Below, one piece after another: positions 1 to 64,000 of a stretch of 64,000 bases of DNA (position 1 is its first letter; each line of letters starts with the position of its first letter). The position numbers were made by a program, and so were the translations under genes. Source of the DNA: a virus. The notes below the pieces were generated by a model. It saw only the letters and a program-made list of their open reading frames with translations, was not told where the DNA came from and did no database searches. The stretch is taken from the IMG/VR virus record IMGVR_UViG_3300025411_000008, positions 1-64,000 of that record; one strand, 5' to 3'.

Positions 1-391
1 GTGGTATTGCATCCCCAGATGCTTCCTTCTTGTTATCCCCGCCGCCATGCTTTGAAACGATGCTAGCGGCCCATGACTTACCGGCGTCTCCACCCCATGC
101 AAGCCAGGCTACCTTACCGGGGCTGTCGTTGTTCCAGTCCTTACCCTTCTTGTCAACGCCGTGGCGTGAGAAGTATGAGTGCATACGCTTGATATCACTA
201 AGAGGTACCATCTCACCTGCAGCAAGCTGGTGTGCGCGGTGGCGTCCTACGCTAGTGAACCCGTCACCAGCCTTACCCTGCTCAATTAGCTTAAGTGCGT
301 GCTTAGCGGCGGACTGCACAGATGCTGGTGGCTTGAACTTGCCACTGCTCTTCTCTTCTTTATCTTTTGCATAGCGCAAATTCCAAGACAT
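1..391 (-). CDS. Partial phage protein, C-terminus beyond left edge
   Basis: The frame is open from an ATG at 391 to the window edge, giving 130 codons without a stop. The start is preceded by a clear Shine-Dalgarno (ATAGGAGATAATT). The readable part is basic and helical. A mid-section around residues 45-100 holds GRHRAHQLAAGE, IKRMHSYFSRHGVDKKG and GKVAWLAWGGDAGKSWA, a pattern I associate with a small conserved domain in phage virion-related proteins, but I cannot name a function. It is the last visible member of the left-hand gene block and follows the 127-residue protein by a 2-base gap. The rest of the protein lies outside the window. Confidence 0.7.
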   Translation of the reverse strand, partial: MSWNLRYAKDKEEKSSGKFKPPASVQSAAKHALKLIEQGKAGDGFTSVGRHRAHQLAAGEMVPLSDIKRMHSYFSRHGVDKKGKDWNNDSPGKVAWLAWGGDAGKSWAASIVSKHGGGDNKKEASGDAIP

Positions 392-393
392 AA

Positions 394-777
394 TTATCTC
401 CTATTCAAGTAATCGTTAACAACTTTGCAAGGCCAAGTTGTGTGGCCCGGGCACTTCATGCAAATGTCGATGCCCTCGTAATCAGGGTGAATACCTTCTC
501 CTGGGACACCTTCATGCCCAGTAGCTTCACGGAGGGAGTCAGCAGCGGCAGCGTGCAAACGTGACTGCTCCATCTCACCCTTATTAGCATGCCATTGCTC
601 ACCCTTGTCGTGGTGATCGAGTAGCGTATTCATTTCCTTGATGTGATGAGCGTGATCGATCTTGCTAGGCCATGCTTCAGCAGTACGCACTGATGCGGTC
701 TTGTGTACAATTTCTTCTGTTGATGCTGTACGGAAATTAGTCTCGTACGTTTCGTCTGCTCTTGATACTTTTCTCAT
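394..777 (-). CDS. Small His-rich protein with C-terminal Cys motif
   Basis: This is a 127-residue protein rich in His and acidic residues, with no recognised domain. The C-terminus reads CMKCPGHTTWPCKVVNDYL, a CxxC pair followed by WPCxV. The same arrangement recurs in the small proteins at 11244-11495 and 16907-17059 and could bind zinc. Near residue 25 is HKTASVRTAE, one of several K-T-A/S-S strings in this block. The start codon overlaps the stop of the upstream exonuclease gene as TAATG, so translation is probably coupled. Function unknown. Confidence 0.65.
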   Translation of the reverse strand: MRKVSRADETYETNFRTASTEEIVHKTASVRTAEAWPSKIDHAHHIKEMNTLLDHHDKGEQWHANKGEMEQSRLHAAAADSLREATGHEGVPGEGIHPDYEGIDICMKCPGHTTWPCKVVNDYLNRR

Positions 778-1778
778 TACTTGCCTTTCTTAAGACCTTC
801 TACATTGTGGTGCAAGATTCTAATGTTATTAATGATTTCGTCATGCCGCTTGTTGATGGTTTTGCCCATTTTATCACGGTTTGCAGCGTCTGCCTGGTCG
901 ATGTGGATGCAACTTTGGCAGTTTTTACCCGTACAAAATGGGGAAATCTTCTTATAATCGATACCAGCTTCACCAGTGCTTGCCATCTTTTGCATGGAAG
1001 GACGGTTCTCTTTGATGTTGTTACGTACTTGGTTGAAGAATAGTTCAGCAGCTGCTTTTGAGTCACCAAGAGCCGAGTGATCACCTGTCCTAATGCCTTG
1101 ATCGTTGCAAAGAGCGGTAAGATTGTTGATTGTCTTACCTGTATCAGGGTTAATTGGACCTTCTTGACGTAGTCTTGCATGGTCCATCGTATCGATAGTA
1201 CGGCGTCGAGCATCATCGATATCAAAGCCAGCTGGCTTGATACCATATTCTTTAGGACCACGTTCTAGGTCGTGATCATGAGCGTCATCATGCGCTTTTT
1301 GTAGCATATCCCAGTCAAAGCCTAAATTATGCCCCAGAAATACAGCACCTTGCTTCTGATAGTGGGCCATGATCTTCATTGCTTTAGTCGCAGCGGCGTG
1401 TGGGTGCAACGCTGATTCAAAAGTATTACCATGAACGTCTCTTGTGATGTTACCGTTGTAACTGTCTTTTAGTTGTTGACGTGGAATGAGGTGAGTATTC
1501 AAAGCGCCAGAAGTCATTGGGCTTTCACTCTGTCTATTAACGGCAAGAAAGTGGTGAGACTCGTCAGGCTGATGGATACCGTTACGATATACAGCGATAC
1601 CATAAGATATGGGTCTACCATTGCTCTCTGGGAAACCAGTTGTTTCTGTGTCCCATGCAACCATAAGCTTAGGAACGCCATGATATAGCCTTTGCTTAGA
1701 ATCTGGAGAGCGATCGAACACTCCTTCATCTAATTCTGGCAGTTCATTAGGGGCTGATGCGTATCTAGAATTGAACAT
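777..1778 (-). CDS. DnaQ-like 3'-5' exonuclease with Cys-rich tail
   Basis: This 333-residue protein belongs to the DEDDh exonuclease superfamily (DnaQ/epsilon type). Motif I is VAWDTETTG (about residue 41), motif II lies in GHNLGFDWDML (about 149), and motif III is DHSALGDSKAAAELF (about 234), with the His and Asp spaced as in DEDDh enzymes. Family members remove 3' nucleotides from DNA or RNA. After the fold, a C-terminal extension carries FCTGKNCQSC, absent from ordinary epsilon subunits and similar to Cys clusters in the neighbouring proteins. It lies 16 kb from the polymerase gene, so a proofreading role is possible but unproven; it may instead act with the unknown proteins beside it. 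The stop overlaps the next start as TAATG. Confidence 0.8.
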   Translation of the reverse strand: MFNSRYASAPNELPELDEGVFDRSPDSKQRLYHGVPKLMVAWDTETTGFPESNGRPISYGIAVYRNGIHQPDESHHFLAVNRQSESPMTSGALNTHLIPRQQLKDSYNGNITRDVHGNTFESALHPHAAATKAMKIMAHYQKQGAVFLGHNLGFDWDMLQKAHDDAHDHDLERGPKEYGIKPAGFDIDDARRRTIDTMDHARLRQEGPINPDTGKTINNLTALCNDQGIRTGDHSALGDSKAAAELFFNQVRNNIKENRPSMQKMASTGEAGIDYKKISPFCTGKNCQSCIHIDQADAANRDKMGKTINKRHDEIINNIRILHHNVEGLKKGK

Positions 1779-1779
1779 C

Positions 1780-2976
1780 TTATTCCTCGTACTTGTCGTG
1801 GGTGTAAGGTGTCGGCAAGAACTTGCTCTCGCTGAGATTGCTTAGAGCCTCGAGCTTTCTCTTGCTCGCAACGTATTCTGGCACGGTTCTAGCGTTAAGC
1901 TGATTGAGTGTGTGGTGCTGGATAAGAGCGTTTACGTGTCTATCATAAGTAGAAGGGCCCATAACTGACTGTGGGTCATAGCTAGTTGTGTCGCCTGTAA
2001 GCTTTCTGAACCTAGGCTCTACCTTGTGGCACTCACTGATGCACCATTCGTTTGCTCGTCTACGCCATGGCGTGTTTGGGAAAGCCCCTGTGAACTTCTC
2101 TTCTGGAGCGTTCTTTAAGCTAAGGTGGTGTCGTACTACTTCAGCAAGAATATTGGTGTGATCTTCCGGAGAAAGAAGTGTGCGGTTCTGAAACGCTGAG
2201 CGCGTTGTGTGGTCTTCGAACTTTTGTTCGTTATTGCTTATATTGTCTCTGTAGTAATCAAGGTATCCATGAGCAGCATTCTTAGCCTGCACGTGATTGC
2301 CTGGATTGTTCTTAAGACCGTCTTCATAGTCTTCGATTGGGATGCCTTCGCTAGCAGCGTCGAGGCAATCAGCATGACTAGCACCTAAGTTACGTACGCG
2401 CTTGTATGTAGCCTTATCGTATGAAGGTTTGATAACCTTGTTAGGATCGTTGCTCTTGAAGATGTTGGCATCGGCCAAACGCATTTCTTCATGCTCTTCA
2501 GGGGTTGGATTGACTTCGTAGGTGCGTGGTGCACGCTTGTCATCCTTGCTTTCCCATGGTCTGCGATCATTAACAACCCAAGCATTAGGCTTACTACCCC
2601 TAGATTCAGGAGCCATAGGAGCTAATTTTGCCCTAGGCGCATTGACTGTTGGTTTCTGCTGTGGTGTAGCCTGCAATGCCTCAGTATCCTCTGGCAATTG
2701 CTCGTGAGGAATACTGCTAGGTTGTGTAGAGATAGCACCCTCTGCACGGCCAGGGATAAACGTTCTGTATGCCTGTCTATCTAGGCAAAAGGCTCTGACG
2801 CGGCCCTTATCATCAATACCTGTAGGAATTACTCTACGGGGAGCAGCTTCTGGATCACTAGCACCGCGATAGTTCATGTGAACTTCGTGCTTATTGTCTA
2901 TAGCCTGCTGGAAAACATCATGTGGGCGTGGAGCATCACTTGCAGTCTTAGTGAATAGTGAATTGATCCAGCCCAT
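1780..2976 (-). CDS. WYL-like domain protein
   Basis: A 398-residue protein. Residues about 20-80 resemble a WYL domain: FQQAIDNKHEVHMNYRG, then RRVIPTGIDDKGRVRAFCL, then a basic YRTFIPGRA. WYL domains bind ligands or nucleic acid in bacterial regulators and some phage proteins. No helix-turn-helix is visible in front of it, so it is not a standard WYL transcription factor. Residues 80-180 are Pro-rich and probably disordered; the rest is helical and charged without a known domain. The N-terminus contains FTKTAS, a string seen in adjacent proteins. It sits one base from the exonuclease gene and three from the 166-residue gene upstream. Its place in a block of large virion-like unknowns makes a structural or injected role as likely as regulation. 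Confidence 0.55.
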   Translation of the reverse strand: MGWINSLFTKTASDAPRPHDVFQQAIDNKHEVHMNYRGASDPEAAPRRVIPTGIDDKGRVRAFCLDRQAYRTFIPGRAEGAISTQPSSIPHEQLPEDTEALQATPQQKPTVNAPRAKLAPMAPESRGSKPNAWVVNDRRPWESKDDKRAPRTYEVNPTPEEHEEMRLADANIFKSNDPNKVIKPSYDKATYKRVRNLGASHADCLDAASEGIPIEDYEDGLKNNPGNHVQAKNAAHGYLDYYRDNISNNEQKFEDHTTRSAFQNRTLLSPEDHTNILAEVVRHHLSLKNAPEEKFTGAFPNTPWRRRANEWCISECHKVEPRFRKLTGDTTSYDPQSVMGPSTYDRHVNALIQHHTLNQLNARTVPEYVASKRKLEALSNLSESKFLPTPYTHDKYEE

Positions 2977-2979
2977 AGC

Positions 2980-3480
2980 TTACATCCCCGGTAGAATTAG
3001 TTTCTTGTTGCCAAGCCCAAGGCTCTTGCGCTTAGCTGTGTAATAGTCGTCGGCCACACCCATACCCGTTTCGTAACGGTTCTGCTCAGGATTGTACTCT
3101 GAGCCATCAAGGCGTCCAACGATTGTGATGGTAGGAGGCTGTGGAGCATCCTTACCATTAGACTGCAAAAGACCTGGCATAACCCAGTCGACTACGACCT
3201 GGAAACCGAGCAGTGCGAACTTCTCGTCTGCTTCATTGCGAAGAGACGTAAGGTTCTCGAAGCTACCCTTACGGTTGCCATACTTGTACTGGAGCTCTTG
3301 CAGGAGCTTCCATACGCCCATGAGCTCTGATTCCATAAGCTCGATAGGCTGTTCCTTACCGAGTGCTTCCTCTTCAGCCTTCTGTTGAGCGAGGTAAGCG
3401 TTAACCTGTGCAATCTGCTCAGGTGTTTGCTTAACATCTTCAGGCCGGATACCCGGAATGTCGTATGGATCGGTTGCCAT
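2980..3480 (-). CDS. Hypothetical phage protein
   Basis: A 166-residue acidic protein of unknown function. The N-terminal 90 residues are helical, with a possible short coiled coil around ELMGVWKLLQELQYKYG. The middle has a beta-rich stretch (FALLGFQVVVDWVMPGL, then TITIVGRLDG), followed by YETGMGVADDYYTAKRK. No signal peptide or membrane segment is seen. It lies 16 bases downstream of the 1074-residue Cys-rich protein and directly upstream of the WYL-like gene, so it is co-transcribed with that block. The beta portion looks like a small virion structural protein, but that is a guess. Confidence 0.6.
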   Translation of the reverse strand: MATDPYDIPGIRPEDVKQTPEQIAQVNAYLAQQKAEEEALGKEQPIELMESELMGVWKLLQELQYKYGNRKGSFENLTSLRNEADEKFALLGFQVVVDWVMPGLLQSNGKDAPQPPTITIVGRLDGSEYNPEQNRYETGMGVADDYYTAKRKSLGLGNKKLILPGM

Positions 3481-3496
3481 GTTCTTCTTTCGTTAA

Positions 3497-6400
3497 TTAA
3501 GGTCTAGCTGACAATACGTCTCGGCAGTCCTGGCACTTCTTAGAGCCCTTACCGCCTTCGATAGGAGTACCGCAGCGTTCACATTCTCTATTAATGTCTG
3601 GACCAGCGTAAAGAGGTGTGTTGCTAGAGAAAGCATCGTAATACGTAAAGCTTCTAGGATCCTTAGCCTTTGATCTAGTATCCCCACCCCTGGCGGCAAT
3701 TGTAGCAGATAACGAGGCAATTACGCTAGAAGTTTTCTTGATTTTTGTACGGTAAGAATTGTTGATGTTGTGATCTGGGTGTGATGGGTTCGCCTCACGA
3801 CCGTGCTTTTCTACCATCTGCTGCTTAATGTGGTCAGGGGTATCGTTCCACTGGTCTTTACGTTGCTCACGCTGATTAGCCTTGTAAGCAAAGTTCATAG
3901 CGGGGAGGCCGACGCCAACAGTTGTTGCCATGTCTGTCAAGAAGCCTGAAAGTTGCTGACCACCCGTAAGGTGCTCTTTGCCAGGTCCATTCTGCAGGAT
4001 ACGCCCACCATTGAGGAAAGCTGTACCAATATCGTGGACAAGGTTGAAGTCGATAGCTTCTTTCTTGGCTGAATTGAAAATAAAATGTGGCATTTCTTCG
4101 CCCTTCTTTGCATTAATAGTGCGTCTGTTAACTGCTTTTTGGCTCTCTGATTTTGCTCTCTGCAAGCGGTTTACAACATTGCCATGCTCTTCAGATAGCT
4201 TAGCTTGGGCCTCGTCGATACCCATGTCTGGGTATGCCTTGGAAAGCGCTTCGTGGTATGACTTTGAGTAGTTCTTCTCAGCGAGTTCCTTCATGAACCT
4301 AGGCTCTGGGATACGCTCGCTGTCTGGGATACGCTCGCTACCAACGACTGGTACTTCACGTGTGCGTGTCTCTTCCTTGTAGGTTGTTTCTCTTACCTTA
4401 GGACTGAACTGACCAGTGTGCTTGATTTGCGGGTTGAACATGTCAGTTTCGCTGTCTTTTTCAAGACGTTCAACCGAGTGCTCAGCATGCCATTGCTTCT
4501 TTAGATTGTTAACGTATGCAGCAGCACCAAGTGGTCCCGTTTTGTGAGTAGCTGGGAAGAGCTCTTGTGCTCTAACTTCGTGCTCACCAGGAACATATTT
4601 GCCCGATGCATCATTGCCACCGAACAAACGCTTGTACTCTGTGTCGTAGTCAACGAGCTTTTCTTTACCGTTAACAACCTTCTTAACATAACCACGCGTA
4701 ACTGGTACCTTACGTGTCTCTGTAATGGTTTCAGTCCTACCAGTTTCTACTGGTCGGTGCGTAGGCTGGAGGTCGTAACGGTTCTTCTGTCTGTGGTATT
4801 CCTTAAGAGCTGCGACATCAGGGTCAACGCCAGCCTTCTGGAACAAGTAAGCATGCTCGCTTGGGAGCATTTCTAGGTTAGACATATCCATCTTGTGGTA
4901 ACCATTACATCCAGGCTTGCTACAGGCTGTGCAGCGTGTGTCCTTGAAGTTCTGGATCTTTGTACCCATCTCGTAATCAGCATTGGGATCTACGCTGCTC
5001 TTACCAGTTCCAGGGATAACGTAGCTTACCTCGTGGTTACCATCACAACCGTATGGGTTGGTGCAGTGAGGGTGGAAGCACTTTGTCTCAGTGTGGTTCT
5101 CATTCTTTTGAAGCAGGAACTTACCACTAATAGGCTCTTCGTACTTACCTGCACGTGGGTCGTCAGCTAAGCTAAAGTTCTGTACGCTCTTAGAACCGTT
5201 GGGTTCAACAACATAACGAGCATCTTCACCTCTTGATTGGTAACCGAATGCTGTTCCTCTAGGCAAGTCGACGTGAGTCACCGTCTTAAGGCCAGGGATC
5301 CTTCTTCTCTCAAGAGCTGTGCTACCGCCAGGTGTCATCTCTACGGTATTGCCATCCTTGTCATACTTAGGTGCCCAAGCTACTGAAGGGCCACCAACTG
5401 GCTTGCCTGTGTTGGGGTCAATCTTCTTAGGCAATGTATATGGCTTGTAGCTGGTGTCACCTTCTGGCAGCCTGCTAATGTCACCCTTGAGCTCTTGGTA
5501 CTCGCTCTTAGAACGTTCTTTGTATTGCGTTCTAGTTTCCTTCGTAGGGTCATACGGATCAAAGCGTGGCTGACCCTTCTCTTCGTTGAACAAGTCTTCT
5601 TGAGGGACTGATTCGTTCTTGTGGTATCCCCAGCCGCCAGGAGTTCTCTTAAGTTGCTTAGAAAGAGCTTCAACCTCTGGGTTGCGCTCACCTTCGCTGC
5701 CTGAAGTATCAATACTGATAGGTGCTCTAGGGTCGAGGCCACTGAGAGATACACCGTGGTGGTGCTTCTGGTGATCATTCCATTCATCAAGCGTCTTGTG
5801 AAGAGCGTGAAGTTCTGGCTCTTGTCTTCTGCTTGGTGTATTACCATCATTCCAATTGTCCCAGATCTCATCTGAGATCTCATGGTGTGTTGTTTCTGCG
5901 TGTGCCTTCTCTTGCTCTGGTGTCGCACCAGGGATAGGGCTAGAAATATTCTTACGGTACTTGTCTACACCGTCTTCGTATGCCTTCCAGTGCTGATCAC
6001 AAACAGGGCAAGCAGACGTAGGGACATCTACAGTAGCTTCTGAAGCCCTCATAGGCTTAGGGGTTTCTACTGGAAGCTTCTTGATCTGACGTGTACTCTT
6101 GAAAGAGTGGTACATATCTGGGCTAATACCCATGTCTTCTGGCGAAAGGCCAGCTGCTTCACCGTGTCTAATGAAGTGGTTAAGCAGATTGCTAGCATCT
6201 TGAGCGTGGTCGCCAGTAGTTGGTTCAATCTGTGAAAGCACCTTTGAGTCACCGCGTGACATCAAACCCTTCATGGTGTTGAAAAGGAACTTGTGGTAGA
6301 CAGTACCACGTCCTTCTGTAGGGCGCAGTTCTTCTGCCTCAGTTAGCTTATAACGTTCACCCTTAGGGTTCTGTGGGTCTACAAGGCGTTGTTCTGGATT

Positions 6401-6721
6401 AGGAAGCAGGCCCTTGTACGATTCGCCAAGTCCTCTGGTCAAAGGCAATTGGTTGCGCATCTGTGTCTTTACTTCATCAGGTACAGTAAAGCCATTCTCT
6501 GCCAGTACGTGTGTGCAATCACAGCCATGAATCTGAGGGATCTCAGTAGGATCCATTTCCTTTTTAACAAGGTCATCTGGGTCATAGCCCTTTTGCTTAG
6601 GAGATAGTCTTGGTGTCTCTACGCCAAAATCGAGTGATGGTCTGTAATTGACAGGCAACTGGAAGCCAGTTTGTGAATCAGCTACCTTAGTTCTTGAGAA
6701 GATTTCGCTTAGCTTAGCCAT
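3497..6721 (-). CDS. Large protein with several zinc-knuckle-like motifs
   Basis: At 1074 residues this is one of the largest proteins here, with no domain I can name. Cys/His clusters occur along it: HGCDCTHV (about 44), CPVCDQHWKAYEDG (about 238), CFHPHCTNPYGCDGNHE (about 555), CTACSKPGCNGYHK (about 610), and a C-terminal ribbon CERCGTPIEGG then KCQDC. The third and fourth are clearly related (CxxC-x3/4-GCxGxH). Much of the rest is charged and repetitive, such as SERIPDSERIPEPRF and several ETRTR/ETRK strings. A Gly/Ala-rich semi-hydrophobic stretch lies near 930-970, followed by KKTSSVIASLS. The length and composition suit an injected or internal virion protein, but this is inference. The ATG overlaps the upstream stop as TAATG. 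Confidence 0.65.
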   Translation of the reverse strand: MAKLSEIFSRTKVADSQTGFQLPVNYRPSLDFGVETPRLSPKQKGYDPDDLVKKEMDPTEIPQIHGCDCTHVLAENGFTVPDEVKTQMRNQLPLTRGLGESYKGLLPNPEQRLVDPQNPKGERYKLTEAEELRPTEGRGTVYHKFLFNTMKGLMSRGDSKVLSQIEPTTGDHAQDASNLLNHFIRHGEAAGLSPEDMGISPDMYHSFKSTRQIKKLPVETPKPMRASEATVDVPTSACPVCDQHWKAYEDGVDKYRKNISSPIPGATPEQEKAHAETTHHEISDEIWDNWNDGNTPSRRQEPELHALHKTLDEWNDHQKHHHGVSLSGLDPRAPISIDTSGSEGERNPEVEALSKQLKRTPGGWGYHKNESVPQEDLFNEEKGQPRFDPYDPTKETRTQYKERSKSEYQELKGDISRLPEGDTSYKPYTLPKKIDPNTGKPVGGPSVAWAPKYDKDGNTVEMTPGGSTALERRRIPGLKTVTHVDLPRGTAFGYQSRGEDARYVVEPNGSKSVQNFSLADDPRAGKYEEPISGKFLLQKNENHTETKCFHPHCTNPYGCDGNHEVSYVIPGTGKSSVDPNADYEMGTKIQNFKDTRCTACSKPGCNGYHKMDMSNLEMLPSEHAYLFQKAGVDPDVAALKEYHRQKNRYDLQPTHRPVETGRTETITETRKVPVTRGYVKKVVNGKEKLVDYDTEYKRLFGGNDASGKYVPGEHEVRAQELFPATHKTGPLGAAAYVNNLKKQWHAEHSVERLEKDSETDMFNPQIKHTGQFSPKVRETTYKEETRTREVPVVGSERIPDSERIPEPRFMKELAEKNYSKSYHEALSKAYPDMGIDEAQAKLSEEHGNVVNRLQRAKSESQKAVNRRTINAKKGEEMPHFIFNSAKKEAIDFNLVHDIGTAFLNGGRILQNGPGKEHLTGGQQLSGFLTDMATTVGVGLPAMNFAYKANQREQRKDQWNDTPDHIKQQMVEKHGREANPSHPDHNINNSYRTKIKKTSSVIASLSATIAARGGDTRSKAKDPRSFTYYDAFSSNTPLYAGPDINRECERCGTPIEGGKGSKKCQDCRDVLSARP

Positions 6722-7587
6722 TATGCCTCCATCTTGTTGCTGCCGTAGATGGCATCACGGTGTTCTGCTGCTCCGCCATAACCCTTAGTGTCTTCGTAGT
6801 CACCCTTGATAGCGTTGGTAATGTTATCTGCCATGCTTCTCAAGTGAGTAGCCATAGTTTGGTGCAAGTCGTTGCAACCTCTGTATCCAGGAGCGTTGCA
6901 AGTATCAGCGTTTCCACCACGTGTGTCATGGTGAGAAGCCCAGCTGTTTAGCGTAGACGCAAGGTTCTTGACATGCATCATACGAACATCATCATCCTCT
7001 GGATTATCTGAAAGGATGCCAGTCCATGCTTTGCGAAGTTCTTTTCTGTGCGGCTCACAGTCCAAGCAGTCATAGCATTCAGGACCATCTGCACAATAGT
7101 CAATACCTATCTTTGACAAACCTGGCAGCTTCAAGCTACTAAGGTTGTCGCTGCTCGTCTTGTTGAGCATGTGTTCTGTCTCTGTCTCGCCACCATCGTG
7201 AGAAACCATGCAAGGGTTAACAGGCACACCATTAGGAGTTGTTGCCTTGGCCTTAAAGCTACCCAAAGCCTTGATTGGCTCAGTCAGATCATCGAGTGTT
7301 TTGCTAAGACGCTTTGAGTTAGAAAATTGAAAATTATCCTGGTCCAAAGACATATTTGGGAAAGCACGGGTACCGTACTTAACCATGCTATCGGCGTTCT
7401 TTTGCAACAATCTATACAGATTAGGGGTCTTACTAGACTTTGAGTCTTTAGAACGCTTTAAGTTAACACCGCGCTCATCCAGACTTGCTGCATCTTTAGG
7501 CACTGGTCTGTTGTTTCTAGCAAAATCTTCAGACTTCTTACCGTAGTCAAGGCTGTATTCTCTTAGCTTTGTATTTCTATCTGCCAT
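6721..7587 (-). CDS. Cys-rich hypothetical protein
   Basis: I place the start at the ATG at 7587 (288 residues). It has an upstream AAGAGA and sits just after the previous stop, whereas the longer ORF (start 7638) would overlap its neighbour by 49 bases. The protein is charged and unrecognised. Residues about 165-190 contain IGIDYCADGPECYDCLDCEP, a dense cluster of four Cys, and about 235-250 has DTCNAPGYRGCNDLHQTM, which resembles the CxxC-GCxGxH knuckles of the following 1074-residue protein. NKTSSDNLSSLKLPG precedes the first cluster. Its stop overlaps the next start (TAATG), so the two proteins are probably made together. Confidence 0.6.
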   Translation of the reverse strand: MADRNTKLREYSLDYGKKSEDFARNNRPVPKDAASLDERGVNLKRSKDSKSSKTPNLYRLLQKNADSMVKYGTRAFPNMSLDQDNFQFSNSKRLSKTLDDLTEPIKALGSFKAKATTPNGVPVNPCMVSHDGGETETEHMLNKTSSDNLSSLKLPGLSKIGIDYCADGPECYDCLDCEPHRKELRKAWTGILSDNPEDDDVRMMHVKNLASTLNSWASHHDTRGGNADTCNAPGYRGCNDLHQTMATHLRSMADNITNAIKGDYEDTKGYGGAAEHRDAIYGSNKMEA

Positions 7588-7589
7588 GA

Positions 7590-8090
7590 TTAGTCTCTTA
7601 TCACGTATTGGCTCTTGGAAGCGTCCATGTCTCTGCAACTAGGGTTCTTTACTCGGTCACAGACTCTACCTCTAGTAGTCTGAATAGTTCTAGAAGGCTC
7701 AATAAGCTTCTTGCAGATAGGGCATTCTACTGAACCTGATGCCTTAAGCAGTTCATCGGGACGCCCCTGGTCATCACGACCAGATTCAAGCGCCGAGCTT
7801 CTGTTCTTCTTCCATCTACTAGGGCTAGATGACTTAGAAAGTGCACCAGGTTCTGTAAGAGCGTCGTTCAGACTGGTAAAGCTGTCCTTAGCTTGTCTGA
7901 ATTCTGCTGGCTTCTTGTCGTCTGGGGTGAGACGCTGCTCTTGTCCCCAGTCAGCACCATCACCAGGGGCAGCACATAGGTTAGTAATCTCACTGGGGAA
8001 TACACGAATACGCACATTATATTTGGCAATATCGGGTTGGGTGATGCCTTCAATGACCCGTCCCCACTTACCTACGTTCTTTTTAGCCAT
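7590..8090 (-). CDS. Zinc-ribbon hypothetical protein
   Basis: A 166-residue protein. The N-terminal half (KWGRVIEGITQPDIAKYNVR, then VFPSEITNLC) may form a small beta fold. The middle is Ser/Lys/Arg-rich and probably flexible. The C-terminal half has CPICKKLIEPSRTIQ, then VCDRVKNPSCRD, which could form a four-Cys zinc site. It is the first gene after a 66-base AT-rich gap and leads into the Cys-rich genes downstream. Function unknown; it shares the Cys-rich character of its neighbours. Confidence 0.6.
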   Translation of the reverse strand: MAKKNVGKWGRVIEGITQPDIAKYNVRIRVFPSEITNLCAAPGDGADWGQEQRLTPDDKKPAEFRQAKDSFTSLNDALTEPGALSKSSSPSRWKKNRSSALESGRDDQGRPDELLKASGSVECPICKKLIEPSRTIQTTRGRVCDRVKNPSCRDMDASKSQYVIRD

Positions 8091-8156
8091 ATAAACCCCT
8101 ATTAGTTACAATAACTGTTGCGTTTTACAACAACTTTTACATAAAAGGGTATAGTT
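8091..8156 (-). other. AT-rich intergenic gap, possible regulatory element
   Basis: These 66 bases separate the possible small terminase gene from the Cys-rich block. On the minus strand they contain TGTTGTAAAACGCAACA, which can form a 5-bp hairpin, and a T/A-rich run before the next start. A promoter is possible but I see no convincing -35/-10 pair, and no U-tract follows the hairpin, so it is not a clear terminator. Confidence 0.3.
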
Positions 8157-8897
8157 TTATAGGTCTTCTTCAAGGTAATCTTCATCAATGTACTCTGCGT
8201 CGAGCTCGATGTCAGCCTTCTTAAGCTTTTTAGGCTTGCCAGGGACATCGATGTTGCCGTTCTGATACTCTTCGATCTTACGGAAGAGCTCTTCCTTGAT
8301 AGCAGCAGGCACAACATCACGGATAGCCAACAAGATGGTGTCAAGCTGGTTGATGAGATCTTCTGGGCGGTAGCTGTCTTCGCCTTCCTTCTCCAGCTTC
8401 TGCAACATCTCCATGGCATGCATGGTCTGGGTTAGCGTAGGCTTCTCGTAACCCTGCGCAATGTCTTCCCAGCCCTTAGCAACAATGACTTCATAGAACG
8501 CTTCTGCGGTGAGGAGGCGATCACCAGTGTCAAGGATGCTACGATTCTTTTCACGGGCACGACGTTCAACGATGTCCCGGACCAGCTTCTTCTCAAATGG
8601 CAGGTGATTCTTCTGGTGGTTTCTGATGTTTTCATAGTTGATGCGCTCCTGTCCTTCGATGCCTAGCTTATCCTGTAATGGCTGAATAAGGGTAAGAACT
8701 TCTTTGTAGGTCTTTGGGAATAGCAAAAGAGAATCAATGACACTCTTGAGCTCATCGCTGCTGTTGCAAATCTTGCATAGAGGCGAGTACTTATATAGGA
8801 AAAGCTCACCGTCGATTTCTTCGCTAAGAAGCTCAGCCGTGGTCGGCGTCATCTTAACTAGGTCTTTGTACTCACGGGTTCTGCGGTCCAGAGTCAT
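8157..8897 (-). CDS. Possible terminase small subunit-like protein
   Basis: A 246-residue, mostly helical protein. Near the N-terminus, SPLCKICNSSDELKSVID is followed about 50 residues later by NYENIRNHQKNHLPFEK. This C-x2-C ... H-x3-NHLP layout occurs in phage DNA-binding proteins annotated as small terminases or HTH proteins. The C-terminal third is a charged helix ending in an acidic tail (DAEYIDEDYLEEDL). A small terminase would recognise DNA for packaging with a large subunit, which is not in this window. The assignment rests on pattern only, so treat it as tentative. It overlaps the upstream gene by 26 bases. Confidence 0.4.
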   Translation of the reverse strand: MTLDRRTREYKDLVKMTPTTAELLSEEIDGELFLYKYSPLCKICNSSDELKSVIDSLLLFPKTYKEVLTLIQPLQDKLGIEGQERINYENIRNHQKNHLPFEKKLVRDIVERRAREKNRSILDTGDRLLTAEAFYEVIVAKGWEDIAQGYEKPTLTQTMHAMEMLQKLEKEGEDSYRPEDLINQLDTILLAIRDVVPAAIKEELFRKIEEYQNGNIDVPGKPKKLKKADIELDAEYIDEDYLEEDL

Positions 8898-9213
8898 TCT
8901 TCTTTTCCTTTCCTGTCAATAGGTTATTCTTGTCGACGTGGATTCGACGGAACATACCTTGGCGTGGTGGGATGTCTTCCCAACCATTGAGTTTGCTTTG
9001 AACTTCACGGCGTCTACGGCGCTCTAGCTGGTAATCGCTGAGGAATCCCCAGTCCTTTGACTCTTCTCGACCCGTCTCTTCACGGAGATCGAGCAAGATA
9101 CGGTGGCCAAACCAGTCAAGGCGAGCTTGCATACTCATCTCTTCCCAATTCTTGGGTAGACGATCGAAGTATGTTTCTTCTAGCTTTTCGTATTGTTCTT
9201 CTGGGCTAGTCAT
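8872..9213 (-). CDS. Hypothetical protein
   Basis: A 113-residue charged protein starting at the ATG within AAAATGACTAG, where the upstream endonuclease ends; this 8-base overlap decides the start over the longer ORF from 9276. Contents are helical: EEQYEKLEETYFDRLPKNW, then MQARLDWFGHRIL, then an Arg-rich LERRRRREVQSKL. No motif or membrane segment is recognised. It overlaps the following possible small terminase gene and may belong with it. Function unknown. Confidence 0.55.
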   Translation of the reverse strand: MTSPEEQYEKLEETYFDRLPKNWEEMSMQARLDWFGHRILLDLREETGREESKDWGFLSDYQLERRRRREVQSKLNGWEDIPPRQGMFRRIHVDKNNLLTGKEKKNDSGPQNP

Positions 9214-9913
9214 TTTCTTTGACTCGTTCCAGCATGGCAGCGTAGAATTCATCAAACTCTTCTTTCGCCCACACAACCGTGCAAGACCAGCCTGCTTCTT
9301 TATACCAATTAATCACTTCTTCCGGGGTTTCGTGTTTCTTGCCATTGGGCAAAATGCGATCGCGATGCCAGTATTCCCCAAAAATCTCAATGACTTCTTT
9401 TGTTTTTTCGTTGTAAAAATCAGGGATTTTAGATTTGCTACCGTTTTTAGAAATATATCTTCTTTTTTCAAACGATGCTTCGAACCCTAGCTTAGAAACA
9501 ACTGGGGCCAATCTTACCTCATATGAGCTGTAATTGATAAAGGCTTTATCAAACACGCCTTCTGCCCATTCGGTTCGCTTGCGCTCCGAGATCTTTTTCT
9601 TGGTCTCCTCTGTGTGAGGACGACCAGGTATTTTTTTCATAGCATCTGATATCTTTTGCTTGGTTTCCTCTAAGTGAGTTTTACCGAGGTTAGCTTCGCT
9701 TAATTTTTTACGAGTTGTTTCTGATACGGCTTTGCCTTTGTGAGCAATGCCGATCTTCTTCTTGTGCTCTTCCGGTAAGCTCTTGCCCTTCCTACCGTGT
9801 CCCCATAAATAAATTGAATTTTTATGTGTTGGTTTAACATTGAAGACACCACCACAACCGCATGCGCAAGTTCTTTCCATATAACCTATAGTGTTTCGCA
9901 TACGTTTATACAT
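9206..9913 (-). CDS. Vsr-like homing endonuclease with NUMOD3 repeats
   Basis: A 235-residue free-standing homing endonuclease. Residues about 13-20 are CACGCGG, a likely small zinc site. Residues 45-115 hold repeated NUMOD3-type DNA-binding units (HKKKIGIAHKGK, TRKKLSEANLGK, TKQKISDAMKK, TKKKISERK). The C-terminal part is a Vsr-like PD-(D/E)XK nuclease of the EDxHD/I-Bth0305I kind: SSYEVRL supplies Glu, KIPDFYNEKTKEVIEIFGEYWHR the Asp and His, and INWYKEAGWSCTVVW is the typical end. Such enzymes cut an allele lacking the gene and copy themselves by repair. It lies between the sigma-like gene and a hypothetical gene whose start overlaps its last codons. Starts at 9901 or 9880 are also possible. 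A relative lies at 57836-58462. Confidence 0.85.
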   Translation of the reverse strand: MYKRMRNTIGYMERTCACGCGGVFNVKPTHKNSIYLWGHGRKGKSLPEEHKKKIGIAHKGKAVSETTRKKLSEANLGKTHLEETKQKISDAMKKIPGRPHTEETKKKISERKRTEWAEGVFDKAFINYSSYEVRLAPVVSKLGFEASFEKRRYISKNGSKSKIPDFYNEKTKEVIEIFGEYWHRDRILPNGKKHETPEEVINWYKEAGWSCTVVWAKEEFDEFYAAMLERVKEND

Positions 9914-9930
9914 TGCTACTTGTCAAGTTT

Positions 9931-10293
9931 TTAATCATTTTCATGTAGCCATACGGTTGCACAAAGAGTTTTGAGTGCTTTTCTTTTGTACATACCCACC
10001 TGAGATGACCACTTAGTAAATCCCATGATTCTTGCTACTTCTACTTCCTTACGGTTCTCCAGACATGACAAAACGACTGCCTGCTTTTGACGCGGAGGCA
10101 GCCTGTCAATACCCTTAAGGATGTCGTAGATGTTTACTGTTACACCATTCAATAGCTTAAGATCAGGATTGCCAGTCGTTCTATATACTTCTTGCCATTC
10201 CCAATAGTTATTCAAGAGTCGCTCGAGCACTTGCCAGGTCATTTGACCCTGTACAACCTCTTGCTTACGGCTCTTTCTAGGAGTACTGCCCAC
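9931..10293 (-). CDS. Sigma-70 region 4-like HTH protein
   Basis: A 120-residue protein that starts with GTG overlapping the upstream stop by 17 bases. Residues about 70-110 match a sigma region 4 helix-turn-helix: IDRLPPRQKQAVVLSCL, then EVEVARIMGFTKWSSQVGMY, then KRKALKTL. No region 2 is visible, so it cannot be a complete sigma factor. It may be a sigma fragment, an RNA polymerase-binding late-gene activator, or a DNA-binding partner. It is the second gene after a good promoter at 10878-10906. Its C-terminus ends in END, as does that of the homing endonuclease that follows, which may reflect how the endonuclease was inserted. Confidence 0.65.
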   Translation of the reverse strand: MGSTPRKSRKQEVVQGQMTWQVLERLLNNYWEWQEVYRTTGNPDLKLLNGVTVNIYDILKGIDRLPPRQKQAVVLSCLENRKEVEVARIMGFTKWSSQVGMYKRKALKTLCATVWLHEND

Positions 10294-10849
10294 CAGAACT
10301 CCTACGATACAATTGGTTTTGAATGTGACGTTGTGTAGCCTTTAAGCTATTTACCTTGTCATTGATGATACGCCAGGCAGCATACTGAACGAAGTAGAAT
10401 AGGCGGTCGTCACGCGTTTCCACACGAGCACGAGCATTAAGATCATTGGTTGTACCCTTAGCGTGCTTAATGTACGATGCGTTGTACTTATCATCAAGCA
10501 TGTAATAAGAGAACTGTGCCTTCAGATAGCGTCGAGTGACTTCACCCTCGATAGCAACGATAGCACTCTGAAGGTTAAGGAATAGACGGTCACCCTCTGC
10601 GCCGCTTATGCTGCTATCGCTGTTAAATCGAGCAATAATCACTTCAGCAGGGTTGATATACTCATCGATGAATGCTTCGACAGTAGTTTCAATGCTTTCC
10701 AGCATCTCTTTCTCTTCAGGCTTACCTTCCCACCTGAAAGAACGTACAACAAATCGGTGAAGATCACCGAACTTATCGTCGTGGGCCGTGTCGAGTTCAG
10801 GTTCGGTAAGGTGGTCTAAGCCTTTACGCAAGCCGGTATACGAACTCAT
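10277..10849 (-). CDS. Helical hypothetical protein, possible recombination accessory
   Basis: A 190-residue protein, mainly helical. The C-terminal half (ARVETRDDRLFYFVQY, then INDKVNSLKATQRHIQNQLY) has the layout of phage proteins with paired amphipathic helices, distantly reminiscent of UvsY-type recombination mediators, but the match is too weak to name. It is the first gene after the promoter at 10878-10906, with a GGATGGAAC sequence ahead of the ATG, and is followed by the overlapping sigma-like gene. Being first in an operon that leads to the possible packaging genes, it may have a regulatory or late role. Confidence 0.5.
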   Translation of the reverse strand: MSSYTGLRKGLDHLTEPELDTAHDDKFGDLHRFVVRSFRWEGKPEEKEMLESIETTVEAFIDEYINPAEVIIARFNSDSSISGAEGDRLFLNLQSAIVAIEGEVTRRYLKAQFSYYMLDDKYNASYIKHAKGTTNDLNARARVETRDDRLFYFVQYAAWRIINDKVNSLKATQRHIQNQLYRRSSGGQYS

Positions 10850-10870
10850 GTTCCATCCATTCTAGATTGA

Positions 10871-10906
10871 CAATGATATTGTACCTTATATAAAGCAGCT
10901 TATCAA
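10871..10906 (-). promoter_or_regulatory. Sigma70-type promoter
   Basis: On the minus strand the -35 box TTGATA (10906-10901) and the -10 box TACAAT (10883-10878) are separated by exactly 17 bases, close to the bacterial consensus. Transcription would start near 10871 and run into the gene starting at 10849. It lies in one of the few real intergenic gaps (10850-10915), which supports a functional promoter for the block from 10849 down to the left edge. Confidence 0.7.
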
Positions 10907-10915
10907 TGGGTTTAG

Positions 10916-11257
10916 TTATTTATTTGTGTAATACGTAAAGAGGTCGATCCACTGCTCAAGCGTCATCATAACGTAAGCATCCTTAACGTTCTTGTTACGA
11001 CGCTTGATGATAGCAATGCCAAACTTCTTCTTGGCATTCTTCTGCTCAACCAAGGTCTCATCCATGATGGTGGCGAGAACGATCTTTGCCCAGTTCTTAG
11101 CCTCTACAACAGTATCCTTGACACCATTGATGTCACCCTTGTCCAGAGTAGCTCCTGCACCGTAGCGACGCTCTACCTCTGGGAAACCACGTTCGTTGAA
11201 GTACTTAGCAACGTCGAGTTCCCACTTGCTACCCTTGGCCTTGTTAGGGTTGGTCAT
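10916..11257 (-). CDS. PD-(D/E)XK nuclease, Holliday-junction-resolvase-like
   Basis: A 113-residue small nuclease resembling archaeal Hjc or other phage-type resolvases. Residues about 8-20 are GSKWELDVAKYFNERGF, with the first catalytic Glu. Then RRYGAGATLDKGDINGV gives the Asp, and VVEAKNW the E-x-K. These enzymes cut branched DNA during recombination or before packaging. It overlaps the upstream 83-residue gene by 14 bases and is the last gene before the gap carrying the promoter at 10878-10906. A second, different PD-(D/E)XK protein lies at 13057-13479, so which one resolves junctions is open. Confidence 0.7.
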   Translation of the reverse strand: MTNPNKAKGSKWELDVAKYFNERGFPEVERRYGAGATLDKGDINGVKDTVVEAKNWAKIVLATIMDETLVEQKNAKKKFGIAIIKRRNKNVKDAYVMMTLEQWIDLFTYYTNK

Positions 11258-11495
11258 CGTTCACCCCATCACACCAGTGATCCCATTCGGCGTCGGCAAC
11301 AGACCCCTTATAACCGTCATCGTATCCACGTTCGTAGTTTGCCACTGCTCGCCGTTCTGCCTCATCGAGCGCATCCAGTACCTTGATTACGTCGCAGGGA
11401 GACTTTTCATACAGGCAGTAAGAACATTGATTCTTTTCGTCCTCACTGTGCTTTTCTCGTAAAACTTGGCGTTGTTCGAGTGACAGATTTGTCAC
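11244..11495 (-). CDS. Small protein with CxxC...PCDV motif
   Basis: An 83-residue protein with LREKHS near the start, then CSYCLYEKSPCDVIKVLDAL (about residues 24-43), then an Arg/Ala-rich helix and an acidic end. The CxxC-x5-PC-[DK]-V-[IV] motif matches those at 394-777 and 16907-17059 and resembles small Cys proteins common in actinophages. It overlaps the upstream gene by the ATGA sequence. Function unknown; zinc binding is an inference. Confidence 0.6.
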   Translation of the reverse strand: MTNLSLEQRQVLREKHSEDEKNQCSYCLYEKSPCDVIKVLDALDEAERRAVANYERGYDDGYKGSVADAEWDHWCDGVNDDQP

Positions 11496-11785
11496 AATGC
11501 GTCCTTTGTGTTGGTTGTGACATATGTGTCACTGGTGTGTGCATCAATTATGTCAGAGAGTGCTTGGTAGCAATCCCACCATCCCATGTCGTATCCCTTG
11601 CGGTGCGCCAGTTCGGTTTCAGTGGGTGGGTAGCCAAGGTCAGTCATGCGCTTGTCGTCGGCTTCTACTTCTCCCTTCGACGGTGGCTTGTGCTTCAGCA
11701 GGCGCTCGGAGATGAGTTCTAAAAGGAGTTCCTCGACACGCTTGCTATGCACATCTCGTAGGGCTTGGCGTTCTTCGGGGGTCAT
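11492..11785 (-). CDS. Hypothetical protein
   Basis: A 97-residue, mostly helical, charged protein beginning MTPEERQALRDVHSKRVEE, resembling the beginning of the following 83-residue protein (SLEQRQVLREKHSED). The two may be distant paralogues, although this one lacks the Cys motif. RKGYDMGWWDCYQALSDII resembles YERGYDDGY in the neighbour. ATGA overlaps join it to both neighbours. Function unknown. Confidence 0.55.
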   Translation of the reverse strand: MTPEERQALRDVHSKRVEELLLELISERLLKHKPPSKGEVEADDKRMTDLGYPPTETELAHRKGYDMGWWDCYQALSDIIDAHTSDTYVTTNTKDAL

Positions 11786-11928
11786 CGGTTTCTCAACTTA
11801 AATGGGTAGGTCTTCCCTGGGTCTTGCGTCAGTTCTCCGCAGTCTGGGCAGAACAAGCTAGTGTAAGGTCGTTCTTCTTCTTCACCAAAGAAGTTTGTTA
11901 CCTTCTTAACGTGCTTACACTCACTCAT
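11782..11928 (-). CDS. Small zinc-binding-like protein, 48 residues
   Basis: A short ORF between the Cas4-like nuclease gene and the 97-residue gene, joined by TGATG and ATGA overlaps, which strongly suggests it is translated. It starts MSECKHVKKV and has LFCPDCGELTQDPGK, so C4/H6 with the CxxC pair could hold one zinc ion. It is too short for a function to be inferred. Confidence 0.55.
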   Translation of the reverse strand: MSECKHVKKVTNFFGEEEERPYTSLFCPDCGELTQDPGKTYPFKLRNR

Positions 11929-12677
11929 CACTTGTTCCAGTAGTGACAGATCTTACGGGCGGGACAACCTAAGAATACTTCATCCGTAGGCCCATTGCAA
12001 CAATGCTTAAGCTCAGATGGGTCATTCTTACTGATGGCTACACGCACACGTGACCACTTGTCGTATAGCTTATCCAGGGCTTCCTGGTCCTTCTTAACCT
12101 CGATCGTCTTGATCTTGTGGGGGTAAGCCTTCTGAATAAATAGCAAAGCCATGCGGTCAGGTGCACCAGGGCAATTGTCCTGATACACTCTGAGCTGCAT
12201 GGCATACTGCTCGCTGGCTTCCTTAGGAAGCTGATTGGTGCTCTTAATATCTACAAGGAATGTGCCATCAGGTGTTACAAGCTCCAGCACATCTACGGCC
12301 CCAGCAATCATCCGTTCCTCGTTGCGAAACTTCACTTCTACTTTGTCTAAAGTTGTAAACCCCAGGTGTATAAGAAGGTTCTGAAGCACTGAGTGAAAAA
12401 CCGAACCAACTTGGAAAGTCATAGCGAGGGTTGGAGTCATTCTTTGTTCTTGGCATTGTAGTCTCATTTCAGGATGGAATCTATAATATAGCTGCAATTC
12501 CCCTGCCATTACGTCTGAAGAAGGGTGATACATGTTATCAAATTTACGTTCCTTGTTGAATACCCGCACTGGGTACTCTTCAGGGAACACGTCACCCATC
12601 ATCAAAGCTTCTTCGATGTAACGCGTGATCGGTTCGTCATTCTGGTACGCAGCTAGCGTACGATCAAGAAAACTCAC
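11928..12677 (-). CDS. Cas4/RecB-like PD-(D/E)XK exonuclease
   Basis: A 249-residue nuclease of the Cas4/RecB-like family. QVGSVFHSVLQNLL (about residue 91) gives the conserved His region, AGAVDVLELV the Asp, FLVDIKSTNQ the D-x-K pair, and YAMQLRVYQ the QxxxY helix. The C-terminus has CC, CPARKIC, so three or four Cys are placed where Cas4 proteins bind an iron-sulfur cluster. Phage members act in DNA end processing and recombination. No cas genes or CRISPR repeats are in the window, so this is a stand-alone phage nuclease. It overlaps neighbours by ATGA and TGATG. Confidence 0.75.
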   Translation of the reverse strand: MSFLDRTLAAYQNDEPITRYIEEALMMGDVFPEEYPVRVFNKERKFDNMYHPSSDVMAGELQLYYRFHPEMRLQCQEQRMTPTLAMTFQVGSVFHSVLQNLLIHLGFTTLDKVEVKFRNEERMIAGAVDVLELVTPDGTFLVDIKSTNQLPKEASEQYAMQLRVYQDNCPGAPDRMALLFIQKAYPHKIKTIEVKKDQEALDKLYDKWSRVRVAISKNDPSELKHCCNGPTDEVFLGCPARKICHYWNK

Positions 12678-12832
12678 TCTTTGTTCTCTCTCTTAATTGT
12701 TGCGTTGTAGTAACCACCATAGATCTTTGCAGAGGATTCTATGACTTCCCATGTGTTATTCTTTACTTCAACAGCGTATGCATTGATATACTCATCAAGG
12801 ATATTGTAAACCTTTGGTTCCTCTTTATTCAT
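12674..12832 (-). CDS. Hypothetical small protein
   Basis: A 52-residue protein beginning MNKEEPKVYN; the start at 12832 overlaps the upstream stop by 8 bases, as is usual here, while a longer version from 12856 is possible. Sequence such as EYINAYAVEVKNNTWEVI suggests a small alpha/beta protein. Its stop overlaps the nuclease start (ATGA). Function unknown. Confidence 0.45.
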   Translation of the reverse strand: MNKEEPKVYNILDEYINAYAVEVKNNTWEVIESSAKIYGGYYNATIKRENKE

Positions 12833-13064
12833 ATATATCGTCAATCGTCCAAGCACCGTGACGGCCTTGTTTAATCAAATTAAATGGGCCACATTTAGAT
12901 ACATAATAAATACCGGTCAAATTTTTTCTACATTCCCATCCGCCCCAGCCATTATTTATTTGAGAATGTTTAATGCTAAAAAATTTATTACCGCAGGCTG
13001 GGCAGTGATGTTCATCTTCTTTCCCCCAATCAAGACGGAACTGCAGTTGTGTTTCTTCAGTCAT
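12825..13064 (-). CDS. Small zinc-finger protein
   Basis: A 79-residue protein with HHCPACGNKFFSIKHSQ, then GGWECRKNL and SKCGPFNLI. A CxxC ... C ... C arrangement suggests one zinc site. It begins within an 8-base overlap with the PD-(D/E)XK gene upstream (AAAATGACTGAAG). No further function can be inferred. Confidence 0.55.
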   Translation of the reverse strand: MTEETQLQFRLDWGKEDEHHCPACGNKFFSIKHSQINNGWGGWECRKNLTGIYYVSKCGPFNLIKQGRHGAWTIDDIYE

Positions 13065-13479
13065 TTTCTTTTTCCTTCAAACGTATGTAGTCATAGTATA
13101 GCTCAAGGAAGTCATCCTTGTCCATGCAGATAAGGTCTAGTTCTACCGGAAGAGTCTCAGGGGTATGTGAGATTGTACCACCCCAAGCAGCTTCCTGCTC
13201 GGTAGCACCGTACAAACGCACAGCAAGAATAGGTCTAGCTAGCCAGCTGCGATCCTGAGCATGACCTTTAATGGTATCCCAGATCTTCTTTGTAATACTA
13301 AACGATGCAGCCTGAGTAGCCTTCGCTTCAATGACGAACTCCATCATGTGTTGCTCTTTAGTGGAGAGGTCGCCCTTCTCCCACTTGTTACCAGAACCTA
13401 CGGTGCGGTGTGCAAGAGGCCATTGTTCTTCGAGCTCTCGCTCTTGGCGCTGGCTAAATTTTTGCTGGTAAAGTCCCAT
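13057..13479 (-). CDS. PD-(D/E)XK nuclease-like protein
   Basis: A 140-residue protein with the core of a small restriction-like nuclease: RTVGSGNKWEKGDLS (Asp, about residue 36), then EFVIEAKATQAASFSI (E-x-K, about residue 50), then TKKIWDTIKGHAQD and LAVRLYG. The GSGNK...GD...EAK order is typical of phage resolvase-like or VRR/Hjc-like nucleases. It likely cuts structured or viral DNA, but the substrate cannot be told. Its 5' end overlaps the 86-residue gene by 82 bases, unusually long for this genome. Confidence 0.6.
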   Translation of the reverse strand: MGLYQQKFSQRQERELEEQWPLAHRTVGSGNKWEKGDLSTKEQHMMEFVIEAKATQAASFSITKKIWDTIKGHAQDRSWLARPILAVRLYGATEQEAAWGGTISHTPETLPVELDLICMDKDDFLELYYDYIRLKEKEND

Positions 13480-13658
13480 TCTTCTGTCAACTTTCCAAAG
13501 GAAGGGCTAACAACGATAAAATCATTGTGACTATCTTCCATCATATCATAGATATTCTTAACAAACTTCTTTAGTTTGCGTGGTAGTCTAGTTGCATACT
13601 CGATATGCATACGCTTACCATCATACTTGACCGCCCAAATATTATACGGACTGAGCAT
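13398..13658 (-). CDS. Hypothetical protein with long 3' overlap
   Basis: An 86-residue protein, MLSPYNIWAVKYDGKRMH and onwards, with a start overlapping the upstream 51-residue gene by 17 bases. Its N-terminal 60 residues fill a region otherwise empty of genes; the last 27 codons lie inside the next gene in another frame and are Ser/Lys-rich. I consider it real because the chain of overlapping starts would otherwise break, but the extended tail may not matter. Function unknown. Confidence 0.45.
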   Translation of the reverse strand: MLSPYNIWAVKYDGKRMHIEYATRLPRKLKKFVKNIYDMMEDSHNDFIVVSPSFGKLTEEWDFTSKNLASAKSESSKNNGLLHTAP

Positions 13659-13797
13659 CTAGCTTTCCTCTCAGCACTACATTCTCTTCACGGAGCTTGG
13701 TGTTCTCATTGACGTAATAGTTGACTTGGGCATAGGTTTCCCTGAGCTGTAGCTCGAGCTTCTTATACTCGTTACGCCAGTAACCCTCTGTCTCCAT
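13642..13797 (-). CDS. Small coiled-coil protein, 51 residues
   Basis: A short ORF starting at a TAATG overlap with the gene upstream and ending 17 bases inside the next gene. It is almost wholly a predicted coiled coil: YKKLELQLRETYAQVNYYV, then NTKLREENVVLRGKL. Such short coiled-coil proteins are common phage accessories of unknown role. Confidence 0.5.
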   Translation of the reverse strand: METEGYWRNEYKKLELQLRETYAQVNYYVNENTKLREENVVLRGKLDAQSV

Positions 13798-14126
13798 TAC
13801 TTCTTTTTCTTTGTATTGAAGAGTGGGAACCGGAAGTAGTTACCCTTATCAATCTCACGCATCGTTCTCATGGCTTCAGTTAGGCCAACTGCATAGCCAC
13901 TGTTGAAATCGCTGGGTGAGTTTTCAATCTTTGAAAATGCTTCTACGTTCAATGCATATACCTGCTGGATAGCATGATTAAGTTTTCTTCCCACGATTTG
14001 ATTCTCCTTGTTCAGTGTTTTGAACTCTTTCCTGAGTTCCTTATAAGCTTTTTTCAGTTCTGATGCTTTTTTAACTTTTGATTTTCCCGAAACTTTTTTA
14101 GACGGTCTCTCTCGCACTGACGACAT
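13797..14126 (-). CDS. Basic coiled-coil hypothetical protein
   Basis: A 109-residue, strongly basic protein. Residues 10-60 are Lys-rich and helical (KKAYKELRKEFKTLNKENQ), a probable coiled coil. The middle has SGYAVGLTEAMRTMREI, and the C-terminus ends in four lysines. Nucleic-acid binding is plausible. Its first 24 codons overlap the 3' end of the HNH endonuclease gene upstream by 73 bases, suggesting that the endonuclease arrived later and extended into it. Confidence 0.5.
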   Translation of the reverse strand: MSSVRERPSKKVSGKSKVKKASELKKAYKELRKEFKTLNKENQIVGRKLNHAIQQVYALNVEAFSKIENSPSDFNSGYAVGLTEAMRTMREIDKGNYFRFPLFNTKKKK

Positions 14127-14479
14127 GATCTTGTCTTATCCTTCCTAATTTTTGTGTTCTTCTGGTCAAATGGGTGGCCGTTGATACACTCTGTCTTGAT
14201 GAAGTTAAGCGCAGCGATGCTCTTACCTCTCAAGATGTTAACGCGGTTGGTGACAGGATCTAGGTGTCTAGGGTTGATACAACGCCTATTCTGACACATG
14301 TGGTCAAGCACCAAGCCCTCTGGGATAGGTCCACGCAATAATTCCCAAGCAAGACGGTGTGGGAGGTAGCCATTCCTACCATTGTGGTGGATGCTGCCAT
14401 AGCCACGGTTGGCTACGCTGCCAGTCCATACCCAGCAGTCGCCCTCACGCTCTACCTTGCTCCATAAGTTACGCTTCAT
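14054..14479 (-). CDS. HNH homing endonuclease
   Basis: A 141-residue HNH_3-type endonuclease. It begins WSKVEREGDCWVWTG, then GYGSIHHNG and LPHRLAWELLRGPIPEGL, the usual lead into the nuclease. The core is VLDHMCQNRRCINPRHLDPV, with His and Asn residues for metal binding. The C-terminus carries a possible zinc site (CINGHPF ... CRQCERDR). Free-standing HNH proteins of this type are common in phages as homing enzymes. It starts inside the last codons of the gene upstream (11-base overlap) and ends 73 bases inside the next gene, so it is inserted without a gap. Confidence 0.85.
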   Translation of the reverse strand: MKRNLWSKVEREGDCWVWTGSVANRGYGSIHHNGRNGYLPHRLAWELLRGPIPEGLVLDHMCQNRRCINPRHLDPVTNRVNILRGKSIAALNFIKTECINGHPFDQKNTKIRKDKTRSCRQCERDRLKKFRENQKLKKHQN

Positions 14480-14639
14480 AGATGTAATGAATGTTTGGCT
14501 CTGGGTGGATGGTGCCTCTGATCATAGCAATCTGCAAAGAAGGTACGATACCATTGAGGTTCGTAATCTCTTCAATGCGCTTTAGCTTATCTTCGAGTTC
14601 ATCAACTCTGCTAAGCAGAAACTTCTGGGTGTATTCCAT
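14469..14639 (-). CDS. Hypothetical small protein, 56 residues
   Basis: A short ORF with N-terminal helix (FLLSRVDELEDKLKRIEEI) and a hydrophobic C-terminal half. It starts 29 bases inside the end of the MazG-like gene and its stop lies within the HNH start. The regular overlap pattern and sensible composition support translation. Function unknown. Confidence 0.45.
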   Translation of the reverse strand: MEYTQKFLLSRVDELEDKLKRIEEITNLNGIVPSLQIAMIRGTIHPEPNIHYIYEA

Positions 14640-14982
14640 TTTGCTCCCTAAATAGACACAATGCGATCATGAAATAAACAGCGGCATCCATCAATGAATC
14701 TTCTACAGACTCATTCACCATTGTGCCACCACGTGCATACTTTTGGATACGACGTACCTTATCGTTGGCACGAATGACAGCACCAAGCCAGCCATCGATA
14801 CCAAAGTCTTCGCTAGCACGTACGTTTGCAAAGGGGTCGCCCTGCTCTGGACGACCGTAATCAGACTGTTTCTTGGTGTGGAGATCATGGATCTCTTGCA
14901 GCACCTTTTCAAACTCTGTAGGCTCAACCGGCTTTTCGTATTTTGATAGCAAAGAATCTTTGCCCTTACCGACGCTGCTCAT
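14611..14982 (-). CDS. MazG/Nmad1-like nucleotide-associated protein
   Basis: A 123-residue helical protein; the start at 14982 is set by an ATGA overlap with the upstream stop. It has KKQSDYGRPEQGDPFANV, DGWLGAVIRANDKVRRI and ESVEDSLMDAAVYFMIALCL. This order (DYG ... N ... DK ... ES-x2-D-x2-DAA-Y) matches phage proteins of the all-alpha MazG-like or nucleotide-modification-associated type, which pair with nucleotide metabolism. No base-modification enzymes are seen in the window, so its substrate is unknown. Medium confidence in the family, low in any reaction. Confidence 0.55.
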   Translation of the reverse strand: MSSVGKGKDSLLSKYEKPVEPTEFEKVLQEIHDLHTKKQSDYGRPEQGDPFANVRASEDFGIDGWLGAVIRANDKVRRIQKYARGGTMVNESVEDSLMDAAVYFMIALCLFREQNGIHPEVSA

Positions 14983-15161
14983 GATTCCTCCATAGGTTCT
15001 GCTACCCAATTTTCCCATAGGTTGCACTTGGTAGGGTAGTGCTGACCGTTGTTAAACGTGTGTACCCAAGTACCATCAGCACCTTGAAGGACTTCCTTGG
15101 TGTTGCCAAACTTTTTTAAGCAGTTTAAGCACGTGGATACTTTAGGTACGTAATCAGTCAT
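14979..15161 (-). CDS. Small Cys protein
   Basis: A 60-residue protein with CLNCLKKFG, then HTFNNGQHYPTKC, a possible zinc site. Overlaps link it to both neighbours (ATGA downstream, 8 bases upstream). Function unknown. Confidence 0.5.
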   Translation of the reverse strand: MTDYVPKVSTCLNCLKKFGNTKEVLQGADGTWVHTFNNGQHYPTKCNLWENWVAEPMEES

Positions 15162-15318
15162 CTTCGGTTAGGTCCCAGACAGGATCGCCAATGATCTTTA
15201 CTCGACCATCTTCCAAGCGGAGAGAGGTCTGCTCGTGGACACGAATACCAGCTAGGTTATCTGGCCAGCCTTCAGCATCAACGTAGAGCGTTACGCCTTC
15301 GTATTCTTCTTCACTCAT
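15154..15318 (-). CDS. Hypothetical small acidic protein, 54 residues
   Basis: A short ORF beginning MSEEEYEGVTLYVDAEGW and ending in an acidic tail. The pattern suggests a small beta fold (LYVDAEGWPDNLAGIRV, LRLEDGRVKIIGDPVW). ATGA and 8-base overlaps tie it to its neighbours. Function unknown. Confidence 0.5.
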   Translation of the reverse strand: MSEEEYEGVTLYVDAEGWPDNLAGIRVHEQTSLRLEDGRVKIIGDPVWDLTEDD

Positions 15319-15506
15319 TCGGTGTCCTTCGATGGGTCGAGCTCATCAGTAGGCTTAGGAAGCTCTACAACAATGAGATCTTCTGGTGCCAATTCTTCAA
15401 ATTCTGTGTAGGTTCCAGCCCATTCAACCACTGGGTTGCCTGAACTTGCAACACCAACGATAGTGCCAACTGACGTTACGGATACTACTGTGTCTCCAAC
15501 TTGCAT
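15315..15506 (-). CDS. Hypothetical small beta protein
   Basis: A 63-residue protein, MQVGDTVVSVTSVGTIVGVA, then VVEWAGTYTEFEEL, which looks like an SH3-type small beta barrel followed by an acidic tail. It is coupled by TAATG to the upstream gene and ATGA to the next. Function unknown. Confidence 0.5.
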   Translation of the reverse strand: MQVGDTVVSVTSVGTIVGVASSGNPVVEWAGTYTEFEELAPEDLIVVELPKPTDELDPSKDTE

Positions 15507-15658
15507 TACAACATACCTGCTTTCATAATAAGGGTTGCTTCTTTAAATTTTCTTGGCACAATCTCGCTCATCTTTTCGAGTTGCTCGTCTGTAACGCCAA
15601 CTTCTTGCATAGCTTCAATCACGATGCGGACCATGACACTAGCTGTATCTTGTTCCAT
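15506..15658 (-). CDS. Hypothetical small protein, 50 residues
   Basis: A short helical ORF directly after recA (5-base gap) with a TAATG overlap at its end. It contains MVRIVIEAMQEVGVTDEQLE, then KMSEIVPRKFKEA. The gene spacing and amino-acid use favour a real gene. Function unknown. Confidence 0.45.
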   Translation of the reverse strand: MEQDTASVMVRIVIEAMQEVGVTDEQLEKMSEIVPRKFKEATLIMKAGML

Positions 15659-15663
15659 TGTTC

Positions 15664-16779
15664 TTAGACCTCAGGATCGTGCAGGTCGTCTGTGTCTGCT
15701 GTCAGTGGTCGGCCAAAGAACTCATCGCCTTCAACCTCTGTGATGCCTGAGCCCTTCTTGATGGCATCGACGATCTCTGCCTCGAACTCTTCTGCCTTGC
15801 CGCTGTTCCAGATCTGCTCGAAGAAAGCGTCACGGCCTTGTGCCTTGATGTCACGCCAGGTGAACCAAGCTCCTCCACGATGTGCTACCCCCAAAAGGAT
15901 ACCCATACGTGCTAGGTCTCTGCGAGTGTCGATGCCTGGGTGGTCCAGGAAGACACATGGTTGACTGTAGAAGTCAGTCCAACCCTCACGGAAAGGAGGG
16001 CCGTAGCTATTCTTTACGGTCTTAAGAACGATAGGATTACCAACCTGAGTGTTCTCGCCATTGATCTTGTCAAAGTACTTATCGCTTCCTGGGCGTAGGT
16101 AGATGCGTACGCTCATCGCATGCTTTACTGCGTGGCCACCTGGGGTCATAGGGCGGTTGTAACCATCCATGTCAGCACGGAGCTGGTTCAGGTAGAAACA
16201 GGTAACACCGTAGAGGTTGGCAAGAGGGGCAACCGTCTGTACGTTACGCTTCATCACTGCAGCGTTGCCACCCATCTTGTCATTCTTGTCCGTGAGCTGC
16301 TGCATGCTGTGCTTAGTAGCTGCTGCACCAACTGAGTCCCAGACAATTGCACCAATCTGCTTGCTCTTGATGAGGGCAACCATCATGTCAGTGCCGGTCT
16401 CGGCATCTGGTGGCTGTACAACGATGAGGTTCTCATCAATCTTGAGGCCAAGCTTCTCTGCCCACTCAGGGTTAAAGCGGTGCTCGAGGTCGATGATGGC
16501 AACCATCTTCTCACCCTTGTAGTAGTCGTAGCAGTCCTTCAGTGCCATGATGGCGAACGAAGTCTTACCCGAGTGCTCCTTACCGAAGAACTCAATTAGC
16601 TTACCCTCGGGCCAACCACCAATGCCCAGCAGATAAGCTAGAGCAGGTGTGAAGCAGGGGATAGCGTTCACCTTCTCGATGTTGCTACCACGGAGAACCA
16701 ACGGCTTGGTCGATCCCTCAGGGGTAAACTTGTTTAGATCAGCGATTAGCTTATCCATTGCGTCTGTTGTTCTAGCCAT
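15664..16779 (-). CDS. recA: RecA-family recombinase
   Basis: A 371-residue RecA/UvsX-type protein that coats single-stranded DNA and drives strand exchange. The Walker A motif is FFGKEHSGKTSF (about residue 64), preceded by LGIGGWPEGKLIE as in RecA. AIIDLEHRFNPEWAEKLG is the region after the first ATPase strand, and IVWDSVGAAAT is Walker B. The DNA-binding loops appear intact (NQLRADM ... MTPGGHAVKHAMSVR). The acidic C-terminus is usual for RecA. It follows the polymerase by a run of four small genes and would serve recombination-dependent replication or repair. Its first codons overlap a 40-residue upstream ORF. Confidence 0.92.
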   Translation of the reverse strand: MARTTDAMDKLIADLNKFTPEGSTKPLVLRGSNIEKVNAIPCFTPALAYLLGIGGWPEGKLIEFFGKEHSGKTSFAIMALKDCYDYYKGEKMVAIIDLEHRFNPEWAEKLGLKIDENLIVVQPPDAETGTDMMVALIKSKQIGAIVWDSVGAAATKHSMQQLTDKNDKMGGNAAVMKRNVQTVAPLANLYGVTCFYLNQLRADMDGYNRPMTPGGHAVKHAMSVRIYLRPGSDKYFDKINGENTQVGNPIVLKTVKNSYGPPFREGWTDFYSQPCVFLDHPGIDTRRDLARMGILLGVAHRGGAWFTWRDIKAQGRDAFFEQIWNSGKAEEFEAEIVDAIKKGSGITEVEGDEFFGRPLTADTDDLHDPEV

Positions 16780-16894
16780 ACAGCTCCTCCAATTTTACTT
16801 CAACGAATTCTTCGATGTTGCTTATCCTATAATACTGAGCATCACGCATCATATTATAGTAGGTCCTATCATCAATATCAATTGTAATCTGCAC
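16772..16894 (-). CDS. Small protein, possibly ribbon-helix-helix
   Basis: A 40-residue ORF starting with GTG at 16894, preceded by AAAAGGAATGTA, a good Shine-Dalgarno. The sequence MQITIDIDDRTYYNMM, then ISNIEEFVEVKLEELY has the strand-helix-helix layout of ribbon-helix-helix DNA-binding proteins such as Arc. It overlaps the recA start by 8 bases. Both the gene and the fold are inferences. Confidence 0.4.
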   Translation of the reverse strand: MQITIDIDDRTYYNMMRDAQYYRISNIEEFVEVKLEELYG

Positions 16895-16906
16895 TACATT
16901 CCTTTT

Positions 16907-17059
16907 CTAACTGTCTAGTGCTCTGATGACATCACAAGGCCATGTTTGAATAAGTGTGTTATTCGGACCTTTGCAACCTACACAATAATTCATGTTGCCC
17001 TTCTTACCTTGGTTCTGGAAGATGGGTTGATGCTTATCGTATAGATCTTCACGTGTCAT
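16907..17059 (-). CDS. Small protein with CxxC...WPCDV motif, 50 residues
   Basis: A short ORF linked by TAATG to the gene upstream. It contains NYCVGCKGPNNT, then TWPCDVIRALD, the same Cys pattern as in the proteins at 394-777 and 11244-11495. Three Cys plus His could hold zinc. The repeated appearance of the motif in separate parts of this genome supports it being a real gene. Function unknown. Confidence 0.55.
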   Translation of the reverse strand: MTREDLYDKHQPIFQNQGKKGNMNYCVGCKGPNNTLIQTWPCDVIRALDS

Positions 17060-17364
17060 TATTCACCGTGCTTTTGTGAGTCGTTGTACTCTTCCTCAGT
17101 AGCGAATCGAATGCAGCAGCCATCACAACTGTGTTCGCCATTGTCAGTGCCAAGGATGATCTTAATGTCATCTGGGTCTGGGTGGCCGATGCCGTGGCTG
17201 CAGATGCGCTCCATGATGCCACGATCGAAGCGGTAGAACTGCTTGTAGCCTCTCATGTGATGATCTGTTCGATTGTGAATGGTGCAGGCGTCTGTGCTCT
17301 TGCACTCGTCTGGCTCATGTGCCAGCAGCTGGATGTTGCTGTTCTCTAAGTTCGCGTATTTCAT
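17059..17364 (-). CDS. Conserved Cys/His protein
   Basis: A 101-residue protein rich in Cys and His: ECKSTDACTIHNRTDHHM, then DRGIMERICSHGIGHPDPDD, then HSCDGCCIRF. The string MERIC-HGIGHPDPDD with a following CDGCC is one I associate with small conserved actinophage and actinobacterial proteins, of unknown function. Metal binding is likely. ATGA and TAATG overlaps join its neighbours. Confidence 0.6.
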   Translation of the reverse strand: MKYANLENSNIQLLAHEPDECKSTDACTIHNRTDHHMRGYKQFYRFDRGIMERICSHGIGHPDPDDIKIILGTDNGEHSCDGCCIRFATEEEYNDSQKHGE

Positions 17365-17507
17365 TCTTCATCCTCCTCGATGAGTGTGTAACCGGTTGAT
17401 AGATTCTTGTTGCTTGGGCAGCGGTGAGATACCGAGCTAGCAATTGCCTCTACTACATTCTTGCACTTGGGGCACTGCCACTTCTTCATATTTTTAGTAC
17501 GAGCCAT
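17361..17507 (-). CDS. Small zinc-ribbon protein
   Basis: A 48-residue protein starting at 17507, where GAAAGGAGTGCGA gives a strong Shine-Dalgarno; the longer ORF from 17561 would run into the polymerase gene. It contains WQCPKCKNVVEAIA and SHRCPSN, followed by an acidic tail. A minimal zinc ribbon is likely. Function unknown. Confidence 0.55.
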   Translation of the reverse strand: MARTKNMKKWQCPKCKNVVEAIASSVSHRCPSNKNLSTGYTLIEEDEE

Positions 17508-17535
17508 TCGCACTCCTTTCCTACTGGATGAAATA

Positions 17536-20500
17536 CTACACTGCAGTTTTGAGCTTGTCAAGACGGAACAAACTTCTTAGTCCCAAACCATCTCTGAGCT
17601 TCTGTACTTCTACCAAGACAGGCGTACCTACCTCTAGGTTTTCCTTCACACGCTGGTATGCGTCTGGGAAAGCCACGATCTGTACGGTCTCGTCTCTTGA
17701 TGAGGCTTCTTCCTCATCGTCGTCAAGCATACCATCATCTTCTGCACTGGATACAGGAAGCTCTACCCATAGCTGGCACATTTCTGAACCTGGGTTCTTA
17801 CCCTTCTTGGTCACCAGTGGCTTAATCATAGTAACGATACCACCGAGCATAGCCTTCTCACCATGGAACATCTTCTTCTCACCAGGGAAGGTATGCTCTT
17901 CTTCGATTACTTCGAGATAATCAGCAAGAGGATCGATACTAACCATAGTTCCCAGCAAATCTTGCTCATTAGCGCCACGCGCTTCAATCGTTTCGACGTT
18001 GGTTGCCAAACAATCGAAATAATTATCGCGTCCAGCGCAATACCCGCAGTCATCAGGGCAATTAGTATCCACATATTTCTTGTATTCCTTTCGAGTCTTG
18101 TAGTATTCGTACAAGGCAGCCTTTGGGTCACCACATAAGCTATCAAACACACCGCATTTGATCATTGAAACAATGGCCCGCTTGTTGACACGCCTGGTAG
18201 GCACACGGTCGAGGAAGTCTTCCATGCTCTTGAACGGACCAAACTTGATAATCTCCGATGCAGCATTAGCAACGTACTTGACCTTGCTCAAACCATATCG
18301 GATGTTCCCACCCTTTGTCAACGTGAAGTTGTCACCACTCTCGTTAATGTCTGGGCCGAGTACCTCGATGCCCATACGGCGAGCTTCACGCTGGTAGATA
18401 ACACTGTCGTTAGGGTTTGTACGGAACAGGGCGGTCATGAACTCCTGTGGGTAGTGGTGCTTAACCCATGCAGTCCAGTAGGAGAGCATAGAGTAGCCAT
18501 AACCGTGACTCTTGTTGAAGCCGTACATACCGAAAGCACGCATGTCATCGAAGATAGACTCTGCAGTCTTCTGGTCGATGCCGTTGTCGATACACTTCTG
18601 CACGAAGATCTCGGCCTCGTCCTTCATGTCTTCGTAGTTAGACTTGGCAACTGCCTTACGAACACGGTCGGTCTCAACGATGGTATAACCAGCGAGAGCT
18701 ACACACGTCTCCATGATCTGCTCCTGGTAGACGAAGCTACCATAGGAAACGCCCAGGATATCCCGTAGCTTAGGGTGCTTATAAGTTACGCTACGCTTGC
18801 CCTCTCGCTTCTGCATGTACATCTCGAGCAGGTTGAGACCAGTCTCTGAGTCAACCGAACGAGTGATACCAGGGCGGTAGATGGCAATCATCGTGCATAG
18901 GTCTTCTATGCTTCGTGGTTGGAATCGCTTAACCAGGCTTCTAAGGGAACCTGTCTCAATCTGGAAGAGTCCAATATTGTGACCAGTGCAGATGGAATCC
19001 CAGACTCCAGCATCGTCGTAGTATTTGTCCCATTCGTAGTTCCATTCATAGAAATGACGGAAAGGTAAGGTGCCACCGTTGTTCTCCTTGATTAGGTCTA
19101 ATGCAGCCATGAGCGTACTAAGTGTACGTAGACCGAGCAAGTCGATCTTTACGAAGCCAAGCTCATCTACACCGTTCATGTCGAACTGCGTACGGATGTC
19201 GTCTTGGCTAGGGCTATAGCGCAGTGGCATAGCACCAATGAGCGACTCTTTGCTGATAACGATGCCTGCAGCGTGTGCGCTGGTGTGGCGGATGTGGTTC
19301 ACGAACTCAGGAAGGTTCTCGAACAGCTTTGGGTACTTAGTGACCCACGGAGCGTAGTCCTTTGAGTACTGCTTCATCACGTCCTGCCAAGTGGCACCAC
19401 GGTTCTTAAGGTTCCAGTCATCCTCGATGATATCAATCATCATCTGGGTGTCTTCCTTGTTGATGCCTAGGCCACGGCAGGTGTCACGGATAGCCTGCTT
19501 CGGCCCTAGCGTGTTCGACGTACCAATCGATGCGATGTTGTGTCTACCGTACTTCTTTTCGAGGTAGTCACGTACCATTCCACGCTCTAGCTTGGGCATG
19601 TCGATGTCGATGTCGGGCATACTGACACGCTCAGGGTTAAGGAACCGTTCGAAGATCAGACCAGATGGGATGGGGTCTACCTCGGTAATGTCCATAACGT
19701 ATGACAGCAGTGAACCACCAGCTGAGCCACGGCTAGGTCCTACAAGGAACCCCTCGCTCTTGCTCCAGTTGATGAGGTCCTGTACGGTCAGGAAGTATCC
19801 TGGGAAACCACGAGTGGTAACGATGTCGATCTCGTACTCTAGGCGGTCACGGTATACCTGAATCATATCGTCAGCTATGTGCCCAACGATCTTGCGAGCA
19901 AAGCCTTCTTCAGCAGTCTCTCGCATCTTACGCTCGTCCATCTTGGCAGTGTTGTAGAACACAGGCATCTTACGTGAGCCTGGGATGCGAGCATCGCACA
20001 TGTCAGCAATCTCGCTGGTGCGCTTGATAGCTCCATCAACGATTGACTCTGGCAGATAGCTTAAACGACTGCGAGTCTCTTCCTCTGAGAAGAGGCACAG
20101 CTGGTTAGAGCCGTAGCTGAACCGTGATGGGTCGTTGATATTCTTACCCATCTGGATAGCGGTCATAAGCTCGTGGGCATACCACTGCTCTGGCTCTGCG
20201 TAGTGTGAGTCGGCCACGGTAATGAGTGGCACGCTGTAGTCAAGAGCAGCCTCTGCTACACGCATGTTCCATTCGTTACTCTCTGGGTCGAGGTAGGTGT
20301 GCAGTTCCAAGTGGAAGCGGTCACCGAAGATAGCCTGATACCGGCCAATGCGCTCTACTGCTTTGGTGTAGTCACCATCGTCCTTGAGGTGCTTACCGAT
20401 GCAACCACCCATGCAACCACCAGTGACGATGAGACCCTCATTGTACTTCTCAAGGATTTCCCAGTCAAAGCGTGGGTTGCCGTAGTAGCTACCCTCGATG

Positions 20501-20829
20501 TAAGCGAGGCTCGAGAGAGACCACAGGTTCTCCAAGCCCTTGGCGTTCATGGCCACAATAGTCATGTGGTCGTAGTTCTCACCCTTCTTGCCTTCCTTGT
20601 GGTGGCGGTTCTCGGTGAAGTACCCTTCCATGCCGTAGATAGGCTTGATGCCAGCTTTGTCAGCTGCATGCTGGAGTTGAAGATGGCCACTACATTCACC
20701 GTGGTCGGTGATGGCGACAGAGCCCTGGTCGAGCTTTACCACTCGATTGACGATGTCCTCAATGGTAGCGAGTCCATCCAAGCAACTGTGCTCTGAGTGA
20801 GTGTGGAGGTGGACTAAACGATCTGACAT
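17536..20829 (-). CDS. dnaE: C-family DNA polymerase (DnaE-like, with PHP domain)
   Basis: A 1097-residue DNA polymerase III alpha-like enzyme and the replicative polymerase of this phage. The N-terminal PHP domain starts HLHTHSEHSCLDG (residue 7), with AITDHGECSGH and ADSHYAEP, so its metal ligands look intact; PHP domains of this kind can have 3'-5' exonuclease activity. The palm begins with GPSRGSAGGSLLSYV and DPIPSGLIFERFLNPER; PDIDIDMPKLER (about 403) and KIDLLGLRTL (about 560) carry the catalytic Asp residues. The C-terminal half has the fingers, a beta-binding region and an OB-like part. The length is close to bacterial DnaE (about 1160). Most phages use A- or B-family enzymes, so a C-family polymerase is notable. 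It overlaps no neighbour and is followed by tiny zinc genes and recA. Confidence 0.93.
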   Translation of the reverse strand: MSDRLVHLHTHSEHSCLDGLATIEDIVNRVVKLDQGSVAITDHGECSGHLQLQHAADKAGIKPIYGMEGYFTENRHHKEGKKGENYDHMTIVAMNAKGLENLWSLSSLAYIEGSYYGNPRFDWEILEKYNEGLIVTGGCMGGCIGKHLKDDGDYTKAVERIGRYQAIFGDRFHLELHTYLDPESNEWNMRVAEAALDYSVPLITVADSHYAEPEQWYAHELMTAIQMGKNINDPSRFSYGSNQLCLFSEEETRSRLSYLPESIVDGAIKRTSEIADMCDARIPGSRKMPVFYNTAKMDERKMRETAEEGFARKIVGHIADDMIQVYRDRLEYEIDIVTTRGFPGYFLTVQDLINWSKSEGFLVGPSRGSAGGSLLSYVMDITEVDPIPSGLIFERFLNPERVSMPDIDIDMPKLERGMVRDYLEKKYGRHNIASIGTSNTLGPKQAIRDTCRGLGINKEDTQMMIDIIEDDWNLKNRGATWQDVMKQYSKDYAPWVTKYPKLFENLPEFVNHIRHTSAHAAGIVISKESLIGAMPLRYSPSQDDIRTQFDMNGVDELGFVKIDLLGLRTLSTLMAALDLIKENNGGTLPFRHFYEWNYEWDKYYDDAGVWDSICTGHNIGLFQIETGSLRSLVKRFQPRSIEDLCTMIAIYRPGITRSVDSETGLNLLEMYMQKREGKRSVTYKHPKLRDILGVSYGSFVYQEQIMETCVALAGYTIVETDRVRKAVAKSNYEDMKDEAEIFVQKCIDNGIDQKTAESIFDDMRAFGMYGFNKSHGYGYSMLSYWTAWVKHHYPQEFMTALFRTNPNDSVIYQREARRMGIEVLGPDINESGDNFTLTKGGNIRYGLSKVKYVANAASEIIKFGPFKSMEDFLDRVPTRRVNKRAIVSMIKCGVFDSLCGDPKAALYEYYKTRKEYKKYVDTNCPDDCGYCAGRDNYFDCLATNVETIEARGANEQDLLGTMVSIDPLADYLEVIEEEHTFPGEKKMFHGEKAMLGGIVTMIKPLVTKKGKNPGSEMCQLWVELPVSSAEDDGMLDDDEEEASSRDETVQIVAFPDAYQRVKENLEVGTPVLVEVQKLRDGLGLRSLFRLDKLKTAV

Positions 20830-20887
20830 ACTTGTCCTTACTTGGTTAGAGTGGGCAGTTTAGTGACGTACCCAGGTCTTTGCAACG

Positions 20888-21178
20888 CTATTCGGTAAAG
20901 ATGCCGAGAATGTGCTCGGCTAGGAAGACGAGATACTCTTCGTCGTCTACCACGATCTTCTGTGCAGCCCTACGGTTGAACAGTACCACATCACCAACGC
21001 TAATGCCAGTTGGCAATACCGCTCCGGTGCTCGTAGTACGTCCTGGGCCTACAGCAACAACAGTACCCTGGTCGGGCATTGCGACTGCTGCTTCGGGAAG
21101 GAAGAAACCACTCTCGGTCTTCTCTTCCACCTTGGCAACCTTAATGATTACCTTATCGTCTATTGCATTCAGTGACAT
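20888..21178 (-). CDS. groES: GroES-like co-chaperonin
   Basis: A 96-residue protein with the GroES fold pattern: DDKVIIKVAKVEEKTESGFF (strand, then mobile loop region), LPEAAVAMPDQGTVVAVGPG, then GDVVLFNRRAAQKIVVDDEE, DEEYLVFLAEHILGIF. GroES caps GroEL during folding. No GroEL lies in the window, so it likely works with the host chaperonin, as T4 gp31 and similar phage proteins do for capsid folding. The usual hydrophobic mobile-loop tripeptide is here GFF, then LPEA. It sits between the SSB gene, from which an 18-bp hairpin separates it, and the polymerase. Confidence 0.88.
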   Translation of the reverse strand: MSLNAIDDKVIIKVAKVEEKTESGFFLPEAAVAMPDQGTVVAVGPGRTTSTGAVLPTGISVGDVVLFNRRAAQKIVVDDEEYLVFLAEHILGIFTE

Positions 21179-21198
21179 TTCATTCTTTCTATTGAGTA

Positions 21199-21248
21199 GT
21201 TAGTATGACCTGGAGACAGTGTCATCAAGATCTCCAGGCCATACTAAC
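21199..21248 (-). other. Long inverted repeat between SSB and groES genes
   Basis: GTTAGTATG-A-CCTGGAGA at 21199-21216 pairs with TCTCCAGG-C-CATACTAAC at 21231-21248: 17 pairs with one A/C mismatch around a 14-base loop. It lies in the gap between two genes. No U-run follows in the minus direction, so it is not a typical intrinsic terminator; RNA processing, mRNA stability or attenuation are alternatives. Confidence 0.75.
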
Positions 21249-21281
21249 CGATTGCTTACCTGAGGAGGGTATTAAGCAAAC

Positions 21282-22127
21282 TTATTGCTGAGCTGCGAGC
21301 TTACGCTGCAAACGCTCTGCGGTGGTCTCTTCTTCGATGGAGACGTACTCGTCGTCACCATACTCATCGTCACCGAATGAGCTTGAAGAAGCAGGGGCGG
21401 TGCTACCAGTGTTCGAGGAGTACGACTTGTTCTCAGTCTTCTCCTTGACGATACCACGAAGCTTAGCGTCGTAGTACTCAGCCGAACCAATGCGCTTGAG
21501 GTATGCCTCAAGGTCTGGAACGAACTTAGAGTAACGCTCGTCGATGTTGGCGATTTCCTTCTCGGGGAGAGCGAACGCCATGTACGTGGTGTCAGTACCC
21601 TGACCCTGTCGGAGGATCTCGATCTCACGGTCACGGAGTGAACCGTACTTCTCGGAGATCACGGCAATCTGGTTCCAGAAGTTGCGCATGCCCTGGGACA
21701 CAATGCCCACGTATGGCTTCTTCTTCATAACGTTCTTACCGTCGACAACTTCTTCGTATTCAGTCGTAACGTCACGGTAACCAGTGGTCTTACCGTCTTC
21801 CTTGACCTCTTCACGGAGTACGGCAACGCCGTAACCTACGTCTCGACGGTAGGCACCAGGGGTACCCTTCTCACGAGCACACAGCTCGCAAGATGCATCG
21901 AAGGCGGTGCGGCAGACGAACGTCGTCTTCTTACCGTCGTGAGTGGGTACCTGTTCGTGAACTGGAACAACGAAGATGTCGTTCGAGTCAGTGAGAAAGC
22001 GAAGTGGCTTAGCCTCTCCAGCTCTCCAGGTGAACCAGTTGGTCTGTTCGTATGTTCGGGGTCCACTGCCGGACTGCGAACGTTCAATACTGGCCTTTAC
22101 GGCGGCCATGCCTTTTTGTAGTGCCAT
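21282..22127 (-). CDS. Single-stranded DNA-binding protein
   Basis: A 281-residue protein of the kind found as phage ssDNA-binding proteins (gp32-like function). It has a basic N-terminus, a zinc-like site (FVCRTAFDASCELCAREKG, about residues 70-88), and a beta-rich core (YGVAVLREEV, KPYVGIVSQGMRNFWNQI). The Ser-rich linker near 235 leads to an acidic tail (DDEYGDDEYVSIEEE), typical of SSBs that recruit replication partners. Placement between primase and GroES supports the call. Upstream lies a 72-base gap containing a 12-base palindrome. Confidence 0.7.
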   Translation of the reverse strand: MALQKGMAAVKASIERSQSGSGPRTYEQTNWFTWRAGEAKPLRFLTDSNDIFVVPVHEQVPTHDGKKTTFVCRTAFDASCELCAREKGTPGAYRRDVGYGVAVLREEVKEDGKTTGYRDVTTEYEEVVDGKNVMKKKPYVGIVSQGMRNFWNQIAVISEKYGSLRDREIEILRQGQGTDTTYMAFALPEKEIANIDERYSKFVPDLEAYLKRIGSAEYYDAKLRGIVKEKTENKSYSSNTGSTAPASSSSFGDDEYGDDEYVSIEEETTAERLQRKLAAQQ

Positions 22128-22147
22128 TGTTATTGCTTTCTGTGAGA

Positions 22148-22159
22148 AGCCCTAGGGCT
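22148..22159. promoter_or_regulatory. 12-base palindrome upstream of the SSB gene
   Basis: AGCCCTAGGGCT is a perfect palindrome 20 bases upstream of the SSB start, just after a TATATA that could act as a -10 box; the -35 region is weak. It could be an operator for SSB expression. Evidence is only position and symmetry. Confidence 0.3.
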
Positions 22160-22199
22160 ATATATTGTTATGTGTACTGCTTTCATAAGCGTAGCAGCT

Positions 22200-23219
22200 C
22201 TAACTACTGTGTGTCAAACAGTGTTTTAACTGGTACTCAAACGAACTAATTGGTTCAGGAATAGAAGCAAGTGTAGCAGGATCTTCATCGTCCGGTGTCT
22301 CAATTATAGACAATTTCGTATAAGTTCCTAAACTCTCTATAATGTGCTGCGTAGCAATCCTACCAGCAATATCGCCATCCATAAACACGTTGATTTTGCG
22401 GAAATTGCGGAGCAATTCCATTTGCTGCTTGTCCACCTTGGCACCAAACGTGGCTACCACATTGTCAATGCCCCTGGTTTTCATCACAAGGACGCTCATT
22501 GGGCTCTCAACAACGTACACCTCGTCGTGCGCAATTGCGTTGTCTAAATTAAAAAGCCAGGCACCTCTTGGGAAACCCTTGGAGTTTCGGTACTTTGGCA
22601 CCCCTGGCACCTCTTGAATCTTACGTGCAACCCATCCGACCAGCTTGCCCTTCATAAAGTGTGGCAGTACGACCCTGTCAAGGGTCACCATTTGCTGCCC
22701 CTCTGGGGATTTAGAAAATTCGGACCGCCCAACCTCCACGCCCGTGCGCATCTCCCGCTGTACGGCCTCTGAGACCCCTCTGGAGGTAAGGTAATCACAT
22801 GGACCTTCCCACCTGCGTAATAAGGTATCGCTGTAGACCGGGATATCGGTGGTTTCGTGGTGATTTGGCTCAAATACACCCTCTAGACGCTTGATGAAGT
22901 CCTCGATCGGTACGATGGTGGTACCGTTGACTTCCCCCATGAGCCTAGCGATGGCTTCCTCACGGGTAATGCTCAGGGAGTTCTGTACTAGCCAGATTAC
23001 GCTACCGCCCCCACAGGTGAAGCAATTGAACAGGAGGGTATCCTTGTTTAAGCTAGCACTGGGGCTACGGTCGCCGTTCTTGTGGTTACCAATGTTGAGG
23101 TGGCAGGAGTGAATCAGCTCATCGCCGCTCTCCTGTATCTCGCCTACTCCCAGGATGTCCTGGAGAACTACATATGCGTCAAGACCATTGAAGATCTCGC
23201 TTAGTTGCCCTTCAGCCAT
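22200..23219 (-). CDS. DnaG-like DNA primase
   Basis: A 339-residue primase. An N-terminal zinc-binding domain is visible: HSCHLNIGNHKNGDRSPSAS, then LLFNCFTCGGGSVIWLV (about residues 37-80). The Toprim core includes DEVYVVESPMSVLVM (catalytic Glu) and NVFMDGDIAGRIATQH (DxD, about residue 287). It is shorter than bacterial DnaG (about 580) and lacks the helicase-binding C-terminal domain. It makes RNA primers with the DnaB-like helicase encoded just upstream. It overlaps the 44-residue gene by 19 bases. Confidence 0.85.
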   Translation of the reverse strand: MAEGQLSEIFNGLDAYVVLQDILGVGEIQESGDELIHSCHLNIGNHKNGDRSPSASLNKDTLLFNCFTCGGGSVIWLVQNSLSITREEAIARLMGEVNGTTIVPIEDFIKRLEGVFEPNHHETTDIPVYSDTLLRRWEGPCDYLTSRGVSEAVQREMRTGVEVGRSEFSKSPEGQQMVTLDRVVLPHFMKGKLVGWVARKIQEVPGVPKYRNSKGFPRGAWLFNLDNAIAHDEVYVVESPMSVLVMKTRGIDNVVATFGAKVDKQQMELLRNFRKINVFMDGDIAGRIATQHIIESLGTYTKLSIIETPDDEDPATLASIPEPISSFEYQLKHCLTHSS

Positions 23220-23335
23220 TTCTGATTGTCCTTGTACTCTTCCTTGAACTGCTTAATGAACTCACGGTCTCTGGGGCTTAGGTCGTTCAGAGACTGTTCT
23301 GCTAACTTCTTTGGGTCCTTCATTGGGTCAATCAT
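23201..23335 (-). CDS. Small charged protein, 44 residues
   Basis: A short ORF, MIDPMKDPKKLAEQSL, then LSPRDREFIKQFKEEYKD, highly charged and helical. It is linked by ATGA to the glycosylase gene upstream and overlaps the primase start by 19 bases. Being between helicase and primase genes it might bridge them, but nothing direct shows this. Confidence 0.5.
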   Translation of the reverse strand: MIDPMKDPKKLAEQSLNDLSPRDREFIKQFKEEYKDNQKWLKGN

Positions 23336-23760
23336 ACAAGGGCCTCCTGCGGCCATACGTAGGGAAGGTCATTGGGCTCATCCCAGAACTCACCATACCA
23401 TTCTGGCAACTTACGAGTCAAATTGCTACGGTGGCTTTCGTGTAGGCCATGGTGACCTAGCCATGCTGGGCTTTGCCACTCTGAATGTGGAACGTTGCTG
23501 ACCATTGCTTCGGTCTTGTCGAGGCACGTGTCTTTGTAACCACGTGATGTCCACTCATTGCAGATTGCACGCTGGTACATCATCAAGGCACCACGGTGGC
23601 CACGCCACATAGCTACAGCTGGGTGATTCTGCCAACCATACGTAGGATCGTTAAGAGCCTTCATGATCTGCAGGGTCTCAACCCTTTGTTTCCCCAAACG
23701 CTGGCGGTCTAGCACCTTTGCTGTCTGACTGAAATTTGCGTATGGAACAAATGTTTGCAT
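23332..23760 (-). CDS. Pyrimidine-dimer DNA glycosylase-like protein
   Basis: A 142-residue protein of the small glycosylase family typified by MSMEG_6728 and T4 endonuclease V-related proteins. It begins MQTFVPYANFSQTAKVLDRQ, then RLGKQRVETLQIMKAL, NHPAVAMWRGHRGALMMYQ and ICNEWTSRGY. The N-terminal Thr/Gln and RLGKQRVE region match this family, which removes UV-made pyrimidine dimers. It stands among replication genes and probably repairs phage DNA, sensible for a phage in sunlit water. Whether it cleaves dimers is inferred from family resemblance. Confidence 0.75.
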   Translation of the reverse strand: MQTFVPYANFSQTAKVLDRQRLGKQRVETLQIMKALNDPTYGWQNHPAVAMWRGHRGALMMYQRAICNEWTSRGYKDTCLDKTEAMVSNVPHSEWQSPAWLGHHGLHESHRSNLTRKLPEWYGEFWDEPNDLPYVWPQEALV

Positions 23761-23762
23761 TC

Positions 23763-25043
23763 TTACTCTCCTGCTTCTTCGTATTCTCTAACTATACTCA
23801 AGCTGGTACGGTCGCGCAACTCGAAGCCCATCATCCATGATTTCAGGTCACTACGACGAGACTTCATGATGTCCATGACCAGTGCTTCCTGACGCTTCAT
23901 CTCAGCCGTACAACCAATACCAAGGGCAATGTCGACCACCTGTTCGATCTGTGATGATAGACCAATGTTGCCTAGGCCACCACGGCCCTTCTTGCTCTTG
24001 GTCGCTTCACGGTTGAACTGAGCCAGCCATACAGAAGCCATGCCCATCTCACGGTTGACAGAAGCAACGTCGTTGATGACCTCAGCCATCTGGAGCGACT
24101 GGTAGTTGCTTGATGAGCCGAAGTTCTTCTCGCTGGTAATCCATGACAACTGGTCACCTACCATGAGGTCAGCACCCCAGTGCTTAGCCTTGGAGTACAG
24201 CTCGAGCACACTGCGCTCAGACTTCTTGCTTGGTGAGTCGATGAGAAGGTACTCACCGAACTCCATAATCTCTTCACGTGCTTCCTTGAGACGCTTCAAC
24301 TCGTTAGGCGTTAGCTGTCCACGTTCGTAACGGCTATAAGGCACACCACTGGCTAGGCAGTCGAGGCGCATCAGTGTCAGTTCCTTACGGAGCTCCAACG
24401 ATGCAAAGTAGACACGGTTCTTACGGCGTGCTGCTTCTAGAGCAATGACCGAACCAATCCATGACTTACCTACGTTGGGGATACCTACGACAACGGCAAG
24501 CTCGCCCTTCTGGATGCCATACATGTGGTCATTCAGCTGGTCCCAGCCTAGGTAGATACCCTTCTTGTCCTTCATGGGGTTGGCTACTTCATCGATGTAG
24601 TCATTCACACGGCGGTCATAGCCTTCACCATAGATTTCGATACGCTCACGTGTACTCGTATCGCTCTGAATCTTTGACAGGCTGTTGAGAGCAATGGCGA
24701 TGCCCTCTTCAGGGTCGGTCTCCAATGCGTTAGCTGCTTTGAGCAACACGCTCTGGGTGGTTGCCTTACGGTACTTTGCAACCATCTCCTCGATCAAAAC
24801 ATCAACGAGGTAACTCTCTTGTGGCCATTCGTTACGTGCGAAGTAGTCATCAAACTTGGTCTCCAGGAAGTCCTGGTCTACCGTCTGTTTGAACTCGCTA
24901 CGTACGTAGTAGTCAAGGCTGTAGTCGAAGAGCTCTCTGACACCTGGGTCGAAGAAGTGCTCGCTACGGATACCCTTGTTCCAAATCTCGTTGAAGCTTT
25001 CGAGGTCGACAAAATGCTTTACTAATGACTTTTCAATGTCCAT
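23763..25043 (-). CDS. DnaB-like replicative helicase
   Basis: A 426-residue RecA-type hexameric helicase. The N-terminal 130 residues are helical. The Walker A is VVGIPNVGKSWIGSVIALEA (about residue 188), and Walker B is DLMVGDQLSW (about 293), followed by VWLAQFNREATKSKKGRGGL with the Gln/Arg sensor region and SSQIEQVVDIALGI. This is the family that unwinds DNA at the fork. Phage-encoded loader and primase genes flank it. The Walker A ends in GKSW instead of GKT/S-[FT], which is tolerated in the family. Confidence 0.9.
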   Translation of the reverse strand: MDIEKSLVKHFVDLESFNEIWNKGIRSEHFFDPGVRELFDYSLDYYVRSEFKQTVDQDFLETKFDDYFARNEWPQESYLVDVLIEEMVAKYRKATTQSVLLKAANALETDPEEGIAIALNSLSKIQSDTSTRERIEIYGEGYDRRVNDYIDEVANPMKDKKGIYLGWDQLNDHMYGIQKGELAVVVGIPNVGKSWIGSVIALEAARRKNRVYFASLELRKELTLMRLDCLASGVPYSRYERGQLTPNELKRLKEAREEIMEFGEYLLIDSPSKKSERSVLELYSKAKHWGADLMVGDQLSWITSEKNFGSSSNYQSLQMAEVINDVASVNREMGMASVWLAQFNREATKSKKGRGGLGNIGLSSQIEQVVDIALGIGCTAEMKRQEALVMDIMKSRRSDLKSWMMGFELRDRTSLSIVREYEEAGE

Positions 25044-25057
25044 CTTCTTACTTTCTG

Positions 25058-25858
25058 TTAGATAATCTTACGGGCGGTGCCTTGCTTGATTTCATCAAGC
25101 GTACGGTCCCTAGCATACTCACGGTAGTCAATACCGGTCATCTCGTGCACAATCATACGCTCCTTGAGCAATGAGAAGATAGCACTACCATAGCCTTCAT
25201 TCAGTTCCTCGATCGTCATGTTCGTGGTGATGAAGGTAGGTCGGTTGTCCAACGCACGCTGACGCAGCACGTGGTCAAAGGTTGCTTCGCTTAGGTTGTT
25301 CTTGGTACGGAACTCCTTACCAATGTCGTCCAGGAAGAACACGTCGCTCTTAACGACCTTGCTCTCGAAGCGTGCCTTGTCTTCATTACTACCCCAACCA
25401 CGGGTGAACTCGTCAACCATCTGTGTGAACGTAGCAAAGTAAACTTTGTAGCCCAGCTTGACAAGCTCCTTAGCGATAAGGCTAGTGAGCAGAGTCTTAC
25501 CAGTACCCCATGAACCGTGGTAGAGAAGGCCCATGCCACCCTTAACAAAGTCCTTGTGCTGCCCCAGGTAGATACGAGCAAGGTCTGATGCCTTGTCGTC
25601 ACCATGGAAGTCATGCCAGTCGAGCTTCTGGTAGTTGAGGCCAACGCCTGCACGCAGGTAGTGCTTGTACAGCTGGAGCTGTGTCTTGCAGTCACCGCAC
25701 GTGTGGTCTTCACACGTTGGGCAACCACGCTTGTTGAATGCTTCAAACTGTGGGTACTTCTGCTCTAGGTAGTCGATCTCATCATCGTCTAGAAACTCAT
25801 ACTTCAGATTGACATAGTCTTTCTGCCAATCAAACAGCGAATCGTTTAAGGAAGTCAT
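25058..25858 (-). CDS. DnaC-like AAA+ helicase loader
   Basis: A 266-residue protein. The N-terminal 60 residues include a zinc motif, CPTCEDHTCGDCKTQ. The AAA+ core has LLYHGSWGTGKTLLTSLIA (Walker A, about residue 105), VFFLDDIGKEFRTKN (Walker B, about 170), and FITTNMTIEEL (sensor 1), as in DnaC and IstB-like loaders. It opens the DnaB-like ring and places it on DNA. It is directly upstream of the helicase gene (14-base gap). Its 5' end overlaps the 153-residue gene by 29 bases. Confidence 0.87.
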   Translation of the reverse strand: MTSLNDSLFDWQKDYVNLKYEFLDDDEIDYLEQKYPQFEAFNKRGCPTCEDHTCGDCKTQLQLYKHYLRAGVGLNYQKLDWHDFHGDDKASDLARIYLGQHKDFVKGGMGLLYHGSWGTGKTLLTSLIAKELVKLGYKVYFATFTQMVDEFTRGWGSNEDKARFESKVVKSDVFFLDDIGKEFRTKNNLSEATFDHVLRQRALDNRPTFITTNMTIEELNEGYGSAIFSLLKERMIVHEMTGIDYREYARDRTLDEIKQGTARKII

Positions 25859-26291
25859 CTGTACTCATTAACCCTTCTGAACTTGGTCGGTTTTCTTCTT
25901 TGATCTTATCTTGCTGGAGCTCAATATACAAAGTATCTTGAATCCACTTACTGCCTTTACTGAATGCTGTCAGCGTCATCACTTGGTCATTGATCTTGCC
26001 CTTGTGCTTATCGAACAAGAGCTTAATCATATACCCTGCGTCAATACCATAGCGTTCTCTAAACGACTTAAGGATAGATGTCTCCTTGACCCACTCTACG
26101 TTATATTCGTAGCCCTGGGTCTCCTTAAACCTATTGCAGAAATAGAGAAGCAGCTCACGTGCATCAGCCCTTGACAAGTCTAACTCTTTGACAAGGTCTT
26201 CCTTGCTTGATACTACTTCTACTTCTAGTACCTCGTCGTAACTATCATCATCATAGTTAGCGAGAGGACCATCAAAGCTTTTCTCTTCCAT
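25830..26291 (-). CDS. Hypothetical replication-region protein
   Basis: A 153-residue protein with an acidic N-terminus (NYDDDSYDEVLEVEVV) and a helical remainder: ADARELLLYFCNRFKETQG, YGIDAGYMIKLLFDKHKGK, VMTLTAFSKGSKWIQD. Position next to the helicase loader and overlap with it suggest a replication accessory such as a loader partner or origin protein, but no family is recognised. It overlaps the gene upstream by 20 bases. Confidence 0.5.
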   Translation of the reverse strand: MEEKSFDGPLANYDDDSYDEVLEVEVVSSKEDLVKELDLSRADARELLLYFCNRFKETQGYEYNVEWVKETSILKSFRERYGIDAGYMIKLLFDKHKGKINDQVMTLTAFSKGSKWIQDTLYIELQQDKIKEENRPSSEGLMSTDDFLKRFAV

Positions 26292-26643
26292 TCTTAATTC
26301 CTCTCAGAGACAAGAACTTATCACATACATCAGAGAACATCTGTATCTTCTTCTCGATCCACTTGCGTGTCTCTTCATCGATGTCATTGAGGTTACGACC
26401 TGTTGGGCCGAGGGCTGAGACGTTGCTCTTCACAAGCAACAGGAAACGCCACTGAGTATCAGCGTTGTTCTTGTCGCCTTCTTCGTGGCCATACAACTGG
26501 ATCCACTTCTCGTCCATGCCGCACAGGAAACCTTCGTAAACGAAACCGTCACTAAACACCTGTACTTCTTGTCGTCTACTGGCAATAATAGCGATGTTTC
26601 TCTCGAACATCGTATCTTCAGCCTGAGCTAACTTATCCATCAT
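26272..26643 (-). CDS. Protein with possible Sm-like domain
   Basis: A 123-residue protein from the ATG at 26643, which forms an ATGA overlap with the upstream stop (another start at 26658 is possible). The region RRQEVQVFSDGFVYEGFLCG, then MDEKWIQLYGHEEG has the strand pattern of an Sm1 motif (variable-DG-x-YEG-x-L-x-G-x-D), as in Sm/Hfq-like proteins, which bind RNA. The second half is helical (DEETRKWIEKKIQMFSDVC). The Sm2 part is not clear, so the call is tentative. An RNA-related or DNA-replication-related role is possible. Confidence 0.4.
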   Translation of the reverse strand: MMDKLAQAEDTMFERNIAIIASRRQEVQVFSDGFVYEGFLCGMDEKWIQLYGHEEGDKNNADTQWRFLLLVKSNVSALGPTGRNLNDIDEETRKWIEKKIQMFSDVCDKFLSLRGIKNGREKL

Positions 26644-26903
26644 GCTTCTTTCTTCCATCCGTCGAAATCGACTTCAAACTTACCCCACCTGGATTCAGGA
26701 AAGGCTACTTGCTTTTGTGTTTTAATGCTAGATACAACGATCATGTCATCAATGATCTTCCATGCGAAGAAGAACGGTGCCAATGCAATAAAGATTGGTG
26801 ACATAATTAAAAAACCAAGACCTAAACAGAATGTCATAACCACTTTGAAAGTGGTAGACCTGCTGTTGACTATTGTCTTACTTGGCAGAAATCTAAACTG
26901 CAT
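26640..26903 (-). CDS. Small membrane protein
   Basis: An 87-residue protein with a hydrophobic block around residues 20-52 (MTFCLGLGFLIMSPIFIA, then LAPFFFAWKII) that can form one long or two short membrane segments, with a basic N-terminus. A strong Shine-Dalgarno (AAAAGGAGTAGT) precedes the ATG. It is followed by the Sm-like gene through ATGA. Its role in the membrane is unknown; it could help tie the replisome to the membrane or alter host transport. Confidence 0.55.
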   Translation of the reverse strand: MQFRFLPSKTIVNSRSTTFKVVMTFCLGLGFLIMSPIFIALAPFFFAWKIIDDMIVVSSIKTQKQVAFPESRWGKFEVDFDGWKKEA

Positions 26904-26913
26904 ACTACTCCTT

Positions 26914-27948
26914 TTATTCTATCTCTTCATCTGTAAATATATTGAAATCATCAACATGGTCATACTGTTCAAAGAAGTCTGGGAACTGCATGTCACCAAT
27001 GTGACAAATTCTAACTACCATCATGTCTTCAATCAAGTCATAGGTGGAAGGATCATCATCCATGTTAACGGATACTGTCGTGATACTGTCTTGCCATTGC
27101 TCGATAAAAGACTCGATGTCATCCAGGTCATCGACCGGAATCAACTTTACATCTCCGTACAGTGTATCAAACACTTTGAAGGATTTCAAATTATCTAGAC
27201 GTACATATTTCTCTACGTAGTTAGAGGATATCGTGTTGTGCACGAGCTCACTACGCTTTGTAAATGGCAACTTGTCTCGGTACTCCTGGATAAGGTTGCC
27301 GTACAAAGCATTCATATTATCACTGAATTGCCTTACGTGCTTCCTTCTCACCTTGCCCAATACAAAATAAAACTTTGGTGCAAGGCTGCCTTCTCCATAG
27401 AAAGAGAAGAAGTCAAAGCAGATAGAATTGATATTGGTAGGAGTTAAGTGTTCTTCCCTGATAATACCAAAGCTGAACTTCTGCCCATGCTCCCACACAT
27501 GTCGGTCTACAGTCTCATATTCTCTGTAGGCTTTCATAACCATCTCGTTGCCAAATACGATTATGTCAGTAGCGTTGTTGAGCTCTTCTAACCATTCGTC
27601 GTCTAGCTCGAGGTCATCTATACCCGCAGCGAATACCTTGTTGCGTACGTTCTCCGCGTGGTGCTCAAAGACATTCTGAACCATGAACACTTCGTCTAGG
27701 TTTGGTGACTTAACGACAATGCTTTCTGGGCCAGCTAGCTTAAGGCATAAGAATACAGTCTTAGGCAATGACCATGGTGCATCGTTTCCACCAATAATTA
27801 CGAATCTACGCTGAGTCTTCTCTGCGTATTCTTCGAAAGATCTTGGCACGTCCAGGTGCTCAATGATCATACGATAATCATTCTCTAAGAACCGACCATA
27901 CTGAGTAAGGGTACTAACCATGTCGACTTCAGGGTTGATTATCCACAT
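26914..27948 (-). CDS. LuxC/aldehyde-dehydrogenase-like protein
   Basis: A 344-residue protein whose pattern resembles LuxC-type acyl-CoA reductases (ALDH superfamily). KSPNLDEVFMVQNVFEHHAE, then NATDIIVFGNEMVMKAYREY (the VFGN turn), WEHGQKFSFGIIREEH and ICFDFFSFYGEGSLAPKFYF occur in the family's order. In active enzymes the last site carries the acylated Cys; here Ser188 stands in its place (GEGSLAP), with Cys177 nearby. LuxC reduces acyl-CoA to aldehyde with NADPH. If the reading is right, this copy is probably inactive as a reductase or uses another residue, and might bind a cofactor or nucleotide for another end. It sits in the replication module, one base from the 5'-3' exonuclease. The family call is an inference from spacing and strings. 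Confidence 0.45.
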   Translation of the reverse strand: MWIINPEVDMVSTLTQYGRFLENDYRMIIEHLDVPRSFEEYAEKTQRRFVIIGGNDAPWSLPKTVFLCLKLAGPESIVVKSPNLDEVFMVQNVFEHHAENVRNKVFAAGIDDLELDDEWLEELNNATDIIVFGNEMVMKAYREYETVDRHVWEHGQKFSFGIIREEHLTPTNINSICFDFFSFYGEGSLAPKFYFVLGKVRRKHVRQFSDNMNALYGNLIQEYRDKLPFTKRSELVHNTISSNYVEKYVRLDNLKSFKVFDTLYGDVKLIPVDDLDDIESFIEQWQDSITTVSVNMDDDPSTYDLIEDMMVVRICHIGDMQFPDFFEQYDHVDDFNIFTDEEIE

Positions 27949-27950
27949 GG

Positions 27951-28901
27951 CTATGAACCAAGTCTCTTGCCAAAGCCTTGCGTATCTCTCCAGAGGTTGC
28001 CATGCTTCCAGCGGTCTCTGATCTGAACGAAGCCTAGTTCTTCATATAGCTTAATCAGCTCATGCTCGTTAGGGTCACCTGGTTCAATAGGATTGAATTG
28101 AAGGTTGCCAAGTGGTGGGAACGGGATATCTTCGTCTACACCAAGCTCGATAAGACGCTTGGCCATACGTACAGTGCCAATGTGTTCTGAGATCTTGGGA
28201 TCATCTAAGCTAAGTACTGTTTCTAGGTCACCGTGCTCTGCTATAAGCTTTGTAGCTTTCTTGGGACCAATGCCTGGGATGCCCTTGACGTTGTCACCCT
28301 TGTCACCCATCAATGCCCAGATCTCAGGGAGCCTCCAGGGTTCTACACCCCACTGCTCCATGATTGATTCTACATCATAGATCTCTTCTTCAATGTCCTT
28401 AGAGCTAATGCTCGGTTTGACAACGGTGATGTTAGGTCTAATGAGCTGATGCATGTCGTGGTCTGCACTGACAATTACCACTCTGTCAAAGATAGGTGAC
28501 AGACCTAGAGCAGACGTAGCAATGATGTCATCTGCTTCTACGTCTTGGATACGCAAGAATGGCAGACCGTTGCGCAAGCATACTTGCATAAAGAGATCAA
28601 GCTGTGGCTTAAACTCTTGAGAGAAAGCATTGTCCATTGGCTTAGGAGATGATTTCTTGTTACGGTTGGCCTTGTACTCTGGGTCAATGGCTAAACGCTT
28701 TGAGCTTCTACCCTTGTCAAAGGCTATGAAAGCGTGACTAGGTTCGTACTTGCGCACTAGGTTAGCAACGACGTTAAGTGCACCGAATACTCCCCAGGTA
28801 CCTGACCCGTCTGGAGCGGTGAGCCCCTGACGCATCAGGCCTGCGAAGCTACGTATAAACAAGTTGTGACCGTCGAATATAAGAAGCGTTGATTTCTTCA
28901 T
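27951..28901 (-). CDS. 5'-3' exonuclease / flap endonuclease
   Basis: A 316-residue enzyme of the Pol I N-terminal/T5 exonuclease family. LIFDGHNLFIRSFAG (about 7), YEPSHAFIAFDKGRSSKRL (about 53), VEADDIIATSAL (about 121), VIVSADHDMHQL (about 141), then ALMGDKGDNVKGIPGIGPKKA (about 191, helix-hairpin-helix) give the acidic residues and DNA-binding arch typical of the family. It removes RNA primers and flaps during lagging-strand synthesis. It lies one base from the LuxC-like gene and overlaps the MerR-like gene by ATGA. Confidence 0.92.
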   Translation of the reverse strand: MKKSTLLIFDGHNLFIRSFAGLMRQGLTAPDGSGTWGVFGALNVVANLVRKYEPSHAFIAFDKGRSSKRLAIDPEYKANRNKKSSPKPMDNAFSQEFKPQLDLFMQVCLRNGLPFLRIQDVEADDIIATSALGLSPIFDRVVIVSADHDMHQLIRPNITVVKPSISSKDIEEEIYDVESIMEQWGVEPWRLPEIWALMGDKGDNVKGIPGIGPKKATKLIAEHGDLETVLSLDDPKISEHIGTVRMAKRLIELGVDEDIPFPPLGNLQFNPIEPGDPNEHELIKLYEELGFVQIRDRWKHGNLWRDTQGFGKRLGS

Positions 28902-29239
28902 GATGGGTTGTTACCTTTTCTAAACTTAAGGCGATGCTTTAAGACTGGTTCTTTAAAAGCATCTACTCTCAAAACGATCAGACGCAACTGTCTGTCTGTC
29001 ATCTTATTAGCTCTACGCAAAGCGTGAGCTATTTTAAGTATGTCATTTAAACTATACCTACGGTCACCTCCAGATGTTTTGGAGATGACTATAGGGTTGC
29101 CCATCTTATCGTAAAGGTATTTCTCTTTCTTGCGGAGTGCAGCTGGAGAAATATCAAAGAACGCTGAAGCCATTGAGACTGAAAACAGCAGTTCATCATC
29201 ACGAAGAGGTATGCCTCTTCTCTTAGAGGGTTCGGACAT
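28898..29239 (-). CDS. MerR-like DNA-binding protein
   Basis: A 113-residue protein starting at 29239, where ATG overlaps the upstream gene by 17 bases; the longer ORF starts at 29296. It has VSMASAFFDISPAALRKKEKY, a winged-helix start, then GGDRRYSLNDILKIAHALRR, matching the MerR pattern (R-x-Y-x3-D-[IL]) with a following helix. No effector domain is seen. It could regulate middle genes or bind replication DNA. ATGA overlap with the exonuclease gene suggests coupled synthesis. Confidence 0.65.
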   Translation of the reverse strand: MSEPSKRRGIPLRDDELLFSVSMASAFFDISPAALRKKEKYLYDKMGNPIVISKTSGGDRRYSLNDILKIAHALRRANKMTDRQLRLIVLRVDAFKEPVLKHRLKFRKGNNPS

Positions 29240-29912
29240 AGAAGGCTGACCGTACCTTGCCTGGTGTGGTTGCCTTGACGACTTGCTCCATGCCAATGTT
29301 ACCGAGCTTGAGTTCCTTCTCGAGTGCTTCCTCGTTGAGCTCGTATACCTTGTTGACTTCTACCGACTTGCTACCGTCAGGACGGGTAGTGGTGATCTGA
29401 GTCTCAACAAAGTTAACAACTGAGTGGAACTGTTCTGATTCGAGTACTTGCTCAAGCAAGTCAACGTCGATGTTCAGCTTACCGCCAGTGACTTCCTTGG
29501 AGAGCTTAATGCCGTTCTCTGGACTGACCATGTAACCACTGGTAGCAGTTGGGTCTTCACCGTTCATCTCGATCTTTAGGTTGATAACCTCAGTTGCGTA
29601 TGCCTTAATGGCAGACTCACGACCTTCGACGATGTCCTTGGCCTTGCGTACAGCAACAAGCTCAGTAGCGAGGTTGTCAATCTGTGCAGGTGAAAGTGGC
29701 TGAATCTCGCTGATCTCGTTCATGTAGAGAACTTCGTTGAGCTGAGCAAACACTTCCAGTGCTTCATCTACATTGGAACCTACCGCTGCAGCACGACGTG
29801 TGTCAGCACGGGTAGGAGCCTTAGTGTCTTCCCCAAACGTAGGTTCCGTTACTTCCTTGAGTTTGGAAGTAGCTGGTACTTTGCGTTGAGGCATAATGTA
29901 ATTCGGTGTCAT
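29223..29912 (-). CDS. Hypothetical helical protein
   Basis: A 229-residue protein. The start at 29912 has AAGGAC 8 bases upstream and a promoter-like sequence further up. The N-terminal 45 residues are Thr/Lys-rich and probably disordered; then a helical section (VDEALEVFAQLNEVLYM, LATELVAVRKAKDIVEGRES) and a mixed C-terminal part (KLNIDVDLLEQVLESEQFH). No family is recognised. It heads the operon that carries the exonuclease, loader and helicase, so it is probably made early. Confidence 0.6.
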   Translation of the reverse strand: MTPNYIMPQRKVPATSKLKEVTEPTFGEDTKAPTRADTRRAAAVGSNVDEALEVFAQLNEVLYMNEISEIQPLSPAQIDNLATELVAVRKAKDIVEGRESAIKAYATEVINLKIEMNGEDPTATSGYMVSPENGIKLSKEVTGGKLNIDVDLLEQVLESEQFHSVVNFVETQITTTRPDGSKSVEVNKVYELNEEALEKELKLGNIGMEQVVKATTPGKVRSAFYVRTL

Positions 29913-29941
29913 TTGTATTGTCCTTACTGTTGGTTATATAA

Positions 29942-29970
29942 AGGTTATAGCTTCCGGAGGGGAATGTCAA
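29942..29970 (-). promoter_or_regulatory. Probable promoter ahead of the replication operon
   Basis: On the minus strand the perfect -35 box TTGACA (29970-29965) is followed by TATAAC (29949-29944, spacing 15) or TAACCT (29947-29942, spacing 17). It lies in a 66-base gap directly upstream of the gene starting at 29912, so it may drive the replication genes. The perfect -35 is strong, the -10 choice is ambiguous. Confidence 0.5.
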
Positions 29971-29978
29971 ATAGTAAT

Positions 29979-30533
29979 TCATACTTGACGTACAGTCAAG
30001 TCTTGTGTGTCGATTGCATACAGAGGGCCACCTACGCCGACAGCAGTAACAGTAGCTCGGTATGCTGCGTCGATAACATCATTCTTGGTCCATCCACCTT
30101 CGTTGCCAAGGGCACCTAGGGCTTCACTCTGACCAGAACCAATGGCATAGCGCCCACTGAGAGGGATGGTCACTCCGAAGTGATCATCGATCACAACCAG
30201 GTTATCTTCCCACGCCATGATGAATGAGCTCTCGTAGTCTTCCATCTTCACACCGTTATCGAGCAGAGCTTCACGCATTCTTGGAACGACTTCCTTAACG
30301 ATGAACTCTTCCACAGGATAAATGTCTCGATAGAAAGGCCATTGGACATGGTACTTGATGATCTGAAGTTGTCTCAGGTCTCCAGCACCGCCGAAGATGT
30401 ATCCCTCGTTAACTTCATCGACCCATACCTTGCTATAGCCATCGGTGTCTCTCGTGAAGCTAGTAGATAGCTCTGAGTCACCAACGATAACAATGCCATT
30501 GTCCGTGGTTAATGCTGCAGCAATTACTGTCAT
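29979..30533 (-). CDS. Proteasome beta/HslV-like Ntn hydrolase
   Basis: A 184-residue protein that reads like an N-terminal-nucleophile peptidase of the proteasome/HslV family. After Met removal Thr1 leads TVIAAALTTDNGIVIVGDSE, with Asp18 in GDSE and Lys34 in YSKVWVDE, near the classic Thr1/Asp17/Lys33 triad. IFGGAGDLRQ gives the oxyanion-hole Gly, and YAIGSGQSEALGAL matches the conserved GSG turn of HslV. Proteasome beta subunits are processed at this Thr; here no propeptide is needed. Its partner ATPase is not in the window; it might use host components, form its own ring, or be a stand-alone protease. It overlaps the gene upstream by ATGA. Confidence 0.7.
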   Translation of the reverse strand: MTVIAAALTTDNGIVIVGDSELSTSFTRDTDGYSKVWVDEVNEGYIFGGAGDLRQLQIIKYHVQWPFYRDIYPVEEFIVKEVVPRMREALLDNGVKMEDYESSFIMAWEDNLVVIDDHFGVTIPLSGRYAIGSGQSEALGALGNEGGWTKNDVIDAAYRATVTAVGVGGPLYAIDTQDLTVRQV

Positions 30534-30658
30534 TCTTCCACCTTCTCAAAGTTTCCATCCCAGCCGGTAGCACCTGACATCCAAGCAGCAAACGCTGCAC
30601 CAAGCTCGTCGTCCTTGATGTTGTGCTTCTCTACGAACTCATCGAAATCATCAAACAT
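30530..30658 (-). CDS. Hypothetical small acidic protein, 42 residues
   Basis: A short ORF starting at a TAATG overlap and ending at the ATGA start of the Ntn hydrolase. It is acidic: MFDDFDEFVEKHNIKDDEL, then AAFAAWMSGATGWDGNFEK. Coupling with the protease gene suggests co-expression, perhaps as a partner, but this is a guess. Confidence 0.5.
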   Translation of the reverse strand: MFDDFDEFVEKHNIKDDELGAAFAAWMSGATGWDGNFEKVEE

Positions 30659-30960
30659 TAGTAGTAATCTTCCTCTTCAGTGTTGGGCTTCTGTTGTTCT
30701 TCTTCAACAACAACCTCTTCGGTCTTCTCTTCTACCTTAGGGGTCTGTTCGCTGATGAGCTCTTGCACTACGGCTGCGAACTGAGGACCTACGACTTCAT
30801 CCCACATAACAGCGAATTGTGTTGGTAGAGACTCTACTTTGATCTCACCATCGACGAGCTTGATCTCGCAACCAACCTCAGGCTTGATCCAGTCCCACTC
30901 ACCTCGTGCGTTCTTGACCTGAAGGGTAGCACCGATGTTTACGCTTAACTTAATTTCCAT
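30658..30960 (-). CDS. Hypothetical protein with acidic tail
   Basis: A 100-residue protein from the ATG at 30960, an 11-base overlap with the upstream gene; a longer version from 30996 is less likely. The first half is a small beta unit (MEIKLSVNIGATLQVKN, WDWIKPEVGCEIKLVDGE); the second half is Glu-rich and disordered. Function unknown. Confidence 0.5.
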   Translation of the reverse strand: MEIKLSVNIGATLQVKNARGEWDWIKPEVGCEIKLVDGEIKVESLPTQFAVMWDEVVGPQFAAVVQELISEQTPKVEEKTEEVVVEEEQQKPNTEEEDYY

Positions 30961-31321
30961 TTTCTTCCTTTGCTTTCTTCTCGAGCAAGTAATCAAACAT
31001 CTCGATGTGCAGCCTAGCTTCTTCCAAAATTGAAAAGTCTACTGAGATTCCATTGCGCATAAGCTTCTCTACGAGTGTAAGGATTACCTTCCTAAAACTG
31101 TGGATAGCCTCTTCGTAGAACACGAACTCATAATCGTAATCAATTGGCTTTTCTTCTGGCAGCTTGCTTTGTGCTTCTTCCATTTCCATCCTTAACTCCT
31201 TCATCTTTTTGCTAATAGCGATTGCTTGAACACCTATGGCAATACCTGCACCACGTTTGGCCAACTGCCTACCTAGTGGCCGAGGCTTCCTCTGTTTAAT
31301 CAAATCAAAATTTGGTTGCAT
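30950..31321 (-). CDS. Hypothetical helical protein
   Basis: A 123-residue protein with a basic N-terminus, then GAGIAIGVQAIAISKKMKEL, a weak hydrophobic or amphipathic helix, and coiled-coil-like helices (EEAIHSFRKVILTLVEKLM). It has a strong Shine-Dalgarno (AAGGAGCAAGT) and a promoter-like pair upstream (31343-31371), so it is the first gene of the small operon including the Ntn hydrolase. Function unknown. Confidence 0.55.
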   Translation of the reverse strand: MQPNFDLIKQRKPRPLGRQLAKRGAGIAIGVQAIAISKKMKELRMEMEEAQSKLPEEKPIDYDYEFVFYEEAIHSFRKVILTLVEKLMRNGISVDFSILEEARLHIEMFDYLLEKKAKEENGN

Positions 31322-31342
31322 ACTTGCTCCTTACTTAATATA

Positions 31343-31371
31343 ACCATATCACTTCTAACATCATACTGCAA
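31343..31371 (-). promoter_or_regulatory. Probable promoter downstream of the tRNA-Val gene
   Basis: On the minus strand TTGCAG (31371-31366) and TATGGT (31348-31343) are separated by 17 bases, a moderate sigma70-type match, right after the tRNA-Val gene and before the gene starting at 31321. Confidence 0.5.
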
Positions 31372-31372
31372 G

Positions 31373-31445
31373 TGGATGATGAGGGACTCGAACCCCCAAC
31401 CTTGACCGTGTAAAGGTCCTGCTCTGCCAATTGAGCTAATCATCC
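31373..31445 (-). tRNA. tRNA-Val (UAC)
   Basis: The 73-base cloverleaf has acceptor stem GGATGAT/ATCATCC, D-arm GCTC...GAGC, anticodon loop TTTACAC (anticodon UAC, reading GUA) and T-arm GGGGG-TTCGAGT-CCCTC. The first base pair of the anticodon stem is a G/A mismatch. The CCA end is not encoded. It lies one base from the encoded CCA of tRNA-Arg upstream. Confidence 0.92.
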
Positions 31446-31446
31446 T

Positions 31447-31522
31447 TGGTACCCCAGGAGGGATTCGAACCCCCGGCCTAAACGGTAGAAACGTTCAGCT
31501 CTGTCCACTGAGCTACTGGGGC
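31447..31522 (-). tRNA. tRNA-Arg (UCU)
   Basis: The cloverleaf has acceptor stem GCCCCAG/CTGGGGT (G-U at the end), D-arm GCTC...GAGC, anticodon stem-loop GAACG-TTTCTAC-CGTTT (anticodon UCU, reading AGA), and T-arm GGGGG-TTCGAAT-CCCTC. CCA is encoded. It supplies AGA, often rare in actinobacterial hosts. Confidence 0.92.
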
Positions 31523-31527
31523 CAATC

Positions 31528-31824
31528 TTAGTGCTCGATGTTGTGTTCCTCATCGAACTTCTTGTGTTCCTTACGCCAGATTCGTTTACCCCAGGCAAGG
31601 CCAATGAAAAGAATAACAATGTTCTCTACCGTTGAGTAGAATAACTCAGCAGTTGCATGTGGAGCATCAGTGATCAAACCAATAGCTTTGCGTAGATAGC
31701 CTGACTGACCGCTCTGTTCGCCAACCCACGATGGGTTAATAAGATGCGCTACACCAATAACTGCAAACACGATAGCAACAATGATGAATGGTGCTGCGAT
31801 AAAAAACTTGTTCCTACTTTTCAT
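31528..31824 (-). CDS. Small membrane protein between tRNA genes
   Basis: A 98-residue protein with a basic N-terminus, a strong transmembrane segment (FFIAAPFIIVAIVFAVIGVA, residues about 7-26) and a second near 65-80 (TVENIVILFIGLAWG), followed by a charged tail. TTAGGAGTAAGA precedes the start. The two-segment layout with charged tail suits a holin, but the endolysin gene is 29 kb away, so this is only a possibility. It is placed between tRNA-Arg and tRNA-Thr. Confidence 0.5.
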   Translation of the reverse strand: MKSRNKFFIAAPFIIVAIVFAVIGVAHLINPSWVGEQSGQSGYLRKAIGLITDAPHATAELFYSTVENIVILFIGLAWGKRIWRKEHKKFDEEHNIEH

Positions 31825-31836
31825 TCTTACTCCTAA

Positions 31837-32070
31837 TTAGTTGGTGTCAAAGATATTAACATCAATTCCGTTTGCGCGCAACACAGACAATGCTTCATCG
31901 TATGCAGGGTTATTAAGCGTACTTGCTGCAGGTGCAGCGCCTTTCAACACACCCTTGATCCACATACTATTAACACTATAATTACTAAATGCTGCTACCA
32001 GCTTAGGTTCTGCTGGAATGTTGCAGAGCTCCAGCATAACTGATGCTGCTTGCTTTAATGTCATTGTCAT
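31837..32070 (-). CDS. Hypothetical small protein
   Basis: A 77-residue helical protein, MTMTLKQAASVMLELCNI, PKLVAAFSNYSVNSMW, ending in LRANGIDVNIFDTN. Its start abuts the 3' end of tRNA-Thr (two bases away). No motif recognised. Confidence 0.5.
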   Translation of the reverse strand: MTMTLKQAASVMLELCNIPAEPKLVAAFSNYSVNSMWIKGVLKGAAPAASTLNNPAYDEALSVLRANGIDVNIFDTN

Positions 32071-32072
32071 AG

Positions 32073-32144
32073 TGCCCCCGGACGGTATCGAACCGCCGAC
32101 CTATAGTTTACAAAACTATTGCTCTACCACTGAGCTACAAGGGC
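32073..32144 (-). tRNA. tRNA-Thr (UGU)
   Basis: The 72-base cloverleaf has acceptor GCCCTTG/CGGGGGC with two G-U pairs, D-arm GCTC...GAGC, anticodon stem-loop ATAGT-TTTGTAA-ACTAT (anticodon UGU, reading ACA), and T-arm GGCGG-TTCGATA-CCGTC. CCA is not encoded. Confidence 0.92.
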
Positions 32145-32167
32145 TGACTTGGTTTGCTTCGTTCGGA

Positions 32168-32299
32168 TTATTTCTTGCGCTTAGGGAACTTAACCTTCTG
32201 GAACAACCCTGCCTTCACGCCTTTGTTCCAACGGTAGACAAAGTAACCTACCATTGCGAACGCAATCGCTGGGAATGCCAGCACCCATAGAATTGTCAT
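32168..32299 (-). CDS. Single-pass small membrane protein, 43 residues
   Basis: A short ORF, MTILWVLAFPAIAFAMVGYF (a hydrophobic helix), then a Lys/Arg-rich cytoplasmic tail (KVKFPKRKK). ATGA overlap with the gene upstream supports translation. The layout is that of a small phage inner-membrane protein; the role is unknown. Confidence 0.5.
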   Translation of the reverse strand: MTILWVLAFPAIAFAMVGYFVYRWNKGVKAGLFQKVKFPKRKK

Positions 32300-32490
32300 T
32301 CTGTTTCTCCTTCACTAATGTCCCAGTCAGATGGTTGGCCAAGACGCACCATGTGCATGCAAGGATCTCCACCGTCTTCCCAGACTAGCTCTTCGCTCTC
32401 ATGCATGGGTGGACCATCGTGAGTATCGCAGAACTGTTCTGTGCAAAAGTTGTTATCGATGCCGTACTTCAGCCATTCTTCAAATGTCAT
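32296..32490 (-). CDS. Conserved Cys/His small acidic protein
   Basis: A 64-residue protein, MTFEEWLKYGIDNNFCTEQF, CDTHDGPPMHESEELVW, then DPCMHMVRLG. The CDTHDGPPM ... DPCMHMVR layout is one I associate with small conserved actinophage proteins; Cys/His metal binding is likely. TAATG and ATGA overlaps link neighbours. Function unknown. Confidence 0.6.
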   Translation of the reverse strand: MTFEEWLKYGIDNNFCTEQFCDTHDGPPMHESEELVWEDGGDPCMHMVRLGQPSDWDISEGETE

Positions 32491-33794
32491 TATTGTCCAG
32501 TTGTCGGAGCCATTGTCTTCAAGAACTCACGCTTCTTGTCAAGGCTATCCTTAGCCTCTTCAAACAGCTTCTTCCAGTCCTTGCAAACATCGTACCACGT
32601 GTGGCCCTTGATCCAGTCAAGTGCCAGTGCTGAACGACGCTCTGCTTCTGCCTTGTTTGCCATGATCTCTTCGATGGCATCAGCTGCACCCTCTACACTC
32701 ATCAGAGGACGCATGCGCTCATTGTCGTTGTCCTTGATGATCCAGTGTGATGGAGTGTGGCCACTTTCAACCAACCAGCCACGCTCATTGTCACCGAGGA
32801 TCTCTGGGAGGCTTGTGTTGCGTGGGCCAACCACAGGGAGGTTTGTAGCCATTGCTTCAGTGATGCTAAGGCCCCAACCTTCACCGTGCGTGGTGGTCAA
32901 GTAGCAGTCACTTACATTGTAGATAGCATTGAGGAACTCAATTGGGAACCCAGCATGTGCACCGAACTGACGTGGGTCTGGTACGGTGAAGTCATTGTTG
33001 GGGTCGAGCTCGAGTGCACGTGCCATCTGCATAACGCTGCCACCGAAGTCTGTCTCCTGCATGTGCATGTAAAGGAATGCATCCTTGTTGCCACGGCGAC
33101 GGAGTTCCTTCATAATCATAAGGCTACGTGAGATGTCCTTGCGGCCCTGATTACGGTTGACGTTGGTGATGATGAAGCGACCTTCCATGGTTGGGAAGAT
33201 ACTCTTTCGAGCTTCAACAATTTCCTCTGGCTTCATTGGGAAGAAGTCCTTGGTGTTGGTACCGTGGTAGATAACGTGCTGGCTATCTGCGTACTCACCA
33301 ATGAACTTGCGGCTTTCGTTCTTAGCGTATTCGGTGTAAGCGACTGGGTAGTCGAACTGAGCTACACAATCCTTAACCCACTCTTCCTTAGGACCGCAGT
33401 CGAATGGGTAGTAGTAGATGGTCTTGAAGCTACCAGGCTTAAGGTTCTGAAGCTCTTGAATCTGAGGAACGATCGTCTGTACGATGAATGTGTCTTGCAC
33501 AATGAAAACAAGGTCGTACGGACGTGAGCCCAACAGGTCGAGGAATACTTGACGACCGAATACGTCGCCGTAAGGACCCTGGGTGCGAAGTGCACTAATA
33601 GCAGGCCACAGGGTACCTGGCCACTTCTCTGTGTCGTATGGGCCACCATCGTAATTAACACCGACAACGTCAATCTCGTACTTGCCTGACTTGTTAAGCT
33701 CGCCCATGATGTTCTTCATCACAGTACCGAATCCTGTGCTACAAGCGTAGTCACCCCAAGCTAGTACACGAATTTTCTGAGCAGGGTTTGCCAT
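32490..33794 (-). CDS. GT4-family glycosyltransferase
   Basis: A 434-residue GT-B glycosyltransferase. The N-terminal Rossmann half begins RVLAWGDYACSTGFGTVMKN, with a glycine-rich acceptor loop. The C-terminal half has FIITNVNRNQGRKDISRSL, then THGEGWGLSITEAMATNLPV (the E-x7-E nucleotide-sugar motif, about residue 310) and GPRNTSLPEIL. It transfers a sugar from an activated donor. Phage enzymes of this type glycosylate DNA, virion proteins or host surface polymers to avoid superinfection; the target cannot be told. It is coupled by TAATG to whiB upstream and the small Cys/His gene downstream. Confidence 0.85.
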   Translation of the reverse strand: MANPAQKIRVLAWGDYACSTGFGTVMKNIMGELNKSGKYEIDVVGVNYDGGPYDTEKWPGTLWPAISALRTQGPYGDVFGRQVFLDLLGSRPYDLVFIVQDTFIVQTIVPQIQELQNLKPGSFKTIYYYPFDCGPKEEWVKDCVAQFDYPVAYTEYAKNESRKFIGEYADSQHVIYHGTNTKDFFPMKPEEIVEARKSIFPTMEGRFIITNVNRNQGRKDISRSLMIMKELRRRGNKDAFLYMHMQETDFGGSVMQMARALELDPNNDFTVPDPRQFGAHAGFPIEFLNAIYNVSDCYLTTTHGEGWGLSITEAMATNLPVVGPRNTSLPEILGDNERGWLVESGHTPSHWIIKDNDNERMRPLMSVEGAADAIEEIMANKAEAERRSALALDWIKGHTWYDVCKDWKKLFEEAKDSLDKKREFLKTMAPTTGQ

Positions 33795-34210
33795 TAGAGA
33801 CTCCAGTCCTCTTCTAAGTTATCACCATAATAATCAAATGGGTTTAACTCTGTCAAGGTATTACTAGAATTCTTCTTTGCGCCACGGCCTTGAATCTTCT
33901 GAGCCTGAACAGCTTGCTCAATACGCTCTCTTTCAGCAGCATATTTAAAGATTGACTCGTACTCGATGCTGGTCAACTCGATGCCGAGTTCTTTGCGCAT
34001 TCGGTCACGGCTTTTACGGTTGGTACCGCCCCAGAAGCCATGCTCTTCATACTTTAGTGCATGATCTAAGCACTGTTGTTTTACTGGGCAGGAAGCACAA
34101 ATCTTCTGCAATTTGGTCTCTGGTGCTCTACCCACCTTTGGGAAGAACAAGTCGTATTTATCTTTGCATTTTGACTGGTCTTGCCAGCTGTAATCAATGG
34201 TTGTATTCAT
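33794..34210 (-). CDS. whiB: WhiB-family transcription regulator
   Basis: A 138-residue WhiB-like protein from the ATG at 34210. Its four Cys are C15, C38, C41 and C47 (C-x22-C-x2-C-x5-C), the ligands of the [4Fe-4S] cluster, and HGFWGGTNRKSRDRM is the GWWGG-type turn plus basic DNA-contacting residues. WhiB proteins bind the host principal sigma factor region 4 and tune transcription in response to redox state; they are found only in Actinobacteria and their phages. No Shine-Dalgarno lies before the ATG, so leaderless or alternative initiation (TTG at 34258, inside the upstream hairpin) is possible. Downstream, it is coupled to the glycosyltransferase by TAATG. Confidence 0.93.
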   Translation of the reverse strand: MNTTIDYSWQDQSKCKDKYDLFFPKVGRAPETKLQKICASCPVKQQCLDHALKYEEHGFWGGTNRKSRDRMRKELGIELTSIEYESIFKYAAERERIEQAVQAQKIQGRGAKKNSSNTLTELNPFDYYGDNLEEDWSL

Positions 34211-34236
34211 TGAATGATTGTATAAAGAGGAGGCTG

Positions 34237-34302
34237 GTAGGGCCTCGGGGGGAGTCAAAGCATTGACGCCGACTACGACCCCCGAGGAAGACCAGGCCCT
34301 AC
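34237..34302 (-). ncRNA. Structured intergenic element upstream of whiB
   Basis: GTAGGGCC (34237-34244) pairs with GGCCCTAC (34295-34302), and TCGGGGG (34245-34251) with CCCCCGA (34279-34285), giving 15 pairs with a 9-base bulge. Inside, GTCAA/TTGAC (34254-34258, 34263-34267) makes a small hairpin. The element is far more GC-rich than its surroundings. It lies 27 bases ahead of the whiB ATG and has no U-run, so it looks like a folded mRNA leader or a small RNA rather than a terminator. Function is inferred only. Confidence 0.6.
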
Positions 34303-34341
34303 AGGAAGGAGCTTTACAATAGCTCTCTTCACAGACTAGGG

Positions 34342-34557
34342 CTACTTTCTGCTCTTTTTTACATTGTCCTTTCTAAATTGTTCTGCTTTTTTAAGCAGAT
34401 TGACAACGTAATTAGCAAATTCATCGGCTTGCTGCTTAGAGCTTGCCTCTGAACCGCCTAGTGTGACTTGCTTTCCTACCAGGGTACTGTGCATCTCTCC
34501 ATTGAGGAGCAGCTGCATGAGATCTTGGTGGATCTGGTCATACTTATTAATTGGCAT
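34342..34557 (-). CDS. Hypothetical small protein
   Basis: A 71-residue protein from the ATG at 34557 (AGAAAGAAAGATAA upstream); the longer ORF would start at 34587. Sequence: MPINKYDQIHQDLMQLLL, then VTLGGSEASSKQQADEF, ending basic (NVKKSRK). No family recognised. It is the gene just ahead of the structured whiB leader. Confidence 0.5.
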   Translation of the reverse strand: MPINKYDQIHQDLMQLLLNGEMHSTLVGKQVTLGGSEASSKQQADEFANYVVNLLKKAEQFRKDNVKKSRK

Positions 34558-34571
34558 ATTTATCTTTCTTT

Positions 34572-34898
34572 CTACCATGAATGGCAACCGTATTGATCTG
34601 GGATACCCATATCATAGTGTTTTATGAAGCGTTGAGCAACAATGATTTGCGTTGCTCTGCTACTTGGTTTTGTTACACTGCCCCCGAACTGTAACCAGTT
34701 GGGTCTATCGATACCTAGTGCATCTGGGTACCAATAACTAAAATGTTTCCAGTCCCCACCCTCTTCGCATATTGCAACCTTCTGCCACTTAGCAATTAAA
34801 GCTGCGCTAATGACTACCTTGGTTGATGCTGAGGCGGTGTGTGGTACTACAAACAAACTAAACATTACTGCAATTGAAATTATAGCTTTCTTTAACAA
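34572..34898 (-). CDS. Rpf-like secreted muralytic protein
   Basis: A 108-residue protein that resembles the resuscitation-promoting-factor (Rpf) lysozyme-like domain. Residues 1-24 are a signal peptide (LKKAIISIAVMFSLFVV, then SASA as the cleavage site). The mature part has IAKWQKVAICEEGGDW, where E45 after C44 takes the place of the Rpf catalytic Glu, then NWLQFGGSV, the GLQF-like region, and C105 near the end, which could pair with C44 as in Rpf. It starts with TTG at 34898 behind GGAGAATTT. Rpf proteins cleave peptidoglycan and wake dormant actinobacteria. In a phage it may act in lysis, entry or host growth. It is separated from the helicase gene by a 10-codon leader ORF. Confidence 0.7.
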   Translation of the reverse strand: MLKKAIISIAVMFSLFVVPHTASASTKVVISAALIAKWQKVAICEEGGDWKHFSYWYPDALGIDRPNWLQFGGSVTKPSSRATQIIVAQRFIKHYDMGIPDQYGCHSW

Positions 34899-34910
34899 AA
34901 TTCTCCAATC

Positions 34911-34943
34911 CTAGAGGGATAAGTACTCTTGGTGTTGGCTCAT
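34911..34943 (-). CDS. 10-codon leader ORF with near-perfect Shine-Dalgarno
   Basis: Between the helicase stop and the Rpf-like gene, AAAGGAGGTGATGCCC precedes an ATG at 34943 with a frame that stops after 10 codons (MSQHQEYLSL). AAAGGAGGTGAT is fully complementary to the 3' end of bacterial 16S rRNA, the strongest such site noticed in the window. The stop lies 12 bases before the TTG of the Rpf-like gene, so ribosomes could be passed on. It may be a translational enhancer or a leader peptide. Confidence 0.5.
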   Translation of the reverse strand: MSQHQEYLSL

Positions 34944-34962
34944 GGGCATCACCTCCTTTCTT

Positions 34963-36825
34963 TTATCTTCCGAACAGGAAGCCGTATGGCGTCATGTCAA
35001 TAGTGTCGGTCATGTCAATGTTCTCATCGACTACACCTCTGATAGCTTCTGCTTCGTCTCTTCTGCGGAGGATCTTAGCATCTGCTCGTTCTTCGATCGT
35101 GTTAGCAGCCACCGCTCGATAGATCCAAGTGTGGTCAATACCCTTGCTCTTTGAGTCTGCTCTATTGATGCGGTTAGCTCGTTGCTTGTAGTCTGAGTAA
35201 GTTCGTGGTACTTCGATATTCCAAAGATACGGGGCATATAGGTTTAGCCCTTCCTGGCCTACATCTGAAGTAATAAGTATAGCAGGTCCTTTAATGGTGT
35301 TAAAGGTTCTAATGTTTTCTGCCACAGTATCACTGCTCATGCCTACTCCCCAGATAGGGAGCACAGGAATATCTGGGAACTTCTTCCTAAGTGCTTCAAG
35401 GTAAGGGAACAAGGTGCCATTGGTCCAGAAGGTGAATAGAACTACCTTGTCACCAGCTTCTACATAGTTCTCGAGGTTGCTTTCAATGAGCTGATATTTA
35501 GCACTGTTAGCGATATCAATATCAGTGCCGAACTGTGCAACAATCTCCTTAGCAAATCGTCCATCGCTGTTCTTAAGGCCAGCAGTGGTGTTGCAGATCA
35601 TACGCAGTGTGTCAATGTATGCCCAGCTAGCTACGGGGTTGTCTGGGTTGAAGTTGTTACGAGCTTGTTCTTCTGCCCAGTCATAAATAGCACGATCTAC
35701 TTCAGAAAGCTCGTAGACAATCTTCTTAGGGATGCTCTCAGGGAACTGAGCCGAGATGATTGGGTCGCTCTTCATAGCGATGTGCGTCCAGTTCTCATGC
35801 TTCTTGCCGAGCAACGACAGTTTTGCTCTGTCCCATTCTTTGACGTATAGCTCTTGTACGAAGCCATTGTTAAACATGCCAAATTCTTTGCCGTACAATC
35901 GCTTGAAAGAATCTCGCTTGAGGTCGCTTACGTCAGGGATGTTTGGGTCAACAATAGAGAAGATATTCCTGATGTTCAATGGGCTAGTGGTGTATGGTGT
36001 AGCGGTCAGGGCCAAGGTCATTACCTGGTTGCCAGACTCATTAATGAGCTTGTAGAAGCCTTCACCAATAAGGCTTGTACCACTGTTGATTTTCTGAGCC
36101 TCATCGATGATGATCAGAACACGCTTGCCTTTGATCATCTCCATAACCTGCAAGAAGTCTGTGCGGTCATAGGACTTTGACTTGCGTCGTGACCCCTTGA
36201 CCTTTACCATGTTGCCTTCACGAATCTTCTCGTAGTTCATGACAACGACTTGAGCTGTATTATTCTCATAAAAAGCATGCCGCTTAGCACGTGTCATCTT
36301 CTCGCCAACACGAGTGACTTCCAAGTGTGTCATACGGCGGAACTCTTGTTCCCAGTCGTACTGTTTGATCTTCTTACAGAAGACCAGGACGAGATCGACA
36401 TCACCAGCATCAAAAAGTTTCTGACTGGTTAGGCAACTCAACAGCGTCTTACCAGCACCAGTGTCCCACTGCACCAAGACACGTGGGTTCTCTGAGTGCA
36501 TCTGCTTCCATACATAGTTCAGACCAACGTGCTGAAAAGGAAACAGAGCATGGTCCTTTAGGAAAGGACTGTCTACTTCATAAGGGGAGGTACTGCATTC
36601 TCGTAGCTCATCATATGCCAGCTCAGCTGAGTCATCCTCAAACGTGAGTTCATACCCATTATCCCTGGCCAAAGCATGAAACTCATCGATCTTGTCACGG
36701 TTCTTGAGAGTACCGTAGGAATCTAATGAAAATAATGTCTTGACTTTTTCGTCCAGGGAGGAGTATCTTAGTACTCCATTGAGTAATTTACTCTTCTGAA
36801 CATATATCATCTTCTCCGAAGCCAT
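34963..36825 (-). CDS. SF2 helicase / SNF2-like ATPase
   Basis: A 620-residue superfamily-2 ATPase. VLVQWDTGAGKTLLSCL (Walker A, about residue 118), QVVVMNYEKIREGN (motif Ia region), RVLIIIDEAQKINSG (DEAQ Walker B, about 237), LALTATPYTTSPLNI (TAT motif III) and SDVGQEGLNLY, then YKQRANRINRADSK (motifs V and VI, QR-x-NRI-R) are all in place, so it is likely active. It resembles phage SNF2-type remodelers/helicases, such as those removing proteins or unwinding DNA for recombination and transcription. It lies just after the baseplate genes in transcription order, opening the accessory block. Confidence 0.85.
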   Translation of the reverse strand: MASEKMIYVQKSKLLNGVLRYSSLDEKVKTLFSLDSYGTLKNRDKIDEFHALARDNGYELTFEDDSAELAYDELRECSTSPYEVDSPFLKDHALFPFQHVGLNYVWKQMHSENPRVLVQWDTGAGKTLLSCLTSQKLFDAGDVDLVLVFCKKIKQYDWEQEFRRMTHLEVTRVGEKMTRAKRHAFYENNTAQVVVMNYEKIREGNMVKVKGSRRKSKSYDRTDFLQVMEMIKGKRVLIIIDEAQKINSGTSLIGEGFYKLINESGNQVMTLALTATPYTTSPLNIRNIFSIVDPNIPDVSDLKRDSFKRLYGKEFGMFNNGFVQELYVKEWDRAKLSLLGKKHENWTHIAMKSDPIISAQFPESIPKKIVYELSEVDRAIYDWAEEQARNNFNPDNPVASWAYIDTLRMICNTTAGLKNSDGRFAKEIVAQFGTDIDIANSAKYQLIESNLENYVEAGDKVVLFTFWTNGTLFPYLEALRKKFPDIPVLPIWGVGMSSDTVAENIRTFNTIKGPAILITSDVGQEGLNLYAPYLWNIEVPRTYSDYKQRANRINRADSKSKGIDHTWIYRAVAANTIEERADAKILRRRDEAEAIRGVVDENIDMTDTIDMTPYGFLFGR

Positions 36826-36856
36826 GAATCAACCTTAGCATGACTTACTGACTAAA

Positions 36857-39800
36857 TCAATCTACCGAGTAAGGGATGATTGTTCCAGCAATATTATCTA
36901 GGCTGAACTCTGAAGGATAAACGTTCTTATTCAACTGGAAGTATGGCTTGTTCTCAATGCTTGTCCTTACAGGCAACTCGTTAGTCTTACTAGTTCCCTG
37001 GTAATCAATATTGAGGTTTGCATAGTAAGGATTCTGTCTGTACTGAGGAATGACGCTCACTCCGGCTATATAAACATTAGGGTCAAGAGCAGTCATTCTG
37101 ATTTGGATACCGCTTGATGGTACGTTCAGAGAGTTAGAGATGAAATAATTGGGGTCATTGATACCGACAGCGATTGGTCTATATGAACTCGAAGTGTTGT
37201 TCCGGTATTCGTATCTCACCGGGTGGTAGAACGGTGCTAGCATACTCAAGTAGAATTTCTCGGTGACAGCTGTATTGGTTTGTACTACACGGATAAAGAA
37301 TGATGTGTAGTTGGCGATAGTGTACCCATTCAACTGCACATCAAACCAAGAATTCAATGGCAATTGATTTGCTGTATAGGTTTTATAAGCTATTTCAGTT
37401 TGTACGTTTGTACTGCTTACAGCATAGAGGCTCACACGGTACGAACCAATGTTCGTATTCGGCAAGAACATGCGAGCGACACCGCTTACTCTCATGTTGT
37501 TGCGGTCCGTTGGGCTGATCCAGATGTTTGTTGGCGTGGTGAAAGCACCAGCTTGGTATACCTCGTAAGGCACACCGCTGGCCGTACCACTCAGTACAAC
37601 CTGCACGGTGTTGCTAGGAATACTTGCGTTGTATGATGCACCGGTTGCAGTAATAATACTGAAGCCGGACGCAGCTGTGAGGTTAACTGTACTACCTGTT
37701 ACTGTTGTCCCAGAGATCACACCACTAGTGGTCGAGTTGATAAAACGAGTGGTCATAGTGACGTTTGTCGTACCACTCGACTGCAAGTTTGTCAGGAAGT
37801 AATAACTCATTCCTGATGTTGGAGCATAACTGGCATAGCCGACGACACCCAACGATGCACTACCCAACTGCGTTGTGTAAGGCGTTGCTCCGCTTATGTC
37901 AAATACGTTTGGCAGAGTGAAGTTGTAAGTAACAGTGTTACTTCCACCACTTACAAGGATTCCGCTGGAGGTACCACTGGAAGGCGAAGTAGATGAACCT
38001 GAGTAGCCACTCCAAGATACAACGGCACTAGTCACAGTGGTTCCTGAGCCCGCTACCCAACCCGAGGTAGTTAAGAAGTTGGCGTCATTATAATTCATGA
38101 CATTGTTGCCAGTTTGGTACGGAGAAGACTGCACACCATACGTACTGCCAGATGTGATTGGAGCTACTGAATAGATAGTGCTCTTACCAAGAGTACCTGT
38201 AAGGGTCATGGTTGAGTTAAGGCCACCAACCATGGTACTAATCGTATAGTTGCTCAGCTTGTTAAGCAGAGTTGGGTCTGATTGGATTGGGTTACCTTGC
38301 GTAAGAAAACTCCTCCAGTCAGTTGTAAGTCCACCAATGTTAAAGCTAGTGAATGCATCGATGGTGTTGAAGAATGGTGTTGTTGCAGTCTCGTCAGGGC
38401 TAAGCCCTACGTAATTAATATCTGAAGGGTACCCGGACGAGAAGCCACTTGTTGTACCATTTCTACTAATCAAGTTTCCTGGCGTGCCGCGAAGATCATC
38501 GTAAACGGTTTCATAGAAGGCATTGATATAACGAATACCAACGAAATAAGCCTGGTGCCATGTCTGATTGATAGTTACCTGGTTATATTGGTGAACTCTT
38601 GTGTTTGGGAAGCGTCGGTATAGGAAGTCTGTGTAACTATTGTTATTATAGTTTCCATTGGAATCAAGCAGCTTGTAACTCGTACTTGGGTCAATGATTT
38701 GCACACTAGAAGAGATACCATTAAGTGATGTGCCTTGTTGAACGTCATTCAACGCTGCTAATGCTGGCCATGAATTGTTGCTGACTGTGCTAGTTGATAA
38801 ACCGAAGATTGTTGAAGCAGTCAATTGATTGGTATTCTGACTACTTGTCCCGAGTCCTTGTGTACCAATATTAGAGTTGCCAATGGTTGAGTACTTAACA
38901 GCGTTACCATCGATGATCTCTTGCTCGAGATTAGAATAGTATTGCTCGACATCAAGCGGGAATACATTGATAGTTCTATCAATTGAATCAAATGGCAAGT
39001 CATAAACTTCTGCTTGCAGCTGCGTAAACTCAAACTTCAAATAAGTAGCACTTGTTCTAGGGATTTCGTAGATACCCTTGCGCAGTGTGAAGTCTGATTG
39101 GATAGGAGTCCAGGTGAAGTTACCTGGGTCAATAGTATTGCCAGACGTAGTATTCGTGCTGTAGTAGACGTTGAAACGGCAACCGCTGTAAAGAGGATCA
39201 ATATAGAATCGATTGATCACAGTAGGAGTAGGGTCGCTCAGCTCGGCATAGAAGTAAACGATTGAGTCTTTAACTGGTTGAGGGGCACTTCTCCAGTAAT
39301 TAGTACCTGAAATGCTCTGGAACATATTTGATGTTGCATTCGTTACAAAACTATAATTCTCTACAAAACCCAAACGGTTCTGAACAATCATATTAGCTGT
39401 GCCGCTTACAACAACTGATGGGATATCAGAAGTCTGTTGGATATTTAACTTAATTCTAAAGTTCTCAATGCCAACGGAATAGGCAACGCTGTACAATACA
39501 TTCTGACTATTTGCAGACTGTACAGTTTTATTACGCGTAATCCTTACGTTAACAGCAGTTGTGCCAGTCAAAGGGTACGTGAAAGTAGTGTTGTTTGCAC
39601 TATTCAGGCTAGTAATGTTTGTAGGAGCATTGTATTCAATGAAAGACCAGTCAGTAGTGGTGAAGATATCACTACCGCCTGCGATCGTAAACGTTGAGGC
39701 ACCGGGGAGAGCATTCATGTTTTGATCAAGTAGCTCTACATAACAAGGTACGTTCAGCACAGACATTGTAATGCTGTTGTAGTACGTAGTATTTGATAAG

Positions 39801-40084
39801 TTATACGTAATAACAATAGGTTGACTGCTTGGCCCACCGAAGTCAGTGTTTGACAACCAGTAAGTTGCTGTCTGTGGATTGAAAGACAACAAGCCATTTG
39901 ATTGGTTTGTTGTATTGAAGTTAGGATCAGCGTAGTTAGAAACACTGGTATTGTTGAGTGAGTCAATGACACCAGTTTGAGCATAGATCTGGTTATAGAC
40001 AAGACCATCTGAAGTCAATGCAGGCGTAATATTGCCTGACACATAGTCGTCTAGTGGATCAGTATTATTTGGTAATACAGGCAT
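36857..40084 (-). CDS. Large baseplate or fibre protein
   Basis: A 1075-residue, beta-rich, Asn/Thr/Ser-rich protein with almost no Cys. Its repetitive sequence (GTSSGILVSGGSNTVTYNF, SGTTVTGSTVNLTAASGF and similar) suggests several immunoglobulin- or jelly-roll-like modules, possibly carbohydrate-binding. It is the last of the baseplate operon, following the wedge protein with a TAATG overlap. In contractile phages this place often holds large adhesins or wedge proteins that meet the host surface. Exact role unknown. Confidence 0.6.
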   Translation of the reverse strand: MPVLPNNTDPLDDYVSGNITPALTSDGLVYNQIYAQTGVIDSLNNTSVSNYADPNFNTTNQSNGLLSFNPQTATYWLSNTDFGGPSSQPIVITYNLSNTTYYNSITMSVLNVPCYVELLDQNMNALPGASTFTIAGGSDIFTTTDWSFIEYNAPTNITSLNSANNTTFTYPLTGTTAVNVRITRNKTVQSANSQNVLYSVAYSVGIENFRIKLNIQQTSDIPSVVVSGTANMIVQNRLGFVENYSFVTNATSNMFQSISGTNYWRSAPQPVKDSIVYFYAELSDPTPTVINRFYIDPLYSGCRFNVYYSTNTTSGNTIDPGNFTWTPIQSDFTLRKGIYEIPRTSATYLKFEFTQLQAEVYDLPFDSIDRTINVFPLDVEQYYSNLEQEIIDGNAVKYSTIGNSNIGTQGLGTSSQNTNQLTASTIFGLSTSTVSNNSWPALAALNDVQQGTSLNGISSSVQIIDPSTSYKLLDSNGNYNNNSYTDFLYRRFPNTRVHQYNQVTINQTWHQAYFVGIRYINAFYETVYDDLRGTPGNLISRNGTTSGFSSGYPSDINYVGLSPDETATTPFFNTIDAFTSFNIGGLTTDWRSFLTQGNPIQSDPTLLNKLSNYTISTMVGGLNSTMTLTGTLGKSTIYSVAPITSGSTYGVQSSPYQTGNNVMNYNDANFLTTSGWVAGSGTTVTSAVVSWSGYSGSSTSPSSGTSSGILVSGGSNTVTYNFTLPNVFDISGATPYTTQLGSASLGVVGYASYAPTSGMSYYFLTNLQSSGTTNVTMTTRFINSTTSGVISGTTVTGSTVNLTAASGFSIITATGASYNASIPSNTVQVVLSGTASGVPYEVYQAGAFTTPTNIWISPTDRNNMRVSGVARMFLPNTNIGSYRVSLYAVSSTNVQTEIAYKTYTANQLPLNSWFDVQLNGYTIANYTSFFIRVVQTNTAVTEKFYLSMLAPFYHPVRYEYRNNTSSSYRPIAVGINDPNYFISNSLNVPSSGIQIRMTALDPNVYIAGVSVIPQYRQNPYYANLNIDYQGTSKTNELPVRTSIENKPYFQLNKNVYPSEFSLDNIAGTIIPYSVD

Positions 40085-41088
40085 TATTGTGCTCCATACA
40101 CCGTTGAAGTTACACTTAAGGATGGGTTTGCAATGCTGTCAGAGATACCGCTACTAAGATCTGATACGTTTGCTGAAACGATATTGCCTGTGAGGTCGAT
40201 CGAGATTTCTTGTGTCTGCAAGTGAGAGAAGTATGGCGCAACATTGTTCGTGTTGTTCTTCAACCAGTAACGCGTGTGCGACCCTGGCACAAGCGTTGAA
40301 GGCGTGCTAATCATTGTGGTATTAACAGTTGGCTGTAGGAAGTGATACTCCGAGTATCCACTTGCTGCAACATAAGTAAGCGGTGTCTGCGTAAGGTTTG
40401 CTAATGGTGCACCAAAGCTGAACTGGAAGTTAGCGAAGCCCAGCTGCTGAATGGTTTGCAGAATTGTCTGCTTCTTGCTCTGGTCCCAGGTGAAAACACC
40501 GCTATTATTAGTGGAGTCAAGAATAGGAATGAGCACAATTTCGTTCGCTGGGTTCAAAGCAGCTGGGTATGTCCCTGTTACAGAGCTAGTGTCTGTGCCT
40601 GAGTACGTTGTACTTCTACCGTATCCTGGAGTTCTCCAACTCTCAACAACATAGAATTTAACCTGTGTCAGAGCTTCACAGAGCGTCTTAATGCCCCAGA
40701 GGGTACAACCTGTCTGAAAGGCTTCAGCGGCACCTAGAAGGCGCTCACGGTAGTTTGAGTCCTTGATGCGTACTTCCTGCCATTGTGTATTGGTTAATTG
40801 GTCAATGAAAGGGTTGGTAGCAAAGCTATAGATCTCAGGTGCAATACGCTTTACATTCAGAATCGTACCAAGAATAGTATCGAGGTTGCTGTACTCAAGT
40901 GTTTGTTGGCCGATGCTCGCTGCAATCTGAAGATTTCTCAACTGACCCGTACCACTATTGCCAAGCAAGATCTTCATCAATGTGGTTAAGTTGTCACCAT
41001 CATTAAAATTGTAGATGTCGTCGGGAAAGTTTCTTACCTTCTCAAGGAAGGTAGAGTGAAGAGCAAGCGAGTAAGTATTGCCAGCCAT
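40084..41088 (-). CDS. Baseplate wedge-like protein
   Basis: A 334-residue protein downstream of the J-like gene, in the place where P2 gpI-type or T4 gp7/8-like wedge proteins lie. The N-terminal 150 residues are helical (LHSTFLEKVRNFPDDIYNF, LLGNSGTGQLRNLQIAA); the C-terminal half is beta-rich with SLSVTSTVYGAQ at its end. No enzyme motif. TAATG overlaps on both sides indicate coupled production with the J-like and large fibre proteins. The wedge role is inferred from position. Confidence 0.6.
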   Translation of the reverse strand: MAGNTYSLALHSTFLEKVRNFPDDIYNFNDGDNLTTLMKILLGNSGTGQLRNLQIAASIGQQTLEYSNLDTILGTILNVKRIAPEIYSFATNPFIDQLTNTQWQEVRIKDSNYRERLLGAAEAFQTGCTLWGIKTLCEALTQVKFYVVESWRTPGYGRSTTYSGTDTSSVTGTYPAALNPANEIVLIPILDSTNNSGVFTWDQSKKQTILQTIQQLGFANFQFSFGAPLANLTQTPLTYVAASGYSEYHFLQPTVNTTMISTPSTLVPGSHTRYWLKNNTNNVAPYFSHLQTQEISIDLTGNIVSANVSDLSSGISDSIANPSLSVTSTVYGAQ

Positions 41089-43559
41089 TAGAAGTTGCTG
41101 GCTCCTCTAATTGTGTAAAGAATGTTGTAAAGAGAAGGCAGCGTATTGCTAGGAAGAATAAAGTCGCTAGTAAATGTCTGCAAGACGGTTCCGTCAGGCG
41201 CAGTAGTGCTAACGCTTGTAATCTTTACGTTGGCGATACCAGGCACTGATAGAAACTGTGATGCCAAACCAGCAAACGTCAAAGTGCCGAAGTAATTAAA
41301 CCCATTGAAGTATGAGCTAATAAGATTTGTAGCGTTAGAAAAGACTGTGCTTTGGCTGTAACTATTGTCAAGAACTACACGTGCATTGATCGTTAAAGAA
41401 GCAAACTGCGCTTGGTGAACAAGCGTGTTGACGCCGAGAGGCCTGCTCTGCTGGATAAGGGACTCAACAGTTGTAACATCACCATTGTAATCGTGAGCAT
41501 AAGTAACCCATGCTGAGCTTGATGGCAATGCAGGCCATCCTGAAGGAGGTGTAGACGTATCGAAAGCAAGGCCAGACATGTCGAGGATGCTGTTCTGATT
41601 AAGGGTCTGGTCATACAATGGGTAGACGATTGCTTTACCACTAAGGGTAACAGTGCCAGTAGCAGTGGTATTCTGGTTCAGGTAGATGCCGTTGCTAGTT
41701 ACGCTGCTAATAAAGAACTGACTGCCAGAAGTTAATGTACCTGTTGCCAAGGCAAGTCCTGGGTAGAGGAACGTATTAGCGTTGCTTACCGTAACGAATG
41801 TACCACCTAATCCGTCAGAAGTCACAGTACCAGTGAATGTGACGTATGGGTAAGGGTTAAGAGCGATTGGATAGATGTAACTAAGACCATTGGTGGTGTT
41901 ATACAAGGTAACAGTATCTGCAACTCCGCTAGAGGAAGTGCTAATCTGCGACGGGAAATTGATCAATGGCTTCTGGTTCAATGATACGTAAATATCATTT
42001 GTTGTAGCAGTGTTTGTTGCTGCTGTTACACCACTTCCAAGCGTATAGTTTTGAGTGTTTAAGTAACTCCTACTGTTACCCGAAATCAAAACGGAGGTGG
42101 GGTTATAGCTACTTTGTTCGTATACCTGGGTTGCTGTAGTGCCATTGATAAAGATATCAACGAAGTTACCGCTCGTGATTGTTGTCGAACGGCTCGAGGC
42201 AGGGCTGTATTCAGATGTTAGACTGACCTGGCTACCATTGAATAAAATACCTGAGGCAGCATAATAACTATTGTTAAGGATGTTGATCTTCAAAGGAATA
42301 GTAAGTGCTGTACCGCTTGGGTAGTAGTAGTCAACTAAGTTAGCAAACGTTGACTGGTTTGAAGTATTAAACCCATAGCCAACTAGTTCATTGCCTTGTG
42401 GGAAAAGGTAACCACTATACGTAGGGTTGTAAGACAAGGTACCAGATGTACCAATGTCTGGGTTGTTTGATGTAATTGACTCATAGAAGTAGAAGTTACC
42501 GCTACTAGTAATACCACTGGTCGTTGCTGTGCCACCTGTACCAGACATGGTTATTCTGTAAGGGCTAGGGAGGTTGGCAGTGATATTGAAGCTACCTGCT
42601 GTGTTCAGGTTGGTTGTACCACTAACGCCGGATACGGTGTAAGCAAAACCACTGCTTAAAACATAACCCGGGTATAGACCTGAGATAGTAGTGTTCAAAG
42701 AAGTTTGCAAACCGCTTGGGGTCGAACCACCACTAATTGAGATGCTAGCTACGTTTACTGTTCCCGTGTACGTGATGTTGTTGACGTTCATACCACTGTA
42801 TGCGACAAAGTTCAGAGTAGCTGTAGTGCCACTAGCAGTAACACCAACGGTTGAACTGATCTGCAACTGTTCATTGTAGAAATACTGTGTGCTATTTGCG
42901 GTTGCCAGGGTTACATTTGGGTTTTGCAAAGCAGTCAAAACATACTTACCAAATGTACCTGTGGTGTTGTTGAAAGCAGTGTTCTGCCATCTTGATCTAA
43001 GAGCTGAGTCGCTTTCTGTGTCAAGTCCACCAGATAATGGGTTGGTATTAAAAACGCTACCGATGCCGAAAAGACTGCCGACAAGATTTGTAATTGCACC
43101 CGCAGGGGCGTTACCAATCGCTCCTGGGATAGAAGCTACGACCGGCACATCAACAGAAGTATCACCAATACCAATGATTGCTGGAGCAGTAGTCGCAAAG
43201 TAGATAGAGGATACGTAATTACCACCAATTGGGATAGCAACCTGAGTTCCAACGGGAACGTCAAGGATGTTTGTGGCTGGAGTACCGCCTGTACTGAAGG
43301 TTACAAGGCCCGATGCTCTCTTGCCGAGCTGACGGTATACGCCGAAAAGGTTGCAGAAGTTGTCGAGCTGATTGCCATTCTTCGTATTGATGTTATAACT
43401 ATATGCTTGCAGCACTGAGTTGTTGTTTGCTGTAGCGATCTCTTGGGCGACAGCTTCCAAAATCTTGTACGTTGCTGTTCCAACGCTAACGTCCCAGGTG
43501 GGGTCGTAAACGGAAAGGGCGGCTTGAAGCCTAGCGAGAACTCCTGTTGTATCAGCCAT
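41088..43559 (-). CDS. Baseplate J-like protein
   Basis: An 823-residue protein with a baseplate J (Mu gp47/P2 gpJ)-like N-terminus: SVGTATYKILEAVAQEIATA, LDNFCNLFGVYRQLGKRASG, then VPVGTQVAIPIGG and GIGDTSVDVPVVASIPGAIG, the usual glycine turns and beta pattern. DTESDSALRSRWQ is typical of the domain. The rest is a long beta-rich insertion before a J-type end near VESLIQQSRPLGVNTLVHQ. J-like proteins form the wedge ring that connects hub and fibres in contractile tails. The gene overlaps the gp25-like gene upstream by 8 bases. Confidence 0.85.
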   Translation of the reverse strand: MADTTGVLARLQAALSVYDPTWDVSVGTATYKILEAVAQEIATANNNSVLQAYSYNINTKNGNQLDNFCNLFGVYRQLGKRASGLVTFSTGGTPATNILDVPVGTQVAIPIGGNYVSSIYFATTAPAIIGIGDTSVDVPVVASIPGAIGNAPAGAITNLVGSLFGIGSVFNTNPLSGGLDTESDSALRSRWQNTAFNNTTGTFGKYVLTALQNPNVTLATANSTQYFYNEQLQISSTVGVTASGTTATLNFVAYSGMNVNNITYTGTVNVASISISGGSTPSGLQTSLNTTISGLYPGYVLSSGFAYTVSGVSGTTNLNTAGSFNITANLPSPYRITMSGTGGTATTSGITSSGNFYFYESITSNNPDIGTSGTLSYNPTYSGYLFPQGNELVGYGFNTSNQSTFANLVDYYYPSGTALTIPLKINILNNSYYAASGILFNGSQVSLTSEYSPASSRSTTITSGNFVDIFINGTTATQVYEQSSYNPTSVLISGNSRSYLNTQNYTLGSGVTAATNTATTNDIYVSLNQKPLINFPSQISTSSSGVADTVTLYNTTNGLSYIYPIALNPYPYVTFTGTVTSDGLGGTFVTVSNANTFLYPGLALATGTLTSGSQFFISSVTSNGIYLNQNTTATGTVTLSGKAIVYPLYDQTLNQNSILDMSGLAFDTSTPPSGWPALPSSSAWVTYAHDYNGDVTTVESLIQQSRPLGVNTLVHQAQFASLTINARVVLDNSYSQSTVFSNATNLISSYFNGFNYFGTLTFAGLASQFLSVPGIANVKITSVSTTAPDGTVLQTFTSDFILPSNTLPSLYNILYTIRGASNF

Positions 43560-44001
43560 TTACGCTAACTCCATTATTATCGATATATACGTTAAGATTA
43601 ACATTGCTATTTGCCATGGTCAACAAGTTAATATTAGCTATGATTGTTGTGTTTTGTATGCTTACATTAACTGAAGTGATGCTTTGAATGATTTCACTCT
43701 TATTCCAGTTTGAAAGCTGTGAAGAGTTTTGTGAAAGCTGTAGAGACTGAACCTGATTAACCATGTATAATTGCAAAACTCTATTAATTTCGCTCTTCAC
43801 TGAGCTTATGGTAGAGCCATTCTGCGTACCGCCAATCATCCCTGGCAATAAGCTACCTACGTTTGGGGTAGTATACCCAGTTCCAAGAGGCTCTTCAAGC
43901 CACAATGTGAGGTCTTGCACAAGCTTATTTTGGCCAACGATGAACTGGATCTTCCCACTGTTTAACTGGATGTCTCCGTTGCTGACCGCGATAGTTTTCA
44001 T
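43552..44001 (-). CDS. gp25/W-like baseplate wedge protein
   Basis: A 149-residue protein with the pattern of gp25/DUF2634-like baseplate proteins: QFIVGQNKLVQDLTLWLEEP, LGTGYTTPNVGSLLPGMIGG, then VKSEINRVLQLYMVNQ. In the family this protein sits at the centre of each wedge, binding the sheath. Its position right upstream of the J-like gene is the usual one. Confidence 0.7.
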   Translation of the reverse strand: MKTIAVSNGDIQLNSGKIQFIVGQNKLVQDLTLWLEEPLGTGYTTPNVGSLLPGMIGGTQNGSTISSVKSEINRVLQLYMVNQVQSLQLSQNSSQLSNWNKSEIIQSITSVNVSIQNTTIIANINLLTMANSNVNLNVYIDNNGVSVNG

Positions 44002-44033
44002 ACTATCTTAGGCAAAATAAGGGCTGTAGTACA

Positions 44034-44840
44034 TTACGCCTGGCTGACAGTCATTGTCCAGGATGGGATTGAAGGGCCGTATGGTGGCGTTGGCCACGCT
44101 GGTGCATAACCATTAGCCACACTTGGTTGAGCAGCAGCATAAATTTGGTTTGGTGTATCTACTGCCCAAACCAACTCCATGAAGTCTCCAGCACTCATTT
44201 GTTGAATAAAGTTCCAAGAAGGCAAAGCATAAGGAGATTTAGCATAAATACTTATTTCTCCGCTTGACCATGGTGTGTCTGCTCCATTTATTCTTGCCCA
44301 TATGCTTGCATTGTATGTTGAGTTGCCACCAACTCCAACAACAGCAAATTGTGCACTGAAGCTAAAGATGTAAACACCCGCTGCATCGGGGGTAATTCTA
44401 CTGCCTGATACTAGAGTAAACCCTTGTGATCCTGCATCGTTGTTGAAAGTTACCGTATAAGGCGTTCCGCTAGCCACTGCGATCTGATTAGTTGTGTCGT
44501 AGTAGTTACCATAGGTTGATGAGTATTGTGGAAGGATATCAGTGCTATTGATCTGACGCGTTGTAGAGTCAAATATGCCAGCGTATAGATACAAGCGGTA
44601 CAAACTAGTGCGTTTTTCAACCCACCAAACCTGATCAGGTGCAATCTGCTGAAGGTTGATGCCTGCTGGGTATGCCTGCAGATCGATCTCGATCTGAAAG
44701 CCCTTCATGTCTAAGCCCAGACAGTAATAGTTATTAGGTGCGCCTGCAGCATTGCTGAATGGGTGCAGCAGAGGACCCGTCGTTAGGATCACTCTTCTTA
44801 CGTTGAGATTGCTACTCGTTTTTGAACCGCTGATGTTCAT
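44034..44840 (-). CDS. C1q/TNF-like jelly-roll baseplate protein
   Basis: A 268-residue protein. The second half has FTLVSGSRITPDAAGVYIFS, then ASIWARINGADTPWSSG and WNFIQQMSAGDFMELVWAVD, the order of strands in C1q/TNF-like trimeric jelly rolls (F-Y-x-F ... W-x-R ... L-x-G-D-x-[VIL]-x-L). Such domains commonly form trimeric host-binding tips. Here it lies between hub and gp25-like genes, so it may be a central spike or receptor-binding part of the baseplate. The N-terminal half (GLDMKGFQIEIDLQAYP) is unrecognised. Confidence 0.6.
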   Translation of the reverse strand: MNISGSKTSSNLNVRRVILTTGPLLHPFSNAAGAPNNYYCLGLDMKGFQIEIDLQAYPAGINLQQIAPDQVWWVEKRTSLYRLYLYAGIFDSTTRQINSTDILPQYSSTYGNYYDTTNQIAVASGTPYTVTFNNDAGSQGFTLVSGSRITPDAAGVYIFSFSAQFAVVGVGGNSTYNASIWARINGADTPWSSGEISIYAKSPYALPSWNFIQQMSAGDFMELVWAVDTPNQIYAAAQPSVANGYAPAWPTPPYGPSIPSWTMTVSQA

Positions 44841-47644
44841 GCTAGATTCAATCCATAGCTCATAATTTTACCATTTTTCATAGGCGCTGTGAGAGTGGCT
44901 TGTGTAGTGAACCCACCTGAACGGTCACCCGTGTGAATGACTGATGATACATAGAACATGTAATTGTTCTGTGTGGCAGTCTCGTCAGTTACGTTCATAG
45001 ACACTCTCATACCTGGATAGAGCTCAGGCATAAATGTAAAGGTAACATTGCTAACGTATTGATTGGTCCATTGCTGCATGAAGGTATACAAGGCATAAAT
45101 ATACTCAAGAGACAATGAGTGAATCATATTCTGCTCATTAACGTATGGTCTCATGCCATATCTATCAAGGAATGTCGCTGCAGACAATGTATTTTGCTTT
45201 GTTGTCGGTTCGCTTAATGATTGAGAACCAAACAGCATTGACATCGTTGTTGCATCTTGGATGCTAACGATACCGTTGGTAGTAAGATAGTCAGCATTGC
45301 TTACCTGTTGACCGACGCCGTTGGTGTCACCAACAATACCTACGTGTGTTGCAAGTTGGTTATCATCATGATAAATCTGAAAGTCGATGATTTCAACTGG
45401 GCTAATGTCTAGAACAGGGTCAGTGCCATAAATGCCGTAGTAGTCAGGGAACCATGCAACGAAGTCACCATTTGGTGCACTCATATATGAACGCATGCCT
45501 CCCTGCATAATTTGAGTCAAGTCTTGCATGACAGGGTTGTCAAGCAGGAAAGCTCTTGGTGTACCAAGCATTGAGCTCGATCTTGGGTCGAACTGTGGCA
45601 TACCAAACAAGTTGTTGTATGACTTGGCAAGGTTGATTGTTGCTCGTTGTTGCGGGTCGTTTGGGTTAAGCGTCGTTGCTTTATCTGTGGTAGATGTAGA
45701 AGAGTTGTAATCAGTATTCAATAGAGAGGTTGCTTGAGCACCAGTCCAGCTATTGATTAACGTTAATGGTGAACGAGCACCAATATACTGTTGACCAGCA
45801 TATCCTTTGCTTGCAAAGATGGTCTTACCACCCACCATGTCAGGCCAAAAAAGCTTCTGAATGTGAGGACCTACTCCATAGGTGGATGACTCAATGGCCC
45901 AACCGACTCCTGGCTCACTGGGAATATTGTCAAGCCCAACACCTAAAGGTGGTTGCTGTCCAAACCCTCCGATCAGAATAGAAACGTGGTTAGGAAGGGG
46001 TCCTGCCTCACCAATAACATTCCAGAAAATTAAAGCACCAGGGGTTGGTATTGTATTCTTATCAGACCAGATACCATACGTATCGGGTAAGCTACCGTCA
46101 AGTGGGCCACATTCACCAGTTGTATTGCTACCATGAAGATTAATACCAATTTGTTGGTAAGCCCAGTAAGCAAGTCCTGAGCAGTCAAAAGCACCGTTCT
46201 TTGCTCCATAGGCAGTAGCAGGAGTCATTCGTGTTACTTGACGACCATCATATTCAGTTGGCTTCTGCGTATAAGCATCGCCAAGCTGACCGGCAAGTAC
46301 ATAGATAAGCTTATTAACTGCTTCTGTCCAAAGAAGGCCACTATTGGCAAGGGTTGTTCCTCCACCATAGGTCGAGTTGGCGTTTGCTTGATCAGTTTTT
46401 GATGGAACAACAACACCAGCAACTGGTGAAGTTGTTGGGTCTGGCCAACTTGTACTAATTGTTATAGGTCCTGGGTCTTCTGTGGAGTTCCATTTCGTAG
46501 GGTCACTAATTTTACCATTAAGGTACGCTGCAACACCTGGGTGAACCTGTATATAATCAACAGTCGGGTCATATACTGCATATCCCTTGAGCGATTGATT
46601 TGCTTTTTGTGGGATAGATGTTGCTCTTAGATTAACAACAAGGTTGTTGCTGCTATATAGTTGAATAATTCTTCCATCAGCCCCAAACGTACTTGGGTTA
46701 TTCATCAACCATGTTTTTGCATTGTCTTGAATCGTTTGATATTGCTTCTTTTGTTCTGAAGTGAGCTTATCTGTTACCTGGTACTGCAAGAATGACCAGG
46801 GTGCTGAGCAGTAAAAGATATCTTCTGTAATAAGATTATCGTTTACTGGGTTCATCGTGTTAGGACCCGGAAAGTTTGCTTTGCCACCAGCGATTGGGCT
46901 AGTTAAGAAACCTCTTGCTTGATTAGCAGTAAGAGAAACTCCAATACCTTTATCTGGTGCACTAGTATTGCTTGTCGTGCTTAGGTCTGTTGAACTGCCC
47001 TGAGATCTTGATTTATTAACATTTAGAATATTAGCAAGGTCTTGCACTGCATTCTGATTAAGTTGCTCGCCAGCTAGCATTCTTGTATAAGCTTGAGCTG
47101 CATAGTTAATGAATTGATCTGGAACGTTTTGAATGTGAATGCGATCAGGATTCCAGCCGCAAACACCATAAAGCATATTTACAACAGCAGTTGCTACGCC
47201 ACCATCATTAAGAGTTTGCTGTGTACTCCGAGCAACTTTGTCCATAAAATTAAGCAGCAAGCTTTGGTACTTGACAAGCGTGTCATCCCAATAAGTAACT
47301 TGAAGAATACGCAGAGTACAATTAGCTGTGATCTGGATAGGCGTTGGCACCAGTGTCTCGATAGGAGCATACGTGACATAGCCTGTAAACACTTGTACCC
47401 ACTGTGTTCTCTTTAGGAAAACAGTAATACGGTCCATAGTACTGATTTGGTTAGGCATACCAAAGTTATACTTACGGCCTGGGTTGTTTAACGTGCAGTT
47501 GAAACTACTCACTGCATTCATCTCACGGTCCACTGTAAAGTTCATTACATCAGCAGACACGTCCATAGGCCCAGCAGCAACTGAGTCAATGACAACACTG
47601 ATGTCCGGCGAATAAATGAAGGTACCTGATTGATTAAAGCTCAT
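44837..47644 (-). CDS. Baseplate hub with NlpC/P60 peptidase
   Basis: A 935-residue protein. The N-terminal 200 residues look like a gpD/gp27-type hub (PGRKYNFGMPNQISTMDRIT, FTGYVTYAPIETLVPTPIQI). The middle has an NlpC/P60 cysteine-peptidase domain: GAFDCSGLAYWAYQQIGINL (catalytic Cys, about residue 482) and PNHVSILIGG (catalytic His, about residue 544), as in tail lysins that cleave peptidoglycan stem peptides. The C-terminal third resumes hub-like beta sequence. It would drill the wall during injection. It joins the gene upstream by ATGA overlap. Confidence 0.8.
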   Translation of the reverse strand: MSFNQSGTFIYSPDISVVIDSVAAGPMDVSADVMNFTVDREMNAVSSFNCTLNNPGRKYNFGMPNQISTMDRITVFLKRTQWVQVFTGYVTYAPIETLVPTPIQITANCTLRILQVTYWDDTLVKYQSLLLNFMDKVARSTQQTLNDGGVATAVVNMLYGVCGWNPDRIHIQNVPDQFINYAAQAYTRMLAGEQLNQNAVQDLANILNVNKSRSQGSSTDLSTTSNTSAPDKGIGVSLTANQARGFLTSPIAGGKANFPGPNTMNPVNDNLITEDIFYCSAPWSFLQYQVTDKLTSEQKKQYQTIQDNAKTWLMNNPSTFGADGRIIQLYSSNNLVVNLRATSIPQKANQSLKGYAVYDPTVDYIQVHPGVAAYLNGKISDPTKWNSTEDPGPITISTSWPDPTTSPVAGVVVPSKTDQANANSTYGGGTTLANSGLLWTEAVNKLIYVLAGQLGDAYTQKPTEYDGRQVTRMTPATAYGAKNGAFDCSGLAYWAYQQIGINLHGSNTTGECGPLDGSLPDTYGIWSDKNTIPTPGALIFWNVIGEAGPLPNHVSILIGGFGQQPPLGVGLDNIPSEPGVGWAIESSTYGVGPHIQKLFWPDMVGGKTIFASKGYAGQQYIGARSPLTLINSWTGAQATSLLNTDYNSSTSTTDKATTLNPNDPQQRATINLAKSYNNLFGMPQFDPRSSSMLGTPRAFLLDNPVMQDLTQIMQGGMRSYMSAPNGDFVAWFPDYYGIYGTDPVLDISPVEIIDFQIYHDDNQLATHVGIVGDTNGVGQQVSNADYLTTNGIVSIQDATTMSMLFGSQSLSEPTTKQNTLSAATFLDRYGMRPYVNEQNMIHSLSLEYIYALYTFMQQWTNQYVSNVTFTFMPELYPGMRVSMNVTDETATQNNYMFYVSSVIHTGDRSGGFTTQATLTAPMKNGKIMSYGLNLA

Positions 47645-48309
47645 TTCAGTCCTTTCAAGATAGCTTTGGTACCAGCAGTAAGATTATTGATGTTGATCCA
47701 GCCACTACCATAAGCGTTAATATCTGCCGCTGTTGGTGCATAAGTTATACCACCAGGTCCTTGGCCGCTAGTACCTGACATAGCAGTTGCTGGCGTGTTC
47801 GCTACATTTGGAGTCAAGATATTCATTGTATACTGCGTTGTAAATGAGCTCTGGAACCTAACATATTGCTTATCTACTGTCTGAATCCAGCCAGTGTGTT
47901 GAATAACATCTAATGGGTCCTTGCTAATTAACGTATTGTAGATGGGCAATGTATTATCAGAGTTATTATAGTACGTTAATGTCATTGGCGCAACAGTAGA
48001 GCCATTAATGATTGCATTATAATGAGAATAAATAGCATCTTGGAATTTATTCATTTTAGAGAAGCCATCTGCAGGATCGATATCTTCGTAACCAAGGGTT
48101 AGTCGGGCCCCACCAATGGAGATAAGTGGCCACAATGCATCAAACTGGAACATCATTTGAGCGCGACGAATAGGTATCCAGCTCATGCCAGCACGAACCT
48201 GTTGACTAGAGAACTCATTGTTGCTGCTAGTGCTGATCGTCTGCATCCAGATATCAAATGTGGTTAAACTACCATTGTAGTAGAGAGTTACTGTAGCGTT
48301 CCCAGCCAT
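47641..48309 (-). CDS. Tail/baseplate protein
   Basis: A 222-residue protein from the ATG at 48309; it overlaps the small gene upstream by 22 bases. Beta-rich (NATVTLYYNGSLTTFDIWMQ, RRAQMMFQFDALWPLIS) with a Gly/Pro-rich C-terminal part (SGTSGQGPGGITYAPT). No enzyme motif. In position it corresponds to a hub-proximal protein. The pattern IPIRRAQMMF also suggests kinship with the 60- and 200-residue proteins beside it, all likely tail-tip components. Confidence 0.55.
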   Translation of the reverse strand: MAGNATVTLYYNGSLTTFDIWMQTISTSSNNEFSSQQVRAGMSWIPIRRAQMMFQFDALWPLISIGGARLTLGYEDIDPADGFSKMNKFQDAIYSHYNAIINGSTVAPMTLTYYNNSDNTLPIYNTLISKDPLDVIQHTGWIQTVDKQYVRFQSSFTTQYTMNILTPNVANTPATAMSGTSGQGPGGITYAPTAADINAYGSGWININNLTAGTKAILKGLK

Positions 48310-48470
48310 TGTTCCCAACTCGCATCTGGTGTTTTATTTGCTTCATGGATGATACCCATGTTATTACTCCATGCAAACCCATTGAAGCTAATCGTTTGTT
48401 GGCCTGGATAAAGAATCGGTGTAGTGACTCTACAGTTTGCGTATGTGGTTCCAGTATTGATGTTATCCAT
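48288..48470 (-). CDS. Small tail protein
   Basis: A 60-residue protein starting at the ATG at 48470, just after the upstream stop (48475). It contains LYPGQQTISFNGFAWSNNM, then a C-terminal DASWEQWLGTL. The longer ORF from 48533 would overlap its neighbour by 59 bases, which makes the shorter one preferable. A tail-tip component by position. Confidence 0.5.
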   Translation of the reverse strand: MDNINTGTTYANCRVTTPILYPGQQTISFNGFAWSNNMGIIHEANKTPDASWEQWLGTLQ

Positions 48471-48474
48471 AAGA

Positions 48475-49077
48475 TCATCCAGTCTGAGAATTGTTAGTGT
48501 TAGTAGGTTGAATTGCGCCGCTTTGCAGTGCATTGATTACGTCTTGATACTGTAGGTTACTAAGTGCAGAGGAAAGTCCCGTCCACTGAGGGCTAAACCC
48601 AACTCCTTCTGCGATCTTATTCACTGCATTCAAACTTGCAGCATTGGTAGCGATATTAGTGAGGTCTTGTTGCACTTCCATCATGATTACATAAGGGTAC
48701 TGCACGGTTGTTACACCCCAGCCCATTTGAAAGTTCTCGAGGAAGACTCTATAACTTAAATTACGACTAGGAATATTTATGCTCATAGACTGCTTAGTCT
48801 GATTCTGGTTATCCTGCATTGTTTTGAAGTCTTTAAACAATTGCATCAAGGTACCACGGTTACCAGCTTCGCCTTGCATAGTCATAGTTGTTATCTGTAC
48901 AGAAAGCAACTGTACGACACGACCACCAATAGTGCTGTAACTTTGTGTATTCATGTTGTAGCTCCAGTTCAACTGATTAATGTTGAAAGGGAAACTGTAT
49001 ACAGTACCGGTTGTATTATCTGTTAAATACGCTACATCAGGTGTATTTTTATCGAGGAAGGGGGCTACGCTACTCAT
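48475..49077 (-). CDS. Tail protein downstream of the tape measure
   Basis: A 200-residue protein coupled to the tape measure gene by TAATG. It has SFPFNINQLNWSYNMNTQSY, then GGRVVQLLSVQITTMTMQ, a pattern of proteins that follow the tape measure in contractile tails (hub/LysM-like, T4 gp53-like position). FLENFQMGWGVTTVQYPYVI is typical of phage baseplate-initiator beta folds. The C-terminal 50 residues are Ala/Asn-rich. Confidence 0.6.
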   Translation of the reverse strand: MSSVAPFLDKNTPDVAYLTDNTTGTVYSFPFNINQLNWSYNMNTQSYSTIGGRVVQLLSVQITTMTMQGEAGNRGTLMQLFKDFKTMQDNQNQTKQSMSINIPSRNLSYRVFLENFQMGWGVTTVQYPYVIMMEVQQDLTNIATNAASLNAVNKIAEGVGFSPQWTGLSSALSNLQYQDVINALQSGAIQPTNTNNSQTG

Positions 49078-51533
49078 TATTTAGTTGGCTGTCTATTGGG
49101 GTTTACTGCACCATTATTAAATCCTGCGGTGCCTTGTTTTGTTGATGCTGTAAGAATGCCTGCGAAAGAAGGGTGGATACCAACAGTAACTTGAACTTGC
49201 TGTGGAGTGGGGTTGGTGGGCGTGGGCACGCCTGGCATTGAATAGCCCGGAGATGATGATGAGTACCCTGGTATGCGATATGGTGTGGTGGGCGTTTGGC
49301 CTGGTATTGAATATTGATACTGTGGCAATTTACCACTGTTTATTTGGTTTACTGCTGCTTCTGCTTGTTGATAAGCTTTTAAGTTTGCAGGTGTTGGACT
49401 GGCAACGTAAGTATTATAAGCTGTCGTTGCTTGAGAATTGGCTGCGTTTGCTTGGTTTTGAGCAAATGCGTTAACTCCGCCACCCATGTAAGCAAGAGCT
49501 CTGGCTGATGCTCCTCCAGCACCAGCGGAGTTTTTATTAATTGCTGCGGCTAAGGCTGTGGGGGTAGCAGCAGCTGATCCAGTACCAGCTTTATTAAATA
49601 TTTGTTGCCGTTTGACGATATTCCAAGCCCAGTCAGCAGCTTTTTGCAATGATGAAGCAGCAGTTTGATAACCAGTTGCGCCTGATGAAACAAGGCTTTG
49701 TAAGATAAGCTGAAGAACAACGATGCTATCTTGATTCTTGTTTAAGAAGTCGTTCTCATCCTTATATGTTGATTGGATGTCGATTCCAGCCCAACTTAGA
49801 ATTTGTTCTTGTGATGCATTAGTTGCTGTGGCAATTGATGACTTGGACATGTTTCTCATTGCCCCGAACAAGCCCGTATAACTTACACCAAGCTGTTGAG
49901 ACAGAAGAGCATTGTTAATCATGGAACCCATACCTTCGGTTCCTGTAAATCCTGCTGCCTGTGCTACAAGGTCACCAGCACCAAACTGAGCTGCATTAAC
50001 ACCCAGTTGTGCTGATGTTGCAGAACTCGTTCCCATGCCAGCATAACTAGTCATGCCCTGTAGATAAGATTGGTTACCATAGGTAGTACTTGTCGTAGTG
50101 TTATTTTCAAGGTTACGAACTGCACCGAAAGCACTGGCGTTATCATTAAGGCTTACGCCAGCGCCCAACCCTGCTCCAAGAATTCCTTGAGCCTGTTGTG
50201 CAGAAAGACCATATTGTGTTTGGAACTGGATACCCTTATTCACATAGTTATTAAGGGCGCCACCCTTCAAACCAAGTTCAGATCCATAAACCTGGTTCTG
50301 CATAACATCTTGCATGCTATAAAATGGGTTTAAGTTAAAGTCAGACTTAAGGAAAGCACTGATTCCCTGGCCAATGCTACGACCATAGTCAACCTGACCT
50401 GTTACACCACCCATGGCTTGACCCATTGCAGTGTACTGACGTGCTGTATTTGCAACGTCAGATAAGCCACCATATATTTGCCCTGCTACGTTGGCATAAC
50501 CTGAGAACTTTGTAAATCCTTCTACGAGCTTGCTGCTAAAGACCTTAGCAACGGCGTTGGCTGTCTTAAGGGCTGTTGTCTCAGGTCCTTCTTGGATACC
50601 ACCGACTCTGGTATATGTATCTGGACCAGTTTGTACAGTATTAGAGCGTTGTGATTGCTTAATGCTTTTTAGGTCTACGCCAAGACCTCCAAGCGCAGAT
50701 TGTACTCTTCCACCAATGCCTTTGCCAAGGCCAAATGGGAGTGCGTCAGATACTCTGGAAATCTGGTCCATCATATCTGTATAGGCGTATTCAGCTGCTC
50801 TACCTTCGCTACCAGGTGCCATGATCTTGCCTAGTCTTGCATTGGCATAAGGGTATTGCTTAAGCTGAGAACGAATTAAATTCTGAGCAGATGTAACAGG
50901 TGTTTTTCTAACGTATGCTCTTCGGCCTCGTTGACTAACGCGTCCTGTTAAAGAATCAGTATTAACTGATCTAGTCTCTTCTTCATCGTCTTCATCGTCA
51001 AAACCGCGACCACTGGCGCCACCGCCACCGCCACCACCACCGCCTCCAGACCTTTTCAAGAAACGGCTATAGATGCCACGACGCTCATTCTCGTAAGAGT
51101 TGGTAAAGTCGGGGCTAGCAGTAGATGGGTAAACACCACCTCCACCGCCTCCTCCACCACCGCCTCCTCCACCACCGATGCCAAGCATGCCAAGGACATT
51201 GCTCATGTTGCCGCCAAGGCCCTTGACACTATTCATCATCTCGTTTAGAGCATTGATGTTATTAGAGAAGTTGCTCTGGTTAGATTGCACCAGGCTTTGG
51301 ATAGTCTGGAGAACAGTATCCATCTTGCTCAGCACTTCGAGGTTCTGGTCGAAGTACTTACGCATAGTATCAGCACGCTCACTAATACCAGATACGCCCT
51401 CTTCGATAGCGCCGATGTCAGCTCTGATCTGCTTTGTTAAAGCACCGAGCTGGTAGAAACCCTGTACTGCAGGGCCTGTATTACTGGAGACATCAATATT
51501 TAGGTTATACGAGCTTTCATTGTCGTTAGCCAT
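49077..51533 (-). CDS. Tape measure protein
   Basis: An 818-residue protein; the ATG at 51533 overlaps the chaperone frame by 8 bases, favouring it over the ORF start at 51545. N-terminal helices (GALTKQIRADIGAIEEGVSG, NLEVLSKMDTVLQTIQSL) are followed by two poly-Gly tracts of about 14 and 10 Gly, then a long helical and Gly/Ala/Gln-rich body (ALGGLGVDLKSIKQSQ, LGLKGGALNNYVNKGIQFQT) and a Pro/Thr-rich end. Its length sets the tail length (roughly 0.15 nm per residue would give about 120 nm). Position after the frameshifted chaperone pair fits the usual order. Confidence 0.82.
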   Translation of the reverse strand: MANDNESSYNLNIDVSSNTGPAVQGFYQLGALTKQIRADIGAIEEGVSGISERADTMRKYFDQNLEVLSKMDTVLQTIQSLVQSNQSNFSNNINALNEMMNSVKGLGGNMSNVLGMLGIGGGGGGGGGGGGGGVYPSTASPDFTNSYENERRGIYSRFLKRSGGGGGGGGGGASGRGFDDEDDEEETRSVNTDSLTGRVSQRGRRAYVRKTPVTSAQNLIRSQLKQYPYANARLGKIMAPGSEGRAAEYAYTDMMDQISRVSDALPFGLGKGIGGRVQSALGGLGVDLKSIKQSQRSNTVQTGPDTYTRVGGIQEGPETTALKTANAVAKVFSSKLVEGFTKFSGYANVAGQIYGGLSDVANTARQYTAMGQAMGGVTGQVDYGRSIGQGISAFLKSDFNLNPFYSMQDVMQNQVYGSELGLKGGALNNYVNKGIQFQTQYGLSAQQAQGILGAGLGAGVSLNDNASAFGAVRNLENNTTTSTTYGNQSYLQGMTSYAGMGTSSATSAQLGVNAAQFGAGDLVAQAAGFTGTEGMGSMINNALLSQQLGVSYTGLFGAMRNMSKSSIATATNASQEQILSWAGIDIQSTYKDENDFLNKNQDSIVVLQLILQSLVSSGATGYQTAASSLQKAADWAWNIVKRQQIFNKAGTGSAAATPTALAAAINKNSAGAGGASARALAYMGGGVNAFAQNQANAANSQATTAYNTYVASPTPANLKAYQQAEAAVNQINSGKLPQYQYSIPGQTPTTPYRIPGYSSSSPGYSMPGVPTPTNPTPQQVQVTVGIHPSFAGILTASTKQGTAGFNNGAVNPNRQPTK

Positions 51534-52439
51534 TTTCGTCTCCAATCTTATCTATATCTATATTGGCAAATGGGTTGATTAAACTCATTTGCTTAACAAA
51601 TTCCTCATCAGCAGATCTGTCTGGGCTAGCATTAGCACTCTTGTGGATCTCAGCGAACATCTGTTCCACTACTCTTGCTTCTTCAGTTGAAGTGGGAGCT
51701 GACCAAACGACTTCGTTTTCTTCGTTTTCTTCCTTGTGCTTCATGTAGCTCTTGTATAGCTCTGGGTTAGAAACAAACATTGATTGCTCAAAATGTATTT
51801 CTTCAAGCTCATTATCATATTTGCGTTTGCGAAGCTTAACGGAGGCAAGCAAGCATTGCTGTAAGAAATTGAGATCTGTGTTGGCAAAGATACCAACCGA
51901 GTGAGCGTATTCGCTCTTCTCAATTACGTACGGGTCTACTTCCCATCTTTTGGGGTATCCGTTTCCTCTTGCGTCTTCTCAAAGATCTCAAAAGGTACTA
52001 CAGGTTCAATGATGCCGAGCTCTTGGAGCACGAGGACCACACGATTCTCGAGGATTTCAATCTCTTCGTAAAGGATATCAATCACTGTGTCATACCAGTT
52101 TTGAGAGACGTAGTCATACTTTTGCTTAATAACATTCAGGCTCTTATTACCTGGGATAAGCTCTTTGCCATCTACACTGATTAGACCGGCTGCAACAACA
52201 GCTGCCTTGTACGAACGGCCATAGCCAATTGTATCAAGGAAAGGCTTGGTGAGTAGGCTGATTTCTAACTTGTCATTTACTGTTAGTGTACGAACCACAA
52301 ACTTGTGGAAGGGAATTCGAGTGACTTCTCTCTTAAGCTGACCTAAGAAGAGAAGCCCCTCGAATTCGTCCTTCCACTCGTCGGGGAAAGTATTCATATT
52401 GTTGGCCGGGTTAAAGCCTTCATTGTTGATGGTTGTCAT
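51526..52439 (-). CDS. Tail assembly chaperone, -1 frameshift fusion
   Basis: The frame continues from the 167-residue chaperone by a -1 shift at C-CCA-AAA (51954-51948). After the slip the reading RWEVDPYVIEKSEYAHSVGI and onwards stays open to 51526, through the ORF that otherwise would start with TTG at 51852. The fused protein has 304 residues. Tail assembly chaperones with such a shift, encoded just before the tape measure gene, are a hallmark of tailed phages (lambda G/GT type). The extension is helical and charged and would bind the tape measure. Only the shift itself is inferred; both frames are plain in sequence. Confidence 0.8.
51936..52439 (-). CDS. Tail assembly chaperone (unshifted product)
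   Basis: A 167-residue helical protein starting at ATG 52439, with AAAGGTAAT upstream (a longer frame to 52478 exists without a good ribosome site). DEFEGLLFLGQLKREVTRI, then SYKAAVVAAGLISVDG, LYEEIEILENRVVLVLQELG. It stops at TAG 51938-51936, shortly after the slippery sequence at 51954-51948. It likely binds tape measure during assembly, in a set ratio with the fusion form. Confidence 0.75.
   Translation of the reverse strand: MTTINNEGFNPANNMNTFPDEWKDEFEGLLFLGQLKREVTRIPFHKFVVRTLTVNDKLEISLLTKPFLDTIGYGRSYKAAVVAAGLISVDGKELIPGNKSLNVIKQKYDYVSQNWYDTVIDILYEEIEILENRVVLVLQELGIIEPVVPFEIFEKTQEETDTPKDGK
51948..51954 (-). promoter_or_regulatory. Slippery heptamer for -1 frameshift
   Basis: C CCA AAA in the reading frame of the upstream gene, fitting X-XXY-YYZ, with a stop 10 bases after it in the zero frame and a long open -1 frame. 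The neighbourhood is the tail chaperone gene just before the tape measure, the classical place for this event. Confidence 0.8.
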
Positions 52440-52494
52440 ATTACCTTTGGGTCTAGGGCTACGTTCATAGCCTACCATTTAGTAGACTAAATTA

Positions 52495-53484
52495 CTAGTT
52501 CTTGTTCAAGAAACGGTTGTAAGGCTTCTTAACACGGCGGCTACGGAGCTCAACCTGTGCAAAGAACTGACCATTAGTACCCGTACCGGAAGCAGGTACC
52601 GTAAGAACCGTACCAGCAATGTTGTTAGCCAGAGCAGAACCAGTTACGATACCACCGCTGACAGACGTTGTGGTCGAAGCAGGAGCAGCCAAGTAACCAA
52701 TGTTGCTTGTACCGCTAACACCTACAGCCGTACCTACAGCCGTACCAGAAGCAACGGCAACTGAGGGGTGGATACCTTCGGTCTGAATGAAGCCAAAGTA
52801 ACCAGCTGGGATGCTAACCAGTGGAACACCAGCGAATGCACCTTGCTTGGTACCAACCGTAGTAACCAGACCATTTACACCGCTGAGGCTGGTGTTGGCA
52901 CTGATAACATACGATGTACCCTGACCATCTTGGCGAACCTGGTAAGTAACACCAGAAGCGGTCGAGATGTAACGGTTGGTCTCATCGAACCAAACAGTAG
53001 CCCAACCACCAGAGATGGTTGAAGTAGTACCGTTGTAAGCAAGCGTGTAACGAGCGCCATCTGGGCCAGTCAACGAGTAGTTAGCAGAAGAACCAGAGAG
53101 TGTCGACTGAGGTGTACCGATACCGGCACCAGCACCAGCAGCACCACCAGCAGAAGCACCCTGGGCACCAAAGCCAGCAATGCTGAACGAGGTCAGTGAC
53201 TGACTGGTTGTGCCAAGGAGGCCCAAGAAGCTTACGCCACTTGCAACAGCCTGCTGGTTAAGGCCAGCCTGCGATTGTGCGATAAGGTAGCCACCACTTG
53301 CAGTGGTAAGGTCGGTGTTCACGGTGACAACCTTGATCACGTTCTGACGAGCACCGAGGCTGATCTTTGAGAACGTGTCGGCATCTACAACGTATTGAAC
53401 GCCTTGCACCATCTTGCGGTGATCAGGAAGAATGGCTTGGCCAACTCCTGCTTGAAGCTGAATAACGTATGAACGTACAGACAT
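52495..53484 (-). CDS. Virion structural protein
   Basis: A 329-residue Gly/Ala/Ser/Thr-rich beta protein with one Met-poor, low-charge core. SVRSYVIQLQAGVGQAILPD opens it; the middle is a Gly/Ala linker (GAQGASAGGAAGAGAGIG); the end (GFIQTEGIHPSVAVASGTAV, TVPASGTGTNGQFFAQVEL) resembles the small beta-barrel decoration proteins (DUF2190-like). It lies between tube and chaperone genes. A structural or decoration role is likely; exact place is uncertain. Strong Shine-Dalgarno (AAAAGGAATTAAAA) suggests high expression. Confidence 0.55.
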   Translation of the reverse strand: MSVRSYVIQLQAGVGQAILPDHRKMVQGVQYVVDADTFSKISLGARQNVIKVVTVNTDLTTASGGYLIAQSQAGLNQQAVASGVSFLGLLGTTSQSLTSFSIAGFGAQGASAGGAAGAGAGIGTPQSTLSGSSANYSLTGPDGARYTLAYNGTTSTISGGWATVWFDETNRYISTASGVTYQVRQDGQGTSYVISANTSLSGVNGLVTTVGTKQGAFAGVPLVSIPAGYFGFIQTEGIHPSVAVASGTAVGTAVGVSGTSNIGYLAAPASTTTSVSGGIVTGSALANNIAGTVLTVPASGTGTNGQFFAQVELRSRRVKKPYNRFLNKN

Positions 53485-53502
53485 TTTTAATTCCTTTTCT
53501 TA

Positions 53503-54024
53503 TTAGATAATTGCGTTGTTGTAGTTAGAGTAGACAGAAGGCACAAACGCAATTGGCGACTCTGTTCTCTGACGGTACATGATTGTCATCGTCTTAGGGA
53601 TTGTCATGGTACCAATCTGGATCGTTTCATCGATCTGTGCATTGGTAATGACGCATCCGTGGTAAACGATCGAACGTTGTGTACCGTCCGGCTTCGTGAT
53701 GACCTTGATGCATTGAACTTCACCTTGCTGCAGCTGAGCCTTGAAAACATCAAGGAGGTCAGCAGCTGTGGTAAAGTTCGATCCGAGCTGGGCCCAGACT
53801 TCTGAGTTCCACTGTTCAAGGAACGTGACTTCAAGAGTACCGGCCTCCAACGCAGCAGGCAGTGCAATCTCAATTGGGTACGCAGCATCAAGTGGCTGAA
53901 TAGGCACTGGCTGATTAACAGGCTGTGGTCCACGTTCAGCAATCATCTGTGCGTAAATGAGCACAGAACCATTGTAAGTAAAAGCTGTATAATGCCCACC
54001 TACACGAAATTTTGAATTAGCCAT
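53503..54024 (-). CDS. Tail tube protein
   Basis: A 173-residue protein right after the sheath gene, as usual for tubes of contractile tails. FRVGGHYTAFTYNGSVLIYA, then PIEIALPAALEAGTLEVTFLE, EVQCIKVITKPDGTQRSIVYH and IQIGTMTIPKTMTIMY give the simple beta fold of tube proteins (T4 gp19-like). It polymerises inside the sheath to form the DNA conduit. Confidence 0.75.
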   Translation of the reverse strand: MANSKFRVGGHYTAFTYNGSVLIYAQMIAERGPQPVNQPVPIQPLDAAYPIEIALPAALEAGTLEVTFLEQWNSEVWAQLGSNFTTAADLLDVFKAQLQQGEVQCIKVITKPDGTQRSIVYHGCVITNAQIDETIQIGTMTIPKTMTIMYRQRTESPIAFVPSVYSNYNNAII

Positions 54025-54037
54025 AAGTTAATTACTC

Positions 54038-55858
54038 CTAGTAAACTACGGTGTTGGTCTGTGAATTAGTAGCGATAACTGAACCAGTCTGAGTGTTGAG
54101 ACTCAGAGTTGCCTGGATGTAGTTGATCGGGTACGTAGGCGAGTACTGGAACGTGATGTTAATCGTCGTAGGTGTACTCGGGTTGATGGAGAATGACAGG
54201 TTCTGGTAGCTCTGAATCAAGCCATTGTTAACTGCATAAACCAATTGCCCCTGTACTGCACCAAGAGCTGCAGCAGTTGTCGTAGCAGTCAGAGGTCCAC
54301 CAATAAGCGACGTGTTCTGGAGGGCAACTCTAATTTGGTTAGCCAGAACGTCACCGATAGCATTCAGCGAAATTTCCTGTGTCAACCAGTTGCTTACGTT
54401 CGTTGTAAGACCTTGGAGGATCCAGAAGTTACCGTCACGACGCTGGTAAACAGTAGTAATACCGTAAGGCAGGTAGTTGTACTGAGCGTCAGACAAGCTG
54501 ATTTGGTTAGGAACATAGTTGAAGCCAGCAACCGTCTTATTAGTAATTGGCGTGGCAACGTTAGTTTGACCGACGTATACACCAGCAATAGCAGCAGCCA
54601 GGTAGTAACCAGGAATATTGAAGTTAACGTTGTTAAGGCCAGTCGATGTGCTCAAACCTGGGTTGAAGTTGATCGATGCTGGGAACACGACTGATGTTCT
54701 CACACCAGCATTAGTCGCACCAATACCGCTTGCGAAGGCTTGCATCTGGCTTGTAGTCACTTGGTTGGAAGTACCATCGATACCAAGGAAAGCTCTCTGG
54801 TAGTTACCAGCAGCTGCTTGAGTCGTAAGGTAATTCGTAACAGATGCAGCTACGGTGTTCGTACCGTAAGGAATTACCTGACCATATGTATTACCGCTTG
54901 TATAAACGTTACCGTACAGAGGTACGACCACATCAATGTTGTTAAGAGCGGCAGCGTAAATGGGGTTAGAACCAGTGGTGCCAGACCCAACAGAGAACGT
55001 GTTGTTCCAGTCACCAACCGTTGCAGCACCAGAGCCGGAAGTGGCAAGACGAGCAACTGGAAGAATGGTTACAGTGTTTGCACCATTCATGAAAGCCATT
55101 TGCGCACCAAGCAGAGCTGGGTTGGTAATGGTTGTTCCACTAACTGTAGCACCAATTACAGAAGCAGCTTGTGTGTACTCGTAGAAAGTACCGTAAGCGC
55201 CCCAGTTGTGACCATATGTGATCTGCACAAGACCACTAGGGATAAGGTTCTGTACGGCTGTACCGGAGTAAGTAGATGTGTTTCCAACCCCGCTCAACGT
55301 AGTATTGTTAACATAGAAAGCAGAGAGCGAAGCAGAAGCAACGGTGTATGTACCGTTAAAACCGCTCGATGTACCAGTGAAACCTGTAATGTTTACGCTA
55401 GAGCCACCACTAATGGTGTTTGTACCAGACGTAGTGAAGATCCACTGAGTACCATTACCCGAAGCACCAGTGAAGTTGGTAAGAGCAGTGGTTCCGCTCG
55501 TAGTCAGGTAAGAGAAGGCGCCAAAGCCACCTGAAGCAGTGGGTGCGTTTGCAATGGTAAAGCTAGTACCATAAGAACCTGTAACGGTTACACCGAGGCT
55601 GTTTGTCCAAGTTACTGTGTAACCAGAGTTAGCTGTGTAGGTACCATTGTAGCTTGTATTGACCATTGGAATGGTGAGCTGACCAACGTTGATACCACTA
55701 ATAGCTGCTACGTTACTGAACGTGTCAGTCTGTGTACCGGCGAGAGGGTTGTCAGCGATGATGGCGATGTTAAGAGACGTAGGGTTAACTGCTGTTAAAG
55801 CTTGGCTCGTCGTTTGTGTGACGTAAACCCCAGGAATCTGGTAGTTGGAAATGGGCAT
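54038..55858 (-). CDS. Contractile tail sheath protein
   Basis: A 606-residue sheath protein. It begins MPISNYQIPGVYVTQTTSQA, the IPGVYV start found in sheath proteins. Near the C-terminus, FNYVPNQISLSDAQYNYLPY, GITTVYQRRDGNFWILQGLT and TQEISLNAIGDVLANQIRVA, then a beta end (INITFQYSPTYPINYIQATL), are the conserved sheath polymer core. Middle residues (80-220) form an added beta-rich domain. It marks the phage as a myovirus and drives DNA injection by contraction. Confidence 0.9.
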   Translation of the reverse strand: MPISNYQIPGVYVTQTTSQALTAVNPTSLNIAIIADNPLAGTQTDTFSNVAAISGINVGQLTIPMVNTSYNGTYTANSGYTVTWTNSLGVTVTGSYGTSFTIANAPTASGGFGAFSYLTTSGTTALTNFTGASGNGTQWIFTTSGTNTISGGSSVNITGFTGTSSGFNGTYTVASASLSAFYVNNTTLSGVGNTSTYSGTAVQNLIPSGLVQITYGHNWGAYGTFYEYTQAASVIGATVSGTTITNPALLGAQMAFMNGANTVTILPVARLATSGSGAATVGDWNNTFSVGSGTTGSNPIYAAALNNIDVVVPLYGNVYTSGNTYGQVIPYGTNTVAASVTNYLTTQAAAGNYQRAFLGIDGTSNQVTTSQMQAFASGIGATNAGVRTSVVFPASINFNPGLSTSTGLNNVNFNIPGYYLAAAIAGVYVGQTNVATPITNKTVAGFNYVPNQISLSDAQYNYLPYGITTVYQRRDGNFWILQGLTTNVSNWLTQEISLNAIGDVLANQIRVALQNTSLIGGPLTATTTAAALGAVQGQLVYAVNNGLIQSYQNLSFSINPSTPTTINITFQYSPTYPINYIQATLSLNTQTGSVIATNSQTNTVVY

Positions 55859-55919
55859 ACATTCTCCTTCAATGCCTTATGCAAATTGTTTGTGGTTTTA
55901 CAGTGTTACTTTGATAGAA

Positions 55920-56585
55920 TTATTGGGTAAATGGCTTGCCGGGAGCTGTATAGATATTTGGTACTTCTGTTCCAGTAGCAGTAATTTTTGTAATCTGTGG
56001 GTAAATAACCTGGTACTGTGGCTCATAGAAGTCACCAATACATGCCACTCTGATGCTGGCTTCATAAGTTAATTCTTCTGGGCTCCATGGAGTTCCTGCG
56101 CTAACGCTGTCCCCCAACGGGGTAAGCGTATCTAATCTAAGCGTCATACCAACAAGATTGCTATTAGCAATACTTTGAGTGAAAGCCACACTGGCTGGGC
56201 TAATCATATCCATAAGAATGAGGTTTGTTACGCTGTCGTACAAACGATCCCGTTCTTCAGAGTGCATTGCCATGATCTGAAGGTCGATATTGCCTTCAAA
56301 GTAGCCTTCTCTAATGGTGTTGGTGCCTGAGTAAGTGGTGCCACTGATGGTAATACCGCCTGATGAAACAGAATAAATGTTAGGGTTGATACCTGACCAT
56401 TGGACTTTGCTTGGTCTGAACTGAACAAAGATGGCAGGCCACTGAACAGGCTCGAGTGGGTACTCAATAGTGATACTGTTTGGCGTTAAGTCAAGGCTAG
56501 TGTTGCTAGGGGTGCCTGAATTGAGCGTGTTGAATCCTGCTTCTAGTGCTTCAACTATTGCTGTTTTTACGGCTGTTACAAACAT
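55920..56585 (-). CDS. Tail terminator/completion-like protein
   Basis: A 221-residue protein between head-tail proteins and the sheath. MFVTAVKTAIVEALEAGFNT, then TPNSITIEYPLEPVQWPAIF, EGNIDLQIMAMHSEERDRLY, and ELTYEASIRVACIGDFYEP give the alpha-beta layout of tail-terminator proteins that cap the tube (gp15/gpU-like). The call is by pattern and place. Confidence 0.55.
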   Translation of the reverse strand: MFVTAVKTAIVEALEAGFNTLNSGTPSNTSLDLTPNSITIEYPLEPVQWPAIFVQFRPSKVQWSGINPNIYSVSSGGITISGTTYSGTNTIREGYFEGNIDLQIMAMHSEERDRLYDSVTNLILMDMISPASVAFTQSIANSNLVGMTLRLDTLTPLGDSVSAGTPWSPEELTYEASIRVACIGDFYEPQYQVIYPQITKITATGTEVPNIYTAPGKPFTQ

Positions 56586-56593
56586 TATGTCTC

Positions 56594-57112
56594 CTAGACA
56601 GATGGTCTTCCGTAGAAGACTTCACTGACATCGTCTTTTTCATTGGTCTTAAGTAGCATTTGCACTACATCTTCTGCTCTAGCGCCCTTCTTCCATTCAT
56701 CGACACTCATCTGAATGGCTTTCTGCAAGAATGCTGTACCAGGCTTGCCTGGGTAATACCATGCAGGCAAAGCAGACTGAATGCTTCCGTCTCTTGATGC
56801 ACGTGTGATGATAGGGATTTGACCAATCTTGTTGGCTGAAGCTCTTCTAAAAGCCATTGTTCCGTCTGAGTTGCGGATGGGGATAACACGACCAGCAACG
56901 TCAACCATTGCGTGCGCTTTAATACCCTTGTCAAGATCAAGTAGATAAGCAAACTTATCCGGCACTTCCAGCCCAACAATACCAGGTTGAGAATAAGGGA
57001 TAAGGCTATTTAAACCTTTACCAGTCTTCCTTGGTCCAATGATTTGAGCGATCTGGACAGCACGACGGGAGAGCTGTTGCGTTAACTCTTCTGGTGCTGG
57101 GATCATGCTCAT
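56594..57112 (-). CDS. HK97 gp10-like head-tail/neck protein
   Basis: A 172-residue protein. AVQIAQIIGPRKTGKGLNSL, then FAYLLDLDKGIKAHAMVDVA, PALPAWYYPGKPGTAFLQKA, MSVDEWKKGARAE are the pattern of gp10-like neck proteins found between head and tail genes (a N-terminal helix, a beta sheet with YLLDLDKG, and a C-terminal helix). It overlaps its upstream gene by ATGA. Its role is in head-tail joining. Confidence 0.55.
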   Translation of the reverse strand: MSMIPAPEELTQQLSRRAVQIAQIIGPRKTGKGLNSLIPYSQPGIVGLEVPDKFAYLLDLDKGIKAHAMVDVAGRVIPIRNSDGTMAFRRASANKIGQIPIITRASRDGSIQSALPAWYYPGKPGTAFLQKAIQMSVDEWKKGARAEDVVQMLLKTNEKDDVSEVFYGRPSV

Positions 57113-57846
57113 AGAACAGGTACGTTATAGTAAGGGTGTCCTGGCCATACATTCTCGAGGACTGTCTGCTGGTTAACGATGATTGTCGTGTTGCTAAATG
57201 GTTGGGTGGTACCAACACGATATGGGTATTGTGCGCTGGGCCCAGGACCAGTTCTGATGGTTTGCGGGCTTACGTCTGCAACTTGGAAGCGTTCACTCGT
57301 AGAGGTAGGAACACCATTGTTCCAGCTTTCTACTCGTACCACTAGGTCACCAGTACGGATCTGAGGAAACCATGAAAACTGAACTCTTGGGTTCTGCTTC
57401 CAGAATTGACCAGTTGAGAGGCTCTTACGATCATCTTCTGTATCAGAAGCCAGCATATAAAGGTGATAGCAAGTAGGTTGGAAGCCACCTGAGAACGTAG
57501 TGCCATAACAGGTCGGGCAGTAGCTATTGCCAGTCTGTTTATAAACGTTGCTTACACGGTTTTGAATAGACGTGTAAGGATTAGATGGGTTAGGGCTGTC
57601 TTGGCATTCTTGGCAATAGCCTACGAGACCAGCTTCTGCGTCTTCAGCACGCCACAAAAGACGTACGATGCACTCTTCTCCGAACCATTGCAATGTCTCA
57701 TCGTGGAAACGTTGTTGGTTAACTTGAGTGAAAGCTTCCCGTTGTTTAACAACAAGCAAAGGGCTTTCAAGCTGTGTATTTAAGCCGCCGCTACCAGAAA
57801 CAACAGGACCTGGCTGTGGATTGATACCTGACACACTAGACCCCAC
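57109..57846 (-). CDS. Head-tail joining protein with zinc motif
   Basis: A 245-residue protein starting with GTG at 57846, inside the end of the homing endonuclease gene. QWFGEECIVRLLWRAEDAEA, VGYCQECQDSPN, then NSYCPTCYGTTFSGGFQPTC give four or five Cys for a zinc site, and VQFSWFPQIRTGDLVVRVES a beta core. This arrangement is like neck or stopper proteins of actinophages. The gene is on the downstream side of the homing endonuclease insertion. Confidence 0.55.
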   Translation of the reverse strand: MGSSVSGINPQPGPVVSGSGGLNTQLESPLLVVKQREAFTQVNQQRFHDETLQWFGEECIVRLLWRAEDAEAGLVGYCQECQDSPNPSNPYTSIQNRVSNVYKQTGNSYCPTCYGTTFSGGFQPTCYHLYMLASDTEDDRKSLSTGQFWKQNPRVQFSWFPQIRTGDLVVRVESWNNGVPTSTSERFQVADVSPQTIRTGPGPSAQYPYRVGTTQPFSNTTIIVNQQTVLENVWPGHPYYNVPVL

Positions 57847-58462
57847 CCATGTTCACTGCAAAATCAGCAACTTCGTTTTCCCACACTACGCGGGCAGTCC
57901 AACCTTGTTTTGCATACCAATCAATGAGATCCTGCGGGTTTTCTCCACGGTGCCAGTATGTTCCCCATACTTCTACAATCTCACGGGTGTCTGACTTTAC
58001 GTAGTCTGGGATGTGAACGCCAACCTTTGGGTTCCCAATAAAATAACGCTTGTCTTGTGTGCTAACATAGCCAAGTGGTTCAAGAACGGGCTTAAGTGAC
58101 AATTCCACTTTAGAAGACTTATTATTAGAACCATAGACGTTCATAAAACGGCCTTCTTTGTGAAGACGCACATTCTTTTCTGACATCTTTTTGCGGAACT
58201 CATCATCATATTTATGTTTTGCCAAGCGTTTTAAGTTACGCTCTCTTTGTTCTTCAAACGTGACCGTGCGTATGTAATGGCCAGCAACAAAACGTGTTTG
58301 ACGTGTTTTATTTGTTTTTACAGTTTCACCGCATCCGCATCCACATAAGACATCTCGGTCTTGACATTCTGGACAAGTTTTACGGCTTGGACCGCCACGT
58401 GTTTTAATTTGTTCTTTTTCTTCATTGCAAACACGGCATACGTATTGGAGTGTGACTGGCAT
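57836..58462 (-). CDS. Vsr-like homing endonuclease (second copy)
   Basis: A 208-residue endonuclease like the one at 9206-9913. It starts with a zinc-type domain (YVCRVCNEEKEQ, TCPECQD, CGCGCGETVK), then a basic region (RERNLKRLAKHKYDDEFRKK) and the Vsr-like PD-(D/E)XK nuclease: SSKVELSLKPVLEPLGYV (Glu), VHIPDYVKSDTREIVEVWG (Asp and Glu), TYWHRGENPQD (His), then WYAKQGWTARVVWENE. The first copy has NUMOD3 repeats, this one a clearer Cys domain. It starts at TAATG with the connector gene and its end covers the start of the next gene, so no coding gap was made. It was probably a late insertion in the neck genes. Confidence 0.85.
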   Translation of the reverse strand: MPVTLQYVCRVCNEEKEQIKTRGGPSRKTCPECQDRDVLCGCGCGETVKTNKTRQTRFVAGHYIRTVTFEEQRERNLKRLAKHKYDDEFRKKMSEKNVRLHKEGRFMNVYGSNNKSSKVELSLKPVLEPLGYVSTQDKRYFIGNPKVGVHIPDYVKSDTREIVEVWGTYWHRGENPQDLIDWYAKQGWTARVVWENEVADFAVNMGGV

Positions 58463-59328
58463 TATGCACCTCCAAGGTTGACTGCAGCGTACTGAAAGTG
58501 CGGACGACTCGGATTAGTGTACATACGTGGGATAAGACCACCAGCAACCAAAAGGCTTCTCTTCGATCCAACCATGAACTGACGCTTCATCTGACGCAGC
58601 TGCTTGTCAGCAACTTCCTTGTCAAACAGGTAAAGCTGCCACCAACGGTTGTAGTAATCTCTGCGGTCCATCCAAGCAGCGTTCATGCCTTGTGGCATAG
58701 GCTGCTCAATGTAGTTACGAGCAATGTGCTTCAAGAAGTGAGCATATGTTTGCGTAGCTAGTACACCGTAATAGGTAGTTGGGAATGGAACAATGGCATT
58801 AAGACCAATTTGGTAAGCAGGGTTAAAGATAGGCTGGAACTCAAAGTTAATGTAGTCCATGGTTTCGTCTTGCATAACCATAGCTACTTCTTCGTAAATC
58901 AAGAAGCCACTTTGATTGAGTTCCTGAAGGTATGGGCCACCAGCAGTGCTGTCAAAGCTCTTGTCAATGCGGTGAACAATACCAGCAACCAATTGACGTT
59001 GATCAGTGTCTAAGTTACTCCAGTAAGGCATCTGGTCAGTAACAACAAAGTTGTCTACGTAAGTTCTTGGGCTACCGCTATTAACTGTGTAGTTCCAAGT
59101 AACGGCATAGTTTCCTTGAATAGCAGTCTGGCTTGAATTAAGTGTGTACTGATATGTGCCAGTACTTTCATAACTAGTCTGTCCCGAAGCAAGAACCACA
59201 GTATTGCTATCAGTGTTTGTAATGTTGATCCATACGTATTTGTTATCAGGGTCAGCAAGAGAACCGCTGATATACGTTGTGATGCCAACAGGCTCTGCTG
59301 CATACTGTGGTATAGGACGTACTCTCAT
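58462..59328 (-). CDS. Head-tail connector-like protein
   Basis: A 288-residue protein. An N-terminal beta domain (YISGSLADPDNKYVWINITN, YQYTLNSSQTAIQGNYAVTW) resembles an Ig-like module; then a helical core (DQMPYWSNLDTDQRQLVAGI, ATQTYAHFLKHIARNYIEQP, RRDYYNRWWQLYLFDKEVAD) with the pattern of gp6/gp15-like connector proteins. FMVGSKRSLLVAGGLIPRMY ends it. It sits between fibres and neck genes. Role inferred from helix pattern and place. Confidence 0.5.
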   Translation of the reverse strand: MRVRPIPQYAAEPVGITTYISGSLADPDNKYVWINITNTDSNTVVLASGQTSYESTGTYQYTLNSSQTAIQGNYAVTWNYTVNSGSPRTYVDNFVVTDQMPYWSNLDTDQRQLVAGIVHRIDKSFDSTAGGPYLQELNQSGFLIYEEVAMVMQDETMDYINFEFQPIFNPAYQIGLNAIVPFPTTYYGVLATQTYAHFLKHIARNYIEQPMPQGMNAAWMDRRDYYNRWWQLYLFDKEVADKQLRQMKRQFMVGSKRSLLVAGGLIPRMYTNPSRPHFQYAAVNLGGA

Positions 59329-59331
59329 TGG

Positions 59332-60552
59332 TTACGAACCGATGTAAGTCATTGAAAGATAAGTGTGTTGGTATCCTGCTAGGCCGAATGCAGTAGCGCC
59401 AACAGATTGCTGATTATAAGTAGATTCAGAACCATTATAAGCAACAAGAGTGACAGACTGACCAGCAAAGCAATACTGAATATCAGAGAAAACAATGGTT
59501 TCAGGCCCTTGTTGATAAGGTCCGCCACTGCCACTTTGCAACAAGAAAGCACTGGAATGTGTTGGGTTACTAAATGTATTCCCCAAAGACAAGCCATAAA
59601 TGCCAGGGAGAGAAACATTTCCTCCATTATTGACAAACCCTGCAGATGCATTGATTTGATAATAACCAGCAATAGGAGTAATTAACGATGTGCTACCGTC
59701 AGTCGTGAACCCACCTCTTAGATAACCAATGGCACCGCCAGTTGACATGTTGCTAATAGTTGCGTAACCACCACTTGAGGCAAGGGTGGTAGGTGCAGTC
59801 GCACCAATTCGTGCAGATGGAATGCCACTGATTGTTACGCCACCAACTGTTAAGTTACCGCTAACAGTTAAATTACCACCAACTACAACATTGCCATTGG
59901 GTGCACTAATAGCAGTTCCAGTGTTATTCGCATAAATTTCACCAGCAGCATTGATGGCATTTCCAACAGTAAGAGTATTGCCGACATTTACAGTTGTACC
60001 GGAAATTGTGGCAGCTTGTAATGTACCACTTGTGGTTATATTTCCAGCAACTTGCAATGCTCCGTTTGGAAATACGATTGAAGTACCATTGACATTGAAG
60101 TTTCCTGCAACACCCAAAGATCCTAGTACTGTTTCACCACCAGCTACTGTAACATTGCCACTGATAGTAACACCATTGGCAACAGTTAGACCATTATTAA
60201 GAGTAAGCGTTCCTGTGCTAGTAAGGTTAGATACATCAAAGTCAGATGCAATTGGTCCAGCAACCCATGGATAGTTAGTACCGCTTGTAGTACCAATGGT
60301 TGAAGTGCCTTCCTGAGCACGAAGGACTGTAGCTACGTTATTAGTACCACCACTGACGCTAGATACACCAGTGACATAGACAATCTCTTGTGAACCCGCT
60401 ACACCAAAGTATCCTGGGTTTAGAGTGACAGCAATGGTATAGCCACCGCTTGGCACCGGCCAAGTTGTACCAGTAATGGTAGTTTGGCTGGTGTTATTGA
60501 TCACACCTGATACGACACCGGATTGGAAATTAACACGTTGACGCAGAGTCAT
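59332..60552 (-). CDS. Tail fibre with triple-beta-helix and C1q-like tip
   Basis: A 406-residue fibre. After a short N-terminal attachment part (TLRQRVNFQSGVVSGVINN), residues about 110-240 are short repeats such as LTLNNGLTVANGVTISGNVT and GNVVVGGNLTVSGNLTVGG, typical of triple beta-helical shafts. The C-terminal 150 residues (GYLRGGFTTDGSTSLITPIA, GYYQINASAGFVN, SLGNTFSNPT) are a C1q/TNF-like jelly roll likely to bind the host. It precedes the endolysin gene in map order but is on the tail-fibre side of the head-tail genes. Confidence 0.7.
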   Translation of the reverse strand: MTLRQRVNFQSGVVSGVINNTSQTTITGTTWPVPSGGYTIAVTLNPGYFGVAGSQEIVYVTGVSSVSGGTNNVATVLRAQEGTSTIGTTSGTNYPWVAGPIASDFDVSNLTSTGTLTLNNGLTVANGVTISGNVTVAGGETVLGSLGVAGNFNVNGTSIVFPNGALQVAGNITTSGTLQAATISGTTVNVGNTLTVGNAINAAGEIYANNTGTAISAPNGNVVVGGNLTVSGNLTVGGVTISGIPSARIGATAPTTLASSGGYATISNMSTGGAIGYLRGGFTTDGSTSLITPIAGYYQINASAGFVNNGGNVSLPGIYGLSLGNTFSNPTHSSAFLLQSGSGGPYQQGPETIVFSDIQYCFAGQSVTLVAYNGSESTYNQQSVGATAFGLAGYQHTYLSMTYIGS

Positions 60553-60560
60553 TTAATTCC

Positions 60561-61127
60561 TTAGGCCTTGGGCAAGTCAGCAGGTGTGCGGATAGGCTTT
60601 GTTGTGTTGGTTACATTACGAAGGAAAGTCTGTGGCATGCGGCCATCAACTGCAAAGTTTTCTGGGTTTGGAGTATTTTTGGGGGTATTTACCCAAACGT
60701 AAGACGGGTCGCCCTGTTGTCCCATGCTCACAGTAAGGATATCGCTGCCATTCACCTTAACAACGATCGCTACATGTTCGCCCGTTCCACCACCATAAAC
60801 TACGTGGTCACCAGGCTGTACTTCTTCTACGGCAACACCCTTGGCACTCTTAACAAACAGTGCAAGGTGCTGTTCGTGGCTAAGGAATGTACCGGTGTAG
60901 CCCTCGTGGTCAAAACCAAGGCCATTAGGGTCATTACCATTAGCAAGAAATGCCCACAAGGTGCAAGAACCCGAGCAGTCGGTGTTGATAGGGAATCTGG
61001 GGGGCCAGACACCAATGGCATTCATACGGTTGGCGAGTTCTGAGTAGTTCCAGTTCCCAGGATTATTGGTGCGATTAGCTACGCCCCATTCGGCCCAAGC
61101 TACTTGTGCGTTACGTGTGTCATTCAT
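60561..61127 (-). CDS. NlpC/P60 or CHAP-type endolysin
   Basis: A 188-residue cysteine peptidase. INTDCSGSCTLWAFLANG has the catalytic Cys (about residue 50), and EVQPGDHVVYGGGTGEHVAI the catalytic His (about 117) behind the QPGD turn typical of NlpC/P60 and CHAP domains; ILTVSMGQQGDPSYVWVN follows. No signal peptide and no wall-binding domain is visible. It would cleave stem peptides in peptidoglycan for lysis. It is separate from the hub peptidase at 44837-47644. Confidence 0.75.
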   Translation of the reverse strand: MNDTRNAQVAWAEWGVANRTNNPGNWNYSELANRMNAIGVWPPRFPINTDCSGSCTLWAFLANGNDPNGLGFDHEGYTGTFLSHEQHLALFVKSAKGVAVEEVQPGDHVVYGGGTGEHVAIVVKVNGSDILTVSMGQQGDPSYVWVNTPKNTPNPENFAVDGRMPQTFLRNVTNTTKPIRTPADLPKA

Positions 61128-61160
61128 ATTATCTCCTTTGGTCTATTATCTACAGCAAAA

Positions 61161-61490
61161 TTAAGAGGGTACTACATCTTCGCCTGATGGATAGTCAGGT
61201 TCTGTAAAGTCATTGGGTTGCAGGACTTCTTCTGCGGTGTACCCTTCGCTAGCAGGAATTATTGGTTCTATCCAATTAAGACCTGGCTGGTCATTATTCG
61301 CAGTGAAGTTGCCAGCATTATCAAGATTTTGATCGTTATTTAATGCATAATTATTAACATTGATAAGTGGTTGTACTTTACCAAATTCAACCAACAAGAT
61401 GTTTAATATATAAGATTGCAGCTTACGTATACCACGGTAGCCTTCATACACTTTGGCGTTTGCGCTGTAATATCCTCGGTTACCTAGCAT
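61161..61490 (-). CDS. Hypothetical protein of the tail-fibre region
   Basis: A 109-residue protein from the ATG at 61490, forming TAATG with the stop upstream; the longer ORF to 61691 is a shadow of the adhesin gene. MLGNRGYYSANAKVYEGYRG, then GIRKLQSYILNILLVEFGKV; the C-terminal half is Asn/acid-rich with repeated NN (NNYALNNDQNLDNAGNF). It may be a small accessory or chaperone of the adhesin. Function unknown. Confidence 0.55.
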   Translation of the reverse strand: MLGNRGYYSANAKVYEGYRGIRKLQSYILNILLVEFGKVQPLINVNNYALNNDQNLDNAGNFTANNDQPGLNWIEPIIPASEGYTAEEVLQPNDFTEPDYPSGEDVVPS

Positions 61491-62248
61491 TAGAACGTTA
61501 CCGTTCCTGTACCCGCCGTGCTGAATGTAAACACAACGTAACCGGTGTAAGTGGTCTTGGTGTAGGCGAGCGACGAGGTCGGCGTTCCGGTGTAGGTGCT
61601 TGGCAGAGAGATGATGACCACGCCACCCGTAGCCTGAACGGTGGTAGCGCCATTGAGACCCGAGCCCATTCCGTAGCCCGTTGAACTCCACCCTGCTCCG
61701 GTTGAGCCAGGTAAGTGGGTGGCGTAGCCACCACCACCGGCTGCGTAGTAGACCGCCGTTCCGGTAATCGAACTCTGAAGTCCGTCACCACCATTACCAC
61801 CGATACCGGTTAGGGAGCTGAAGCCGGTTCCGTTCGTACCGGCGCTACCAGCACCACCACCACCGCCGTAGCCGAACGCGTTTCCCGTGCCACCGGCATT
61901 TCCCTGTCCCGAAGTTCCGGCGTAGGAGGTCGTGGTGTTAGAGCCACCAGCAGATCCAACTACACCCGAGCCACCGGAGTTGAACTGACCACCACCGAGT
62001 GAGGTTGTGGTATTAAACGTCGAGTTGCCACCATTGCTCGAGGAGCCCTTAGCACCGACGACGATTGTGTAGTCAGTTCCTAATTTAATTGTTGGTGTAA
62101 TGGTCTGCATACCACCAGCACCACCGGCAAAGCGAGGCGTGGAGTAGGAGCCACCGCCACCGACGATGAGCACAGTTGCAGCAAAAAACGGTGAGAACAT
62201 ACCGAGTGTTTGAATAGCATCGTCCGCAAATGTGGTTACAAGTGGCAT
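61490..62248 (-). CDS. Glycine-rich tail-tip adhesin
   Basis: A 252-residue, strongly Gly-rich protein. After VLIVGGGGSYSTPRFAGGAG, GGMQTITPTIKLGTDYTIVV there are many Gly runs (GGTGNAFGYGGGGGAGSAG, GLTGIGGNGG-like), in the style of polyglycine-II-type adhesins at the tips of phage fibres (compare T4-like gp38). GC content by eye is higher here than in flanking genes. Coupled by TAATG to the fibre upstream and the small protein downstream. Probably host-binding. Confidence 0.7.
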   Translation of the reverse strand: MPLVTTFADDAIQTLGMFSPFFAATVLIVGGGGSYSTPRFAGGAGGMQTITPTIKLGTDYTIVVGAKGSSSNGGNSTFNTTTSLGGGQFNSGGSGVVGSAGGSNTTTSYAGTSGQGNAGGTGNAFGYGGGGGAGSAGTNGTGFSSLTGIGGNGGDGLQSSITGTAVYYAAGGGGYATHLPGSTGAGWSSTGYGMGSGLNGATTVQATGGVVIISLPSTYTGTPTSSLAYTKTTYTGYVVFTFSTAGTGTVTF

Positions 62249-64000
62249 TAGAACTTAGTCAATCCTGCTAACAGTGTCCAAGTAGGCGTGTTTGACGTGC
62301 AAATCACAGTAAACGTATAAGAATCAAGAGTGTTGGCATCGGCTGATGACCATGCTGTACCACCTTGGTAGTACGTAGTAATACCATTGTTTGTTGCGCC
62401 CTGCAATGGGAGTGCTGAGCTACTTGCACCCGCCTGATTACCATTAATGGTAACGTTGCTGGGCAGATAAGCCGTAGAACCATTATTTACAAGCAAAGCA
62501 AAAGTGGCACTTACACCAGATACGGTTGGTGCTCCGGTGATTGCTACTGTATATGAACCAGATGGTGCTGTATTATAGAAGTAGAAAGAGCTGTTTGCTG
62601 CATTAAGCGTAGCTGGAGTAGCTGTTCCGCTAAGCACTGTTGATCCACTGTATGATACAACTTCATAAGCACCCTGAAGAATAGGGTTGATAATAGCACT
62701 AGCTACAGTGAGTGTACCACTAAACGAAGCATTGCCAATTTGCGTTAAAGCACCAGATACGGTAAGACCAGAAGCAGCTACCAGGTTGCCACCAACAGTA
62801 CCACCAGAGATAGCAAGGTTGTTAAACCCAGAGATAGCAGTGGTTGATCCTGTTCCACCCTGTGTAATTGGCAATCCTGCCCCAGCAGCCGTTTTAGAGA
62901 GGAAGACAACTGAGTTGTTCGCTGCTGTATTGATTACTGTAATTGTATAAGTAGCCCATGTGCTGGGGTCTGCCGAAGCCCACTGAGTTCCACCTTGGTA
63001 ATAGGTAGTAAAAGAACGTACTGGCGTTGCCGTTCCTGTTCCGCTTGATACACCGACAGTAGTGTTTAGTACAGTAAAGTTGTTTGCAGTCGAAGCAAAG
63101 ACCTGAACGTTCGTTAAATTAAGCGATGAACCAGAAGCAATGCCAAGACCTGTGATGTTAACGGTGGCTCCTCCAATAAGAGAGTTAGCACAGGTATAGG
63201 TAACAGATGTGCCGTTACCCGATGCTGCCGTTACTGTATAGGAGGTGGGTGATGTTTGCCCATTTGTGGGAAGGCTGGCAGTAGAACCAGATGCAGCAAG
63301 CTGGTAGCCATCAATAGAAATTGATGAAGGCAGGTAAGCAGTTGCACCGTTATTCACCGCGAAGTTAGCAGTTGTGGCATAACCGTTTGCAGCACCACGG
63401 TAAGTCGCATAGTTAATCGGGTAAGGACCCGTAGGGTTTGAAGTGTATGCGAAGTATGGTCCATTTGTGTTAGTAACACTGATGGGCGTTCCCGAACTTG
63501 GAGCTACAGCAGAAGTAGACAGAGCTGTTGAGAATGCTCCAACAATTTGTGGTGCTGTCAGAACTGGCGCGGTGATCGCGGGATTAGTTGAGTAAACTAC
63601 TGTGCCGGTTCCCGTTTGACCAGCCCAAGGGCCGCTGGTCGGATACCAGACACCGTTGTAGTAGATGCACGAGAAACTGTTGTACCAAGTCGGAAGGGCA
63701 ACGCTTGAAACCTGGCTTGCATTTATTTGGATTTTGTCGGTTCCACTACCGGAAACAGTTACCGTGTATAGAGAACTATTTAATGAAATATTGTTGGTGG
63801 TTCCGTTTGCTGTTCCGCTCGGAAGAGTAAGTGTAAGAGTGCCAGTAAGGGTAGTGACTAATGATGTTTCTCCAGCCGTAATGGTGGGGTTGCTCGTGGA
63901 GGTGTGAGTGACGAAGTTGTTCGTCTGTGAGAGAAGCGTGGCCTGCGTCGAGCTGATGCTCTTGCCCTGAATAGCGCCGACCACCGAGGCAGTGGCGGTT
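62248..64000 (-). CDS. Partial repetitive tail fibre
   Basis: The frame is open from 62248 to the right edge of the window; a GTG at 63984 is in frame but the reading continues in TASVVGAIQGKSISSTQ, so the gene likely begins outside. At least 584 residues are visible, Ser/Thr/Gly/Ala-rich. Two copies of a roughly 110-residue unit are recognisable: NNGATAYLPSSISIDGYQLA ... TTYYQGGTQWASADPSTW and NNGSTAYLPSNVTINGNQAG ... TTYYQGGTAWSSADANTL, with a shaft-like piece (GGNLVAASGLTVSGALTQIG) between. It is a fibre with beta modules; coupled by TAATG to the adhesin. Confidence 0.7.
   Translation of the reverse strand, partial: TATASVVGAIQGKSISSTQATLLSQTNNFVTHTSTSNPTITAGETSLVTTLTGTLTLTLPSGTANGTTNNISLNSSLYTVTVSGSGTDKIQINASQVSSVALPTWYNSFSCIYYNGVWYPTSGPWAGQTGTGTVVYSTNPAITAPVLTAPQIVGAFSTALSTSAVAPSSGTPISVTNTNGPYFAYTSNPTGPYPINYATYRGAANGYATTANFAVNNGATAYLPSSISIDGYQLAASGSTASLPTNGQTSPTSYTVTAASGNGTSVTYTCANSLIGGATVNITGLGIASGSSLNLTNVQVFASTANNFTVLNTTVGVSSGTGTATPVRSFTTYYQGGTQWASADPSTWATYTITVINTAANNSVVFLSKTAAGAGLPITQGGTGSTTAISGFNNLAISGGTVGGNLVAASGLTVSGALTQIGNASFSGTLTVASAIINPILQGAYEVVSYSGSTVLSGTATPATLNAANSSFYFYNTAPSGSYTVAITGAPTVSGVSATFALLVNNGSTAYLPSNVTINGNQAGASSSALPLQGATNNGITTYYQGGTAWSSADANTLDSYTFTVICTSNTPTWTLLAGLTKF

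Follow-up and report, generated by a model that had tools for sequence, protein, structure and literature searches.

A conserved CCCAAAA heptamer points to a lambda G/GT-type −1 frameshift in the tail assembly chaperone gene of an uncultured contractile-tailed phage

INTRODUCTION

In the window (the whole stretch of 64,000 nucleotides of viral DNA analyzed here), a tail assembly chaperone gene is overlapped at its 3′ end by a second open frame. Is this second frame a gene in itself, or is it an extension of the chaperone, reached by ribosomes that slip back by one base? Phage lambda has a non-contractile tail and uses G-GGA-AAG as slippery sequence, and sequence similarity between its genes and those of the window is not expected. 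The lambda G/GT frameshift and its conservation are reportedly the subject of Xu et al. 2004. Upstream of the lambda tape measure gene, a −1 frameshift gives rise to two forms of the chaperone, and this arrangement is widely conserved (PMC5009743).

An earlier interpretation of the window, made from the letters alone (hereafter, the sequence-only reading), proposed a programmed −1 frameshift in a tail assembly chaperone gene. The proposal is supported by the conservation of the heptamer and of its phase, the homology to annotated fusions, and the fold. From these comparisons we infer, with high confidence, that this contractile-tailed phage uses programmed −1 ribosomal frameshifting of the lambda G/GT type. 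The case is a further example of a known arrangement, and the biology is otherwise as expected. The features are listed in Table 1.

Table 1. Features of the chaperone locus and of the neighboring tail genes (window coordinates)
Feature	Position	Strand	Evidence
Zero-frame ORF (gpG-like tail assembly chaperone)	51936..52439	−	Sequence; PHROG 2792/2992; fold match 2ob9
AAAGG, probable ribosome binding site of the zero-frame ORF	52444..52448	−	Read from sequence; relatives
Slippery heptamer C-CCA-AAA (−1 frame CCC-AAA-A)	51948..51954	−	Sequence; 29/32 distinct relatives
−1 frame extension (T-like domain), 140 codons + TAA	51526..51948	−	Protein conservation; Bixzunavirus/E3 T-half homology
Excess-RNA-structure region, candidate stimulator	51880..51939	−	Folding energies of 24 relatives
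Gene in tape-measure position, 818 aa	49077..51533	−	Position; weak similarity to Sebata tape measure
Tail-tube-position protein	53503..54024	−	PHROG 2756 virion structural protein, E 4e-42; after sheath, as in Sebata/E3
Tail sheath (contractile tail)	54038..55858	−	PHROG 2839 tail sheath, E 7e-30

RESULTS

Two overlapping frames around a CCCAAAA heptamer

The zero-frame ORF has 167 codons and ends, read on the minus strand, with ...GAA ACG GAT ACC CCA AAA GAT GGG AAG TAG. The heptamer CCCAAAA is therefore read in the phase C|CCA|AAA, which is suited to a tandem −1 slip, and 9 nt separate it from the TAG at 51938-51936; the spacing of 10 bases given by the sequence-only reading is the same one counted up to the first stop base. 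Direct reading of the letters also agreed with its claim that the −1 frame is open for 140 codons, down to the TAA at 51528-51526, and the fusion of the zero frame with this extension would measure 304 aa. The TAA lies inside an 8-nt overlap (ATGGCTAA) with the 818-aa ORF in the tape-measure position, whose ATG is at 51533-51531.

The earliest start-type codon of the −1 frame is the TTG at 51852-51850, 34 codons past the start of the slip, and no Shine-Dalgarno-like stretch was found in the sequence ahead of it (TTACAGCAATGC), as the sequence-only reading had also noticed. ATG first appears at codon 58 and again at codon 70. Among the 93 ORFs of at least 100 aa on both strands of the window, we counted 35 in-phase XXXYYYZ heptamers; in only one of them, the CCCAAAA under study, is the −1 frame free of stops between the slip and a point at least 100 codons past the zero-frame stop.

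The ATG at 52478, taken from the ORF listing as a possible zero-frame start, was set aside: position 52439 has AAAGGT upstream and agrees with the starts of the relatives, which carry AAGG- or AGAGG-type sequences at the position equivalent to the putative ribosome binding site.

Identity of the two products

The zero-frame product matched PHROG 2792 (E 7.4e-18) and PHROG 2992 (E 1.6e-15), each annotated as “tail assembly chaperone,” and a tblastn search with it retrieved 208 phage records (Mycobacterium, Gordonia, Rhodococcus, Eggerthella, and Mycolicibacterium). A DNA-level search in phages gave no match. The AlphaFold model of the zero-frame product, built from 18 family members, had a mean pLDDT of 73.5, and its best PDB fold match was the HK97 chaperone 2ob9 (probability 0.99, E 0.058, 11% identity), a likeness of fold only, the homology being undetectable at sequence level. 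From the sequence matches and the predicted fold, we identify the zero-frame product as a tail assembly chaperone with an HK97-like fold. In a viral fold library, the 291-aa chaperone of Rhodococcus phage Finch topped the matches of both halves (E 1.7e-9 for the zero-frame half and 5.4e-3 for the −1 half).

Taken alone, the −1 product had no significant PHROG match (including PHROG 2992, by hmmscan) and no tblastn match in phages, and its homology is thus seen by profile only. The profile of the −1 family aligned with a profile of known −1 halves (Sebata, SCentae, E3, LE2-3, and two contigs) with an hhalign probability of 97.9 and E 6.5e-13. A single model of 301 positions, PHROG 2992, covers both halves, and the T half of Sebata corresponds to its positions 173-301.

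Comparison with annotated systems

The place before the tape measure gene, considered classical in the sequence-only reading, agrees with the gene order: sheath, tube-position protein, one gene, the chaperone pair, and then the 818-aa ORF. Bixzunavirus (mycobacteriophage cluster C, for example Sebata and ErnieJ) has the same order, from the sheath and the structural/tube protein through one additional gene to the chaperone pair and the tape measure. The zero-frame and −1-frame domains of Bixzunavirus are homologous to those of the window and the direction is again −1, whereas the heptamer is G-GGA-AAA, 16 nt before the stop, instead of C-CCA-AAA, and the zero-frame products share only about 37% identity, across 45% of the query. 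Rhodococcus phage E3 has a homologous pair (gp114/gp115) before the tape measure gene, but with G-GGA-AAA and a shorter distance to the stop; SCentae also has an in-phase GGGAAAA. In Eggerthella phage LE2-3, a homologous zero-frame gene occupies the equivalent place and, at an A-AAA-AAA heptamer, the −1 frame runs on beyond the stop, although the pair is annotated there as two separate genes and the downstream frame is much more divergent.

A frameshift is annotated in Sebata, as a joined CDS, and in E3, where gp114/gp115 are marked as possibly joined by ribosomal slippage; for ErnieJ, a tail chaperone frameshift is stated (PMC5122674). C-CCA-AAG, which resembles the window site, is listed as highly shift-prone in Escherichia coli (PMC5009743). 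In the part of the literature covered, no paper was found that gives CCCAAAA as the slip site of a phage tail chaperone.

Conservation of the slip site among relatives

The search for relatives was based on the N-terminal region of the zero frame, so that the scans did not select for the slip site. A total of 32 distinct sequences was obtained, one of which (L018) is identical to the window gene; no relatives were found in bacterial or archaeal genome contigs. The sequence-only reading had proposed to compare the heptamer and the frame in related phages: CCCAAAA was in phase in 29 of the 32 sequences, although relatives are not independent samples and the effective numbers are lower than the counts. 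The three exceptions were L097 and L098, with an in-phase GGGAAAA, and L095, without a slippery site.

Two points were absent from the earlier interpretation, namely the RNA structure described below and the movement of the zero-frame stop. Counted from the first base of the heptamer, the stop is at 10, 16, or 28 nt in the 29 sequences: its position shifts among relatives, while the heptamer stays. Furthermore, in four relatives (L029, L037, L078, and L083) a TAA of the −1 frame directly abuts the heptamer upstream, so a fusion could only arise by a slip at the heptamer or in the next few codons.

Across 18 relatives, the entropy is zero over the 8 nt CCCAAAAG, and the −1 products of the relatives are 27-56% identical to that of the window. 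The proline codon of the −1 frame is invariably CCC, a codon that makes up about 10% (23/229) of the proline codons in the neighboring tail genes. A second scan, in which the −1 product was searched as back-translated patterns with free codon choice, again returned CCC AAA only. We also observed that the slip is surrounded by a perfect 4-bp inverted repeat, CCCAAAAGATGGG (window 51954-51942, minus strand), which is nearly invariant owing to the dual coding of P-K-R-W. The corresponding CCCA/TGGG mini-hairpin was rejected as a conserved element: its invariance in 18 sequences is accounted for by the dual coding, and it is absent in L083 and L085.

Translation of the −1 frame and alternative explanations

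If the −1 frame is read from the slip, the codons that precede any possible start should be conserved as protein. The sequence-only reading had noted that, without a shift, the first 34 codons after the slip would be unused. The first start-type codon is indeed at codon 34, and the residues PKRWE-DPY, A17, G21, L28, and Q32, all before or at that codon, are invariant in 18 sequences; conservation then continues from PKRWExDPY to the C-terminus. In codons 10-33, the entropy was 1.09, 0.66, and 1.58 bits at positions 1, 2, and 3, respectively (permutation p about 5e-5), and downstream of the zero-frame stop the third position is the most variable of the −1 frame. The use of pN/pS is limited here because synonymous sites are saturated. 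These patterns argue that translation of the −1 frame begins at the slip.

A different route to the same protein would be a separate gene, started internally at the TTG or at a later ATG by termination-reinitiation. We consider this very unlikely for the window, even though L095 apparently uses a stop/start overlap ATG and T4-like phages reportedly make the two chaperones by a non-frameshift mechanism (Vladimirov et al. 2022, cited in PMC10885494). The start codons are scattered, and none is conserved: over the first 41 alignment columns, no start is shared by more than 6 of the 18 sequences. The protein-like conservation ahead of the first start, moreover, argues against an internal start, which would also leave the invariant heptamer without explanation. 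Slippage of the polymerase on the A run, instead of the ribosome on the heptamer, is extremely improbable: the site does contain such a run, but the conservation reaches the CCC and the codon phase, and four A residues are short for polymerase slippage.

We regard the two remaining explanations as refuted, the first by recurrence and the second by conservation, and give both a negligible probability. The record is metagenomic, and an assembly or sequencing error could have split one gene; the two frames and the in-phase heptamer, however, recur in 29 distinct sequences from many assemblies, and the arrangement also occurs, with a different heptamer, in cultured phages with finished genomes. 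The heptamer could also stand by chance beside an unrelated open frame, as the number of in-phase heptamers in the window ORFs shows that they are not rare, but only one of them has such geometry, and it is kept in spite of the divergence of the −1 products.

By ribosomal frameshifting, most ribosomes would make the complete 167-aa chaperone and terminate at the TAG, and a minority would move one base back on C-CCA-AAA, with peptidyl-tRNA-Pro re-pairing from CCA to CCC and tRNA-Lys from AAA to AAA, to produce the fusion. RNA folded just downstream would probably aid the slip. By analogy with lambda, the tape measure protein could be coated by the G part, while the small number of fusion molecules could recruit tail tube subunits through their T part.

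RNA structure and other candidate stimulators

In 24 relatives, the 60 nt that begin 8 nt past the heptamer folded more stably than synonymous-codon permutations (mean z −2.23 ± 0.32), with a significance that is approximate because the sequences are related. This was the strongest of 19 offsets tested; apart from the overlapping next segment (−1.24), the others in the two genes ranged from about 0 to −1.3. In the window sequence alone, positions 51947-51848 had a z of −2.8 against dinucleotide shuffles. RNAalifold found among the relatives neither a covarying pair nor a single conserved fold, and the individual folds differ; one outer stem register (columns 14-25 with 58-69; i+j=83) was mildly above the null (z 2.6). 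A search in Rfam gave nothing real. We read these folding energies as a real, rapidly diverging candidate for a structural stimulator downstream of the slip.

An upstream Shine-Dalgarno stimulator of the dnaX type was considered and rejected: a GAGG lies 10 nt upstream, also in many relatives, and is no stronger than in synonymous recodings.

A relative without the heptamer

L095 (IMGVR_UViG_3300005573_000063) has both halves. A relative that loses the heptamer and keeps the two frames had been named in the sequence-only reading as evidence against the frameshift, and L095 formally is such a relative. Its zero frame, however, ends with ...CGGAAGAATAATG..., where the ATG of the −1 frame overlaps the stop, and we thus consider it an alternative route and not counterevidence to the frameshift in the window. 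The second product has an extra MHFDCPNGHIIIGSSFCTLCESDRS ahead of the conserved domain, and its remainder aligns end to end with the family (probability 99.5, E 5e-23). We observed that this second half (L095:3432-3971), with its apparent TAATG start, has a zinc-ribbon-like N-terminus (CPNGH...CxxC).

The sequence of L095 suggests that frameshifting was lost and replaced by a start codon, and a loss with replacement supports the view that the −1 frame needs one route or the other. No closer relatives of L095 were found, and since it is a singleton, its arrangement is possibly an assembly artifact. Tentatively, and with somewhat less than even confidence, we propose that the route is evolvable in this family: the heptamer would be near-fixed, the RNA stimulator fixed in position but divergent in sequence, and L095 would make a free T-like protein and no G-T fusion. 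L095 offers a natural comparison to ask whether tails can be assembled without a covalent link between G and T. More generally, the locus provides a clean, alignment-supported case of a tail-chaperone frameshift in uncultured, apparently freshwater, mostly lake-type myoviruses, where annotators can fuse a pair of ORFs which gene-finding programs would call wrongly.

Neighboring genes in the window

The 818-aa protein in the tape-measure position had no significant PHROG or Pfam match. In a pairwise BLASTP test against the Sebata tape measure it reached E 1e-4; position and this weak similarity hint at a tape measure protein. Its sequence is rich in Gly and includes poly-Gly runs.

The gene that separates the tube-position gene from the chaperone pair encodes a 329-aa protein (52495-53484) with no PHROG or Pfam match; in Sebata, SCentae, and E3, this slot contains hypothetical genes that differ from it in length. 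Among the tail-module genes, a 208-aa ORF (57836-58462) resembles, by eye, a homing endonuclease (cysteine-rich N-terminus, EVWGTYWH motif); in the tail module of SCentae, too, an endonuclease is annotated (L017:2131-2844). A 935-aa PHROG 2810 virion protein (44837-47644) carries an NlpC/P60 peptidase domain (Pfam, residues 479-560), which makes it a probable cell-wall hydrolase associated with the tail. Three tRNA genes (Val-TAC, Arg-TCT, and Thr-TGT) are present at 31372-32144 on the minus strand.
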